Below are positions 1 to 58,217 of a stretch of DNA of 58,217 nucleotides, one piece after another. The number at the start of each line of letters is the position of its first letter. Position 1 is the first letter of the stretch. A program made the translations under genes and the position numbers. The DNA is from Hyphococcus sp. (GTDB lineage: Bacteria > Pseudomonadota > Alphaproteobacteria > Caulobacterales > Parvularculaceae), in assembly GCA_021776345.1 (NCBI GenBank), contig JAJFGC010000217.1:1-58217 (forward strand), read 5' to 3'. Under the pieces are notes generated by a model, which did no database searches, had not been told where the DNA came from, and saw nothing but the letters and a program-made list of their open reading frames with translations.

Positions 1-1050
1 GGCCATCGTCCGATTGCGCTGATGGGCGGCGGCACCACAAAAGTTGGCGACCCGTCCGGCAAAGACACCCAACGCGCGCTCCTGACCGATGCGGAGATCA
101 ACGACAATATCGCGTCGATCAAAGGCGTTTTTGAAAAATTCCTGAACTTCGGCGACGGTGCGCAAGACGCGCTGATGGTCAATAATAATGACTGGCTGTC
201 CAAGCTCGGCTATATCGAATTCTTACGCGACTATGGCGTTCATTTTACAATCAACCGTATGCTGACCTTTGATAGCGTCAAACTGCGCCTTGAGCGTGAA
301 AGCCCGATGACGTTTCTCGAGTTCAACTACATGTTGATGCAGGCCTATGATTTTCACGCGCTCTATAATCGCACAGGCTGCACGCTGCAGCTTGGCGGCT
401 CGGATCAGTGGGGCAATATCGTCAATGGCGTTGAGCTTTGCCGGCGCAAGGACAGCACTGAAGTCTTTGGCCTGACAACGCCGCTTCTTACCACCGCCTC
501 CGGTAAAAAAATGGGCAAAACCGAGAGCGGCGCCGTCTGGCTCAACCCGGATATGTTTACGCCATATGATTATTGGCAATATTGGCGCAATGTCGAAGAC
601 GCCGATGTCGCGACCATGCTGGCGCGATTCACAACCATGCCGATGGACGAAGTGCGCCGTCTCGCAGGCCTTGAAGGCGCCGAGATTAATGATGCTAAAA
701 AAATCCTCGCGACAGAGGCGACCGCCCTGCTCCATGGCCGTGACGCCGCGGATCGTGCAGCCGCGACGGCGCAGGAAACTTTTGAAAAAGGCGGTCTTGG
801 CGGAGACTTGCCAACGATCAGTCTTGGCGTCGATGAAATTGCTGCCGGTGCGCCGATGATCGATCAGTTTATCACGGCAGGGCTCTGCGCTTCAAAAGGC
901 GAAGCGCGCCGGCACATCAAAGCTGGCGCCTTAAAAATCAACGACCTGCCGGTCAAAGATGAGCGCAACCTCCAGGAAGGCGACATTGTAGATGGCGCCA
1001 TCAAGCTTTCCATCGGTAAGAAAAAGCACGCGATTATTAATGTTGGATAA
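1..1050 (+). CDS. tyrS: Tyrosyl-tRNA synthetase, 5'-truncated by window edge
   Basis: Open frame from base 1 ([22 protein letters not shown]...), GSDQWGN and [12 protein letters not shown] (KMSKS-like), C-terminal S4-like domain; TAA at 1048-1050. Confidence 0.95.
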
Positions 1051-1066
1051 TTGCTGAGCCCAATTA

Positions 1067-4000
1067 TTACAGTTGGCCTGGCTCTCTGGCGGCGGCCTCC
1101 TCATCAGCACCCGGAACGGTATCGGGCTCGTTGTCATTAACGGGCGCAATTGGATCAAACAGATTTCTGAAAATCCCAGGCGTCAATGCTGATAGAGGAT
1201 TGATAAAAACATTGGGCGCGGCGCGTTTTCCGCTTACCGAATATGAAAGTGCGAGAACGCCTTCGCCTTTTTTGCCGATAAGAATGTCACCGATGATCGG
1301 GGCGGCGCCCAATGCTGAATTGATCTGGTAAAGCGGCGCGACGGCGCCGTTCAGCTGCACCTCCCCGCCTTCGCCAACCGCGACAGCGCCATCCGCCGTC
1401 ATCCCGACCGATGGTCCGGTTGCATGGAAGTCTTTGATCGATACGACATTGTTAACGTAAGAAAACTCTCCGTAGGCCTGAGTTAGCTCAATGCCGCCGC
1501 CATTCATGAGATCGGAAAGCCCTTCCAGAGACCCCGCGGCAAATAATCGAGCCAGCAAAGGCGCATTGACCACGCGAAGATCTTGCGCCTCGATGACGCC
1601 TGATATGCCTTTCGTATCAGGCCCAACCAGATCAATTTTCATCGATCCGTCGCCGCCTTCGATGGAGCTATAACCAAAAATTGCTTTCAGAAGTTGGCCA
1701 AGTTCACGCGTCTTTGCTTCAATTGATTGAACCGGCCCGTCATCATCGCCCGTGTGCGCCATTGTAACTTTAAGCGGAGACCCGCCTTCGTCAAAGGCGG
1801 AAAAATCTAGCGTCTGTAGCTCGCTTTCGTTACGCCAAAGATCGAGGCTGGTATTATTGTAGTTGACGTTCTCGCGCATGCGCATTTGATCGATCCGTGC
1901 GGTCACAACAAGACCGGGCCCCCAATTGATCGGTTGATCACCGCCAGACCCCATCCCGGCGCCGGTAAGATCTTCCAGTATCGGACCGACATTTAGATAG
2001 TCGCCGATCGCCGTTAACGCCAATTCTCCAGTAGGTTTGCGCTGTGCTGACAGGTGCAGGCTGGCCGTGTTTTCAAGCTCGAAGGTTGGAAAGACCGCAG
2101 CGACCAGCGCATTATCCTTAAACTGAAGATTACCAGCAATCGAAACGCCGACGCCGGTAATTTCAGCTTTTTTTACATTGACCCCGTCAGCTGTAAACTC
2201 AATATCGATAGCGCCGCCCGCCGCCTCGCCCGCAGGTTTTCGCCAGTCAAAGGCATCCGCCCTAAGCATTGCGTCTTTGAAGTCAGCATTGGCGGTAATC
2301 GATTTAAAACTTCCTATGTCACCGAGCGCTTTGGCCGAAAACGCAACCGGCCCCCGCACATATTGCCGCGTCGGAATGCCGAGAAGATCGCCAGTCGTAG
2401 AATCCACGGTTCCAGCAATATCAAAACTCGAAGGCCCGTCCTCAACGAAGAAATTTTGTCGCCAGACGACGTCTATCGGCGTCTCGGAAAGGAACCCATC
2501 TGCGGTAACCTTCACAGAGCGAGGCTTGAGATCGACAACGCCTTTGACCGCAGTGAGCTCAGCATCAGCAGTCAAACCGGAGACCTGCATGTCGTCAAAA
2601 GTCGCTGTGCCGCTATAGCGATAGTCCTCGGCCGGCACGTCGCGTTTATTTGGCCGCATAATTTCAACGCGGGCGCGAGCGGCACCGCGAAATTGCGCTG
2701 GATCAAGGTTAATTTTCGACATCAAAATAAGCGGTTCTTGATCCAAAATGCCAAGCATATCATCGGACCTGCCGGTCGCCAGAAAGCGAATATAGGTAGG
2801 CTCCCATTTTGGGATAAAGACCGGAAACACCACCTCTCCCTCAGCAATGGTTACTTTGCCGACATTGGCGCGATCCACTTTTAAATCGAAGCTGTTTCCG
2901 CGCAGCACACCGCTGCCAGAGCCGCCGGTGATCGGCGTCATTTGCGTGACATAATAGGCTTTTGCGTCACTAACATCGAAGGTGATGTTCATTGCGTCAT
3001 CGGGCATCAGGCGCGTCTCATCGATCGCCCCTTCGGCAAGTTGCATTTGCGCGTTGATGTTTTCGATCGTCGCCGTCTCCAACCGCTCCGCAACCCAATC
3101 GCGAGCGCCCATGGCGACGCCCATCGGCCAAAGTTTCAATAGGCGTTGAGGGTCTAACGCACCGTCAATGGCAATTTGAGCGAAGACCTCCGGGGACGGC
3201 GCCACGCCAGCGTCATTGGCGCGCGGAAAGGACATGGAAAAATTGCCGGCGGCGGCAACGTCCAACAATGACAGCGAAAGCTCATCCAGATTAATTTTTC
3301 TATCGGCGATATCATAGCCGCCGACAATGGCGCCTCGATCGACCGTCAACGGCGTCGACAAGCGGCTCGGAATGTTTATGGTCAGGGCGTCAGCTTCTAA
3401 CTCAAAACCAATACGCTCAGGGTCGCGGACATCCTCGCCAAACACCAAATTGACGACCCCTTGAAGCGCCCCATTGTTGCCATTCACGTCGAAGGCAAAA
3501 CGATCAATCACGAACTCGTTTTTTTCCGGCGCAAAATCTGTCTCCCATTCAATGAATTTCACCGGTATCGGCGTTGCGCCAAACCGGAGCGCGCCGCCAT
3601 CGATACGGGCGTCGAAACTTGATGAAAGAACATCGCCGGACGATGTCAGTGATATCGCCGCTGTTCCAGAGACCGGCGCATCCAAAACCGCAGCGCGTTC
3701 TCCGTAAAACATGGTCAGAATATCACCGATCGGAAAATTCGACCCATCGATATCGGTGCTAATAACTTGGCTATCATTGTCATAATTTGCAGTTGCACGG
3801 ATGGAGGCCGCCGATCCGCCAATATCGAGATTGCCGCTGACGGCGGCGCTCAGCCCTTCTGTCTGGCGTTCAATCAAGACGCTTGCATCTTGCGTTGTCC
3901 ATGACCGGCCGGACGCAATATCCACAAAGGTAATTTCAGCATCAGCAATTTCCGCACGCTCGAACGTACTGCTTAAAGGATTACGGTCCAAAAAAGACGG

Positions 4001-4465
4001 TAGCGCGGAAGCGAGAGGCCATGTTTTTCTGCGGCCTCCCACCGCAGGGATTTTGACGTCCAGTGCTTCATTTCTGACAATTCGAAATTTGGCGTTTGTC
4101 GCCGACATCGTCCGTGGACCAATCGACCCGGAAATCAGCGACCCTGCGCTGAATGTCAGCATCACATCAGAGGCGCTTGCCGCCTCGGTGTTCTCGTCAT
4201 CGAGGATTTTCACCGCCGACAACTGAACCAGATAATCACCGCTTTGTTGATCACGCGCGAGTTCAATTGATCCGATATCACAGCGATAATCTTTCGGGAG
4301 ACGCCGGCTAACTGTGTATTCAAGGCTCGGTTTGAACATCGCCAGCGAGACCGGCGCCCGCTCAACACGCCAAAACAAAAAGACTACGCCCGCCGCAACA
4401 ACGGCAATAACGATCGCGGCGACCTCAAGGAAAATGAGACCCGCTTTCGCAGCGCGCTTTTTCAT
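1067..4465 (-). CDS. Large AsmA-like / DUF3971-type (YhdP-like) envelope protein
   Basis: 1132 aa, N-terminal TM, beta-rich repetitive body and AsmA-like C-terminal region (GVIEAQDLRVVNAPLLARLFAAGSLEGLSDLMNGGGIELTQAYGEF). Confidence 0.8.
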   Translation of the reverse strand: MKKRAAKAGLIFLEVAAIVIAVVAAGVVFLFWRVERAPVSLAMFKPSLEYTVSRRLPKDYRCDIGSIELARDQQSGDYLVQLSAVKILDDENTEAASASDVMLTFSAGSLISGSIGPRTMSATNAKFRIVRNEALDVKIPAVGGRRKTWPLASALPSFLDRNPLSSTFERAEIADAEITFVDIASGRSWTTQDASVLIERQTEGLSAAVSGNLDIGGSAASIRATANYDNDSQVISTDIDGSNFPIGDILTMFYGERAAVLDAPVSGTAAISLTSSGDVLSSSFDARIDGGALRFGATPIPVKFIEWETDFAPEKNEFVIDRFAFDVNGNNGALQGVVNLVFGEDVRDPERIGFELEADALTINIPSRLSTPLTVDRGAIVGGYDIADRKINLDELSLSLLDVAAAGNFSMSFPRANDAGVAPSPEVFAQIAIDGALDPQRLLKLWPMGVAMGARDWVAERLETATIENINAQMQLAEGAIDETRLMPDDAMNITFDVSDAKAYYVTQMTPITGGSGSGVLRGNSFDLKVDRANVGKVTIAEGEVVFPVFIPKWEPTYIRFLATGRSDDMLGILDQEPLILMSKINLDPAQFRGAARARVEIMRPNKRDVPAEDYRYSGTATFDDMQVSGLTADAELTAVKGVVDLKPRSVKVTADGFLSETPIDVVWRQNFFVEDGPSSFDIAGTVDSTTGDLLGIPTRQYVRGPVAFSAKALGDIGSFKSITANADFKDAMLRADAFDWRKPAGEAAGGAIDIEFTADGVNVKKAEITGVGVSIAGNLQFKDNALVAAVFPTFELENTASLHLSAQRKPTGELALTAIGDYLNVGPILEDLTGAGMGSGGDQPINWGPGLVVTARIDQMRMRENVNYNNTSLDLWRNESELQTLDFSAFDEGGSPLKVTMAHTGDDDGPVQSIEAKTRELGQLLKAIFGYSSIEGGDGSMKIDLVGPDTKGISGVIEAQDLRVVNAPLLARLFAAGSLEGLSDLMNGGGIELTQAYGEFSYVNNVVSIKDFHATGPSVGMTADGAVAVGEGGEVQLNGAVAPLYQINSALGAAPIIGDILIGKKGEGVLALSYSVSGKRAAPNVFINPLSALTPGIFRNLFDPIAPVNDNEPDTVPGADEEAAAREPGQL

Positions 4466-4654
4466 ACCATTACCAGACCGTTGCCGGTCGCCCTGTTACT
4501 GCACCCGAAACTCGTATGACGCCCCCTCCCGGCAGGCGTCCAAGCGTTTATGGGTACCGACCAAAACCGCGCCCCGCAAGTCTCCACCCTCTAGCGAATT
4601 CTCAAAAGCGAGATATTGTGCGCGCTTTCAGCATAGAAATCTCAAGGAAGCATT

Positions 4655-5125
4655 ATGACGAAGGCTTTAGCGCCTGGAGCGAAAGCGCCAGCTTTTTCAA
4701 TGGAGACAGATGACGGGTCTAAAATTGCGTTAAAGGACCTGAAAGGAAAGAAGATCGTCCTTTATTTCTATCCGAAAGACGACACGCCCGGCTGCACAAA
4801 AGAGGCGATCGCTTTTTCCGAAGAAATCGCCAAGTTCAAGCGTGCTGGCGCCGTCATTATCGGCGTCTCAAAAGACAGCGTCTCTAAGCATCAAAAATTC
4901 AAAGACAAACATGACCTTAAGGTGACGCTCGCTGCCGACGAAGATGGCAAGGTCGTCGAGAAATATGGCGTCTGGGTCGAAAAAAATATGTATGGCCGTA
5001 AATATATGGGGATTGAGCGCTCTACTTTTCTGATTGATGAAAAGGGCGTCATTCGGGAAATATGGCGGAAGGTGAAAGTCGCCGGGCATGCCGAAGACGT
5101 CCTCAAGACCATCAAATCGCTTTGA
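4655..5125 (+). CDS. bcp: Thioredoxin-dependent thiol peroxidase (BCP-type peroxiredoxin)
   Basis: FYPKDDTPGCTKEAIAFSE motif; AAGGAAG upstream of ATG. Confidence 0.93.
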   Translation: MTKALAPGAKAPAFSMETDDGSKIALKDLKGKKIVLYFYPKDDTPGCTKEAIAFSEEIAKFKRAGAVIIGVSKDSVSKHQKFKDKHDLKVTLAADEDGKVVEKYGVWVEKNMYGRKYMGIERSTFLIDEKGVIREIWRKVKVAGHAEDVLKTIKSL

Positions 5126-5127
5126 CG

Positions 5128-5937
5128 ATGACGGTTATGAGCTTGTGTGAGGCGGCGATCGCCGTTCTGACTGCCCCCAACTCGCTGGCGAAAAAGGCCC
5201 GCGCCGAAGATGCAATCAAGGCGCTCCAAGTTGGTCAACCCATTGGGTATATTGACGGATTGAACCCGCCGGATCAACCAGCACGCCCGGAAAAGCCCGA
5301 TCTTGTTCCGCCTGGCCGCGTTGCCAGACGACGGCTTGGGTCGCCCCAGGGACGTGCTGCGCTCCTGCATGCGATTGCCCATATCGAGTTCAACGCAATT
5401 GATCTCGCCTTTGATATGGCTATTCGTTTCGTTAAAGAAATAGCACCCCTGGGACTTGACGACCAAGCCTTCGTCGCCGATTGGTTCGGCGTTGGCGGTG
5501 ATGAGGCCCGCCATTTTGGTATGATTGAAAAGCGCCTCGTCGATTTTGGGACTGTTTACGGTGATCTGCCGGCTCATAATGGTCTGTGGGAAGCCGCAGA
5601 AAAGACCAGTAACCACCTTCTCGCCCGTCTGGTCGTCGCGCCGCTGATTCTCGAAGCCAGAGGTCTCGATGTGACGCCGGGCATGATTACCCGCTTACGA
5701 GGCGCAGGCGACCACACCAGTGCCGATCTGTTGGAAGTCATCTATCGCGAGGAAATTGGCCATGTAGCCTGTGGCAAACGCTGGTTTCACGCAGTTTGCA
5801 AGGCGCAAGGAAAAGACCCGGTTCTGACATTTCAGTCTCTCCGGGACGAGTATTTTGAAGGAGGGCTGAAACCGCCCTTCAATCACGAGGCGCGACAACA
5901 GGCGGGGCTTTTGAGAGAGTATTATGAACCAAATTGA
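5128..5937 (+). CDS. DUF455 family ferritin-like protein
   Basis: AHIEFNAIDLAFDMAIRF, DEARHFGMIEKRL, YREEIGHVACGKRWF; ATG at 5128 two bases after the bcp stop preferred over 5062. Confidence 0.8.
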   Translation: MTVMSLCEAAIAVLTAPNSLAKKARAEDAIKALQVGQPIGYIDGLNPPDQPARPEKPDLVPPGRVARRRLGSPQGRAALLHAIAHIEFNAIDLAFDMAIRFVKEIAPLGLDDQAFVADWFGVGGDEARHFGMIEKRLVDFGTVYGDLPAHNGLWEAAEKTSNHLLARLVVAPLILEARGLDVTPGMITRLRGAGDHTSADLLEVIYREEIGHVACGKRWFHAVCKAQGKDPVLTFQSLRDEYFEGGLKPPFNHEARQQAGLLREYYEPN

Positions 5938-6093
5938 CACAAAGCCGTGCTAGGAAGGGCTCATGAGTCCAGAATCGAAAAAATCTGCGTTACACCATCA
6001 CATAAGTGTTGCGTAATGTTCGATTTTACGCTGCAATATATTAAGGGTGGCGACGCATGATAGTTATTGTGTGTGCAAGGGGCTGTTAGTTGA

Positions 6094-7410
6094 ATGAGCC
6101 GTCGTTCCGGCAATATGAAGCGCGTATTGAGCCGTTTATTTAAAGAACGGCAAATTTACCATCGAAGTGACGGCGTCGTGCATTTTATCTCGATGTCGGC
6201 AAAGACTCAGGTAGCGCTCGCAATCGTAGTTCTCGCAGCCCTGCTCTGGGTCGCGTACTCTTCCGTTAATGTAGTTTTCAAAGAGCAGATCATCGTCGCC
6301 AAAGAGCGCGAGCGGCTGGTGATGCAGACGAATTTGTCGAAACGTCTCCACGAGGCGCAAAAAGCCTATGACGACGTCAACTATCTAAACAATACGATTG
6401 AACGCCAGTTTGACGAGACCATGGACGATATCTGGTCGCGTCACCGCATGCTCGCCAATATGGTTGAGCGCAAGGCGGAGATTGATCAGACACTGAACTC
6501 GCAAGCCGAAGCCTTATCAGCAGCTGGCGGACCAAATGGCCAGAAACCGTCTAACGGCAATCGGGTCATGGTCGATGTGATCCCGGGCGAGCCAACGCCT
6601 CGCCAATCTCGGATGTCGGTGTTGCGCAAGGAAGCTGCCGCCGAAGCATCGATCCGCAAACCCGTTGCTGAAGAAGACGGCCTTGCGGCCGAATCCATCG
6701 AGATGATGGAAAAAGCTGCGGCTGATCTTTACCTTGAGCAAATGTTGCTTCTCGCTTCCGTTGAAGAAAAAGCGACACAGCAAATTGCTGAATTACGGCA
6801 GGTCATCAATAGCACCGGCGTATCATCGGAATCATTGGTGACACCGGCAAAGATTTCCAATGTGGTGTTAGCGCAAGGCGGCCCGTTTATCGAACCAAAC
6901 GCCATGAGCGGCGAGCCTGTGCGATTTTATCAGCATGCAAACCGTACAGCGACAATTATCGATGAATTAGAAGACGTCAAAAAAGCCATCAGGCATATGC
7001 CGTTGTCATCGCCGTTGACCGTTACGCGTCGTTTTACAAGCGGCTTCGGCGTCCGGCGAGATCCGATCAATGGACGTCATTCAAGCCATCATGGCATTGA
7101 TTTTGCTGCGCCGTGGGCGTCGCCAGTGACGGCGACGGGCGCGGGCATCGTTAAATTTGCGGGTACGCGCTCGGGTTGGGGGCGTATGGTAGAAATTGAT
7201 CATGGAAACGGGTTTGTCACTCGTTACGCTCATATGAGTAGGATTAGTGTGAAGGCGGGGCAAAAGGTTGACTTGCATAGCAAGGTAGGCGAGCTGGGCT
7301 CAAGTGGTCGGTCTACTGGACCGCATGTCCACTACGAAGTTTTGTTTAAAAAAAGACCAGTCAATCCACGTCGTTTTATTGAGGCGGGAAGATATGTTTT
7401 CGAAAGCTAA
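6094..7410 (+). CDS. M23 (LytM) family metallopeptidase with N-terminal TM and coiled-coil
   Basis: HHGIDFAAPWASPVTATGAGIVKFAGTRSGWGRMVEIDHGNGFVTRYAHMS...GRSTGPHVHYEV; cytoplasmic N-terminus then a single TM. Confidence 0.92.
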   Translation: MSRRSGNMKRVLSRLFKERQIYHRSDGVVHFISMSAKTQVALAIVVLAALLWVAYSSVNVVFKEQIIVAKERERLVMQTNLSKRLHEAQKAYDDVNYLNNTIERQFDETMDDIWSRHRMLANMVERKAEIDQTLNSQAEALSAAGGPNGQKPSNGNRVMVDVIPGEPTPRQSRMSVLRKEAAAEASIRKPVAEEDGLAAESIEMMEKAAADLYLEQMLLLASVEEKATQQIAELRQVINSTGVSSESLVTPAKISNVVLAQGGPFIEPNAMSGEPVRFYQHANRTATIIDELEDVKKAIRHMPLSSPLTVTRRFTSGFGVRRDPINGRHSSHHGIDFAAPWASPVTATGAGIVKFAGTRSGWGRMVEIDHGNGFVTRYAHMSRISVKAGQKVDLHSKVGELGSSGRSTGPHVHYEVLFKKRPVNPRRFIEAGRYVFES

Positions 7411-7990
7411 AGCCAGCAAGTCATCAGATGCAAAGCCGCAGACCGGGTCGTTGAATGAAACGCCAGCGCAGCAGGCAAGCGTACACTCATCGTCAAAAAG
7501 GTCGGGTTCCATGAAGCCAGCAGGCGTTCCTTCAATTATTTCCACGGATGTCGTCATGCGCGGCAATATTAACTCAGCCGGCGAGATACAGTTTGACGGT
7601 TCGCTCGAAGGCGACGTCAAAGCCGGTTCCCTGATCATTGGCGAAAAAGCCACCGTAAAGGGTGAAGTGATTTGCGAAACAGTAACGGTGCGTGGTCGCG
7701 TCGAAGGCGGCATTCGCGCCAAATCAGTGTCGCTTGCCTCAACCGCACATATCCAGGGCGACATTCTTCATAGCTCGCTCTCGGTCGAAACAGGGGCTCA
7801 TTTTGAAGGCAATTGCCGTCATTCAGATGATCCGTTGTCGGATGCGTCGGCGAAAGATTTCCGTCGCTCACGTCCGTCATCACCACAACCTGCGCCGCGC
7901 CCGGTGAACACGTCTCTTGAAGACAACGTCGAGCCAGTCGGAAACGACACTCCATCATTTCTAAATCAGGGCCGCTCGCCACTACGATAA
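7394..7990 (+). CDS. Bactofilin (polymer-forming cytoskeletal protein)
   Basis: VPSIISTDVVMRGNINSAGEIQFDGSLEGDVKAGSLIIGEKATVKGEVICETVTVRGRVEGGIRAKSV; ATG at 7394 overlaps the M23 gene by 17 bp. Confidence 0.9.
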   Translation: MFSKAKASKSSDAKPQTGSLNETPAQQASVHSSSKRSGSMKPAGVPSIISTDVVMRGNINSAGEIQFDGSLEGDVKAGSLIIGEKATVKGEVICETVTVRGRVEGGIRAKSVSLASTAHIQGDILHSSLSVETGAHFEGNCRHSDDPLSDASAKDFRRSRPSSPQPAPRPVNTSLEDNVEPVGNDTPSFLNQGRSPLR

Positions 7991-8030
7991 GCCCAGCGCG
8001 TCGGCGCCTGACGAAGACAGTTGAACAATA

Positions 8031-8057
8031 AAAAAGGCCGCTCATCGCGGCCTTTTT
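8031..8057. terminator. Bidirectional intrinsic terminator between bactofilin gene and convergent membrane-protein gene
   Basis: AAAAA-GGCCGC-TCATC-GCGGCC-TTTTT. Confidence 0.9.
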
Positions 8058-8079
8058 CTTTAAGGCGTATCCGCCTGAC

Positions 8080-8559
8080 TTACCGGCCGCGCAGGCCCGC
8101 AAGCCCTGAGATCAGAGTCAACATACCAAACGCCGCAGCAAGATATGCTCCCCACTGGACACCGGGCAACCCTTCCGGTGTTCCCATCATCGACAGCGCG
8201 AAATATCCCATCGCGCCGAGCGTCGCCAAGCCAGCCACAACCGTGACCATACTTGTCAGCCTGCCAATGAAAGGCAAAAGCCCGGCCACGCCAAGAGCGG
8301 CGGCGGCCACAGAAATCAGCGCCGCCCAGGAGATAACATCGCCAACCACGGTCGAGCCGTTAAGCTGACCCTCCGACGCACAGTCCTCGCCAATCGGCAG
8401 TTGCAGCTTGCGCAAACACTCCACGGCCTCGCCAATAAAATACTCGCCGGAACGCAGCGTCGTGGAATCACCCGTCGCTGACCCTGACGTGGTTTCCGAA
8501 AACATCGGTCCAAAGAAAATCGCCGCAACGATTGCGAGCGGCAGTAAAATGCGAGTCAT
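8080..8559 (-). CDS. Small membrane protein of unknown function
   Basis: Signal/TM N-terminus MTRILLPLAIVAAIFFGPMFS and C-terminal hydrophobic helices; ATG at 8559 with G-rich SD. Confidence 0.6.
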   Translation of the reverse strand: MTRILLPLAIVAAIFFGPMFSETTSGSATGDSTTLRSGEYFIGEAVECLRKLQLPIGEDCASEGQLNGSTVVGDVISWAALISVAAAALGVAGLLPFIGRLTSMVTVVAGLATLGAMGYFALSMMGTPEGLPGVQWGAYLAAAFGMLTLISGLAGLRGR

Positions 8560-8797
8560 ATGACCCCCCGTATTTCCCAACAACAAACAGGCCGCGACTT
8601 TACCCCTTGTTCAAGACTTAGCCAAGGCTGGATATGTGTGCGCCGACACGTCAATCACCAACGCCGTCTTGCTTGAAGCCTTCAATTCCGCCAATTCTTC
8701 CGAAAAGTTGATTACCTGAAGCCCTTCGCCTGGTAGTCAAAAAAGACGATTAGGCTAAGCTCGACGTCAAATTCCAGCTCAAATATTGGTCTCCCAG

Positions 8798-9799
8798 ATG
8801 CAAAAAAACAAAACATTTAAGCTCGCCGCCATTCAGGCAGCGCCCGTCTTATTCGACAAAGCGGCAAGCACAGAAAAAGCCTGCGGACTTATTCGCGACG
8901 CTGGCGCCATGGGGGTCGATATTGCCGCCTTTGGCGAGACATGGCTTCCCGGCTATCCATTCTGGGTAGATGGCCCGGTCATCGACCTCACCTGGGAGGC
9001 AAGCGCTGTTTATCTTGAAAACGCAATCGACCTTCCCGGCCCCGAAACTGATGCGCTTTGCCAAGCGGCAAAAGAGGCCGGCGTAGAAGTTGTTATTGGC
9101 GTTGCGGAAAAGGATCCGTTTACGGAAGGGACAGTCTATTGCACGGCGCTTACAATCGGACGTGAAGGCGAAATATTGAACCGCCATCGTAAACTGAAAC
9201 CGACACACGCTGAACGTATTATATGGGGCGACGGCGACGCGGCAGGACTGCACACCATTGAGCGACCTTATGGACGGATCAGCGCCCTAAACTGTTGGGA
9301 ACATCAGATGATGCTGCCGGGCTATGCGCTCGCCGCCCAAGGGACGCAAATCCATGCCGCCCTCTGGCCAGGCTGGGAGAAGACGCCGCGCGAAGACGAA
9401 GTTTGTTGGGCCCGCCAACACCTCTTATCGCGCGCTTATGCAAGCCAGGCCTGCGCCTATGTGATCTGCGCCGCGGGATTACGCCTTGAAAAGCACATCC
9501 CTGAACGCTGGCGCCCGCTGGGTGTCTGGGAACATACGGGCCAGTCAGCGATTATTGATCCGCGTGGAGAGATTATCGCTGTTGCCGGCAATGAAGAAAC
9601 TATTCTGATTGCGGAAGGCTCGCTCGATCTTGTTCGCGCCGCCAAAGCCGGCTGCGATATTGCGGGGCATTATTCCCGCCCGGATGTCTTTGACTTTGCT
9701 GTTGATGCGCGCGTCGCGCAGCCGCGTGTTCGCCTCCATGACGGAGGCAGCGTTCACGCTGATTCGTATACGGACAACGCCGCCGACGAAGAAGAGTAG
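8798..9799 (+). CDS. Nitrilase / carbon-nitrogen hydrolase family protein
   Basis: Glu in FGETWLPGYPFW, Lys in HRKLKPTHAERIIWG, Cys in ALNCWEHQMML (catalytic triad arrangement). Confidence 0.88.
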   Translation: MQKNKTFKLAAIQAAPVLFDKAASTEKACGLIRDAGAMGVDIAAFGETWLPGYPFWVDGPVIDLTWEASAVYLENAIDLPGPETDALCQAAKEAGVEVVIGVAEKDPFTEGTVYCTALTIGREGEILNRHRKLKPTHAERIIWGDGDAAGLHTIERPYGRISALNCWEHQMMLPGYALAAQGTQIHAALWPGWEKTPREDEVCWARQHLLSRAYASQACAYVICAAGLRLEKHIPERWRPLGVWEHTGQSAIIDPRGEIIAVAGNEETILIAEGSLDLVRAAKAGCDIAGHYSRPDVFDFAVDARVAQPRVRLHDGGSVHADSYTDNAADEEE

Positions 9800-11004
9800 T
9801 CGAGGCCGAGATGACCGAGGGCGCGATCAAGGCGTTGCAATTGGGTCGGCCAACGATAACGATCCACAATCAACGCGCGCGCAGCAGCGCCGATGCGCGC
9901 CGCTTTATCGTCATCATTTAATAACGAATGGATGTGAACCGCCGTCTCGGCCGCATTGTCGGCGACAAGGTATGTCTCGTCATGTCGGCCTGAAATACCG
10001 GTTACCGCTTCTGGGGTTGCAACAATTGGCGTTGCCATCGCCATCGCTTCGAGCACTTTATTCTGGATGCCGCGTGCGACACGAAGCGGCGCGACAACGA
10101 GCTTTGCTTGTTGCAACCAGGGGCGCACATCCTCGACCCGGCCGGTGACGGAAATACCGTCACATCCATCCAAAGCGTGAATTTTTCTAACCGGATTGGC
10201 GCCGACAATCGCAAGATTTAACGACGGCGATTGTTTGCGAACAATCGGCCAGACTTTATCAACGAACTCGGTTATCGCCTCAACATTGGCGCGGTAGTCC
10301 ATAGCGCCGACAAAAACGACTTCGGCGCCCGCAAGAGGCTGCGGCAATACCAGTGCGGGATTAAAATAATCCGCATCGACGCCGTTTGACCACCAGCCAA
10401 CATCTCGCTCAAGCCCCGGGCGGCAATTAAACAGGGTCGCTTCCGCTGGCGTTATGGCAAAACTCGCATCGGCCCAGTTAACGATGTCAGTTTCAAGCGC
10501 CGCAAGGCGACGGCCTTCGCGGGCGTAGATCCAGTTCATCGGCGGCGACGCGCCTTCAGAATATGCGCGCCATTTTTCAGAATCCGCATCACAGAAATCA
10601 ATGACCCGCTGCCGGCCAGGGATAGCCTTCCTAATATATTGCGCCATAGTCGAGGAGAACGCGATCTCCGCGACCAGTGGTTTTTTGCGCAGCTTTGAAA
10701 CTGCCATGCGCATCCGATGGTCGTTGTAAAACGCGACCGACAAAGGCTTGCCAGTAACAAAGCCGCTGACAGATTTTGCTTTCATCTTTAGCGGATCAAG
10801 ACGAATAAGGGTGGTGCTGGCGCAAACGGATCGCAGAAAGGCAGCATGTTCAAAATCTGCTGGATCATCGACAAAGCAAGCTAAATGTACGCGGAACGAC
10901 CGCGTTAAATGTTTAAGCAACCGCCACGACCGGATCTTGTCCCCTTTGTTTGGCGGATATGGAATGCGATGCGAAAGAAACAAAACTTCAGGTTTGCCGG
11001 TCAT
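9754..11004 (-). CDS. Glycosyltransferase, XrtA/PEP-CTERM-associated type (TIGR03087-like)
   Basis: PEVLFLSHRIPYPPNKGDKIRSWRLLKHL start; GT4-like C-terminal half; ATGA overlap with upstream gene. Confidence 0.85.
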   Translation of the reverse strand: MTGKPEVLFLSHRIPYPPNKGDKIRSWRLLKHLTRSFRVHLACFVDDPADFEHAAFLRSVCASTTLIRLDPLKMKAKSVSGFVTGKPLSVAFYNDHRMRMAVSKLRKKPLVAEIAFSSTMAQYIRKAIPGRQRVIDFCDADSEKWRAYSEGASPPMNWIYAREGRRLAALETDIVNWADASFAITPAEATLFNCRPGLERDVGWWSNGVDADYFNPALVLPQPLAGAEVVFVGAMDYRANVEAITEFVDKVWPIVRKQSPSLNLAIVGANPVRKIHALDGCDGISVTGRVEDVRPWLQQAKLVVAPLRVARGIQNKVLEAMAMATPIVATPEAVTGISGRHDETYLVADNAAETAVHIHSLLNDDDKAARIGAAARALIVDRYRWPTQLQRLDRALGHLGLDYSSSSAALSVYESA

Positions 11005-12089
11005 GGGAAATTCCGCGCCAGCAACGGCCCCGCAATATTCACAACCGGCACAGGCAGACGCCGCCATAGCTTTACGAAGGTCGCAAATTTCGGATTGTTT
11101 GGATTAACGTTCGGCTGTTCATCGCCAGCAATCAGTTTGTACTGATAATATAGCGGTGTCGGTTTGGCGTCCCAAAGTTCTTTAAACCGATAAGGCCCCG
11201 TCCCGATTTTGCTGCGGCCAAAGTCAAACGTTTTATATCCGTCCGATGCAGCACGGCGCATTAGCGCCCAATACTGGTACTCATGGGCGTTCACCTCACG
11301 ACCAGCCGCCATGGCGCCGAAATAATAAGGCATGACAGCGTCTTTAAAATAAAAACTCAACAGCGCGCCGGCAATCTCTCCATTAACTTCCGTGAACGAT
11401 ATTTCTACGCGGCGTTCAAAAACCTGCAAAAGGTGAGCGAGAAATCGTTTTGGAAAAACCGGCGTACCATGATTGCGCAGGGACCGTGCGTAAACATCAT
11501 AGAAACGCGACGCGTCCATCTCGACCCATTCCTTCAAGACGCCGCTTTGCTTTGCGGCAACCGCCTTGCGAATGGCGCGTCGGCGGCTGCGCCGTAAGCC
11601 ATTCAAATGATCGTCTGCATGGGGCGGCATCGTCATGCGGAACGTCGCGTATATATCCGCCTTTATTTGCCAATTATCGAGGACAGCATTTTCGCTGCGC
11701 AATTCCACATATTTAACATTGCGCGCGGCGCCTTCTGACGCCGCGGCGTCAGCAAGGGCAGAGATAACATCAAGATCATCGCCGATGGGACCGCCGCCAA
11801 CAGTGAAGGCCGTCGAAATTAACGACCGGCCCAGCAAAGGCGCTTTGACATCAACAAGCGGCAGGACACCGACCACGCGGTTGCCGCGACGCGCAATCAA
11901 AAACACCGGCTCATACCCGTATGCCGCCTCGATAATGTCGCCCCATCCGTAAAGATGAAAGAAACTACCCTCTTGATGCTGTTCCACATAGGCGTCCCAC
12001 GCCGCAGCTTCAGCTGCACCGCTGCGACCGATGGTTACTGGCGCCAAGAGATCATTTGCCGGTTTTAGTTTTTCTGCAACGACGATCAT
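11001..12089 (-). CDS. FemAB-like acyltransferase, XrtA/PEP-CTERM-associated type (TIGR03019-like)
   Basis: SFFHLYGWGDIIEAAYGYEPVFLIARR...GGGPIGDD; KTFDFGRSKIGTGPYRFKELWDAKPTPLYYQY. Confidence 0.85.
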   Translation of the reverse strand: MIVVAEKLKPANDLLAPVTIGRSGAAEAAAWDAYVEQHQEGSFFHLYGWGDIIEAAYGYEPVFLIARRGNRVVGVLPLVDVKAPLLGRSLISTAFTVGGGPIGDDLDVISALADAAASEGAARNVKYVELRSENAVLDNWQIKADIYATFRMTMPPHADDHLNGLRRSRRRAIRKAVAAKQSGVLKEWVEMDASRFYDVYARSLRNHGTPVFPKRFLAHLLQVFERRVEISFTEVNGEIAGALLSFYFKDAVMPYYFGAMAAGREVNAHEYQYWALMRRAASDGYKTFDFGRSKIGTGPYRFKELWDAKPTPLYYQYKLIAGDEQPNVNPNNPKFATFVKLWRRLPVPVVNIAGPLLARNFP

Positions 12090-12991
12090 GAGGTTGCGCC
12101 CCTTATGCCAAGCGCTTGATCGACACGCCCCCAGGGGAAAGTCTTTAAAACAATGTCTAGCTTGTGCGGCATTGTTTTCAGATTAAGATAATGCCTTAAT
12201 TTTGATTTTACCGAAGCGCGTTTAATGCGCGGCTGACCTGAATCAATTTCCCAGGGATGAAAATAAAAAATAACGGGCCCTTGAAGGGTCTTTCCGGCGT
12301 GGCGCAGCATCATTTTCGAAACCTCAACCGGCGCCGCGCGAAACCAGCCGCCGCCCGCGCAACTTATCCGCCGGCCCAGGAACTCAACCGTCGCAACCGG
12401 CGCTTCAATGAAACGCTCATCTTTTATTGGTTGATAAGGGCTCTGCGGTGCTGACGCATCGCCATAATGGTCGTGGGAAATTGGATGCGTGCTTGATGAA
12501 TACGCATAGCCTTCACGCTGCAGAATTTCGTGCGCCCATGGCGTCGTGTGATCAATTGAAAAGCCGGCGGCGCGGTAACCGCGCACTTCTACGCCAGCAA
12601 TATCTTCAAGCAACTTCTTGGTCTGCGAAACATCGCGTGCAAACTCACCCGGCGTTTGTTCATTAACCTTGGTGTGGTCGGCCCCGTGGCTGCCCAGTTC
12701 GTGACCGCGCGCCACAATCTCACGAATAAGCGCCGGATCTCGCTGCGCCACCCACCCCAAGGTAAAAAATGTCGCCGTTGCGCCGCGCGCCTCGAAAAGA
12801 TCAAGGCAAGCGCGGGTCGCATCACCAACGCGCGGGGCAAAGCCGTCCCAGCTTTGTTTTCTGATCACATCAGAAAACGCCCAGACCTGAAAATAATCCT
12901 CAACATCGACCGAGAGGGCATAGCCGCCCGTTTCAGCATGGGTCTCAACTCGTGTGTCTGTCATGGCGTCCATAGACCGTCCGCCTTTCAA
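12086..12991 (-). CDS. Polysaccharide deacetylase, XrtA-associated type (TIGR03006-like)
   Basis: SVDVEDYFQVWAFSDVI; GHELGSHGADHTKV; RGYRAAGFSI. Confidence 0.88.
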   Translation of the reverse strand: MKGGRSMDAMTDTRVETHAETGGYALSVDVEDYFQVWAFSDVIRKQSWDGFAPRVGDATRACLDLFEARGATATFFTLGWVAQRDPALIREIVARGHELGSHGADHTKVNEQTPGEFARDVSQTKKLLEDIAGVEVRGYRAAGFSIDHTTPWAHEILQREGYAYSSSTHPISHDHYGDASAPQSPYQPIKDERFIEAPVATVEFLGRRISCAGGGWFRAAPVEVSKMMLRHAGKTLQGPVIFYFHPWEIDSGQPRIKRASVKSKLRHYLNLKTMPHKLDIVLKTFPWGRVDQALGIRGATS

Positions 12992-13000
12992 GATTTACGC

Positions 13001-14491
13001 CTAACGCCAGGCGTTCCGAATATCCTTAAGCAAGGTTTCGGCGCGCGCGAGACTGGCGGAGATTTTTTGCCGCCCGGCATCACGTTTCGTGTCATTTTCT
13101 TTTAGCGAGCGTCGTAAGCGCTGCACGCTGACATGAGCTTCCTTCAGCTCGTCGCGTGTCTCATTGACCGAGCGAATAACCGATTTACGCCAATCGCTGG
13201 CGTGACCGGTCGTTGATGCAGCTTGTGGCGTATCATTTGTTTGCACAATCTCCGGCATCTCTTTCCCCTCTTCGATCGTTTCGCTCGCCGCAGCGATCGC
13301 TGTCGCGACATCATTGAGTGTCGCCTCCTGGCGCGGCGCGTCTTCCTCCGACGTTTTCTCGGGCGTCTCATCGCTTCGTTTTGCGCGCAGACGATCAAAA
13401 ACACTCCCGGAAGCAGTCTGGAGGGCAGGCGAAGGCGCAGCTTTTTCCGATGCCAGGGTATCGCGCCCATCGGCGGGACCAGTCGCTTTTGCCGCGTTGT
13501 TGTCATCTTTCGAAGCTGCAAGTTTTAATACTGGCGGCATGGCTTTTTGGCGCGCGCTCTCAATCGGAACGATTACGTCCCCATTGGCCGCAAGTGGAAC
13601 TATCTGTTCTTCTTGTTCGCAGACCTCATCAACCTTCTTGGCCTGCGGCATGGCCGTGCTCTTGGGGTCATCACTGCCGAGATTTTCTTCTTTCAACTCA
13701 TCGACAACCGTTTTGACGATGCTCGCATCAATCTCGTGACGCTTTTCCAGTGCACAATAAAGCATCAACCGATTACAAAGCGTGTTGATGCGCCGCGGAC
13801 GACCTTCCGTCTCCGCAAAAACCGCATCAATGCCGCCCTCTGCAAACACAGGGTCTTCTTTCCAGCCCGCCACCGAAAGGCGATGCAGAATATATTCTTT
13901 GGTTTCTTCGCGGCTCAAATTCTCAAGATGATAGGACGCAATGACACGTTGCTTGAGTTGTTCCATGTCGTCGGCCGACATCATTTCACGAAATTCCGGC
14001 TGACCGACCAGAAAAACCTGAAACAACGGGGTGCCATCATAGTCAATATTGGACAGCATACGCAGCTCTTCCAGCGTTTCTCGCGGCAGATTTTGCGCCT
14101 CATCCATAATCAACAAAACGCGCTTGCCGCGATTAAGCTGGTCAAACAGATAATCTTCAAAAGCTTCGAGTTGCCCGGTGCGCCCCTCCCCTTCCGGTTC
14201 AATACGAAAGGCCGACAGGATGTGTTCCAAAAGCTCGTCCGGGCCGACATTCGATGTCAGTAACTGGGCGGCGACAATATTGGATCGATTGAGTTGATCG
14301 AGCAATTGACCGATCAGCATGGTTTTCCCAGCGCCGACCGGCCCTGTGATGACGATAAACCCCTCGGCTTGCTTCAATCCGTAGTGAAGGTAGGCCATCG
14401 CCTTGTTGTGGCTGCGGCTACCAAAAAAATACTTCGGATCTGGATTAAGCCGGAAAGGCGCGCCGGATAACTCAAAATACTCTTCATACAT
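13001..14491 (-). CDS. XrtA-associated ATPase (TIGR03015-like, ExeA-type AAA) with long charged C-terminal tail
   Basis: MYEEYFELSGAPFRLNPDPKYFFGSRSHNKAMAYLHYGLKQAEGFIVITGPVGAGKT. Confidence 0.87.
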   Translation of the reverse strand: MYEEYFELSGAPFRLNPDPKYFFGSRSHNKAMAYLHYGLKQAEGFIVITGPVGAGKTMLIGQLLDQLNRSNIVAAQLLTSNVGPDELLEHILSAFRIEPEGEGRTGQLEAFEDYLFDQLNRGKRVLLIMDEAQNLPRETLEELRMLSNIDYDGTPLFQVFLVGQPEFREMMSADDMEQLKQRVIASYHLENLSREETKEYILHRLSVAGWKEDPVFAEGGIDAVFAETEGRPRRINTLCNRLMLYCALEKRHEIDASIVKTVVDELKEENLGSDDPKSTAMPQAKKVDEVCEQEEQIVPLAANGDVIVPIESARQKAMPPVLKLAASKDDNNAAKATGPADGRDTLASEKAAPSPALQTASGSVFDRLRAKRSDETPEKTSEEDAPRQEATLNDVATAIAAASETIEEGKEMPEIVQTNDTPQAASTTGHASDWRKSVIRSVNETRDELKEAHVSVQRLRRSLKENDTKRDAGRQKISASLARAETLLKDIRNAWR

Positions 14492-14494
14492 GAC

Positions 14495-16186
14495 TTAAAA
14501 TTCCAGCGTAGCTCCCACCATGACTGTGTTTTCGCTATACTCTAATTGATCAATCGGAGAAAATCGCTCCGCATGTGAGTACTCGGCAAAAGCGGAAACA
14601 TTTTCATAAACGCGATACGCGCCGCCCACTCTGCCAATGACTGTATTGGTAACGCCGTTACTGGCTGCAACCTGTGCACAATCCGTCATCGCATCAAACA
14701 GAATATCGGTCGTATCTAGCCCGAAAATTGTCGGATTTGCTTCGCATACGGCTGGATCAATTGTTGTATCCGTCCGACGATAGTCAATTCCGCCATAGGC
14801 TGTGACGCGGCGTGACAGACGACGCCTCGCATCAAATGCCACGCCGTAGGTTTCAATTTCTCTAAAACCGAAATCGCCATCGCTAAAGTTGCCCCTGAGG
14901 GTAAATTCACTGCGACCGTAGACACCTGAGAGCGCTGCAAATGCCTGATCGGTGACGCTGACACCAACAGTCTGGGCAGAGCGACCGCCAATGACGTTTG
15001 AATATCTGTTTGCAGACTCAATCAGTTCACGCGGCGACAATTCCTGGCCTTCACGCAGTCGGTCGGCGAATTCGAGGGTGCGCGTTTGAACGCCCCTAAA
15101 TTGAGAATTCACGCCCTGCGCCCGCGTCTGGAAGGTTCGCCCGGCGCCAGCCGCAAAAGTCAGCCGATTGGTCAGCTCGTAAAATACATCGGCGTCGATG
15201 AAGTCACCGCCGTAACGTTCGCCATATTCAAATCTCAGCCGGGTGCGCCGATTAGGCTGAGCCGTAACGCCAGCCCGCCAGAACACGCCGGACAACTCAT
15301 CGTCATCAAAGAACAAAGCCGCCGCCGCGTCAGTCTCGATCTCATCGTACCCAACTGCGCCGCTGACCGAAAGCGTGCGGTTCAAGGCAAACTGCGCATC
15401 AGCAAAAAATGATCCTTGCTGGAAATTGAAATCAGGTAAAAAACCGGAACCGGATTCTTCCGTATCATTACCATAAGCCGAAAGGCGAATGCGTACGCGA
15501 TCAAACAAGTTACCACTTTCGTAGCTCGCCAACGCCTCATGCGACTTCGAGTCATTCAGCAAATTACCCCCCAAAATATTCGCGCCCACAACGTCATCTT
15601 CAACAAAAATCTGCGAATATCGGTATCGCATCTCCACGGACGATTGATTGGGCAATTCGTGATAAACATAGGGACTTGCGGAAAACGAATGAACATTAGC
15701 TTGTTGGTTTCTGCCATTGTTCAAGCTTCCGCTGAACCGCGCATTGTCTCCGACCAGTTGGCGAGATGTTTGCGCAGAGACGTCAACATAAAGCCAATTG
15801 TCTGCGGCGGTGAATGTGCTGGTCGCACCAATATTTTGGTTGACGTTAAAATCGCTTCGATCAATCAGATATGAAAAATCGAGATCGCCAAGCACAATTC
15901 CGGTGAGGCGGTTGGTGCTAACGATGGCGCCGCCCGACAGACCGGTCGATAAAATAAACTCCCCATCCTTGAGCGCGTCGCGCCGCAAGTCGATGTTATC
16001 CGTGTAGCTCACTCGCGCTGAGACGCCGACGGAATAGCCAAGATAATCGGTCCGCAATTTCAGCGGGGCGCCGTCATTGTCGACTTGTGCAACTGCGGCG
16101 CTGCCCATCACGCTAATGCCGGCTCCGGCCAACAATGCTTTTTTCAATCCTTGCATAGAATATCTGCCGATTTTATTTTGCTTCAT
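14495..16186 (-). CDS. Outer-membrane beta-barrel, PEP-CTERM-system type (TIGR03016-like)
   Basis: Signal peptide MKQNKIGRYSMQGLKKALLAGAGISVMGSAAVAQ; beta-barrel-like repeats ending in ...TLEF. Confidence 0.8.
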   Translation of the reverse strand: MKQNKIGRYSMQGLKKALLAGAGISVMGSAAVAQVDNDGAPLKLRTDYLGYSVGVSARVSYTDNIDLRRDALKDGEFILSTGLSGGAIVSTNRLTGIVLGDLDFSYLIDRSDFNVNQNIGATSTFTAADNWLYVDVSAQTSRQLVGDNARFSGSLNNGRNQQANVHSFSASPYVYHELPNQSSVEMRYRYSQIFVEDDVVGANILGGNLLNDSKSHEALASYESGNLFDRVRIRLSAYGNDTEESGSGFLPDFNFQQGSFFADAQFALNRTLSVSGAVGYDEIETDAAAALFFDDDELSGVFWRAGVTAQPNRRTRLRFEYGERYGGDFIDADVFYELTNRLTFAAGAGRTFQTRAQGVNSQFRGVQTRTLEFADRLREGQELSPRELIESANRYSNVIGGRSAQTVGVSVTDQAFAALSGVYGRSEFTLRGNFSDGDFGFREIETYGVAFDARRRLSRRVTAYGGIDYRRTDTTIDPAVCEANPTIFGLDTTDILFDAMTDCAQVAASNGVTNTVIGRVGGAYRVYENVSAFAEYSHAERFSPIDQLEYSENTVMVGATLEF

Positions 16187-17084
16187 GGGAAGCACCCTCC
16201 GCTGGCGCGCTTTTTGATGACTGGCGTTCCGCGTCATCGCTCAGCCCGTAATATTCATAAGATCCGTAGTGAGATCCGCCCGACCCGATCATACACCGAT
16301 TTAGCATCATGCTGACATTCGGGTTGATGTCGAGGAGTTCGTCGACCGCTGATGCAACCGCAGGTTCAGGCGTTGAATTCGCCTCCACCACAAAGACGAT
16401 CTCATCGACATATTTAGCCAGGATCACCGCCTCTGTCGTCGCCAGAACCGGCGGTGCATCAATGATGATTAATCGGTCGGCGGCCTCCGTCGATAGCCCA
16501 GTCAGGAGGCGTTTGCACTCATCGGTGGCGAACAGATCAGAGACCCGGTCAATTTGCGCACCTTCGGGCAATACCGAGAGCGGCGCCTGATTGGCGCGGA
16601 ATTGAAGCGCATCCGTCTTTATCGACGGATCAAGCAAGCGATCAGTCAGGCCTGGACCTGAAGGCAAGCCTAACCGGTTGCGAACTTTTGGGCGTAGAAT
16701 ATCGGCATCGACCAACAACGTCTCGATCTGATCCTCCATCGCGAAGCTAAGCGCGAGGTTCAGCGCACTGAATGTTTTGCCCTCGCCTGCGCGCGATGAC
16801 GTCACCAGAATAAGATTGCGCTGACGGCCAGGCATTCGATAGGCTTGGCGTTCGCCGCTTGCGCGCAGAAAGCCAATCCGTCTTAACAGCCGGCGTTTGA
16901 CCGCCCGCAATTCCAAGGCAAGGCGCGAGGCTTTCGCCGCTGGGTGATAAAACCCGCTGTGCGCCAGCGCGTTATCATCGAGATCGAAATGGCGCGGCCC
17001 GGTCGCAATTTTCGGCGCACTTACCTTGCCGTTACTGGAAATATCGGTGATTGAACCCGCGGCTTTTTCGATAACACTCATCAC
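16173..17084 (-). CDS. BY-type tyrosine autokinase, XrtA-associated (TIGR03018-like)
   Basis: Walker A SSRAGEGKTFSALNLA, LLVDADILRP, RLIIIDAPPV, C-terminal tyrosine cluster HYGSYEYYGL. Confidence 0.87.
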   Translation of the reverse strand: MMSVIEKAAGSITDISSNGKVSAPKIATGPRHFDLDDNALAHSGFYHPAAKASRLALELRAVKRRLLRRIGFLRASGERQAYRMPGRQRNLILVTSSRAGEGKTFSALNLALSFAMEDQIETLLVDADILRPKVRNRLGLPSGPGLTDRLLDPSIKTDALQFRANQAPLSVLPEGAQIDRVSDLFATDECKRLLTGLSTEAADRLIIIDAPPVLATTEAVILAKYVDEIVFVVEANSTPEPAVASAVDELLDINPNVSMMLNRCMIGSGGSHYGSYEYYGLSDDAERQSSKSAPAEGASHEAK

Positions 17085-18619
17085 AATGCGTTTCCTTGCA
17101 TTGCCACATCAGTAGGCTGCCCAGCGGCGCCCTTCTCGGACGGTAACTGGAACACGGTGAGGTAGGTGTAAAAAACACCGACGAGAAATAACGCCGCAAT
17201 CATACCGCCAAGTTTTTTCAGATCGCTTATCCGGCCAGCGACAACCGCCGGCGACGGCGCCTCACTCAAGGCGCCAAGAACCGGCAGGCCAAACGCTTCT
17301 TGCAGTTCGCCGGCTTGCGTGTAGCTCTTGTCGAGCACGGTCAAGAGCCACGCGGCGCCGGCGCCAGCGCCTGCGCTAATGAAAAGAACACCGATAATCA
17401 GTAAGAGCCGGGGCGGATCGGATGGCACTAACGCTGTCTGTGGTCGCTCAAAAATCTGATACTCGACACCACGCCCTGCAGCGCCAAGATTTTTCGTCAG
17501 CTCAAGGCGATCACGGCGAGAAAGCAACTCATCGTATGTTTTTTGAGTCTGTTCATATTCGCGGATGATCTGCTGCAGGCCGGCCTCTACCTCCGGCGCC
17601 TGCCCAACGGCAAAGTCGAGGGCTTCAAGTTCTTCACGCAGAGTTTCCTCACGCGCCTTAAGGATGCCGATAGATTGCTCAGCAACCTTGAGCTCTGAAT
17701 GCAGTCGGATAAAATCGGGATTTGACGATAACGTACCGCCGCCAGCGCCATCCAACTGTTCAATTCGGGCAACCACGCCGCGAATATCTGGATGCGTCTC
17801 TTGATACTTGCTGCGCAAATCCGCGAGTTCAACTTTCAATTTGTCGATTTCGTCGCCGGATGTTGTCCGCGGCGTTGCAGAAATCAAATTCTGCAAAGTC
17901 AGAATGCGGCCGCTCGTTCGCTGCAGCTCGTCACTGACGCGGAGCATTTCGTTTTCTTTTAGTTCGCGTCGACGTACTGTCCCCTGACTGCCCGCAAGTT
18001 CCGTTGCATTCGCCCGTCGATAGGTTGCAACCGCCCGTTCGTTCGCCGTCAGCTTTTCTTCAAACTGCTCTATCTGCAAATTGAGACGCCGGCGCGCGGC
18101 TTCGCTTTCTGACAGGGTCGCGCCGAGATCCTGTTCGATCAGCATGTTCAACACGGCATCGACAACGGCTCGGGCAGTTTCCGGATCGCTGTTGGCGTAG
18201 GAAATCACAAAATACATGTCGCGTGGGCTGTCGATGGTGATTTCTTCCGCCACCCAATTAACTAATGATTCCATCTTGGCCCGGCGCTCAACGTCGGTTC
18301 GCGCCTCAATCGTTTCATCAAGTCCGGACCGGAGAATGATCTCCTGGACATTCGGCCGGGTCAGGAGCTGTAATCGCATTACTTCAACCCGTTGGGTGTA
18401 ATCCGGGCGAGCAGTGAAACCGTTTAACACTGGCTCCAAAATTGTCTCGGTTTGCACAAAGACGTGCGCACGGGATTCATACTGATCAGGAAGCAGCCAG
18501 ACCGCAAACCACCCAAGCACGGAGACGAGCCAGACAACGGCGATGATCGTCCATCGCCGGCGCCAAAGACCGTTCACATGCCGGATGACCGGCGGCGGCA
18601 GTTCGGAAAACTCAAACAC
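17081..18619 (-). CDS. Polysaccharide chain-length determinant (Wzz-like; TIGR03007-like)
   Basis: N- and C-terminal TM helices, long coiled-coil, YESRAHVFVQTETILEPVL; overlaps tyrosine kinase start. Confidence 0.87.
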   Translation of the reverse strand: MFEFSELPPPVIRHVNGLWRRRWTIIAVVWLVSVLGWFAVWLLPDQYESRAHVFVQTETILEPVLNGFTARPDYTQRVEVMRLQLLTRPNVQEIILRSGLDETIEARTDVERRAKMESLVNWVAEEITIDSPRDMYFVISYANSDPETARAVVDAVLNMLIEQDLGATLSESEAARRRLNLQIEQFEEKLTANERAVATYRRANATELAGSQGTVRRRELKENEMLRVSDELQRTSGRILTLQNLISATPRTTSGDEIDKLKVELADLRSKYQETHPDIRGVVARIEQLDGAGGGTLSSNPDFIRLHSELKVAEQSIGILKAREETLREELEALDFAVGQAPEVEAGLQQIIREYEQTQKTYDELLSRRDRLELTKNLGAAGRGVEYQIFERPQTALVPSDPPRLLLIIGVLFISAGAGAGAAWLLTVLDKSYTQAGELQEAFGLPVLGALSEAPSPAVVAGRISDLKKLGGMIAALFLVGVFYTYLTVFQLPSEKGAAGQPTDVAMQGNAL

Positions 18620-18652
18620 TAAACTTCCTTCATCCTCCCGAGAAAGCTTCCC

Positions 18653-19294
18653 CTAAAATACGCTTTCAGGGATCAACACGACGTCGCCCGGCAGCATCGG
18701 CACATTTGCGGCGATGTTGCCTTTGCGTAAGAGATCATCGAGACGCAAGCGATAAGAGTTTCGTTCTTCGCCCTTGCCGCGAATCAGCACCGCTTTATTG
18801 CCAGCCGCAAATTCGGTTAGCCCGCCAACCGCAACCATCACATCAAGCACGGTCATGCCCGTCTGGTAGGGCAGTGCTATCGGCTGCTGCGCCTCACCAA
18901 GGACGCGCACTTGCTGATCAAACGTCGATGAGAAGTTGCTGACGATAACCGTCACTTCCGGTGTTTTGACGAAACGCTTCAACGAGACTTCAAGATCGCC
19001 GGCCAATTGTGACGGCGTTTTGCCTGATGCGACCATGTCTTCGACCAATGGTGTCGAAATTCGACCGTCCGGACGCACGGTCACATTGGTCGATAGTTCC
19101 GGCGCGCGCCAAACGAAAATCTCAAGCTGGTCGAGCGGACCGATCAAATAATCAGGGGACGCGTCAGCAGCGTCAATCGCTGTAGACGGAGCGGCTTGCA
19201 GTTGCTCACCGCCATCAATGATTGAACAACCGGCAATCATTGCGGCCGCTGCGCCAAGCAGAGCGAAGCGGCAAAACTGGTAAATCTTTGTCAT
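18653..19294 (-). CDS. Polysaccharide export lipoprotein (Wza-like; TIGR03027-like)
   Basis: Lipobox AAAAMIAGC; YLIGPLDQLEIFVWRAPELSTNVTVRPDGRISTPLVEDMVASGKTPSQLA. Confidence 0.9.
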   Translation of the reverse strand: MTKIYQFCRFALLGAAAAMIAGCSIIDGGEQLQAAPSTAIDAADASPDYLIGPLDQLEIFVWRAPELSTNVTVRPDGRISTPLVEDMVASGKTPSQLAGDLEVSLKRFVKTPEVTVIVSNFSSTFDQQVRVLGEAQQPIALPYQTGMTVLDVMVAVGGLTEFAAGNKAVLIRGKGEERNSYRLRLDDLLRKGNIAANVPMLPGDVVLIPESVF

Positions 19295-19304
19295 AGTTCT
19301 TTCC

Positions 19305-19374
19305 TTAGGGTCTCCGAGACGAGACTGTGTTGCAGTAAAATCATCACAATTCCGTATTCAGTTTAGGGTCTCCG
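19305..19374. repeat. 12-bp direct repeat TTAGGGTCTCCG (19305-19316 and 19363-19374) in the 5' leader of the EPS export operon
   Basis: Exact match, 58-bp period. Confidence 0.7.
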
Positions 19375-19441
19375 CAATTTCTTTGCCATGGCGCGGCTTC
19401 CCCCTTGTGGAAAGTTAAAGAAGGCAAAATGAAGGCTAATA

Positions 19442-19561
19442 GATTCAGAGGCTTGGACTGTTAACTCGCCCGAAAATTTTTGCATGCGTCGACCCCTTTC
19501 AACCGCTTACGCCTCATCTTGGTTAAGAATCGAACACTCCAACCAAACGATTCGCCGAATC
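19442..19561. promoter_or_regulatory. Cluster of GANTC (CcrM-type) sites upstream of the EPS operon
   Basis: GATTC 19442, GAATC 19527, GATTC 19549, GAATC 19557; the last two form the palindrome GATTCGCCGAATC. Confidence 0.5.
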
Positions 19562-19594
19562 AGGTGTATTCGGAACTGGTAAGACGGTTAATCC

Positions 19595-20398
19595 TCAACG
19601 ACTTCCAATGCCAAACAACGCGACACGGATCGTCATCAAAATAATCATGACATCCATCAGTGGTGTGAAGTTGCGAATATAAAAGAGGTCATAGCGAAGC
19701 TTTTCGCGGGCGCCCTCAACCGTCGCCGCATACTCATACCGCACCTGCGCCCAGCCGGTAATGCCAGGCTTAACCAAATGACGCGAATGATAATGCGGTA
19801 TCTCCCGTTCCAGCTCCGCGACAAACTCCGGCCGCTCCGGTCGCGGCCCAACAAAACTCATTTCACCGCGCAAAACATTAATGGTCTGGGGAATTTCATC
19901 GATCCTCGTCTTGCGGATAAACCGCCCCACTCGCGTGACGCGATCATCATCTATGGCCGCATATTGCGGCCCGTTCTGTTCAGCGTTCATGCGCATTGAA
20001 CGGAATTTAAAAACCGAAAAACAGCGGCCCGCATAGCCAACGCGTTTTTGCCGATAAAGAACCGGCCCCCTGCTGTCGAGTTTAATCGCCAACACCGTCA
20101 ACGCCAATAACGGCGCCAGAAACAAGACCAGACCAAGACTGGCGGCAATGTCAGTCGCGCGTTTGAATTTCGAAATACCCGTATGGTTAATTGCCGTCGC
20201 TGCACGATGAACAGCAGCTTTGTCCATGGTGTTAAGATCAAGCGCGCCGGATCTGACATCAATTGTATTTCCCGAAACCTGGCGGAACATTGCGAGCGCG
20301 CCAGCGTCCCCGTCAGCTGCCTTGGTAAGCCATGCACGCGACCGGATCGCAATTAACGCGGTCAACAAAGCCGCTGCGATCCCGTATAAAATTGCCAT
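19595..20398 (-). CDS. Bacterial sugar transferase (undecaprenyl-phosphate priming glycosyltransferase)
   Basis: RATDIAASLGLVLFLAPLLALTVLAIKLDSRGPVLYRQKRVG...FKFRSMRMNAE...RKTRIDEIPQTINVLRGEMSFVGPRPERPEF; GGAGGTG SD. Confidence 0.93.
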   Translation of the reverse strand: MAILYGIAAALLTALIAIRSRAWLTKAADGDAGALAMFRQVSGNTIDVRSGALDLNTMDKAAVHRAATAINHTGISKFKRATDIAASLGLVLFLAPLLALTVLAIKLDSRGPVLYRQKRVGYAGRCFSVFKFRSMRMNAEQNGPQYAAIDDDRVTRVGRFIRKTRIDEIPQTINVLRGEMSFVGPRPERPEFVAELEREIPHYHSRHLVKPGITGWAQVRYEYAATVEGAREKLRYDLFYIRNFTPLMDVMIILMTIRVALFGIGSR

Positions 20399-20545
20399 CC
20401 CCCAAACACCTCCAACAGTGAGTGTCGCTCAGACGGTGAGTCAGCGAATCGGCGGCGGCTGTCTCAGTCTATAACAACGGCGGATGGGAAGCACGGAACG
20501 TGCCTAACGGTTTGTTAATGGTCGCAGGGGGGCAACTGTTTCCGA

Positions 20546-20692
20546 TCAAAGAAGGAACGGCGCCAGCAAAAGCGCCCACAGCAGGCCGGCGCTCATGAAC
20601 CAGAACCTCAAACAGGCTTCAACCGGCCATGGCGTGATGTTTGCGGCGTTGCTCCGATCACTGGTTGAAGGTTGGATTGGGTCATGCGTCAT
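20546..20692 (-). CDS. Candidate small ORF, 48 aa, C-terminal single TM
   Basis: Manual translation MTHDPIQPSTSDRSNAANITPWPVEACLRFWFMSAGLLWALLLAPFLL*; AAGGAG 9 nt before ATG; below the ORF-track cutoff. Confidence 0.5.
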   Translation of the reverse strand: MTHDPIQPSTSDRSNAANITPWPVEACLRFWFMSAGLLWALLLAPFLL

Positions 20693-20845
20693 CAGGCGGC
20701 ACTCCTTGCGCTACGCAATAAGCCGAAGAGGCCTCAACATTTTGTTAACGCCTCGGTTGCGGGCGCCCTCCCTTCAAAAGCGCCTGCGCTCTATGACGAT
20801 GCCGAATCCCGCGATAGTCCTTGCGTTTTGACGCAGCCCTCACCC

Positions 20846-23017
20846 ATGCGCTTTCTGGTTTTGACAACGCTCTATCCAAATGCGGCGATGCCGTCGCACG
20901 GGATCTTTGTCGAAAACCGGCTGCGGGCGTTTTTGAAACGCCATGATGCGGAGGTCCGCGTGATCGCGCCGGTTCCCTGGTTTCCGTTTCAACATGAAAC
21001 ATTCGGTAAATACGCTGCGTGGGCGCGCGTCCCGAAACGGGAAAGCCGTCATGGCGTTGAGATATATCACCCGCGATATTTGCTGCCGCCAAAAGTCGGT
21101 ATGCATTACGCACCTACCGCCTTGGCGCGGTGCTTTAGCAAAGCAATTGACGCCATCACCGGAAATGGATGGGATTTCGACTTTATCGACGCGCATTATT
21201 TCTATCCCGATGGCGTCGCGGCGACGGCAATCGCAAAAGAACGAGGCAAGCCAATTGCGATCACCGCTCGTGGCTCCGATGTCAGTTTCTTTCCTGACTA
21301 CCCAGGCCCGCGCAAAAAAATCATCCAGGCAGCAACCGATGCGGATGTCGTCATTACCGTCGCCGATGCGCTCAAAACCAATCTCAACTCCCTCGGCGCA
21401 CCGCAGCAAAAAATCACGACACTGCGCAACGGTGTTGACCTTGAGATATTCGCGCCGCGTGATCGCGCTGCAATTCGCCGTGAGATGGGCCTTTCCGGTT
21501 CCGTCATTCTCTCTGCCGGCCATTTGATTGAACGTAAAGGACATCATCTCGTTATTGAGGCGCTTAAAAAGCTGCCCGCCGCAACGTTGTTGATTGTCGG
21601 CGACGGCGAAGACAGACCGACCCTGGTTCGACAAGTCAAAGCCGCAAATCTTGACGCCCGTGTGCAGTTTCTGGGGGCGCTGGCGCCAGAAAAAATGCCA
21701 GACATCTACAACGCAGCGGATATTCTCGTGCTTGCCTCCTCGCGCGAAGGCTGGGCGAATGTTCTACTTGAGGCGATGGCTTGCGGCACGCCGTGTGTTG
21801 CAACCAATGTCGGCGGTAATCCGGAAGTTATTCGCGAGCCCGCGGCGGGGCGTCTCGTTGGCGATCTTACGTCCGATGCCATTGCCAAGGCCGTGAGCAC
21901 ACTCCTTTCAAATCCACCGGATCGCCAGTCAACACGGGGCTATGCGGAAACTCATTCGTGGAACGAGACTGCCGATCAAATGGCGGCGATTTTTTCCGGC
22001 CTTTCCAGGCGCGCCCGCGCAGCAGCGTCGATCACGACGGCGCCAATTTCTTTTGCAGAACCATACCGGCCAAAACTGATCATTACGGTGGACACGGAAG
22101 AAGCATTCAACTGGTCTGACTTTGAAACCAGTGCGCACAGTGTTTGTGAACCTGCCGACCTCAACATTTTTCAAAAAACCTGCGACAATGCGGGCGCCAA
22201 ACCGCTCTATCTTGTTACATACCCACTCCTCAAATATGCCGGGACCGCTTCTTATTTCCGATCGCTCAAAGACAATGACGCCGCCGACTTTGGCCTGCAC
22301 CTCCATCAATGGGTGACGCCGCCGGAAACACGGTTTTCCGAGGAGTATTTTTCCTACCAAAAGAACCTGCCGCAAGATATTCACGTAAAAAAACTCCGCG
22401 CCCTCGCCGACATGTTCGAAACCGTCTTTGGCGACCACGCAATCGCGCACCGCGCCGGGCGTTACGGGATTTCTTCCGCCGACTATGCCTTGCTCGCAGA
22501 GATCGGCGTCAGATTCGACTTCAGTCCCGGCGCGGCGTTTGATTTCTCTTCGACTGGCGGGCCTGACTTTTCCGGTTACGCCAATCATCCTTTTATCGTT
22601 AAGGGCGCGACCGCTCCTGTTTACGTAACGCCGGTCAGCGCGGCGAAAACAATCCGCGGGACAAAGCTATTCCAAAGTCAGGAAGGAAACTCGCCGGGTT
22701 TTTCAACAACTGCCAACACGCCATCCTGGAAAATTCCCATACGCCTCTCGCCTGAAGGCGCCAACCTCCAGACACTGAAAGCGCTGACCAAAAGGCTGAT
22801 CGCTGACAAGACACCCGTGCTCACATTTACCCTTCATTCAACAAGCTTAACAAAAGGCGCCAATTCATATGCGCCAGACGCCGACGGCGTTGATCACATC
22901 CTCTCTGTTACACGCGACTACCTCTCCTGGTTTCGCGAAAACATTGACGGCGAGCTTGTGTCGTTGGGCGATCTCGCGACGCTTTACGAAAACACCGCGA
23001 AAGCGTGCGCGACTTAA
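20846..23017 (+). CDS. Fusion: GT4-family glycosyltransferase (N) and polysaccharide deacetylase / WalW-like (C)
   Basis: N: MRFLVLTTLYPNAAMPSHGIFVENRLRAF...AADILVLASSREGWANVLLEAMACGTPCVATNVGGNPEV. C (from about 22068): PKLIITVDTEEAFNWSDF...DFGLHLHQWVTPP...HRAGRYGIS. Confidence 0.85.
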   Translation: MRFLVLTTLYPNAAMPSHGIFVENRLRAFLKRHDAEVRVIAPVPWFPFQHETFGKYAAWARVPKRESRHGVEIYHPRYLLPPKVGMHYAPTALARCFSKAIDAITGNGWDFDFIDAHYFYPDGVAATAIAKERGKPIAITARGSDVSFFPDYPGPRKKIIQAATDADVVITVADALKTNLNSLGAPQQKITTLRNGVDLEIFAPRDRAAIRREMGLSGSVILSAGHLIERKGHHLVIEALKKLPAATLLIVGDGEDRPTLVRQVKAANLDARVQFLGALAPEKMPDIYNAADILVLASSREGWANVLLEAMACGTPCVATNVGGNPEVIREPAAGRLVGDLTSDAIAKAVSTLLSNPPDRQSTRGYAETHSWNETADQMAAIFSGLSRRARAAASITTAPISFAEPYRPKLIITVDTEEAFNWSDFETSAHSVCEPADLNIFQKTCDNAGAKPLYLVTYPLLKYAGTASYFRSLKDNDAADFGLHLHQWVTPPETRFSEEYFSYQKNLPQDIHVKKLRALADMFETVFGDHAIAHRAGRYGISSADYALLAEIGVRFDFSPGAAFDFSSTGGPDFSGYANHPFIVKGATAPVYVTPVSAAKTIRGTKLFQSQEGNSPGFSTTANTPSWKIPIRLSPEGANLQTLKALTKRLIADKTPVLTFTLHSTSLTKGANSYAPDADGVDHILSVTRDYLSWFRENIDGELVSLGDLATLYENTAKACAT

Positions 23018-23077
23018 CACGCCATTAAGCATGAACCCGGTAATTTTTGCCTAGAGCCATCGGCAAAGGATTATCTC

Positions 23078-23443
23078 ATGCTGCTACCGGAAATCATGCG
23101 CATTCTGTTCGGTCTTGTCGCCGTTATCGGCCTTATTGGCATTTGCGCACTGGCCGCAAAAAAAGCGGGGCTTGCCTCTGCTTCCGGCGGCTTCGTTCGC
23201 AAGCGCCGTCTCGGCGTCGTAGAAACGCTGGCGCTTGATGGTCGCCGACGGCTCGCCATCATCAAATGTGACGGCGCGGAACATCTGATCGTTCTTGGCG
23301 CCACAAACGAAACGGTCATCGACCACAACCTCGCTGGCGCTATTACCGTTGAGGAAACCGACACGACCACCGCCGTGGCAAACCCGTTCCCGACCTTTGG
23401 CGATGTCGTCAAAAAACTGCGCCCGGCGAAAGACGCTGCGTGA
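23078..23443 (+). CDS. fliO: Flagellar biosynthetic protein FliO
   Basis: N-terminal TM then RRLGVVETLALDGRRRLAIIKCDGAEHLIVLG; directly upstream of fliP. Confidence 0.85.
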   Translation: MLLPEIMRILFGLVAVIGLIGICALAAKKAGLASASGGFVRKRRLGVVETLALDGRRRLAIIKCDGAEHLIVLGATNETVIDHNLAGAITVEETDTTTAVANPFPTFGDVVKKLRPAKDAA

Positions 23444-24195
23444 ACAAACCCTTCAGCATATTCCTGGTGGCGCTTGTTGCGTCGTTTACGATGTCTGCCG
23501 ATGTTGCGGCCCAGACCCTGACCCTCGATATGGGCGGGGAAGAAGGCGGCGGTCTGTCCGCGCGGATCATTCAACTGGTGCTCCTCACCACGGTCCTGTC
23601 GCTGGCGCCGTCGATCCTCATTATGATGACCTCGTTCATCCGCATCGTCGTCGTCCTCTCGCTGTTGCGCACCGCCATCGGCATTCAACAAAGCCCGCCC
23701 AATCCGGTGATCATTTCGCTGGCCTTGTTTCTGACCGCCTTCGTTATGGCGCCGACCTTTGGCGAGGCTTATCTCTCCGGCGTCAAACCGCTGATGGACG
23801 AAGAAATCACCATGGCAGAAGCTTTCCCGAAAACGGCCGCGCCGATCAAAACCTTTATGCTCGGCCAGACGCGGGAAAAAGACCTCGCGCTCTTTTTCGA
23901 TATGGCGGAAGTCACACCGGAAAGCCCGGAAGCGACACCCTTACATGTTCTGGTGCCGGCTTTCATGATTTCGGAGCTCCGACGCGCCTTTGAAATCGGC
24001 TTTATGATTTTCATTCCTTTCCTCATCATCGACATGGTGATCTCATCGATCCTGATGGCCATGGGCATGTTGATGCTGCCGCCAATCGTCATCTCCCTGC
24101 CGTTCAAACTGATCTTCTTTGTGTTGATCGACGGCTGGCGCCTGATCGCCGGCTCGCTCGTGCAGAGTTTCGCCGTCGCTCCGCCGCCGGGTTAA
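23440..24195 (+). CDS. fliP: Flagellar type III export protein FliP
   Basis: LIMMTSFIRIVVVLSLLRTAIGIQQSPPNPVIISLALFLTAFVM; VPAFMISELRRAFEIGFMIFIPFLIIDMVISSILMAMGM. Confidence 0.97.
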   Translation: MNKPFSIFLVALVASFTMSADVAAQTLTLDMGGEEGGGLSARIIQLVLLTTVLSLAPSILIMMTSFIRIVVVLSLLRTAIGIQQSPPNPVIISLALFLTAFVMAPTFGEAYLSGVKPLMDEEITMAEAFPKTAAPIKTFMLGQTREKDLALFFDMAEVTPESPEATPLHVLVPAFMISELRRAFEIGFMIFIPFLIIDMVISSILMAMGMLMLPPIVISLPFKLIFFVLIDGWRLIAGSLVQSFAVAPPPG

Positions 24196-24201
24196 CCCCT
24201 C

Positions 24202-24286
24202 TGTCATTGCCGGAGTTGTTCCGGGGGTTTAGCACCAAAATACAAGACAAATTATTTGTCATTGCCGGACTTGTGCCGGCAATGAC
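24202..24286. repeat. Two REP-like units; second is a perfect hairpin
   Basis: TGTCATTGCCGGAGTTGTTCCGG (24202-) and GTCATTGCCGG-ACTTGTG-CCGGCAATGAC (24258-24286). Confidence 0.8.
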
Positions 24287-24367
24287 GGTCAACGGAAACA
24301 ACTCAACAGTCGCCATAAACTCCTTCCAAATTTCATTCGAAAGATATCATACGGCGCCCCGAGAGGT

Positions 24368-24434
24368 GGTCGATAAGTTTCGACCGAATATAGGTTTGAT
24401 GGAAGAATACCCTCTCTGGGTTGTATCAGAGAGG
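24368..24434. repeat. Two short inverted repeats between fliP and lpdA
   Basis: GGTCGA-N6-TCGACC (24368-24385) and CCTCTCTG-N8-CAGAGAGG (24411-24434); no U-run following. Confidence 0.6.
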
Positions 24435-24456
24435 CGTGATTCAACTCGGCAATCGG

Positions 24457-25845
24457 CTAAATATGCAGCGCATGCCCGAGCGTTCTGAGCGCGGCCTCAT
24501 GGAAGGCTTCGCTTTGCGTCGGATGAGCGTGGATCGTGCCCGCTATATCTTCAAGGCGCGCGCCCATCTCCAGCGCGAGGCCGAAGGAGGCCGCAAGTTC
24601 CGCGACGCCGCCGCCGACCGCCTGAATGCCGAGAATGACATGGTTGTCCTTGCGCGCGACGATGCGCACGAAGCCGTCTTCAGCTTCCATGGTCATGGCC
24701 CGGCCATTGGCGGAGAACGGAAACATCTGTGTAATGATCTCGTAGCCTGCTTCCTTCGCCTCATCTGGCGAATGCCCCGCGGACAGAACTTCCGGATCGG
24801 TGAAACAGATCGCCGCAATGGCGACCTTATCCCATGACCGGTTTTCACCGGCGATGATTTCCGCCACCATCTCGCCCTGGGCCATCGCCCGATGTGCAAG
24901 CATCGGCTCGCCGGTGACGTCGCCAATCGCATAAATGCCGGTCATGGAGGTACGGCACTGATCATCGATCTTGATGAATTTGCCGTCCATATCGAGGACG
25001 ATGTTTTCCGCGCCCCAGCCTTCGGTCAGCGGTTTGCGGCCAACCGTAACAAGGATTTTGTCTGCCTTGATCGTCTCTGCCTTGCCGTCGGCAGTCTCGA
25101 TCTCAAGACCGCCTTTCTTGGCGCCCCTGGCTTTGGCGCCAAGCAAGACGTCCATGCCGAGGGCTTTCATCTTCTTCGCCACCGGCCGGGTCATGGCGCT
25201 GTCATAAAGCGGCAGGATACGATCGAGCGCTTCAACGACCGTCACCTTCGAGCCCATTTTCGCGAACGCAATGCCAAGCTCGAGCCCGATATACCCGGCG
25301 CCGACGACCGCGAGATTTTTCGGCGGCGCCTCAAGATCGAGCGCCTCGGTCGAGGAGATGACATCGCCGCCAAAAGGCATAAATGGCAGCTCCACCGGAA
25401 CCGAGCCCGTAGCAATGATGATGTTTTCCGCGCGGATGGTCTGGTCGCCGTCATCGGTTTTCACTTCAACCGTCTTGCCGTCGATGAACGAGGCCCAGCC
25501 GGACACCGTGCGCACTTTGTTTTTTTTCAGGAGACCGCCAACGCCGCCGGTCAGCCGCTTGACGATCCCGTCTTTCCATTCAACGGATTTTTTAAGATCG
25601 ATCTCCGGTTTCGAAACCTTCACGCCGATGGCCGACCCTTTGGCGAAATGCGTGGTCTTTTCAAATTCGTCAGCAACATGGATCATCGCCTTGGACGGGA
25701 TGCAGCCAACATTCAGGCATGTGCCGCCATGGGCTTTTGCTTCAACGATGACCGTGTCAAGCCCAAGCTGGCCGGCGCGGATCGCCGCCACATAACCGCC
25801 GGGCCCGGCGCCTATGACAAGAGTATTGCATTCAATGATGGGCAT
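24457..25845 (-). CDS. lpdA: Dihydrolipoyl dehydrogenase (E3)
   Basis: LVIGAGPGGYVAAIRAGQLGLDTVIVEAKAHGGTCLNVGCIPSKAMIH; C-terminal HAHPTQSEAFHEAA. Confidence 0.95.
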   Translation of the reverse strand: MPIIECNTLVIGAGPGGYVAAIRAGQLGLDTVIVEAKAHGGTCLNVGCIPSKAMIHVADEFEKTTHFAKGSAIGVKVSKPEIDLKKSVEWKDGIVKRLTGGVGGLLKKNKVRTVSGWASFIDGKTVEVKTDDGDQTIRAENIIIATGSVPVELPFMPFGGDVISSTEALDLEAPPKNLAVVGAGYIGLELGIAFAKMGSKVTVVEALDRILPLYDSAMTRPVAKKMKALGMDVLLGAKARGAKKGGLEIETADGKAETIKADKILVTVGRKPLTEGWGAENIVLDMDGKFIKIDDQCRTSMTGIYAIGDVTGEPMLAHRAMAQGEMVAEIIAGENRSWDKVAIAAICFTDPEVLSAGHSPDEAKEAGYEIITQMFPFSANGRAMTMEAEDGFVRIVARKDNHVILGIQAVGGGVAELAASFGLALEMGARLEDIAGTIHAHPTQSEAFHEAALRTLGHALHI

Positions 25846-25864
25846 GTTTTTAGATTTTATCCTA

Positions 25865-26218
25865 TTAGAAGTTGAGTGGCCAACCAAAGATAAAGATACT
25901 TGCTAGAGAGAGTAAGGCCGTAACTAACGCTAAAGCCCAGGACACAACGACTGGAATGCGATACTTCTCAAAAAATTGCATTTCCTCGTCACTACTGCAA
26001 TTTTCCTCGTATCCCCGCGTCCATAGAAACCTAATTGTTGGCCACGCTGAAATTAAATCACCGTCAGTCCAGATTGTCCTTCTACCCGATTCCTCCCATA
26101 GCCTTATGTAATTTCGCTTTAGTTGCTGCAGGTATCGCCATGAGAACCAGCTCTCGATAAGGATAAAAACGATAGCGGCAACAAAGGTGGTTATCGTTGG
26201 ATGGGTCCATGAATACAT
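25865..26218 (-). CDS. Small membrane protein of unknown function inserted between E2 and E3 genes
   Basis: 117-aa product from ATG 26218 (MYSWTHPTITTFVAAIVFILIESWF...), two predicted TM helices; GAGG upstream; starts 1 nt after the E2 stop. Confidence 0.65.
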   Translation of the reverse strand: MYSWTHPTITTFVAAIVFILIESWFSWRYLQQLKRNYIRLWEESGRRTIWTDGDLISAWPTIRFLWTRGYEENCSSDEEMQFFEKYRIPVVVSWALALVTALLSLASIFIFGWPLNF

Positions 26219-26219
26219 C

Positions 26220-27560
26220 CTATCCCTCAATAAAAATCATCGCCGGGTTCTCCAATAACGCCTTGATGCGCTGCACGAAAACCGCCGCGTCCCACCCGTC
26301 TACAACACGATGATCGAAACTCGATGACAGGTTCATGATCTTCCGCGGGCGGAACGCCTGCCCGTCCCAGCGCGGAAGCACCTGCATTTTATTGACGCCG
26401 ACAATCGCGACTTCCGGGTGATTGATCACCGGCGTCGTGACGATGCCGCCAATGGCGCCCAGCGATGTGATCGTAATCGTCGAGCCGGAAAGCTCGTCGC
26501 GCGAGGCTTTGCCGGACTTCGCGGCTTCTGAAAGCCGCGCCACTTCGCTCGCGCAATCCCAGACGTCACGCGCTTCGGCGTGACGCACCACCGGCACCAT
26601 CAGACCATTCGGCGTTTGCGCGGCGACCCCAATATGAACGCCGCCACTTTGATGAACAACACCCGCCTCATCATCATAGGTCGCGTTAATATTGGGTTGG
26701 TCGGCAATCGCTTTCACCATCGCGCGCATGAGAAATGGCAGAAGTGTCAGTTTCGGGCGACCGTCTTTGCGCGTGTCGTTCAGTTCTTTGCGCAAATCCT
26801 CCAGCGCCGACATATCGATCTCATCGACATAGGTGATGGGAACAATCCGCTCATGCGCGGCTTCCATCTTTTGCGCGATCTTGCGGCGCAGGCCTACTAC
26901 CGGCACGTCGGTCACCGACATATTGCGGACATAACCGGCGGCTTTGCTGGCAACGCCATTGCCGCCAGTTTCAAAATAGGCGTCGAGGTCCTCGCCGCTG
27001 ATGCGCCCTGCTGGTCCGGTACCGTGGACACGGCGCAGATCAACGCCGGCTTCCCGCGCACGTTGCCTGATCGCCGGCGAGGCCAATGGTTTTTCACCTT
27101 CTTTTCTTGGTGCGCCAGTCGGCGCGGGGCGCGACGCGCCCGACGACGCAGCCATCGCACTGGCGGCCCCGTTCGCAGGGCCGGTTATGGCCGCTTGTTT
27201 GGGTTGTTCTTCTTTCGCCTCGGATTTTTTTGCTTCTTTGACGGGCGCTGCCGGTTTTGCTTCCGCAATTTCTTCTTTTGCCGGCGCCGGCTCGGCGCCC
27301 GGCTTGACGTTGCCCTCGCCGTCTACTTCCAGGCGGATCAGCGGCGAGCCGACCGCGAGCACGTCGCCGATCTTGCCGCCTTGCCAGATAACCTTGCCCT
27401 CAACCGGCGACGGGATTTCAACGGTCGCCTTGTCGGTCATCACTGCGGCAAGGACTTCGTCTTCACGGACATTCTTGCCGATTTCGGCCATCCACTCGAC
27501 GAGTTCTGCTTCTGCAACACCCTCCCCCACATCGGGGAGCTTAATCACATGTTCACCCAT
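26220..27560 (-). CDS. bkdB: Branched-chain alpha-keto acid dehydrogenase E2 (dihydrolipoamide acyltransferase)
   Basis: Lipoyl domain VMTDKATVEIPSP, peripheral-subunit-binding domain, catalytic SSSFDHRVVDGWDAA. Confidence 0.9.
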   Translation of the reverse strand: MGEHVIKLPDVGEGVAEAELVEWMAEIGKNVREDEVLAAVMTDKATVEIPSPVEGKVIWQGGKIGDVLAVGSPLIRLEVDGEGNVKPGAEPAPAKEEIAEAKPAAPVKEAKKSEAKEEQPKQAAITGPANGAASAMAASSGASRPAPTGAPRKEGEKPLASPAIRQRAREAGVDLRRVHGTGPAGRISGEDLDAYFETGGNGVASKAAGYVRNMSVTDVPVVGLRRKIAQKMEAAHERIVPITYVDEIDMSALEDLRKELNDTRKDGRPKLTLLPFLMRAMVKAIADQPNINATYDDEAGVVHQSGGVHIGVAAQTPNGLMVPVVRHAEARDVWDCASEVARLSEAAKSGKASRDELSGSTITITSLGAIGGIVTTPVINHPEVAIVGVNKMQVLPRWDGQAFRPRKIMNLSSSFDHRVVDGWDAAVFVQRIKALLENPAMIFIEG

Positions 27561-28576
27561 TACGCCGCCTCCATCACTTTTTTAAGCGCATCGCCAACGC
27601 GTTTCGGTCCCGGAAAATAATCCCACTCATGGGCGTGGGGATATGGCGTGTCATAACCCGTGACGCGGATGATCGGCGCTTCGAGATGATAGAAACACCC
27701 CTCGGTCACCACCGCCATCAGCTCTGCGCCAAAGCCGCATGTTTTGGTTGCTTCATGCACGATGACGCAACGCCCGGTCTTTCTTACCGACGCTTCAACC
27801 GTTTCAAGGTCGAGCGGCAGGATCGTTCGTAGATCAATGATTTCTGCATCGACGCCGGTTTCCGCCGCCGCCGCTTCCGCGACATAGACCATGGTTCCGT
27901 AAGCCAGCACCGTCACCTCTTCGCCCTCACGCCGGATCGCGGCCTTGCCGAGGGGGACGGTGTAATGATCATCCGGCACATCGCCCAGCTCATGCTTTGA
28001 CCAGGGCGTGATCGGCCGGTCATGATGGCCGTCAAAGGGGCCATTATAAAGCCGCTTCGGCTCCAGAAACATCACCGGGTCTTCATCTTCAATTGACGCG
28101 ATCAAAAGGCCTTTGGCATCATATGGATTAGATGGAATGACGGTCTTGATGCCCGAGACATGGGCAAAGAGCGCTTCCGGACTTTGGGAATGGGTCTGCC
28201 CGCCAAAAATACCGCCGCCGGTCGGCATTCTAACGACCATCGGCACGGTAAAATCATTATTAGAGCGGAAACGGATGCGCGATGCTTCCTGCGTGATCTG
28301 ATCGTAACCCGGATACATATAGTCCGCGAACTGAATTTCGACGCATGGCCGAAGGCCGTACGCCGCCATGCCGATCGCAGCGCCAATGATGCCACTTTCA
28401 TTGATCGGACTGTCAAAGCAGCGATGGCTGCCGTATTTTTCCTGTAGGTCTTGCGTGCACCGAAAGACGCCGCCAAAGAACCCGACATCCTCACCGAAGA
28501 CAACAACATTGTCGTCGCGCTCCATCGAGTTGTCCATGGCGCTTCGGATTGCCTGAATCATTGTCATGCGGGCCAT
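27560..28576 (-). CDS. bkdA2: Branched-chain 2-oxoacid dehydrogenase E1 beta subunit
   Basis: MIQAIRSAMDNSMERDDNVVVFGEDVGFFGGVFRCTQDLQEKYG. Confidence 0.92.
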   Translation of the reverse strand: MARMTMIQAIRSAMDNSMERDDNVVVFGEDVGFFGGVFRCTQDLQEKYGSHRCFDSPINESGIIGAAIGMAAYGLRPCVEIQFADYMYPGYDQITQEASRIRFRSNNDFTVPMVVRMPTGGGIFGGQTHSQSPEALFAHVSGIKTVIPSNPYDAKGLLIASIEDEDPVMFLEPKRLYNGPFDGHHDRPITPWSKHELGDVPDDHYTVPLGKAAIRREGEEVTVLAYGTMVYVAEAAAAETGVDAEIIDLRTILPLDLETVEASVRKTGRCVIVHEATKTCGFGAELMAVVTEGCFYHLEAPIIRVTGYDTPYPHAHEWDYFPGPKRVGDALKKVMEAA

Positions 28577-28578
28577 AA

Positions 28579-30053
<1,475 letters not shown>

Positions 30054-30165
30054 GCACGCCGCCCCGTTCGAGGTAAAATCTGGATGTCAAAATGCTACAA
30101 ACTGAAATCTACGCCCTTGAGCATAATCTGTGGAAGCAATGGTCTCAGTTCGGCGTGCCTGACGG

Positions 30166-30921
30166 ATGCTCGTTTCAAACAGCGGTCAGATAAACCGTCT
30201 GGACACCCCGATCGCCTCGCTGCCCTATAATGGCGTTTTTCGGTTTTGCGTAGCCAATCGTGCTGAAAAGCAAATCGACGACATTATCAGCCATTATAAA
30301 AAGCGCGGCGTGGAACATCTCTGGCTGGTCCACCCTACTTCGCAGCCCGCCAATCTCGACGAATTATTGAGCGCGCGCGGTCTGGTTGAAGCAGAGGTCT
30401 TCACCGGCATGGTCGTCGAACCGAAAAACCTGAAGGCTGATGCTAGCACGCCTGAAAACGTCGACATCCACGAAATCAGCGCATCCGAAGAAGATGTGAT
30501 ATTGGAGCTTGTGGCAAATCGCTGGTCTGTACCAACCGATGCGATGCCGCATTTGCAGTCTTTCTTTCGTGAAAACAATCTTGGCCGTAAAGGCTCGCCC
30601 ATGCGCGGCTGGCTGGCGACGACAAATGGCCGCCCGGTTGGCAAAGGCTTCACGCTCCGGACGGATAATATTGTCGGCCTATACGGCGTCGCCACGCAAC
30701 CGGAAGCAAGAAGCAAAGGCATCGGCAAGACGCTGTGTGCGCGCGCATTGCTGGACAGTTGCGACAGCGACGTCGATTTGCTCGTCCTTCACTCAACGCC
30801 GATCGCACACAGGTTGTACAAAAATTTTGGTTTCAGAGATGTCGCGCCTTTCAAGCTGCTCGCATCCAGCGGTGACTTCTCTTGGCGTCGCTCCATACCC
30901 GATTTTATTATCGAAATCTGA
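30166..30921 (+). CDS. GNAT family N-acetyltransferase
   Basis: VGLYGVATQPEARSKGIGKTLCARAL...LVLHSTPIAHRLYKNFGFRDV. Confidence 0.8.
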   Translation: MLVSNSGQINRLDTPIASLPYNGVFRFCVANRAEKQIDDIISHYKKRGVEHLWLVHPTSQPANLDELLSARGLVEAEVFTGMVVEPKNLKADASTPENVDIHEISASEEDVILELVANRWSVPTDAMPHLQSFFRENNLGRKGSPMRGWLATTNGRPVGKGFTLRTDNIVGLYGVATQPEARSKGIGKTLCARALLDSCDSDVDLLVLHSTPIAHRLYKNFGFRDVAPFKLLASSGDFSWRRSIPDFIIEI

Positions 30922-33108
<2,187 letters not shown>

Positions 33109-33122
33109 CTAATTTAAAACCA

Positions 33123-33213
33123 TGTCATTGCCGGATTTACTCAGACAGTTCAAACCTGACTACACTGTTTCGATTTAACTCATTGGATCACCGGAACAAG
33201 TCCGGCGATGACA
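33123..33213. repeat. Inverted pair of REP-like ends flanking a short spacer
   Basis: TGTCATTGCCGGA (33123-33135) and CCGGAACAAGTCCGGCGATGACA (33191-33213). Confidence 0.75.
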
Positions 33214-33228
33214 GGATCATTAGGCAAT

Positions 33229-34935
33229 TCAACTCGCCTTCGCCAGCTTTTTGCGTGCGGGCTTTTTCACAGGCGCACCCAGAAGTTGCTTCGCGGCGGC
33301 GCGGGCCTCATCCGTGACTTTTGCGCCGGAGAGCATACGCGCGATCTCTTCAACACGGTCTTCCGGCGTGAGACCAATGACCCGCGTCGTCGTTTGATTT
33401 TTCGTTTGCTTCTTTTCGATGCGCCAATGGCTGTCAGCGCGGGCCGCCACCTGCGGGCTGTGGGTCACCACAAGCACCTGTGCATCTTTCGCCAGCCGCG
33501 CCAAGCGTTCGCCCACCGCGTCGGCGACAGCGCCGCCGACACCCGCGTCAACTTCATCGAAAATAATGACCGTCCGGTTTTCCTTTGCCGCGAGCGCCGC
33601 TTTCATCGCCAGCACAAATCGCGAAAGCTCCCCGCCTGAAGCAATGGTTTTTAGCGGCCCCGCCGGCGCACCCGGATTGGTCGCGACCATAAACTCAATA
33701 TGATCATAGCCCGCCGATGAAGGGCTGTCAGGATCAGTCTCGATACGCGTTTCGAACTGCGCCTTGCCGAGCTTTAGCGGCGCCAGCTCACCCGCCACCG
33801 CCGCATCGAGTTTTCCGGCGGCAATCGTGCGATCCTTCGTCAGTGTCTTTGCAAGTTTTTCAAATTTAAGTTTCGCCGCCGCCGCCGCATATTCAAGATC
33901 GGTAAATGCCGCCTCGCCAAGCTCTACATCCTCGAGCGCTTTCCTTATCTTGTCGCGAAAGCCGCTAAGTTCATCCGGAGTGACGCCGTGTTTTCGGGCC
34001 TCGCCGCGCAATGCAAAAAGGCGCTCTTCGGTCTGGTCCAGCTCTTCGGGGTCGGCGCTAAATTGGCAGATCGCTCGTTCGATGGTCGCACGCCCGTCGG
34101 CCATTTCATTCAGCGCCGCATCAAGATGCGCCGCCGCCTCACGCAATGCTTCGGCCTCTGGTAATTGTGCATTCGCGCGTTGAAGGCACCGCAAACTGGC
34201 GCTGAGCTTATTGTCGATGCCGCCCTCGTCTATCGCCTTTGCGGCGCCCGCCAATTCGTCTGAGACTTTTTCCGACGCCATCAACGCTGTGCGCCGCGCC
34301 GCCAACTCGCTTTCTTCATCCGGCTGTGGATCAAGCTTTTCCAAAACGCCATAAACATGACGCAGATAATCAGCCTCGCGCGCAGCTGCGTCCCGCTCAT
34401 CTCGGCGCTCTTCCAAGGCGACTTCCGCATCCCGCCAGGCGCGCCACAACTTAGAGACATCCGCCGTTTTCTTCCGTAGACCGCCAAACTCATCAAGCAT
34501 GCCGCGATGCGCAGACGCCGACAAAAATCCGCGCCCGTCATGTTGGCCGTGTATTTCAAGCAAGGCCTCGCCGACAGTGCGCAGTATACCGATCGAAACC
34601 GGCTGATCATTGACGAAGCCGCGAGAGCGCCCATCCGTCGTCTGGATACGCCTTAAAATGATTTGATCGTCTTCGCTGGCAAGTCCGTTCTCTTCCAGCA
34701 AGGCCCATACAGGATGATTGGCGCGCGGTTCAAACGTCGCCGCGACAACGCCCTGCGCCGCGCCCTGGCGAACAGCGCCGCGGTCGGCCCTTCCGCCAAC
34801 CGCCAGGCCAAGAGCGTCAAGCAAGATAGACTTACCGGCGCCAGTCTCCCCCGTGAGCGCGGCAAGGCCGCCCGTCAGGGCCAATTGCGCCTGATCGATC
34901 AGTACAAAATCTTGAATATGCAGAACGGTCAGCAT
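33229..34935 (-). CDS. recN: DNA repair protein RecN
   Basis: MLTVLHIQDFVLIDQAQLALTGGLAALTGETGAGKSILLDALGL; TVIIFDEVDAGVGGAVADAVGERL. Confidence 0.96.
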   Translation of the reverse strand: MLTVLHIQDFVLIDQAQLALTGGLAALTGETGAGKSILLDALGLAVGGRADRGAVRQGAAQGVVAATFEPRANHPVWALLEENGLASEDDQIILRRIQTTDGRSRGFVNDQPVSIGILRTVGEALLEIHGQHDGRGFLSASAHRGMLDEFGGLRKKTADVSKLWRAWRDAEVALEERRDERDAAAREADYLRHVYGVLEKLDPQPDEESELAARRTALMASEKVSDELAGAAKAIDEGGIDNKLSASLRCLQRANAQLPEAEALREAAAHLDAALNEMADGRATIERAICQFSADPEELDQTEERLFALRGEARKHGVTPDELSGFRDKIRKALEDVELGEAAFTDLEYAAAAAKLKFEKLAKTLTKDRTIAAGKLDAAVAGELAPLKLGKAQFETRIETDPDSPSSAGYDHIEFMVATNPGAPAGPLKTIASGGELSRFVLAMKAALAAKENRTVIIFDEVDAGVGGAVADAVGERLARLAKDAQVLVVTHSPQVAARADSHWRIEKKQTKNQTTTRVIGLTPEDRVEEIARMLSGAKVTDEARAAAKQLLGAPVKKPARKKLAKAS

Positions 34936-35010
34936 TCCCGGTCCATCTTTCGACCCCGAGAGAATGTGTATCGTAGTTTGAACGGCGCTGAAAGCCGCTG
35001 GTGAAGGCCT

Positions 35011-35988
35011 TTAAAGCTCAGCCTCATTTTCAAAAACCGGCGATCCGAGATCATCCGATAGACCATCAGTATTTGGCGAAAGCGTTTCGAGTTCCTGCGC
35101 TGAAACTGATTCCAGTCCGTCAACATCATCCGGATCGAGTTCCCGCAAAATCTTGTTTGGGTCTTCTGCCTCGGGCGCTTCTTGAGATTTTTTCGGCGTG
35201 GCGGCGGCAACCAAGATATTACGCTTTTTGAAAAGCCGGTAAGAATCTTGATACCAGCGACTGCCGGGATAATTGTAGCCGAGCACAGCTGTCGCTGCGC
35301 GCGCCTCATCAATAATGCCAAGTTCAAGATAAGCTTCTGTCAATCGGTGAAGCGCCTCTGGCACATGGTTCGTGGTCTGATATTTTGTCAGCACCAGCTT
35401 AAATCTATTGATCGCTGCAATATGTTTGTTCTGGCGCAGATAAAATCGACCAACATACATTTCCTTGCCGGCAAGGTGATCATTGGTGAGGTCAAGCTTC
35501 AGCCGAGCGTCCCGCGCATATTCGGTATTGGGAAAGCGTCGGACGACGTCAGTCAACGCAGCAACGGCGTTGTCGGTATATTCCTGATCACGGCCGACAT
35601 CGCGAATGCGCTCATAATGGCATATCGCTTTTAGATAATAAGCGTAACCGGCGTCCTTGTTGCCAGGATGCAACGCAATGAACTGATCAATGGCAGTGAT
35701 CGCTTCTTCATAATCATTGTCTTGATAGTAAGCGAACGCCTTCATCAACATCGCCCGGCGGGCCCAGGCTGAATAAGGGTGCTGGCGCTCAACCTCTTCG
35801 AAGAACACAATCGCGTTGTCGTATCGCCTCTTCTTAAGCTGCGTGATCGCGCTGGCGTAGAGCTGCTCTACCGGCCGCTCGACATAGGCAAACTTCTCTT
35901 TTTTCCCACCACCGCCGCAGGCGCCAAGCCCGACGCATACCGCAATTACACCTAACCACTTGAAGACTAAAGAAAAACGAAAACTCAT
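35011..35988 (-). CDS. bamD: Outer membrane assembly lipoprotein BamD
   Basis: Lipobox GLGAC; TPR-like RRYDNAIVFFEEVERQHPYSAWARRAMLMKAFAYYQDNDYEEAITAIDQFIALHPGN. Confidence 0.92.
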   Translation of the reverse strand: MSFRFSLVFKWLGVIAVCVGLGACGGGGKKEKFAYVERPVEQLYASAITQLKKRRYDNAIVFFEEVERQHPYSAWARRAMLMKAFAYYQDNDYEEAITAIDQFIALHPGNKDAGYAYYLKAICHYERIRDVGRDQEYTDNAVAALTDVVRRFPNTEYARDARLKLDLTNDHLAGKEMYVGRFYLRQNKHIAAINRFKLVLTKYQTTNHVPEALHRLTEAYLELGIIDEARAATAVLGYNYPGSRWYQDSYRLFKKRNILVAAATPKKSQEAPEAEDPNKILRELDPDDVDGLESVSAQELETLSPNTDGLSDDLGSPVFENEAEL

Positions 35989-36053
35989 GGATATTGAACG
36001 CCTCGAATGAACCTGCCCCGCCTGTGACGTTCTAAAGCGGCGCGTTGTGGCCG

Positions 36054-36974
36054 TCAAACGGACGAATATTGCAGCAAAACAGCAGGCTGAGACACGTCTT
36101 CTGGCCGTCGGCGCTGGGATTGCGCAATCGCGCGCGCCGCGCGCGTATTGATCGTATGTCCAGGCCGTTCGGCCCGAATGGCGCCCCGTATCGGATGGCC
36201 TAACAAAAACAGATCGCCGACAAGATCGAGCGCCTTGTGCAGCACGAACTCCTGGGGATCACGCAAGGGCTGATCGTTCAATAATGATGCTCCGTCAACG
36301 ACAAGCGAGTTTTCCAGTGAGCCGCCGCGAATCAATCCGGCTTCGCGCAAGGCATCGACCTCATAAAGCCGGCAAAAGGTTCGCGACCCCACCATTCGGC
36401 TGCGCGTTTCCTCATCATCCAAATCGAGAAACAAAGACTGTTGGCCAATGAGGCAATTGCCGAAATCGATCTTGATATCGATCGTCCGCCGATCAGAGGG
36501 CTCAATCTCAATGATACTGTCACCATTTTCAACGCGAATCGACTTTGTGATGATGATCTCGTCCACAAGTTCCTGTTGCACGGTTATGCCGGCTTTTTGC
36601 AGCCCCTCGACCAAAGGCCGTGCGCTGCCGTCAAGAATCGGAATCTCTGGCCCGTAAACTTCAACGGTCGCATTATCGATCGATAAAATCGCAAGCGCCG
36701 CCATTAAATGTTCAATGGTTGAAACGGTTGCGCCGTCCATGTTTGAAAGAGTGGTGCCGTGTTCGGAACTCGCAACATTTTCCGGCGACGCGTAGATGAG
36801 CACCGAATGACGATCACCATCGCCATTCAGCCGCAGATCAGCGCGGCGGAAAACAATACCAGTGTGAACCGGCGCAGGGTTTACAATGATGCGGCACGTC
36901 TCACCGCAATGAAGGCCAACACCGGCAAACTCAGCCGGTGTTGCAAGCGTATTTTGTTGCCGCATCGCCCCCAT
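36054..36974 (-). CDS. lpxC: UDP-3-O-acyl-N-acetylglucosamine deacetylase
   Basis: QNTLATPAEFAGVGLHCGETCRI; STIEHLMAALAIL; FVLHKALDLVGDLFLLG. Confidence 0.96.
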   Translation of the reverse strand: MGAMRQQNTLATPAEFAGVGLHCGETCRIIVNPAPVHTGIVFRRADLRLNGDGDRHSVLIYASPENVASSEHGTTLSNMDGATVSTIEHLMAALAILSIDNATVEVYGPEIPILDGSARPLVEGLQKAGITVQQELVDEIIITKSIRVENGDSIIEIEPSDRRTIDIKIDFGNCLIGQQSLFLDLDDEETRSRMVGSRTFCRLYEVDALREAGLIRGGSLENSLVVDGASLLNDQPLRDPQEFVLHKALDLVGDLFLLGHPIRGAIRAERPGHTINTRAARAIAQSQRRRPEDVSQPAVLLQYSSV

Positions 36975-37110
36975 ACGCTTAACTCACTTTCACTTATGCT
37001 GCCGTTAGCCCGGCGGTATTATTGGATAATCTTACTCTACTACAATGATTTTATAAATTTCTGCAGGCTACCGTGGTCAACCTTTGTTTCACGGTGTTTC
37101 CAGCCCATAA

Positions 37111-37145
37111 AAAATGCCTCGACCGTGCATCGAGGCATTTTTATT
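37111..37145 (-). terminator. Intrinsic terminator downstream of ftsZ
   Basis: AAAAA-TGCCTCGA-CCGTGCA-TCGAGGCA-TTTTT. Confidence 0.9.
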
Positions 37146-37185
37146 ATAAAAAGCAGTTAGTTAGAGACATTCTTTGATGTTCTGG

Positions 37186-38733
37186 CTACCCTGTCTTTTT
37201 CTTTCTGAGAAAGGACGGGATCTCCAGATCGGCGTCTTCCTGATCATCAAACAGGTCACCACGTGCTCTCGTCGCCGGTTTCGACGCTTCGGGCGCGCGC
37301 GGCGGCGCAACATCCCGGTGGTCATCTCGCCCACCGCCGCCAAGAGATTTGAACATATCGACTGCGACTTCGAGCGAATGCTTTCCAAGGGACTGAGCGC
37401 CTCGGAACGGATTAGCAGCCGTTTTGGCTTCTTCTGCACCGCGAAGATTTTGGCGCATCGGCGCTGATGCAGCCGTTGGCTCGGGTTGGCGCTGAGGCAC
37501 GGCGACAGATGGACCGCCCGAACGCGCCAGGGGCTGACCAGAGGGCGAGCCTTCGGTCAACATTCGGCGGATGCGCTCATGCACATCACCGACTGGGTTC
37601 GCTTGAACGCCGGACGCTGCTGGTTGTTGGGCAGGCGCCGCTGCGGGCGTACTTGTTGGTACGGACGTCGCTGCCGTTCCTGCCGGTGAATTGACGACAA
37701 GCGGCTCACGCCATGGTTTGGCGACCGCGCCCGTATTAATTTTAACATGTGGACGGTTTTCGTTCTCTTCGACATCAATACCGGTCGCAACAACAGAGAC
37801 GCGCACACGCCCTTCGAGATCCTGATTAAACGTCGACCCGACAATGATATTTGCATCCTGATCAACTTCGGCGCGAATGCGGTTTGCCGCTTCGTCGACC
37901 TCAAACAGCGTCATGTCCATGGAGCCAGTGATGTTGATCAGCACGCCGCGCGCGCCCTTCATCGACACTTCATCAAGAAGCGGATTGGAGATCGCCGCTT
38001 CGGCTGCCTGAATGGCGCGTTTTTCCCCTTCGGCTTCGCCGGTGCCCATCATCGCTTTGCCCATCTCACTCATCACCGTGCGAACATCGGCGAAGTCGAG
38101 ATTGATGAGGCCGGGCATCACCATCAAATCGGTAATGCCGCGAACGCCGGAGTGAAGCACCTGGTCGGCCATCGCAAAAGCTTCGTGGAAGGTCGTGCGC
38201 TCATTTGCGATCGAGAACAGGTTCTGGTTCGGAATGATCAGGAGCGTATCGACATGCTTTTGCAGCTCTTCGATGCCGGCGGTCGCAATGCGCATGCGCC
38301 GCGCGCCTTCAAAATGAAATGGCTTGGTGACGTCGCCGCCCGTCAGTATGTCAAGCTCTTTCGCCGCTTTGGCGTTCACTGGCGCCGCGCCCGTCCCCGT
38401 ACCGCCGCCCATGCCGGCGGTGACGAAGATCATGTGGGCGTTGCCGACATGTTCAAGGATCTCATCGAGGGATTCTTCCGCCGCCGCGCGGCCAATATCG
38501 GGCACTGAACCTGCCCCAAGACCTTGCGTTGTCTTCACGCCAAGCTGGATTTTCTTTTCCGCTGTTGCGAGCCCGACCGCCTGCGCATCCGTATTCGCGA
38601 CCACGAATTCGACGCCTTCAAGCTGGCTTTCGATCATATTATTGACAGCGTTGCCGCCAGCGCCGCCGACGCCAATCACGGAAATGCGTGGTTTTAGTTC
38701 AGTTAGTTCAGGCACGCTCAAATTTAACGGCAT
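37186..38733 (-). CDS. ftsZ: Cell division protein FtsZ
   Basis: [25 protein letters not shown] tubulin signature; C-terminal peptide [14 protein letters not shown]. Confidence 0.98.
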
Positions 38734-38778
38734 GGGATGCTCCGGTTAGAACAAAATGAATAGGGACCATCCTCATGG

Positions 38779-38793
38779 TTACCCCGTTGTTAA
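38779..38793. promoter_or_regulatory. Near-consensus CtrA-type site in ftsZ upstream region
   Basis: TTAC-CCCGTTG-TTAA (minus strand TTAA-CAACGGG-GTAACC), one mismatch to TTAA-N7-TTAA. Confidence 0.5.
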
Positions 38794-38794
38794 A

Positions 38795-38799
38795 GATTC
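38795..38799. promoter_or_regulatory. GANTC (CcrM-type) site in ftsZ upstream region
   Basis: GATTC between the two CtrA-type sites. Confidence 0.55.
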
Positions 38800-38821
38800 G
38801 TTCAGAACCCTTTCCAAATGG

Positions 38822-38836
38822 TTAACGGCTCCTTAA
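38822..38836. promoter_or_regulatory. Perfect CtrA-type full site upstream of ftsZ
   Basis: Minus strand TTAA-GGAGCCG-TTAACCAT. Confidence 0.65.
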
Positions 38837-38842
38837 CGAACC

Positions 38843-40114
38843 CTAAAATTTTTGACGGAGCCACGCTTCGACGCCGCCAAACAATGCAGGCTTGGTTAAG
38901 GAATGAGGTGATTGGCGCGCTGCGCCAAGGGCAAAATGGTCATCCCCCGAAGAATTTATAAAACATTGGATGACCCCGACGCAGGCGGCAAAGCCGGCGG
39001 CGGTCGCGACATCCGGGGCGCCAGGAAGGGTCATGGGGCGTCCCAGTCGCGTTTTCATCGAAAGCGTTTTTTCTGCGATCTCGCGCGCGCCCACCAAGAG
39101 GCTGCCGCCGCCGGTAATCACCGCCCGGCGCAATCCACTTTGATCAACACAGGCTTGCGGCAATTGCTGCAGGACTAACTCGAAGATTTCTTCCATCCGT
39201 GGAATAATCACTTCACACAGATCGGCGCGTGAAGCCCGCGAATAGGCGTGGCTGTCGCCAAGCTGCGGGAAATCGATCGCGCGGTGTTCATCGCCCGGCC
39301 CGATCAGCGCCGCGCCATACAAAGTTTTAATGCGCTCGGCCTGCGCCAATGGCGCGCCAAAGATCTGCGCAATGTCTTTTGTGATATGGCTGCCGCCGAT
39401 CGCAACCCCGCCGCAATCAATCAGAGCGCCATTGTCATAAACGGCATAGCTCGTCGATTGAGCGCCAATATCAATCATAATGACGCCAAGATCTTTTTCA
39501 TCTTCGATCAGCGTTGCTTCCGCCGCCGCAATCGGGCTGGCGACAAACTCATCAATCGCAAGACCGGACCGCTCAACCAGCGTTGAAAGATTATCAAGAA
39601 CGCTCTGACGCAGGCTGACGCCTAGCATCTGCACCGATAAAACGCCGCCATTCAACCCAATGGGGTCGCTGAAAACGCTTTCACCATCGAGCGTATAAGC
39701 AATCGGCAATGCATGGAGCGCGGTATAATCCGCGGCGGCGGCAAGTTGAGCGCCTTCGCTCAGACAATCTTCGACATCTTCCTGGGTGACGACGCCATCG
39801 GTAACGTCAAGGTCAACCCCGATGCGCCGCGTGCGTAAGGCCCGGCCCGGCGCTGTTACCGATACACGATCGATCCGGAAATCGGCCATGCGCTCGGCCG
39901 CGGCAACTGCTTTTCGAATATTGAGTTCGAGCTGGTCAGGTGACGCCGCCCCGCGCGGCCTCATCATCGACCCATGGTGGCCAACGCCGACAATTTCAGC
40001 ATGCGCCGCAAAACCCGGCTCATGACTGATCCGCGCGATAAAACACGATACTTTCGAGGCGCCGATATCGAGCGCTGCAACATGGATATTGTCTTTTCGG
40101 CGGGGACGAAACAT
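38843..40114 (-). CDS. ftsA: Cell division protein FtsA
   Basis: NIHVAALDIGASKVSCFIAR; VIMIDIGAQSTSYAVYDNGALIDCGGVAIGGSHITKDIA. Confidence 0.96.
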   Translation of the reverse strand: MFRPRRKDNIHVAALDIGASKVSCFIARISHEPGFAAHAEIVGVGHHGSMMRPRGAASPDQLELNIRKAVAAAERMADFRIDRVSVTAPGRALRTRRIGVDLDVTDGVVTQEDVEDCLSEGAQLAAAADYTALHALPIAYTLDGESVFSDPIGLNGGVLSVQMLGVSLRQSVLDNLSTLVERSGLAIDEFVASPIAAAEATLIEDEKDLGVIMIDIGAQSTSYAVYDNGALIDCGGVAIGGSHITKDIAQIFGAPLAQAERIKTLYGAALIGPGDEHRAIDFPQLGDSHAYSRASRADLCEVIIPRMEEIFELVLQQLPQACVDQSGLRRAVITGGGSLLVGAREIAEKTLSMKTRLGRPMTLPGAPDVATAAGFAACVGVIQCFINSSGDDHFALGAARQSPHSLTKPALFGGVEAWLRQKF

Positions 40115-40149
40115 GGGGTGCGTCAGACTGTTTATTTAAAGCTCTATTG

Positions 40150-41007
40150 TTATTTTATTCCCTCGGAAAGGTCTTTCTCGCCGGCGCCCTTTTCCCGGTA
40201 AACCAAATGATCGGGATTGCGCAGATCAATATATTCCAGCGGCCGTCCGAGGAGGCCATAGGTATCATCAAGCAAGGCCAAATCGCGGGCGGCTTTTTTA
40301 TAACCGGATTCCGGAAACTTGATATCAGCGCCCGATTTCAGCCTGAGGTTCCAGCGCCGGTCACTCACCCGGATGAGCGCGGCGGCCTCCCCCCACAATG
40401 CCGGCTCACCGCGCAACGCTTGCAACATGCCCGACGCTGATGCCGGTGCGCCGGCGCCGACAATCAGCGGCAGATTGGAATATTCGTAGGCGTCGATCTC
40501 GCGGATAATGGCGCCGTTTTGGTCGATCAGATGCATCGCGCCGGAAAGTTGCCATACCGCGGCGGGCACGCGCTCGCGCACCGAAACATGCACCGTGTTT
40601 GGCCATAGTCGCGACACCGCGGCGGACCGGACCCAGCCCAATTCTTCAACGCGGGCTTGCGCTCTATAAGGATCGAAATTCAAAAGCGACGACCCGATCA
40701 CCGGACCAAGCGCCGAGAGGATTTCGCTTTCGTTGGCGTTTTCAAATCCCTTGGCGGTGATCCGGCGCACCTCAAAACCGGCGCCGACTGCCACATTATC
40801 GATACTGCGGGCGACCCGCTCACCCGCCAGCCCGACATACCCGCCAGACCACAAGATAACAGCGCCGATAAGGCTCACGACGGTGAGCCCCGCCGCCGCC
40901 GCTATCGTGTAACGAGAAAAGGCCTCCTGAAAATTTGACAGCAAGCCGGTCGATTTCGCCTTGGTAGACTTGCGTTTGCGCGTTGTCTTCTTTTTCACCT
41001 TAGACAT
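40150..41007 (-). CDS. ftsQ: Cell division protein FtsQ
   Basis: Single TM plus POTRA-like [21 protein letters not shown]; position in division cluster. Confidence 0.92.
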
Positions 41008-41921
41008 GAAGCGTCCTCCGTTATCCAGGCGCAGAGTTCAGGAAACGAAATCCCGAGATGCGCCGCCTGCTCCGGCGCCAGCGAGGTGGCGGTGAGGCCG
41101 GGCTGTGTGTTCACTTCAAGACAGAAAAGCTGCTCGCCGTCTGCTGCTTCATCATAACGGAAGTCTGCTCGGGAAAGCCCGCGGCAACCAAGGGAGTGAT
41201 GGGCGCGCAGCGCAAGATCGAGGCACCGTTCCGTCACGGCATCGGGCAAGTCCGCGGGCAACACATGTGTCGATCCGCCATCGGCGTATTTTGCTTCGTA
41301 ATCATAAAACTTCAGCGCGGTCGTAATCTCGGTAACACAAAGCGCGCGATCGCCCATGACTGCCACTGTCAACTCGCGACCAGGGATAAATTTTTCAACC
41401 AGCACGTCCTCGCCGAGCGACCAGTCTTTGCTGGTAAGCTCGGACGGCGGCCGGTTGTCGCCTTCGCGTACAATATAAACACCAACCGATGAGCCTTGGG
41501 CGTTTGGCTTGACCACATAAGGCGGTTTCATCACATGACCGCCCGCGGCGTCTTCGCGCGAAACAATTTTGCCGTGGGGCGACGGAATGCCCGCATCTTC
41601 AAACACAGCCTTGGCCCGTTGTTTATCCATCGCCAGCGCCGACGCCAGAACACCTGAATGCGTATACGGAAGGTCCAGGACTTCAAAGAGCCCCTGAACG
41701 CAGCCGTCCTCGCCCCATTGTCCGTGCAACGCATTAAAAACCGCGTCTGGGTTTGCGGCTTGCAATTGCGCGGCAAGATCGCGGCCCGCATCAATTTCCA
41801 CCGGCTCATAGCCGGCCTTGCTCAGCGCCTTCGCCGCCGCCGCGCCGGAATCGAGCGAGACCTCGCGCTCCGGCGACCAGCCGCCTTTTAAAACAGCGAT
41901 GCGATTATACTTCTTTGTCAC
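40995..41921 (-). CDS. ddl: D-alanine--D-alanine ligase
   Basis: [35 protein letters not shown]-type ATP-grasp; GTG start at 41921 gives a GTGA overlap with the murB stop. Confidence 0.94.
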
Positions 41922-42838
41922 GCTGCCGGCTCTCCGATCCGCTTGATTTCCCATCTCAACTCAACCCCTGTCCGGGTTAAGACATCCTTACGAAGCGACT
42001 CGACCAATTCTTCGAGATCCGTCGCGCTCGCCTCGCCGCGATTGATCATGAAATTACAATGCTGTTTGGAGACCTGCGCATCGCCGACAATGCGGCCCCG
42101 CCCGCCAATCTCGTCGATCAGCTGCCATGATTTGCGGCCGCCGGAAAGCTCAAGGTCCGGGTTGGCGAAGGTCGACCCACCAGTGCGCTCGCGGATTGGC
42201 TGAGTAGTTTCCCGCCTTTCCATGATCTCGGCCATGCGCGCCTCGATCGCGGCGGGATCATCGCCATGACCTTCGAACAATGCGCTGGTAAAAATAAGAT
42301 CGCCGTTGGCGCCGCTATGGCGGTAGGAAAAACCCATATCCTTGTTTGAAAGGACATGGCGCTTGCCCTTACGATCATAAGCAACCGCCTCGACAAGCAC
42401 ATCTTTGGTCTCACCGCCATAAGCGCCAGCGTTCATCCGAAGCGCGCCGCCGATGGTTCCGGGGACGCCGCGATAAAACTCAAGCCCGGCAACGCCCGCC
42501 GCGCCTGCGCGCTTTGCAACCTGTGCGTCGAGCACAGCGGCGCCCGCCCGCACTCGCAACCCGTCAATCTCAATTTTGCCGAACGGCGCGCCAAGACGAA
42601 TAACCACGCCGCGCACACCGCCGTCGCGCACCAGCAGGTTGGAGCCGACACCGACCGGATAAACGGGAATGTCCTTGTCGAGATTTTTTAAAAAATCGCC
42701 AAGATCATCTTCATCCGCCGGCGAAAACAACACATCCGCCGGCCCACCAACACGGAACCAGGTGAGCGCCGACAGGTCCGCGTTCTCAATATATTTCCCA
42801 CGGACGGTCGGCAATTCATGTTCGGAAATTTTTTTCAT
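41918..42838 (-). CDS. murB: UDP-N-acetylenolpyruvoylglucosamine reductase
   Basis: [46 protein letters not shown] 42838. Confidence 0.96.
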
Positions 42839-42850
42839 TTCTCGCCGCCC

Positions 42851-42880
42851 TTTCCCGCGAAAGTGGGAATCCAGCCAGCA
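42851..42880. repeat. Short dispersed-repeat-like palindrome in murB leader
   Basis: TTTCCCGCGAAAGTGGGAATCCAGCC, resembling the widespread 'TTCCCGC..GCGGGAA' intergenic repeat type. Confidence 0.45.
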
Positions 42881-42972
42881 AATAATGACGCACAAATCGC
42901 GACGTTTTCTATACACTGGTCCCCTACTTGCGCGGAGGTAAGCGGGTTATGAATCAAACAAGGAAGCACTGG

Positions 42973-44418
42973 TCAGCCTAACGCCTTTAACTTGTCCGCT
43001 AACTCATTGGCATGTTTCGTGATGTCCCCGGCGCCGAGGCAGATGACATAATCGCCCGGCTCGGCGACGTCGGCGACCAGCTTCGGCAACTCATCAAAGC
43101 TTTTCAGCGCCCTCGCATCGCGATGCCCATGCGCCTCCAAACCGGAAACCAGCGTGTCGCGGTCCACCCCTTCAATCGGGCTTTCACCTGCGGCGTAAAC
43201 ATCCGTGATCAGCGCGATGTCGGCCTCGTTCAGGCAACCGCAGAAATCATCAAACAAATCATATAGCCGGGTATAGCGGTGTGGCTGGACGACGGCGATG
43301 ACCTTGCCCTTGGCGACATTGCGTGCGGCGCGCAGGACGGCCGCAATCTCCGCCGGGTGATGACCATAATCGTCAATGATTTTGACGCCCTTCCATGTAC
43401 CCGCATGGGTAAAGCGCCTTTTGACGCCAGCAAATTTCGCAAAGCCTGATTTGATATGCGCATCGTCAACGCCGAGCCGTTTGGCGATGATCGCCGCGGG
43501 CAAGGAATTCAGAACATTGTGAATGCCCGGCATCGGCAAGGTGACGGCGTTGATACGGCCTGTCTCTTTGCCACGCTCGCGGAAGACAATATCATAGATC
43601 GAGGCGTCGTCTTTGTAGCTTATGTTTTCAGCACGAACATCCGCCTGCGGATTAGCGCCATAGGTGATCAACCGCCGGTCCGTCACGCGCCCGATCAGCG
43701 CCTGCACTTCAGGGTGATCGAGACAGACTATGCCGAAACCATAAAACGGCGTGTTCTCGATAAATGTATCGAAGGCGTCGCGGAGGTTTTCAAAGCCGCC
43801 CCAATGATCGAGATGTTCCGGATCGATATTGGTGACGACGGCGATGGTTGTCGGCAGGCGAATGAACGTGCCGTCGGATTCGTCTGCCTCCACCACCATC
43901 CAGTCGCCCTCGCCGAGACGGGCATTGGTGCCGTAAGCATTGATGACGCCGCCATTAATCACCGTCGGGTCAAGCTTGGCCTCGTCCAGCAGCGCGGCGA
44001 CCATGGTCGTGGTGGTGGTTTTTCCGTGCGTGCCTGCAATCGAGACAGTCCATTTCAGCCGCATCAACTCGGCCAGCATATCCGCGCGGCGCACCACCGG
44101 GACATGACGGGCGCGGGCGGCGGCAACTTCCGGATTATCACGCCGGATCGCGGTTGAAATAATAACCGCTTCGGCGCCTTTAACGTTCTCCGGCTTGTGG
44201 CCGATGGTAATCTCGATGCCTTTGTCGCGCAGGCGCTGAACATTTGGCCCCTCGGCGACATCGCTGCCGCGGACCTCATAGCCGAGATTGTGCATCACCT
44301 CGGCAATGCCGCTCATGCCGATCCCGCCAATACCGACAAAGTGCACCGCGCCGACGCCAAAGGGCAGCCGGATTTTAATCTTGGGCGGGTCGATCTTGGA
44401 ATATTTATCCGTACTCAT
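42973..44418 (-). CDS. murC: UDP-N-acetylmuramate--L-alanine ligase
   Basis: [44 protein letters not shown]. Confidence 0.97.
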
Positions 44419-44430
44419 CTTATACTCAAT

Positions 44431-45558
44431 TCACGCCGCTGCTTTTTGCGCGACAATATCTTCAACCAAATCCGCCAGCGCCGCCGCGGCGCCGGCCTTC
44501 ACCCTGCCTTTTGCGGCATCGGCCATGGATTGCAACCGGCCCGGATCCGCCAACAGCGTTTCAAGGGTCGTTCTTAAGGATTGTTCATTAAACTGGTCTT
44601 CCGGCAAAAGAATGGCGGCGCTCGCCCCAGAAATGTCGTGAGCAAGGACACGGGCGTTGCTGGTTTGATGGTCGTCCATGGCGATGGCGAGCGGCGCCAG
44701 GATCGAGCCGCGGCCAATCGTTGAAAGCTCCGTCACTGTCGAAGCGCCGGAGCGGGAAATGACGAGATGCGCATCCTTCATCCGTTGCGGCAAATCGCTA
44801 AAGAATGGCGCGACTTCCGCGCTAACGCCAGCTTGCGCATAACCCGACTTCACCGCTTCCATCTCCGCGTCGCGCGCTTGATGCACAACGTTGAGTCGGG
44901 TGCGTAAAGCCGCCGGCAAGCCGGCGATCGCCTTCACCGGCGTTTCGGAAAAGATGCTGGCGCCCTGACTGCCGCCGAAAATCAAAAGATTGATCGGCGC
45001 GCCGTCTCCAAACGCAGGAAAAGTTGAACTGCCAAGCGCTGCAACCGCATCACGCACCGGATTGCCGACTTCAATTTTATTGACACCGCTCGGGCATTTT
45101 TCCAGCACGGGAAACGCATGGGCGGTAAAAAGGGCGCCTTTCACCAACATGCGATTGGCGCGGCCGAGAACGCTATTTTGTTCGTGCACACCGTAAGGAA
45201 GCCCCAAGATTGCCGCCGCCTTCATCGCCGGCAAAGAGGGGTAGCCGCCAAAGCCAACCGCTGCCGCGGGCTTGCGCTTTTTAAACTCGCGCAAGGCCGT
45301 GAATAGGCCATGGGCGATTGAGACCGCCGCCATGCCCTTCGCCACCGGTCCGCCAATGGACGGCGTCGCTGCAGAAATCTGAAATTGCTCATCAGCGGGA
45401 AAGTTGTCCGTATAGCGTGCGCCGCGGGCGTCGGTCACGAGCAAGACGCGCTTACCCCGACGCTTTAGCTCCTGCGCCAATGCTTCTGCGGGAAACATGT
45501 GTCCGCCAGTGCCGCCGGCGGCGAGCGCAATGAGGGGGATGTCAGCGCCGCCGGTCAC
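44431..45558 (-). CDS. murG: Undecaprenyldiphospho-muramoylpentapeptide N-acetylglucosaminyltransferase
   Basis: LIALAAGGTGGHMFPAEALAQEL; GVHEQNSVLGRANR; GTG start at 45558 overlapping the ftsW stop. Confidence 0.96.
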   Translation of the reverse strand: MTGGADIPLIALAAGGTGGHMFPAEALAQELKRRGKRVLLVTDARGARYTDNFPADEQFQISAATPSIGGPVAKGMAAVSIAHGLFTALREFKKRKPAAAVGFGGYPSLPAMKAAAILGLPYGVHEQNSVLGRANRMLVKGALFTAHAFPVLEKCPSGVNKIEVGNPVRDAVAALGSSTFPAFGDGAPINLLIFGGSQGASIFSETPVKAIAGLPAALRTRLNVVHQARDAEMEAVKSGYAQAGVSAEVAPFFSDLPQRMKDAHLVISRSGASTVTELSTIGRGSILAPLAIAMDDHQTSNARVLAHDISGASAAILLPEDQFNEQSLRTTLETLLADPGRLQSMADAAKGRVKAGAAAALADLVEDIVAQKAAA

Positions 45559-46691
45559 GGCATGATGTCCTTGCGTCGCCGCGCGCCCTGATGTGTCCGC
45601 GTCAACGCAATGATAAGGCCGACCGCAAGGCCCGTCGCGAGCAGCGAAGAGCCGCCATAGGAAATAAACGGCAAAGTCATTCCCTTCGCCGGCAGCGCGC
45701 GCAAGGAAACGCCTATATTGATAATCGCCTGTAAGCCAATCATCGCCGCCAGACCGGTAACCGCACATTGGGCAAAAATTCCACGACGTGACGCAGCAAC
45801 CACAAATGCGCGGGCGACAAAGATCATAAACAAGACGATGATCAAAATTCCGATGGCGAGGCCATGCTCTTCGGTGGCGGCAGCGAAAATAAAATCGGTG
45901 TGCGCGTCGGGAAGCATTCCCTTGACCGGCGGCGCATCACCGCGTCCGATCAGGCCGCCATTGGCAATTGTCTCGATCGCACGATCAACTTGATACGTAT
46001 CCGCTGCACCTGGTTTTAAAAATCCGTCTATGCGCGCCGCCACGTGGGCGGACAAAAAATATCCTGCTGTTAACGCCCCGATCCCAACGATAGCGAGGAG
46101 TAAAATCCACAACCAACTCCAGCCGGCGATAAAAAACATCACCGCCCACACGGCAGTCATGAGCGCCCATTGCCCAAAATCCGGCTGCAATAACAAAAGC
46201 CCCGCAAAGACGGCATAAAGCCCCATGGCGATGGCGCCGCCTGGAAAATGTGGATCGCGAGCGCCCTCTGCGAGCATCCAGGCCGCCGCAATAATAAAGC
46301 CTGGTTTGGCGAATTCCGACGGTTGCAACGAGACTAGCCCGAGATCGATCCATCGCGTTGAGCCATTAATGTCATCAGAAAACAAAATTGTCGCGATCAT
46401 CAAGATGACGCCGCCGACAAAGACCATCACCCCGAGACGGCGCGCCTGCAATGGCGATAAGAAAGAAACACCAAGTATAATCACACCCGCCGGCGCTAAA
46501 AAGACAAGCTGGCGAACTGGAAAATGAAAATCATTGACGATCTGGAGGCGTGCGGAAGCAGTTGGGCCCGCGGCCATCAACACCAAAACGCCAATAAAGA
46601 TAATGGGCACAAGCACGGCCAGCATGGTCCGATCGACAGAAAGCCACCAACGTCCGAAAATGGAATCATCCTCGCGCGAGATTTGTCTCAT
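45555..46691 (-). CDS. ftsW: Lipid II polymerase / division protein FtsW
   Basis: Multi-TM SEDS protein: SEFAKPGFIIAAAWML, LLQPDFGQWALM, LPFISYGGSSLLATGLAVGLIIAL. Confidence 0.95.
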   Translation of the reverse strand: MRQISREDDSIFGRWWLSVDRTMLAVLVPIIFIGVLVLMAAGPTASARLQIVNDFHFPVRQLVFLAPAGVIILGVSFLSPLQARRLGVMVFVGGVILMIATILFSDDINGSTRWIDLGLVSLQPSEFAKPGFIIAAAWMLAEGARDPHFPGGAIAMGLYAVFAGLLLLQPDFGQWALMTAVWAVMFFIAGWSWLWILLLAIVGIGALTAGYFLSAHVAARIDGFLKPGAADTYQVDRAIETIANGGLIGRGDAPPVKGMLPDAHTDFIFAAATEEHGLAIGILIIVLFMIFVARAFVVAASRRGIFAQCAVTGLAAMIGLQAIINIGVSLRALPAKGMTLPFISYGGSSLLATGLAVGLIIALTRTHQGARRRKDIMP

Positions 46692-48100
46692 GCCGCTGCT
46701 CCATTTGCTGAGGTGAGATCGCCCACCGCATCACGGAACGCTTCACCGCGTCGCTCGAAGTTTTTGAACTGATCGTAGGGTGCGCATGCCGGCGACAACA
46801 AAATCGTTGGCGACGGCGCTTCGCTTTCCAGGGCGTCGCCATATGCTTCGAGCACGGCGGCTTCGAGATCGCCGCAGTGTACGCACTTAACCTCGTCTTT
46901 TAACTGCTCTTCGAATAGCGTCGCCGCTTCACCGATGAGATAGGCGCGGCGCACGGCGCCGAGTTTTCCTTTTAACGAAGCAATACCACCCTCTTTTGCC
47001 TTGCCGCCGGCGATCCAGAAGACATCATCAAACGCCGAGAGCGCCGGCGCGGTTGCGCCAGCATTTGTCGCTTTGGAGTCGTTGATGAAAACCGCTTTAC
47101 CGAGGCGGCCAACTTCTTCCATGCGATGAGGGAGGCTGGTGAAATTGTTTGCGGCTTTGACGATAAGCGCGGTATCTGCGCCGAGATGAATGCAAACAGC
47201 AAGCGCGGCCGCCGCATTTTGATGATTGTGAGCGCCGCGCAGACCACGCGAGCCTGATATGTCGCCTGCTTTCGATGTCTTACCGTCGCGGTTGTAATAG
47301 AGACTACCGTTTAGCGCATAGGCGCCGCGGCCAAGCGTGCCCATCGCCGAAACCGGCAGCACGCGAACGCTGTCTCTGGCCGTCAGTGCGGTGCATGCCG
47401 CCTGCCCATAACCGTCATCAACACCAATGACGGCAATATCGTCTTTGGTCTGATTGGCGAATATTCTCTTCTTTGCGGCGAAGTAAGCGTCAATCGCGCC
47501 GTGGCGGTCAATATGGTCTGGCGTCAGGTTTAAGAACACCGCCGCGTTTGCACGGAGGTTAAAAGTCAGATCAAGCTGAAATGAAGAGAGTTCCAGGACA
47601 TAGATGAAATTCTTTTCCGGCGCCGGCAGCGATAAAACTGCCTCACCGACATTACCGCTAACGTGCGCTTCTTCGCCAACCCCGTGCAAAATATGACCGA
47701 TCAACGCTGCCGTGGTTGATTTTCCTTTGGAGCCCGTGACCGCAACAACGCGCGGGCGTTCATTTTCCGGCAGGGCGTTAATCGCGCGGGCGAAATATTC
47801 AATGTCGCCGATAACCGGAATTTTCTCCATCCGCGCTTTGCGCACAATCGGATGCGGCTTGGGATGGGTAAGCGGCACGCTGGGGCTAACGACGACAGAC
47901 GCCATTTCTTTCCATGGCCACTTCTTCGGATGCTCCGCGCGATACTCCGTGTCCCCAGCTTTTTCCCGCGCCTTCGGGTTTTCATCCCAGGTGAAAACTT
48001 TTGCACCCGACGCAACCAGCGCCTCACAGGTCGCAATCCCCGAAACGCCGAGGCCGAAGACGCCGATCGATTTTCCTTTTACATCCGGGATCAAGATCAT
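46688..48100 (-). CDS. murD: UDP-N-acetylmuramoylalanine--D-glutamate ligase
   Basis: VFGLGVSGIATCEALVASGAKVFTWDEN; TGSKGKSTTAALIGHIL. Confidence 0.96.
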   Translation of the reverse strand: MILIPDVKGKSIGVFGLGVSGIATCEALVASGAKVFTWDENPKAREKAGDTEYRAEHPKKWPWKEMASVVVSPSVPLTHPKPHPIVRKARMEKIPVIGDIEYFARAINALPENERPRVVAVTGSKGKSTTAALIGHILHGVGEEAHVSGNVGEAVLSLPAPEKNFIYVLELSSFQLDLTFNLRANAAVFLNLTPDHIDRHGAIDAYFAAKKRIFANQTKDDIAVIGVDDGYGQAACTALTARDSVRVLPVSAMGTLGRGAYALNGSLYYNRDGKTSKAGDISGSRGLRGAHNHQNAAAALAVCIHLGADTALIVKAANNFTSLPHRMEEVGRLGKAVFINDSKATNAGATAPALSAFDDVFWIAGGKAKEGGIASLKGKLGAVRRAYLIGEAATLFEEQLKDEVKCVHCGDLEAAVLEAYGDALESEAPSPTILLSPACAPYDQFKNFERRGEAFRDAVGDLTSANGAAA

Positions 48101-48110
48101 GATGCGCGCC

Positions 48111-49244
48111 CTATCGCAGTTTCAAAGTGGCAAGGCCAATTAACGCCAGAATAACCGCCACAATCCAGAAGCGAATGACGATCGTCGACTCCTTCCAGCC
48201 AAGCTGTTCGAAGTGATGATGGATTGGCGCCATACGGAACACACGTTTTCCGGTTAGCTTAAAAGACGCAATCTGGATCATCACCGATAACCCTTCCAGC
48301 ACGAAAAGCCCGCCCACAATCGCGAGCACAATTTCATGCTTTGCTGCAACGGCAATGGCGCCAATCGCGCCGCCAAGCGCGAGCGAGCCGGTATCGCCCA
48401 TGAAGATTGCCGCAGGCGGGGCGTTAAACCATAAAAAGCCGAGCCCGGCGCCGATAATCGCGCCGCAAATGACCGCGAGTTCGCCAGCTCCCGGCACATA
48501 AGGCACGCCGAGGTAACCAGCGTAAATTTTGTTGCCGACAAGGTAGACAATCAACGCATAGGTGCTGGCGGCAATCATCACCGGCACGGTTGCAAGACCA
48601 TCAAGACCGTCAGTGAGGTTCACCGTATTCGAGGCGCCGACGATTACAAACGCAGCGAACGGAATAATAAAGATCCCGAACGGCACGCCCGGTGCATTAA
48701 ACCACTGCTCAAACAGACGCACCGGAAAGAACGGGACACCAACCGATGTCGCGATATTGGCTGGCGCATCAGGCTCCGCCGCAAGCGTCGTCATGCAGAT
48801 ATAACCAGCCAGCAACGCGACGGCGAATTGAACGGTCAGTTTCAAGCTGCCGACAACACCGCTCGCGGTTTGTTTCGTAACTTTCAGATAATCGTCAATG
48901 AAGCCGAGGGCGCCGAAAGCAAGCGTCACGCCCATGACAATCCAGACATAGACATTGTCGAGGCGCGCCCACAGAAACGTCGCAACGGTCAATGACAAGA
49001 GAATGAGAACGCCGCCCATGGTCGGCGTGCCGGCTTTTTCAATGATATGGGTTTGCGGGCCGTCATCGCGGATTGGCTGACCGCGCCCTTGTTTGCGCCG
49101 CATCCACCGGATCAACGAGGGCCCAAGCAAAAACGAAATAATGAGCGCCGTCATCACTGCGCCGCCCGTGCGGAACGTCAAATAGCGGAAGACATTAAAT
49201 AGCTGAAATTGATCCGCGTAGGGCGTCAGCAAATGATAGAGCAT
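48111..49244 (-). CDS. mraY: Phospho-N-acetylmuramoyl-pentapeptide transferase
   Basis: [50 protein letters not shown]. Confidence 0.98.
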
Positions 49245-49250
49245 TAATCT

Positions 49251-50699
49251 TTAGCTTTCTTTTTGTCCGCGAACTTTCAGTGCGCGCGCCACAGCGCTCA
49301 CTTTGGACGCGTTTGATCCTTTGACCATCACCACATCGCCCGGCTCGACGGCGTCTTCGACTGCGCCAACAAGACCGACGGCGGAGCCCGCAAATAGACC
49401 CCGCATCGACGCCGGCAATTTATCCCAGAGATGGCGCATTAACTCGCCGCTCACGTAAACCCGGTCAACCTTTGCCGCAAGCAGCGCCTCGGCTAGTCCG
49501 GCATGGAGCGCCGGAGCATCCGGCCCCAGTTCAAGCATTTCGCCCAAAACCGCAATGCGCTTGGCGCCGGCGCCAATCGGCGTTGCGCCGAGAAGCCCGA
49601 TTGCCGCAGCCATTGACACGGGGTTTGCGTTGTAGCTTTCGTCAATCAGCGTCGCTTCGCCTTGATCGACCATAACGCTCGCTCGAGCGCCGCGGCCTTC
49701 CGCGGGCCTTAGGCCGGCTAGCGCATTGATCGCTGCATCGAGGTTTGCGCCGACCGCTTCAGCCGCCGCCAGCGCCGCCAACATATTGATTGCCTGATGG
49801 CGTCCTGGAATGCCCGCCGTAACCTCGCGGACGTCTCCATTTATGCTGATTTTCAATCTGGCGCCGGCGCCGTCGCTTTTGTAGTCAAGCAACTGATAGT
49901 CGGCGGCCTCAGTCTCCCCGAATGTGACAAACGCCGCGGCGCCTGCTTGTTCGGCGCGCTTTTTCAATAACTCATAGTACCTATTGTCGATCGGCAAGAC
50001 CGCCACACCGCCACGCGCAAGGCCGGTGAAGATTTCCGCCTTGGCTTCCGCGATTTCTTCAACGGAATTAAAGAACTCAAGATGGGCCGCCGCAACAGTC
50101 GTCACAATCGCCGCGTGCGGCCTTACGAGGCCAGAGAGCGGAGAGATTTCGCCGGCATGATTCATCCCGATTTCGAACACGCCAAACTCGGCATGCATTG
50201 GCAATCGCGACAAGGTCAGCGGTACGCCCCAATGATTGTTGAAACTTTTGTCAGCCGCGTGCACCTCGCCGGAAACCGAAAGAATGTCGCGCAAGATTTC
50301 TTTTGTGCTGGTTTTGCCAGCGCTGCCGGTCACCGCGATGCGCTTGCCGAAATTGCGCCTGCGCGCTGCGACCGCGAGATCACGCAACCCCTGAAGCGTA
50401 TCGCCAACCACGAGCAAAGGCGCGCCCTCCGGGGCATCTTCCGGCGCGCGGGCAACCAGCGCCGCAGCGGCGCCGGCTTCAAAGGCGCTTTTTAAAAATT
50501 CGTGTCCGTCGCGCGCATCACGCAGCGCGACAAAAATATCACCTGGTTTCAGCGTCCGCGTATCAATCGAGATGCCGCCAGCAGCCCACTCCTCCGCCGT
50601 CCAGCCTTTTGCATCGCCGCCACGCGCGCATAGCGCGCCGCCGGTCGCCGCCGCCGCTTCATAAGCCGTCCATAAATTCTCGCTATGTGGTTCCGTCAT
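49251..50699 (-). CDS. murF: UDP-N-acetylmuramoyl-tripeptide--D-alanyl-D-alanine ligase
   Basis: GISIDTRTLKPGDIFVALRDARDGHEF; TGSAGKTSTKEIL; SFNNHWGVPLTL. Confidence 0.96.
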   Translation of the reverse strand: MTEPHSENLWTAYEAAAATGGALCARGGDAKGWTAEEWAAGGISIDTRTLKPGDIFVALRDARDGHEFLKSAFEAGAAAALVARAPEDAPEGAPLLVVGDTLQGLRDLAVAARRRNFGKRIAVTGSAGKTSTKEILRDILSVSGEVHAADKSFNNHWGVPLTLSRLPMHAEFGVFEIGMNHAGEISPLSGLVRPHAAIVTTVAAAHLEFFNSVEEIAEAKAEIFTGLARGGVAVLPIDNRYYELLKKRAEQAGAAAFVTFGETEAADYQLLDYKSDGAGARLKISINGDVREVTAGIPGRHQAINMLAALAAAEAVGANLDAAINALAGLRPAEGRGARASVMVDQGEATLIDESYNANPVSMAAAIGLLGATPIGAGAKRIAVLGEMLELGPDAPALHAGLAEALLAAKVDRVYVSGELMRHLWDKLPASMRGLFAGSAVGLVGAVEDAVEPGDVVMVKGSNASKVSAVARALKVRGQKES

Positions 50700-52135
50700 C
50701 GCCCGAGCTCCTTTTCGCGGCCCAACGCGGCTGCCTTCGCAACCTCAACATCGTTGAACGGCAAAGTTTCACCCCCCACCACCTGACCGGTTTCGTGCCC
50801 CTTCCCCGCAATCAAAAGCACATCCCCGTCTTCCAGCATTGCGGCCCCCGCTGCAATGGCTTTTCCTCTATCCCCAATTTCCGTTGCGCCGGGACATCCT
50901 TCCAGCATCTGACGACGGATCGCCGCCGGGTCTTCCGTCCGCGGATTATCATCGGTGACGATAACCACGTCAGCATTCTCCGCCGCCGCCGCGCCCATCA
51001 AAGTACGCTTTTGCGTATCGCGATCGCCGCCAGCGCCTATGATTGCAATCAGCCGCCCTTCGGTATGCGGCCGTAATGCGTTCAGCGCCGTCGCTACCGC
51101 ATCCGGCGTGTGCGCGTAATCGACATAGAGGCTGGCGCCGCCGATGGAAGCGGCCCGCTCCATCCGGCCGGGGATGGGCTCAAGCCGCTCAAGCAATGGT
51201 AATACCTTGTCAGCGGGCTCGCCGGAAGCAATCACTATCGCTGCCGCGACTAGGGCATTTTCCGCCTGAAAAGCGCCGACCAGTGGTAAATTAAGGTCAT
51301 GCACCCGGTTTTTCGCACGGACACTTATGCGCAACCCGGCTGCATGCGGTTTTGTATCCGTCAGCTTCAGGTCCGCACCGCGCACTCCAACAGTTTTGAG
51401 CGCCTTTTTTGCGTTGGTCGTCGCATTGGAAAAACGCGCCGCCAATTCATCATTATCATTGACCACAGCACAGCCGTCAGCTTGGAGCAGCTCGGTAAAA
51501 AGACGAAGTTTGGCGTTGAGATAATCCTCAAAATTGGCATGATAATCGAGATGGTCTTGGGTGATGTTCGTAAACGCAGCAACCGAGAATTTGACGCCAT
51601 CAGCGCGATGCTGCGCAAGTCCGTGACTTGATACTTCCATCGCCAGATGCGTGATGCCGGCGCGCGCCGCATCATGCAGCGTTTTGTGGAGCATCACCGG
51701 GTCAGGTGTCGTATGCGCCAGTGGCGCATTAAACGTCGCCCCGCGAACGCCTAACGTTCCCATGCTGGCGCTCTTCTTGCCGAGCAACTGCCAAAGCTGG
51801 GCGGCAAAGAGCGCCGTAGATGTTTTGCCATTGGTGCCGGTGATGCCGGCGATAAATTGTGGTTGAAGCGGAAAGAACGTTGCCGCCATTTGCGACAGCC
51901 GCCTGCGCGGCGTCTCATCGGCGACAGCAGGCAGCCGCGATTTAACGCCGGGGCGCGCCAGTATCGCCGCAGCGCCGCGCTCTTCTGCCTGGGCAATAAA
52001 ACTGGCGCCGTCAGCGGCGACACCTGGCAGCGCTGCGAAGAGGAAGCCACGCTCAACCGCGCGACTGTCCGCCGTTAATCCGACAATATCCGGATCAGGG
52101 GATATCGCCTCGCCGGCAAGAACGGAGAGCCTCAC
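50696..52135 (-). CDS. murE: UDP-N-acetylmuramoyl-tripeptide synthetase
   Basis: GLTADSRAVERGFLFAALPG; GTNGKTSTALFAAQL; DDNPRTEDPAAIRRQMLEG. Confidence 0.96.
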   Translation of the reverse strand: MRLSVLAGEAISPDPDIVGLTADSRAVERGFLFAALPGVAADGASFIAQAEERGAAAILARPGVKSRLPAVADETPRRRLSQMAATFFPLQPQFIAGITGTNGKTSTALFAAQLWQLLGKKSASMGTLGVRGATFNAPLAHTTPDPVMLHKTLHDAARAGITHLAMEVSSHGLAQHRADGVKFSVAAFTNITQDHLDYHANFEDYLNAKLRLFTELLQADGCAVVNDNDELAARFSNATTNAKKALKTVGVRGADLKLTDTKPHAAGLRISVRAKNRVHDLNLPLVGAFQAENALVAAAIVIASGEPADKVLPLLERLEPIPGRMERAASIGGASLYVDYAHTPDAVATALNALRPHTEGRLIAIIGAGGDRDTQKRTLMGAAAAENADVVIVTDDNPRTEDPAAIRRQMLEGCPGATEIGDRGKAIAAGAAMLEDGDVLLIAGKGHETGQVVGGETLPFNDVEVAKAAALGREKELGR

Positions 52136-53889
52136 TGCGCCCTCTCCGATTGGTTTTCATCAAGCCGCGCCTCGCGTCGTCCGTTCATGTCGCCGGAGAC
52201 AAACGCGGCAAGGGCGGTAGCTTCGTTAACTGGCGACAACCCAAGCAATGGCGCCGCGCGTGTTACAATACGCGAAAATGTCGGCGCGGCATTCCACCCC
52301 GCCGTCGCATAGCCAAAGGTCTCCGGTAGAGGTTGCGGCTCATCCAGCGATACCAGAATAACATAGCGCGGCGCATAGCCCGGCACGGCGCCAACGAAGC
52401 TTGAAATACGAGTATTGCGATTATAGCCGCCTGCTGCTGGCTTATCGGCGGTTGCGGTTTTTCCAATCGGAAAATAACCGGGCGCCTCCGCCTGTTCCGC
52501 GGTTCCATCAATGATGACCCGGCGAAGAATACGGCGCATGACGGCGCTCGTCTCCTCGGAAAATACACGCCGGGTCAACACCTCGCCATTGGCAAGAAAT
52601 GTTGGGCCATGGAATTCACCGCCATTCACCACCGCTGAGAATGCAGTCAACAAATGTAACGGCGTCACCGAAATCCCGTGACCATAGGCAATGGTTACGC
52701 TTTCGACCGGTCCCCATTTTTCCGGCGGCTCAGGTGCACGGTTTTCGGCAATCTCCATCGTCAGCGGATCGAGCAGACCAAGCTTTTTCAAATAGGCGCG
52801 CTGCAACGTTGCGCCGAGATCGCCGACCACCCGTGCAATGCCAATATTCGATGAAAACTGTACAACTTCGGATAAGGTCAAAATTCTGTTCTCGCCATGG
52901 AAATCGGTGATCCGCCGATCGGCGATTCGGAAACTTCCGCGCGCATCATATTCGCTCGCTTCCTGCGCTACATTCGCTTCCAGCGCCGCCGCCGCTGTAA
53001 ACGCCTTAAACGCCGAGCCCAATTCGTAGCGATCATAGGTGGCGCGATTGCGGCGGAAATCCGCCGGCGCGGCGCCCGGATTATTGGGATCAAAGTCGGG
53101 CAAGGAGGCAATCGCAATGACTTCTCCTGTTTCGACATCCATGACGCAGGCCCATGCGGCTTTTGCGCTAAATTTCTCCATCACCGCGCTGAGTTCGTCC
53201 TCAACAATCTGCTGCACGCGAATATCGATTGAGGCGCGTAAAGGGCCGGGTCCGCGCGCATCGTTGGCAACCTTTTCAAGCCCCATGACGCCGCCCTTGC
53301 CGCGTTCCTCATGGCCAACAATATGCGCTGCAAGATCAGCCTGCGGATAAAATCGCTTAATACGGGTTGCAAACCGAACGCCAGGCAATCCGAGATCGAA
53401 CACCGCCTGACGTTCCGTCGGCGTCAAATTGGTGCGCACCTCAACATAGCGGCCGCGGTTGAGCTTTTCTTCAAGGTCCGGCGCATCGATATCAGGCAAT
53501 ATGGCTTTAAGTTTTTCTGCCGTCTCGCGCGGGTCCCAAATTTCACTGCCGGCGACTTCAAGTGAAATCATTGGCAGATCAGTCGCAAGCAGCGCGCCCT
53601 TGCGGTCAACCAGCTCGACGCGCGGCGTATCGGACGACGGCGCATTGGCAAAACGGGCGCCCGGCGTGATGTGGCCAAAGGAAATAAACGCTAAACGCAC
53701 CCCAAGGGAGGCAAAGATGACGACAAACACAACTGCACACATCAAAATCCGGACGCGCGCGCGGTCAGCATGCTGCTGGCGCCCGCCTCGGGCGCGAATA
53801 TGCACCGTCTCGCATGGCGTCTCCGGCGCCAGGGCTTCCGCGATTACATAGGCGGTTGGTTTTTGTCGTTTGCCTTTGCGCTTGAACAT
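52132..53889 (-). CDS. ftsI: Division-specific transpeptidase FtsI (PBP3); third active-site motif reads KTA rather than KTG
   Basis: GSAFKAFTAAAALE (SxxK), FSSNIGIARV (SxN), PIGKTATADKP (KTG position); N-terminal TM. Confidence 0.93.
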   Translation of the reverse strand: MFKRKGKRQKPTAYVIAEALAPETPCETVHIRARGGRQQHADRARVRILMCAVVFVVIFASLGVRLAFISFGHITPGARFANAPSSDTPRVELVDRKGALLATDLPMISLEVAGSEIWDPRETAEKLKAILPDIDAPDLEEKLNRGRYVEVRTNLTPTERQAVFDLGLPGVRFATRIKRFYPQADLAAHIVGHEERGKGGVMGLEKVANDARGPGPLRASIDIRVQQIVEDELSAVMEKFSAKAAWACVMDVETGEVIAIASLPDFDPNNPGAAPADFRRNRATYDRYELGSAFKAFTAAAALEANVAQEASEYDARGSFRIADRRITDFHGENRILTLSEVVQFSSNIGIARVVGDLGATLQRAYLKKLGLLDPLTMEIAENRAPEPPEKWGPVESVTIAYGHGISVTPLHLLTAFSAVVNGGEFHGPTFLANGEVLTRRVFSEETSAVMRRILRRVIIDGTAEQAEAPGYFPIGKTATADKPAAGGYNRNTRISSFVGAVPGYAPRYVILVSLDEPQPLPETFGYATAGWNAAPTFSRIVTRAAPLLGLSPVNEATALAAFVSGDMNGRREARLDENQSERAQ

Positions 53890-53907
53890 CCTTGGCGCCG
53901 ACCCTTC

Positions 53908-54282
53908 CTATTCAGCAGTGCTGAGCTGCGCCATAGCAATTGCATTGGTGATGACATCACTTGGGGACGTATCATCCGCGAACTCGCTTGCCATTCCGTC
54001 ATCATTCAACGCCGCCGCAAACTGCGTTGGCGAGACGATCTGGAGACTGTCGGATGGTCGCAAATCGGTTTTAGCCTTTGCGATTTTTGCAAGCCGCTCA
54101 GGATTTTCAAGATACGCAACCTCAGCCCGGAGGACCTGTATCTTTTGCAACTCATCGAGCTTGCCGGTTTCCAGCAGCTGAAGTTCGTCGCGCGTTTTAT
54201 CCACCGCCTGCTCTGCCCGGTAACGCCCAACAGACGCAGCAGCTAACAATATGCAAAGAAATAATGTTGTTATACGGAACAT
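53908..54282 (-). CDS. ftsL: Cell division protein FtsL-like
   Basis: Short bitopic protein with coiled coil and LRAEVAYLENPERLAKIA; located between rsmH and ftsI. Confidence 0.85.
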   Translation of the reverse strand: MFRITTLFLCILLAAASVGRYRAEQAVDKTRDELQLLETGKLDELQKIQVLRAEVAYLENPERLAKIAKAKTDLRPSDSLQIVSPTQFAAALNDDGMASEFADDTSPSDVITNAIAMAQLSTAE

Positions 54283-55287
54283 TTATACTTTCCCTTCCTC
54301 AAAAACTTTTAAATGAATACGAACTGGAAGACCAAGGTCTTCGTCATCGTTTTTCGCCGCAGCCGCAAGCCTGGCGCCAGCGCGCAACTTCGCTGATCGT
54401 GCTCGCGGATTAACGCTGGTTTCTTCTTCACCGGGTTCAATCGCCTTGGCGAAAACCGGCTCAAATGTCGGCGCGGATTTCGGCGCGGGCGGCGCATGGC
54501 GCGACCCGCCCGATTGCGACGGAAACCTGTTTGCAAAAAACCGCTTGACGATTCGGTCTTCCAGCGAGTGAAATGTCACCGCAACAAGCCTTCCCGCGGG
54601 CCGCAGCAATCGCTCTGCGGCGCACAAACCAGAGACAAGCTGGCCAAGCTCGTCATTGACAAAAATTCGCAGCGCCTGAAATACACGCGTTGCCGGGTGA
54701 ATTTTCGATTTGCCGCGCGGCGGCGAGACTTTTTCGATGATCGCTGAAAGCGCCGTGGTTGTTGCGATTGGCGCGACATCACGGGCCTTTACGATTGCCC
54801 GCGAAATTCGCCCGCTTTTTTTTTCTTCGCCATAGGTTTTGAAAATCGACGCCAGCGATCGCGCATCCGCGACCGCAATAACATCGCTGGCGTCAGGCTT
54901 GGCGCCATCCATCCGCATTGATAGCGGTCCCTCATACCGGAACGAAAACCCCCGCTCCGGTTCGTCAAGCTGCATCGAGGATACGCCAAGGTCGAAGACA
55001 ATACCGTCAACGCTCTCTACGCCTTTTTCGGCAAGCGCCTCTTCCATTTCAGCAAATGGCCGGTTGATTAACCGCAACCGATCACCAAACTCATCAACCA
55101 GGGACTGAGCCCCTGCAATCGCGGAGGGGTCCCGGTCAAATCCGTAGACAGTGCAATTGGCCGCCTTCAGGATCGCGCGCGCATAACCGCCAGCGCCGAA
55201 GGTTGCATCAACGTAGATACCGTTTTCCCGGGGCGCGAGCGCCGTCACCACTTCACGCACCATCACCGGGACATGGGCCGCGCTCAT
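54283..55287 (-). CDS. rsmH: 16S rRNA (cytosine1402-N4)-methyltransferase
   Basis: HVPVMVREVVTALAPRENGIYVDATFGAGGYARAIL; GIVFDLGVSSMQLDEPERGFSFRYEGPLSMRMD. Confidence 0.97.
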   Translation of the reverse strand: MSAAHVPVMVREVVTALAPRENGIYVDATFGAGGYARAILKAANCTVYGFDRDPSAIAGAQSLVDEFGDRLRLINRPFAEMEEALAEKGVESVDGIVFDLGVSSMQLDEPERGFSFRYEGPLSMRMDGAKPDASDVIAVADARSLASIFKTYGEEKKSGRISRAIVKARDVAPIATTTALSAIIEKVSPPRGKSKIHPATRVFQALRIFVNDELGQLVSGLCAAERLLRPAGRLVAVTFHSLEDRIVKRFFANRFPSQSGGSRHAPPAPKSAPTFEPVFAKAIEPGEEETSVNPRARSAKLRAGARLAAAAKNDDEDLGLPVRIHLKVFEEGKV

Positions 55288-55766
55288 GACACAACTCCAT
55301 TTGGCGTAGGATTGCGCAAAGAGAGTTTTGCGTCCGCAGTAATTTTTTCTTCTTCAGCAGCAATTTTTTCAAATTCATCCGGGTTCCAGATCTGAAACGA
55401 CGTGCCGAGACCGGCGAACATTGCCTTGCCCTCAAGTCCGGCGTGATCGCGCAGATGTTGCGGCAGGACCACCCGGCCTTCTTTGTCGAGGCCTACCTCA
55501 ACTACCCGCGCCGTGACGGTTCGCTCGAGACTTCGCCGTTTGTGGGAAAATGGGTCCAACGCCGCAATCGACGCCATCAGCGTTTCGATATAGTCAGCGC
55601 CTCCACAATCGAGGCATTTTTCGTCTGTAGACGGAATACAATAGATGGCGCCGCCACGCTCAAGATCGAGGACGCGGCGAAACCGCGCCGGCGTGGCGAG
55701 ACGACCCTTCGCATCAATCTTGTTTACAAACGACCCAAAAAACAGGGTCTCGGCCCCGCGCCGCAT
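55284..55766 (-). CDS. mraZ: Transcriptional regulator / division protein MraZ
   Basis: ETLFFGSFVNKIDAKGRLATPARFRRVL; EGRVVLPQHLRDHAGL; ATG 55766 with GGAGG SD. Confidence 0.95.
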   Translation of the reverse strand: MRRGAETLFFGSFVNKIDAKGRLATPARFRRVLDLERGGAIYCIPSTDEKCLDCGGADYIETLMASIAALDPFSHKRRSLERTVTARVVEVGLDKEGRVVLPQHLRDHAGLEGKAMFAGLGTSFQIWNPDEFEKIAAEEEKITADAKLSLRNPTPNGVVS

Positions 55767-55855
55767 GCCCAAATGCCTCCGCTGCAGCGCCCGCCAGTCA
55801 TGGAGATGACTTTGGGATACGCCGCCCCTAATGCCGTAAAACTCACGACATCTTT

Positions 55856-55880
55856 TGGGATAGCATGGTATCTTATGGGA
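55856..55880 (+). promoter_or_regulatory. Putative MraZ operator-like array (10-bp period)
   Basis: TGGGA-TAGCA-TGGTA-TCTTA-TGGGA; further TTTGGGATA at 55811-55819. Confidence 0.45.
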
Positions 55881-55890
55881 GGCAAAGGAT

Positions 55891-55964
55891 GATTCGCCCC
55901 AAAATCCGGGTTTTTGACGATGATTCCGGAACAGAAACGGAACAATACCGAATCACCTAGACTC
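55891..55964. promoter_or_regulatory. Cluster of four GANTC (CcrM-type) sites upstream of mraZ
   Basis: GATTC 55891, GATTC 55922, GAATC 55950, GACTC 55960. Confidence 0.6.
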
Positions 55965-55982
55965 ATCATCAGTAAACACAGG

Positions 55983-55997
55983 TTAATTTTTGATTAA
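55983..55997. promoter_or_regulatory. Perfect CtrA-type full site upstream of mraZ
   Basis: TTAA-TTTTTGA-TTAA (minus strand TTAA-TCAAAAA-TTAACC). Confidence 0.55.
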
Positions 55998-56068
55998 AAA
56001 GCGAGGGCTAGCAACGAAGAGTTCTGCAGCCCGACGTCGCCGCCCTCATGCCGGCAACAACCGGCACC

Positions 56069-56494
56069 CTAGGACGCCTTTATCCGGGCGGCAAAACTCT
56101 CATCCGCAGCGGCAATCTCGCGCCGACCTGCTGATTTCTTTTCAGCGCGCTCGTTAACGCCGATCAGATGTTCCAGTTTTTGGATTTCGATGAAAGACGT
56201 TTCGAGTTTATCGCGGGCGCCCTCTTCAGCATTTTGCAGCGTCATCAGTGTTGTTTGTAGATTATGCCGCCTTGCCCGCACGCCTTCGACATAGGCCGCA
56301 AACGCCGCTGTGTCGCCGGCTCTAGCAGACACCTCTTCCTCACGCATGGTCTCGTCAAGAGCTTGCCGCGATGCTTCAGCAGACGCCTTTGCCCGCTCTA
56401 CATCGGCCAGGTCCGTGCGCAATGCTTCCGCGTCGGCACGCGCAATCTTCAGTAGTTTATTCAAGCTCTCGCGCGTGCGCACCGTATCTGTCAT
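56069..56494 (-). CDS. fliJ: Flagellar export chaperone FliJ
   Basis: 141-aa coiled-coil protein overlapping the fliI stop by 4 bp. Confidence 0.8.
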   Translation of the reverse strand: MTDTVRTRESLNKLLKIARADAEALRTDLADVERAKASAEASRQALDETMREEEVSARAGDTAAFAAYVEGVRARRHNLQTTLMTLQNAEEGARDKLETSFIEIQKLEHLIGVNERAEKKSAGRREIAAADESFAARIKAS

Positions 56495-57828
56495 TGATCA
56501 TGATCCTCTGCTAACGCCGATCCTAACATCGAAAACGTTTCCTCAATGGAAACGCGAGACGACAGGGCTTGCGCTAAAAAGTCTTCGAGTTTGGGTTGCA
56601 AGGCAATAGCGCGGTCAACGTCAGCGTTCGCGCCGTCTCGATAAGCGCCAATACGGATCAGTTCGCGCATGTCGTCATAGGCCGAGGCATGCAATCGCGC
56701 TGTCGCAATTAATGCGCCGTTGTCTTCGCTAACGGCGTCCGGCATCGCCCGCGAAATGGATTTCAAAATATCTACGGCCGGAAATCGCCCGCGCTCGGCG
56801 ATGCGCCGATCAAGGACAATATGACCGTCAAGGATCGCACGCGCCGCATCGGCAATCGGTTCATCATGATCGTCGCCCTCAACCAGCACGGAAAAAACGC
56901 CGGTAATATAGCCGGGCGATGCACTGTCGATGCCTGGCCCCGCGCGCTCAATGAGCGCCGGCATCGTCGAAAAGACCGACGGCGTATATCCTTTGGTCGT
57001 CGGCGGCTCGCCCGCGGCCAGACCAATCTCTCGTTGCGCCATCGCAATGCGCGTCAGTGAATCCATGAGACAAAGGACATGAGCGCCCTCATCACGAAAA
57101 TGCTCCGCCAGTGTCAGCGCCATGAAACCGGCTTCACGGCGCATCATGGCCGGTTCATCCGACGTTGCGACCACAACAATGGAGCGCGCCAACCCTTCTG
57201 GACCCAAATGATCTTCAATAAAATCGCGCACTTCCCGGCCGCGCTCGCCAATCAAGGCAATGACCGAGACATCGCACGCAGTGTTGCGCGCGATCATGCC
57301 AAGGAGCGCGGATTTACCGACACCAGAGCCGGAAAAGACACCCATCCGCTGCCCGGCGCGAGCCGGCGTGAAGGCGTTGAGCGCCTTAACGCCGAAATCA
57401 ACCGGTCCGCCCAATCTGGCGCGCAACGGTGCTGTCGGGGGGCTGGACCGGAGCAAGCGGCTAACAGCGCCCTCGTCTATTGGGCCTTTGCCGTCAATTG
57501 GCCGCCCGAGCCCATCGACGACGCGCCCGAGCCATGCATGAGACGGGCGAATGCTGGAGGCGTCGCGCAGAAACATCGTTCGAGCGCCGCGCCGAACACC
57601 TTCTACCGACCCAAAAGGCAAGGCCAGCGCACTCGTCTCATTGAGGCCGACAATCTCTGCAAGCAGCGGCGCCGAGCCTGTTTCGATTTCGACACGAGCG
57701 TTCATCTGTAACGCGCCGAGACGATCAGAGATTTCAAGCCCCAGCCCGGAAACGGAAAGAACGGCCCCCTCAACATTGAAGGGTTCTATTCGTGATACTG
57801 ATTTTTGGGCGGCGACAGCAATGGTCAT
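56491..57828 (-). CDS. fliI: Flagellum-specific ATPase FliI
   Basis: GVFSGSGVGKSALLGMIARNT; ALIGERGREVRDFIEDHLG; CLMDSLTRIAMAQREIGLAAGEPPTTKGYTPSVF. Confidence 0.97.
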   Translation of the reverse strand: MTIAVAAQKSVSRIEPFNVEGAVLSVSGLGLEISDRLGALQMNARVEIETGSAPLLAEIVGLNETSALALPFGSVEGVRRGARTMFLRDASSIRPSHAWLGRVVDGLGRPIDGKGPIDEGAVSRLLRSSPPTAPLRARLGGPVDFGVKALNAFTPARAGQRMGVFSGSGVGKSALLGMIARNTACDVSVIALIGERGREVRDFIEDHLGPEGLARSIVVVATSDEPAMMRREAGFMALTLAEHFRDEGAHVLCLMDSLTRIAMAQREIGLAAGEPPTTKGYTPSVFSTMPALIERAGPGIDSASPGYITGVFSVLVEGDDHDEPIADAARAILDGHIVLDRRIAERGRFPAVDILKSISRAMPDAVSEDNGALIATARLHASAYDDMRELIRIGAYRDGANADVDRAIALQPKLEDFLAQALSSRVSIEETFSMLGSALAEDHDQ

Positions 57829-58150
57829 GCGTTAACGGTCCTAACGAAATGAACCCCTTGGGGCGTTCAGGACCTTAACGGCGCGGAGTTTAAGCACGCG
57901 TAAACCAACCGCCGAAATTAATTGAAAAAAATTCGTCATGCTTAATGACAGGGCCTGCAAATCAAGTGATTACAGGGCGTTGGCGGTAATAAGAGTTGTC
58001 ATCGCCTTAAAAAATCATCGCGAAGGATCGAAAGCCGGCAAGCCTGTTAACCAATGTGAAAGCATATCGTCGTTAGCATCAGCCTTACAAAACAAAAATG
58101 CGCGGTTCATTAACGTTAAGGGGATGCCGCGCCGCGAAAAGGAGACGGAC

Positions 58151-58217
58151 AATGCGGGTTTTGCTCATCGAGGATGACGGCGCCACAGCCCAAAGCATTG
58201 AGCTGATGCTGAAATCA
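58151..58217 (+). CDS. ctrA: Cell-cycle master regulator CtrA (3'-truncated by window edge)
   Basis: MRVLLIEDDGATAQSIELMLKS, near-identical to the CtrA N-terminus of Caulobacter and relatives. Confidence 0.93.

Follow-up and report, generated by a model that had tools for sequence, protein, structure and literature searches.

A predicted LexA operator in a composite control region upstream of the mraZ-led dcw operon of Hyphococcus sp.

Upstream of mraZ, the first gene of the dcw operon, the 58,217-bp stretch of Hyphococcus sp. DNA analysed here (the window) contains what is, judged from sequence and its conservation, a genuine composite control region, the most notable input of which is a predicted LexA (SOS) box. 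The presence there of putative binding sites for CtrA, GcrA/CcrM, MraZ and LexA is strongly supported by comparison with related genomes. An initial annotation had read the region as a hub for CtrA, methylation and MraZ; these elements prove to be conserved in position within the genus and their regulators are encoded, but the fourth input, LexA, had been overlooked. All five regulators are present in the genome, namely CtrA (403 bits with NF045991, above the cut-off, at C255), GcrA (169 bits with PF07750), CcrM (closest in the PDB to 6pbd, the Modification methylase CcrMI, at 6e-164), LexA, for which there is a single gene, and MraZ itself.

The mraZ coding sequence (55284–55766, minus strand) specifies a protein of 160 residues belonging to Pfam family PF02381, and a search with this single protein groups the genome with Marinicaulis MAGs. 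A start at the TTG at 55772 had been suggested, but related proteins share an MRRGAET start at the ATG at 55766, which is therefore taken as the start; the ribosome-binding site GGAGG (55776–55780, minus strand) is conserved in the alignment described below. The 5′ side of mraZ is adjoined by fliI and a fliJ-like gene (56069–57828) running in the same direction, so that flagellar and division genes are neighbours. Since the fliJ-like gene, which lies directly behind fliI, is codirectional with mraZ, the intervening 302-bp gap faces mraZ only and the window offers no divergent competitor for the sites within it.

The mraZ upstream regions of the genus and family of the window's genome were gathered, 24 relatives were aligned and the information per column was calculated by block. 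Conservation in this alignment peaks exactly on the sites and amounts to 0.3–0.6 bits in the gaps between them. Among the GANTC sites lies an element absent from the initial annotation, GTTCCGTTTCTGTTC at 55929–55943 on the minus strand, a perfect GTTC-N7-GTTC which reads TTGTTC-CGTTTC-TGTTC in the sense direction and has the flanked form (T)TGTTC-N6-TGTTC. Its half-sites hold 1.60 and 1.79 bits and its spacer 1.80 bits, making it as conserved as the MraZ boxes. GTTC-N7-GTTC is the SOS operator of alphaproteobacteria (PMC9578287, PMC13384398). The same repeat, in the form of ATGTTCTAT-type boxes, is found at the lexA promoters of all 25 genus relatives with a located lexA start (25/25), and in the window's own genome it also occurs at lexA, at imuA-imuB and at Y-family polymerase, mmcB-like and dnaE-like genes, these gene names having been assigned by reading translations. 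Sharing both the consensus and the box type of its own regulon, the element at 55929–55943 has the sequence expected of a LexA (SOS) operator.

The motifs concerned are short, and their coincidence might reflect no more than a chance cluster in AT-richer intergenic DNA; GTTC-N7-GTTC is not enriched across the genome, with 79 occurrences against 107 for the reversed control, and the case for LexA therefore rests on position and conservation. On both counts a chance cluster is very improbable, as conservation is restricted to the motifs, their spacing is constrained, and the order has 42 genomes out of 199 in which a LexA box is followed after 45–75 nt by an MraZ array, against one for the reversed control. 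With a distance of 72–102 nt the same pairing occurs in 12 of the 386 class genomes and never for the control, and nine of the 12 matches, belonging to five families outside the order, were confirmed upstream of a readable mraZ; these counts (42/199 and 12/386) come from related genomes and do not represent independent events. For the LexA box itself a chance origin is rejected in view of the control counts, one in the order and none in the class.

Another reading leaves the promoter autoregulated by MraZ with input from CtrA and GcrA only, and gives GTTC-N7-GTTC to a different direct-repeat regulator, for example one of the OmpR family, whose response regulators also read repeats of about 11 bp. 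The mraZ box is tighter than lexA's own, with 1.80 bits for its N6 CGTTTC against a variable N6 at lexA, its TTCCGGAA extension is also conserved, and NtrX and CenR have been reported at the dcw promoters of R. sphaeroides. However, the mraZ box fits the Caulobacter LexA consensus (T/A)TGTTC-N6-TGTTC, and the mraZ boxes of other families vary in spacer but keep GTTC-N7-GTTC(T), as expected for LexA, so that a regulator other than LexA is considered unlikely. CenR and NtrX were rejected as candidates for the GTTC repeat, since the motifs reported for them (TGA-N8-TGA and GCA-N9-TGC respectively) are different. Within the genus the CGTTTC of the predicted LexA box is nearly invariant together with the CGGAA that follows it. 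Some further constraint would seem to act on this spacer and on CGGAA and, because an invariant N6 exceeds what LexA needs, another factor may bind the LexA box.

The predicted CtrA box, TTAATCAAAAATTAA in the sense direction (TTAATTTTTGATTAA on the forward strand), occupies 55983–55997 on the minus strand, as the initial annotation had described for its TTAA-N7-TTAA, for which P = 0.006 under an order-1 Markov model of this 296-bp region. The half-sites hold 1.37 and 1.51 bits compared with 0.56 for the N7 spacer, and the box is perfect in 13 of the 24 relatives, while TT[AC]A-N7-TTAA is present in 20. The 3.64-Mb genome has 47 perfect sites, of which three fall in the window, one at mraZ, one between ftsA and ftsZ and one just upstream of a flagellar segment containing fliP; two of the three are therefore at dcw promoters. 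With a conserved TTAA-N7-TTAA and CtrA encoded in the genome, mraZ presents the sequence features of a CtrA-regulated promoter. The second perfect box of the dcw cluster (38822–38836, minus strand) lies in the ftsA-ftsZ gap (38734–38842) with a GANTC at 38795, forming a pair like that of the mraZ region, and the third (23014–23028) comes shortly before a small ORF and fliP (23440–24195, plus strand), flagellar genes being typical targets of CtrA.

Four GANTC motifs had been noted within 74 bp, and they are present, at 55891, 55922, 55950 and 55960. They form the only four-site cluster in the window, and the description of this cluster as notable is borne out (P = 0.0014 for at least four in 74 bp, order-1 Markov), but the background of one per 256 bp given with it was too high; the window contains 65 sites in 58,217 bp, or one per 896 bp, and the cluster is therefore rarer than had been claimed. 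The number of sites per 260 bp ranges from 0 to 4 among the 24 relatives, with a mean of 2.0 where 0.29 is expected. In the alignment of relatives' upstream regions, which the initial annotation had put forward as a check, the CtrA half-sites, TGATTCG and the MraZ boxes are kept, but the full set of four GANTC is peculiar to this genome, the position retained in most relatives being TGATTCG at 55949–55955 (minus strand). This putative GcrA/CcrM site matches the extended motif reported for activation by GcrA in C. crescentus (PMC7987155), a preference for extended GANTC that was not found in Brevundimonas subvibrioides (PMC7987155). TGATTCG itself is found at this position in 17 of the 24 relatives and YGAKTCK in 20; the block holds 1.47 bits compared with 0.28–0.44 for its flanks, and the distance from the start of the CtrA box is 43–44 nt in most relatives having both. 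The remaining sites are TGAGTCT (55959–55965, minus strand), an extended form of the YGAKTCK type which is not conserved in most relatives; GAATC (55922–55926, minus strand), directly after the LexA box and not of the extended GcrA form; and an extended TGATTCG on the plus strand (55890–55896), just upstream of the proximal −35, the sense form of which, CGAATCA, is present in 8/24 relatives. Three of the 22 occurrences of YGAKTCK in the window fall in the mraZ upstream region. An extended GANTC, in a genome encoding CcrM and GcrA, is what would be expected of a GcrA/CcrM-regulated promoter.

The MraZ repeat array TGGGATAGCATGGTATCTTATGGGA is likewise present at 55856–55880 and arose in none of 20,000 Markov sequences. 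Its TGGGA repeats are antisense to mraZ, and the sense (minus) strand reads TCCCA-N5-TACCA-N5-TCCCA with boxes at 55876–55880, 55866–55870 and 55856–55860. Each box holds 1.58–1.84 bits, and the array is found in 22 of the 24 relatives and across the order. With two perfect boxes and one TACCA (TGGTA) box the number of repeats is that of an MraZ operator, and some relatives have four boxes. A further TCCCA (sense GTATCCCA) at 55814–55818, downstream of the array and out of register with it, is common to close relatives. As in E. coli PmraZ there are three 5-bp boxes, 10 bp apart and directly upstream of mraZ. However, E. coli has TGGGN on the sense strand and, with its leader reported as 38 nt (PMC5089854), its boxes fall downstream of the start, whereas here they are antisense and inside the −35/−10 interval of a predicted core promoter; orientation and place therefore both differ.

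This proximal promoter, P2, is predicted from a conserved TTGACC-N17/18-TATCCC, in which the first MraZ box comes directly after TTGAC and the third overlaps with TATCCC, both in the genus and in several other families. In the window the putative −35 is TTGCCT (55880–55885, minus strand; TTGACC in many relatives) and the putative −10, 17 bp away, is TATCCC (55857–55862, minus strand). A generic sigma-70 scan of the region found no promoter, and the promoter calls therefore rest on conservation. Transcription from P2 would start at about 55850, giving a predicted leader of about 84 nt. A possible short hairpin just after the predicted start of this transcript (about 55826–55855; 55830–55852, minus strand) folds in most relatives with stems that differ, RNAalifold giving no consensus for it among relatives, and in most of them a conserved AGGGGCGGCG-like stretch follows the hairpins. 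An Rfam search returned nothing above the cut-off, and there is no support for a leader RNA resembling the UpsM of R. sphaeroides.

The initial annotation had the various inputs integrated at one promoter. The CtrA, GcrA and LexA sites form a cluster about 80–150 bp ahead of where P2 transcription is predicted to begin, while the MraZ boxes lie inside P2, and two promoters are therefore more likely. The LexA box itself is about 79–93 bp upstream of that predicted start and about 43 bp upstream of the P2 −35, a distance that is greater in other families. In the following scheme, which we regard as probable, we infer the occupancy of the sites, a distal start (P1), the direction in which SOS acts and the phenotype: MraZ autorepresses P2, and the distal start is activated by CtrA and GcrA and repressed by LexA. 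MraZ bound to three in-phase boxes spanning the −35 to the −10 of P2 would repress its own operon by occlusion, CtrA and methylation-dependent GcrA (at TGATTCG) would set the timing of P1, and LexA on GTTC-N7-GTTC would block P1, or modulate the region, until inactivated upon DNA damage. The SOS response would then increase mraZ-led transcription via P1, and the extra MraZ would shut P2, the dcw operon in this manner combining cell-cycle input, MraZ feedback and SOS input.

Alternatively LexA may bind but activate or tune the proximal promoter from upstream, with no distal promoter at all. The box is indeed upstream of the P2 −35, which is not the usual position for a repressor, and the window shows no clear −10 for P1. 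Inspection by eye of several other families, however, revealed −10-like hexamers (AATACT, GATACT, TATAGG, TATAGA) 16–17 bp past a LexA half-site, suggesting a LexA-occluded distal promoter in those families, and the role of an activator or tuner appears doubtful. Under the preferred arrangement of two promoters, the distal promoter of the window would depend on CtrA and GcrA instead.

The wider proposal that LexA directly controls the dcw operon via mraZ in Caulobacterales and in several other alphaproteobacterial families, with damage releasing the distal promoter, raising MraZ and reprogramming division and cell-wall transcription, is possible and is put forward tentatively. The known SOS control of division in alphaproteobacteria operates through inhibitor proteins (SidA), DidA being SOS-independent. 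If correct, the proposal would add a transcriptional link between SOS and division beside protein inhibitors such as SidA. With a conserved LexA operator heading the division and cell-wall operon, DNA damage would bear directly on how the division machinery is transcribed, alongside control by CtrA, GcrA and MraZ, and SOS input at mraZ would offer a role for MraZ.

Each of the control types (CtrA, GcrA/CcrM, MraZ and LexA) is known, and their joining at mraZ is classed as a variant. Gut Gram-positive bacteria likewise have a LexA operator at mraZ, confirmed there in EMSA using B. subtilis LexA, but the LexA motif and the phylum are different and there is no CtrA/GcrA context (PMC3998124). A CtrA box with an extended GANTC is found at the ftsZ and ftsN division promoters of Caulobacterales (PMC7987155), as here, whereas in the present case the pair is at mraZ and is joined with LexA and MraZ sites. 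The mraZ gene of S. meliloti also has an upstream CtrA motif, as a prediction only, the combination with LexA and GANTC not being mentioned in the passage concerned (PMC3616915). Among the papers listed for LexA plus mraZ none was seen to concern alphaproteobacteria, and in the main texts searched on the SOS response of C. crescentus mraZ is not given as a target; an earlier mention in older primary SOS regulon work is possible, and priority is not established.

The inputs differ in their distribution. Among the mraZ upstream regions sampled from the order, all six of family f3 contain GTTC-N7-GTTC, as do 14/20 of f5 and 2/7 of f4, and none of the seven of f2 does; in f4 one of the two matches lies on the downstream side of the MraZ array. 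Perfect CtrA boxes and clusters of GANTC are for the most part restricted to the window's genus among the families sampled, CtrA and GANTC sites being missing in several of the 24 relatives and in most of the other families. The LexA and MraZ inputs therefore look older or more widely shared, while those of CtrA and GANTC look lineage-specific. In another alphaproteobacterial family, two genomes each present two overlapping LexA boxes, formed by three GTTC half-sites, upstream of mraZ.
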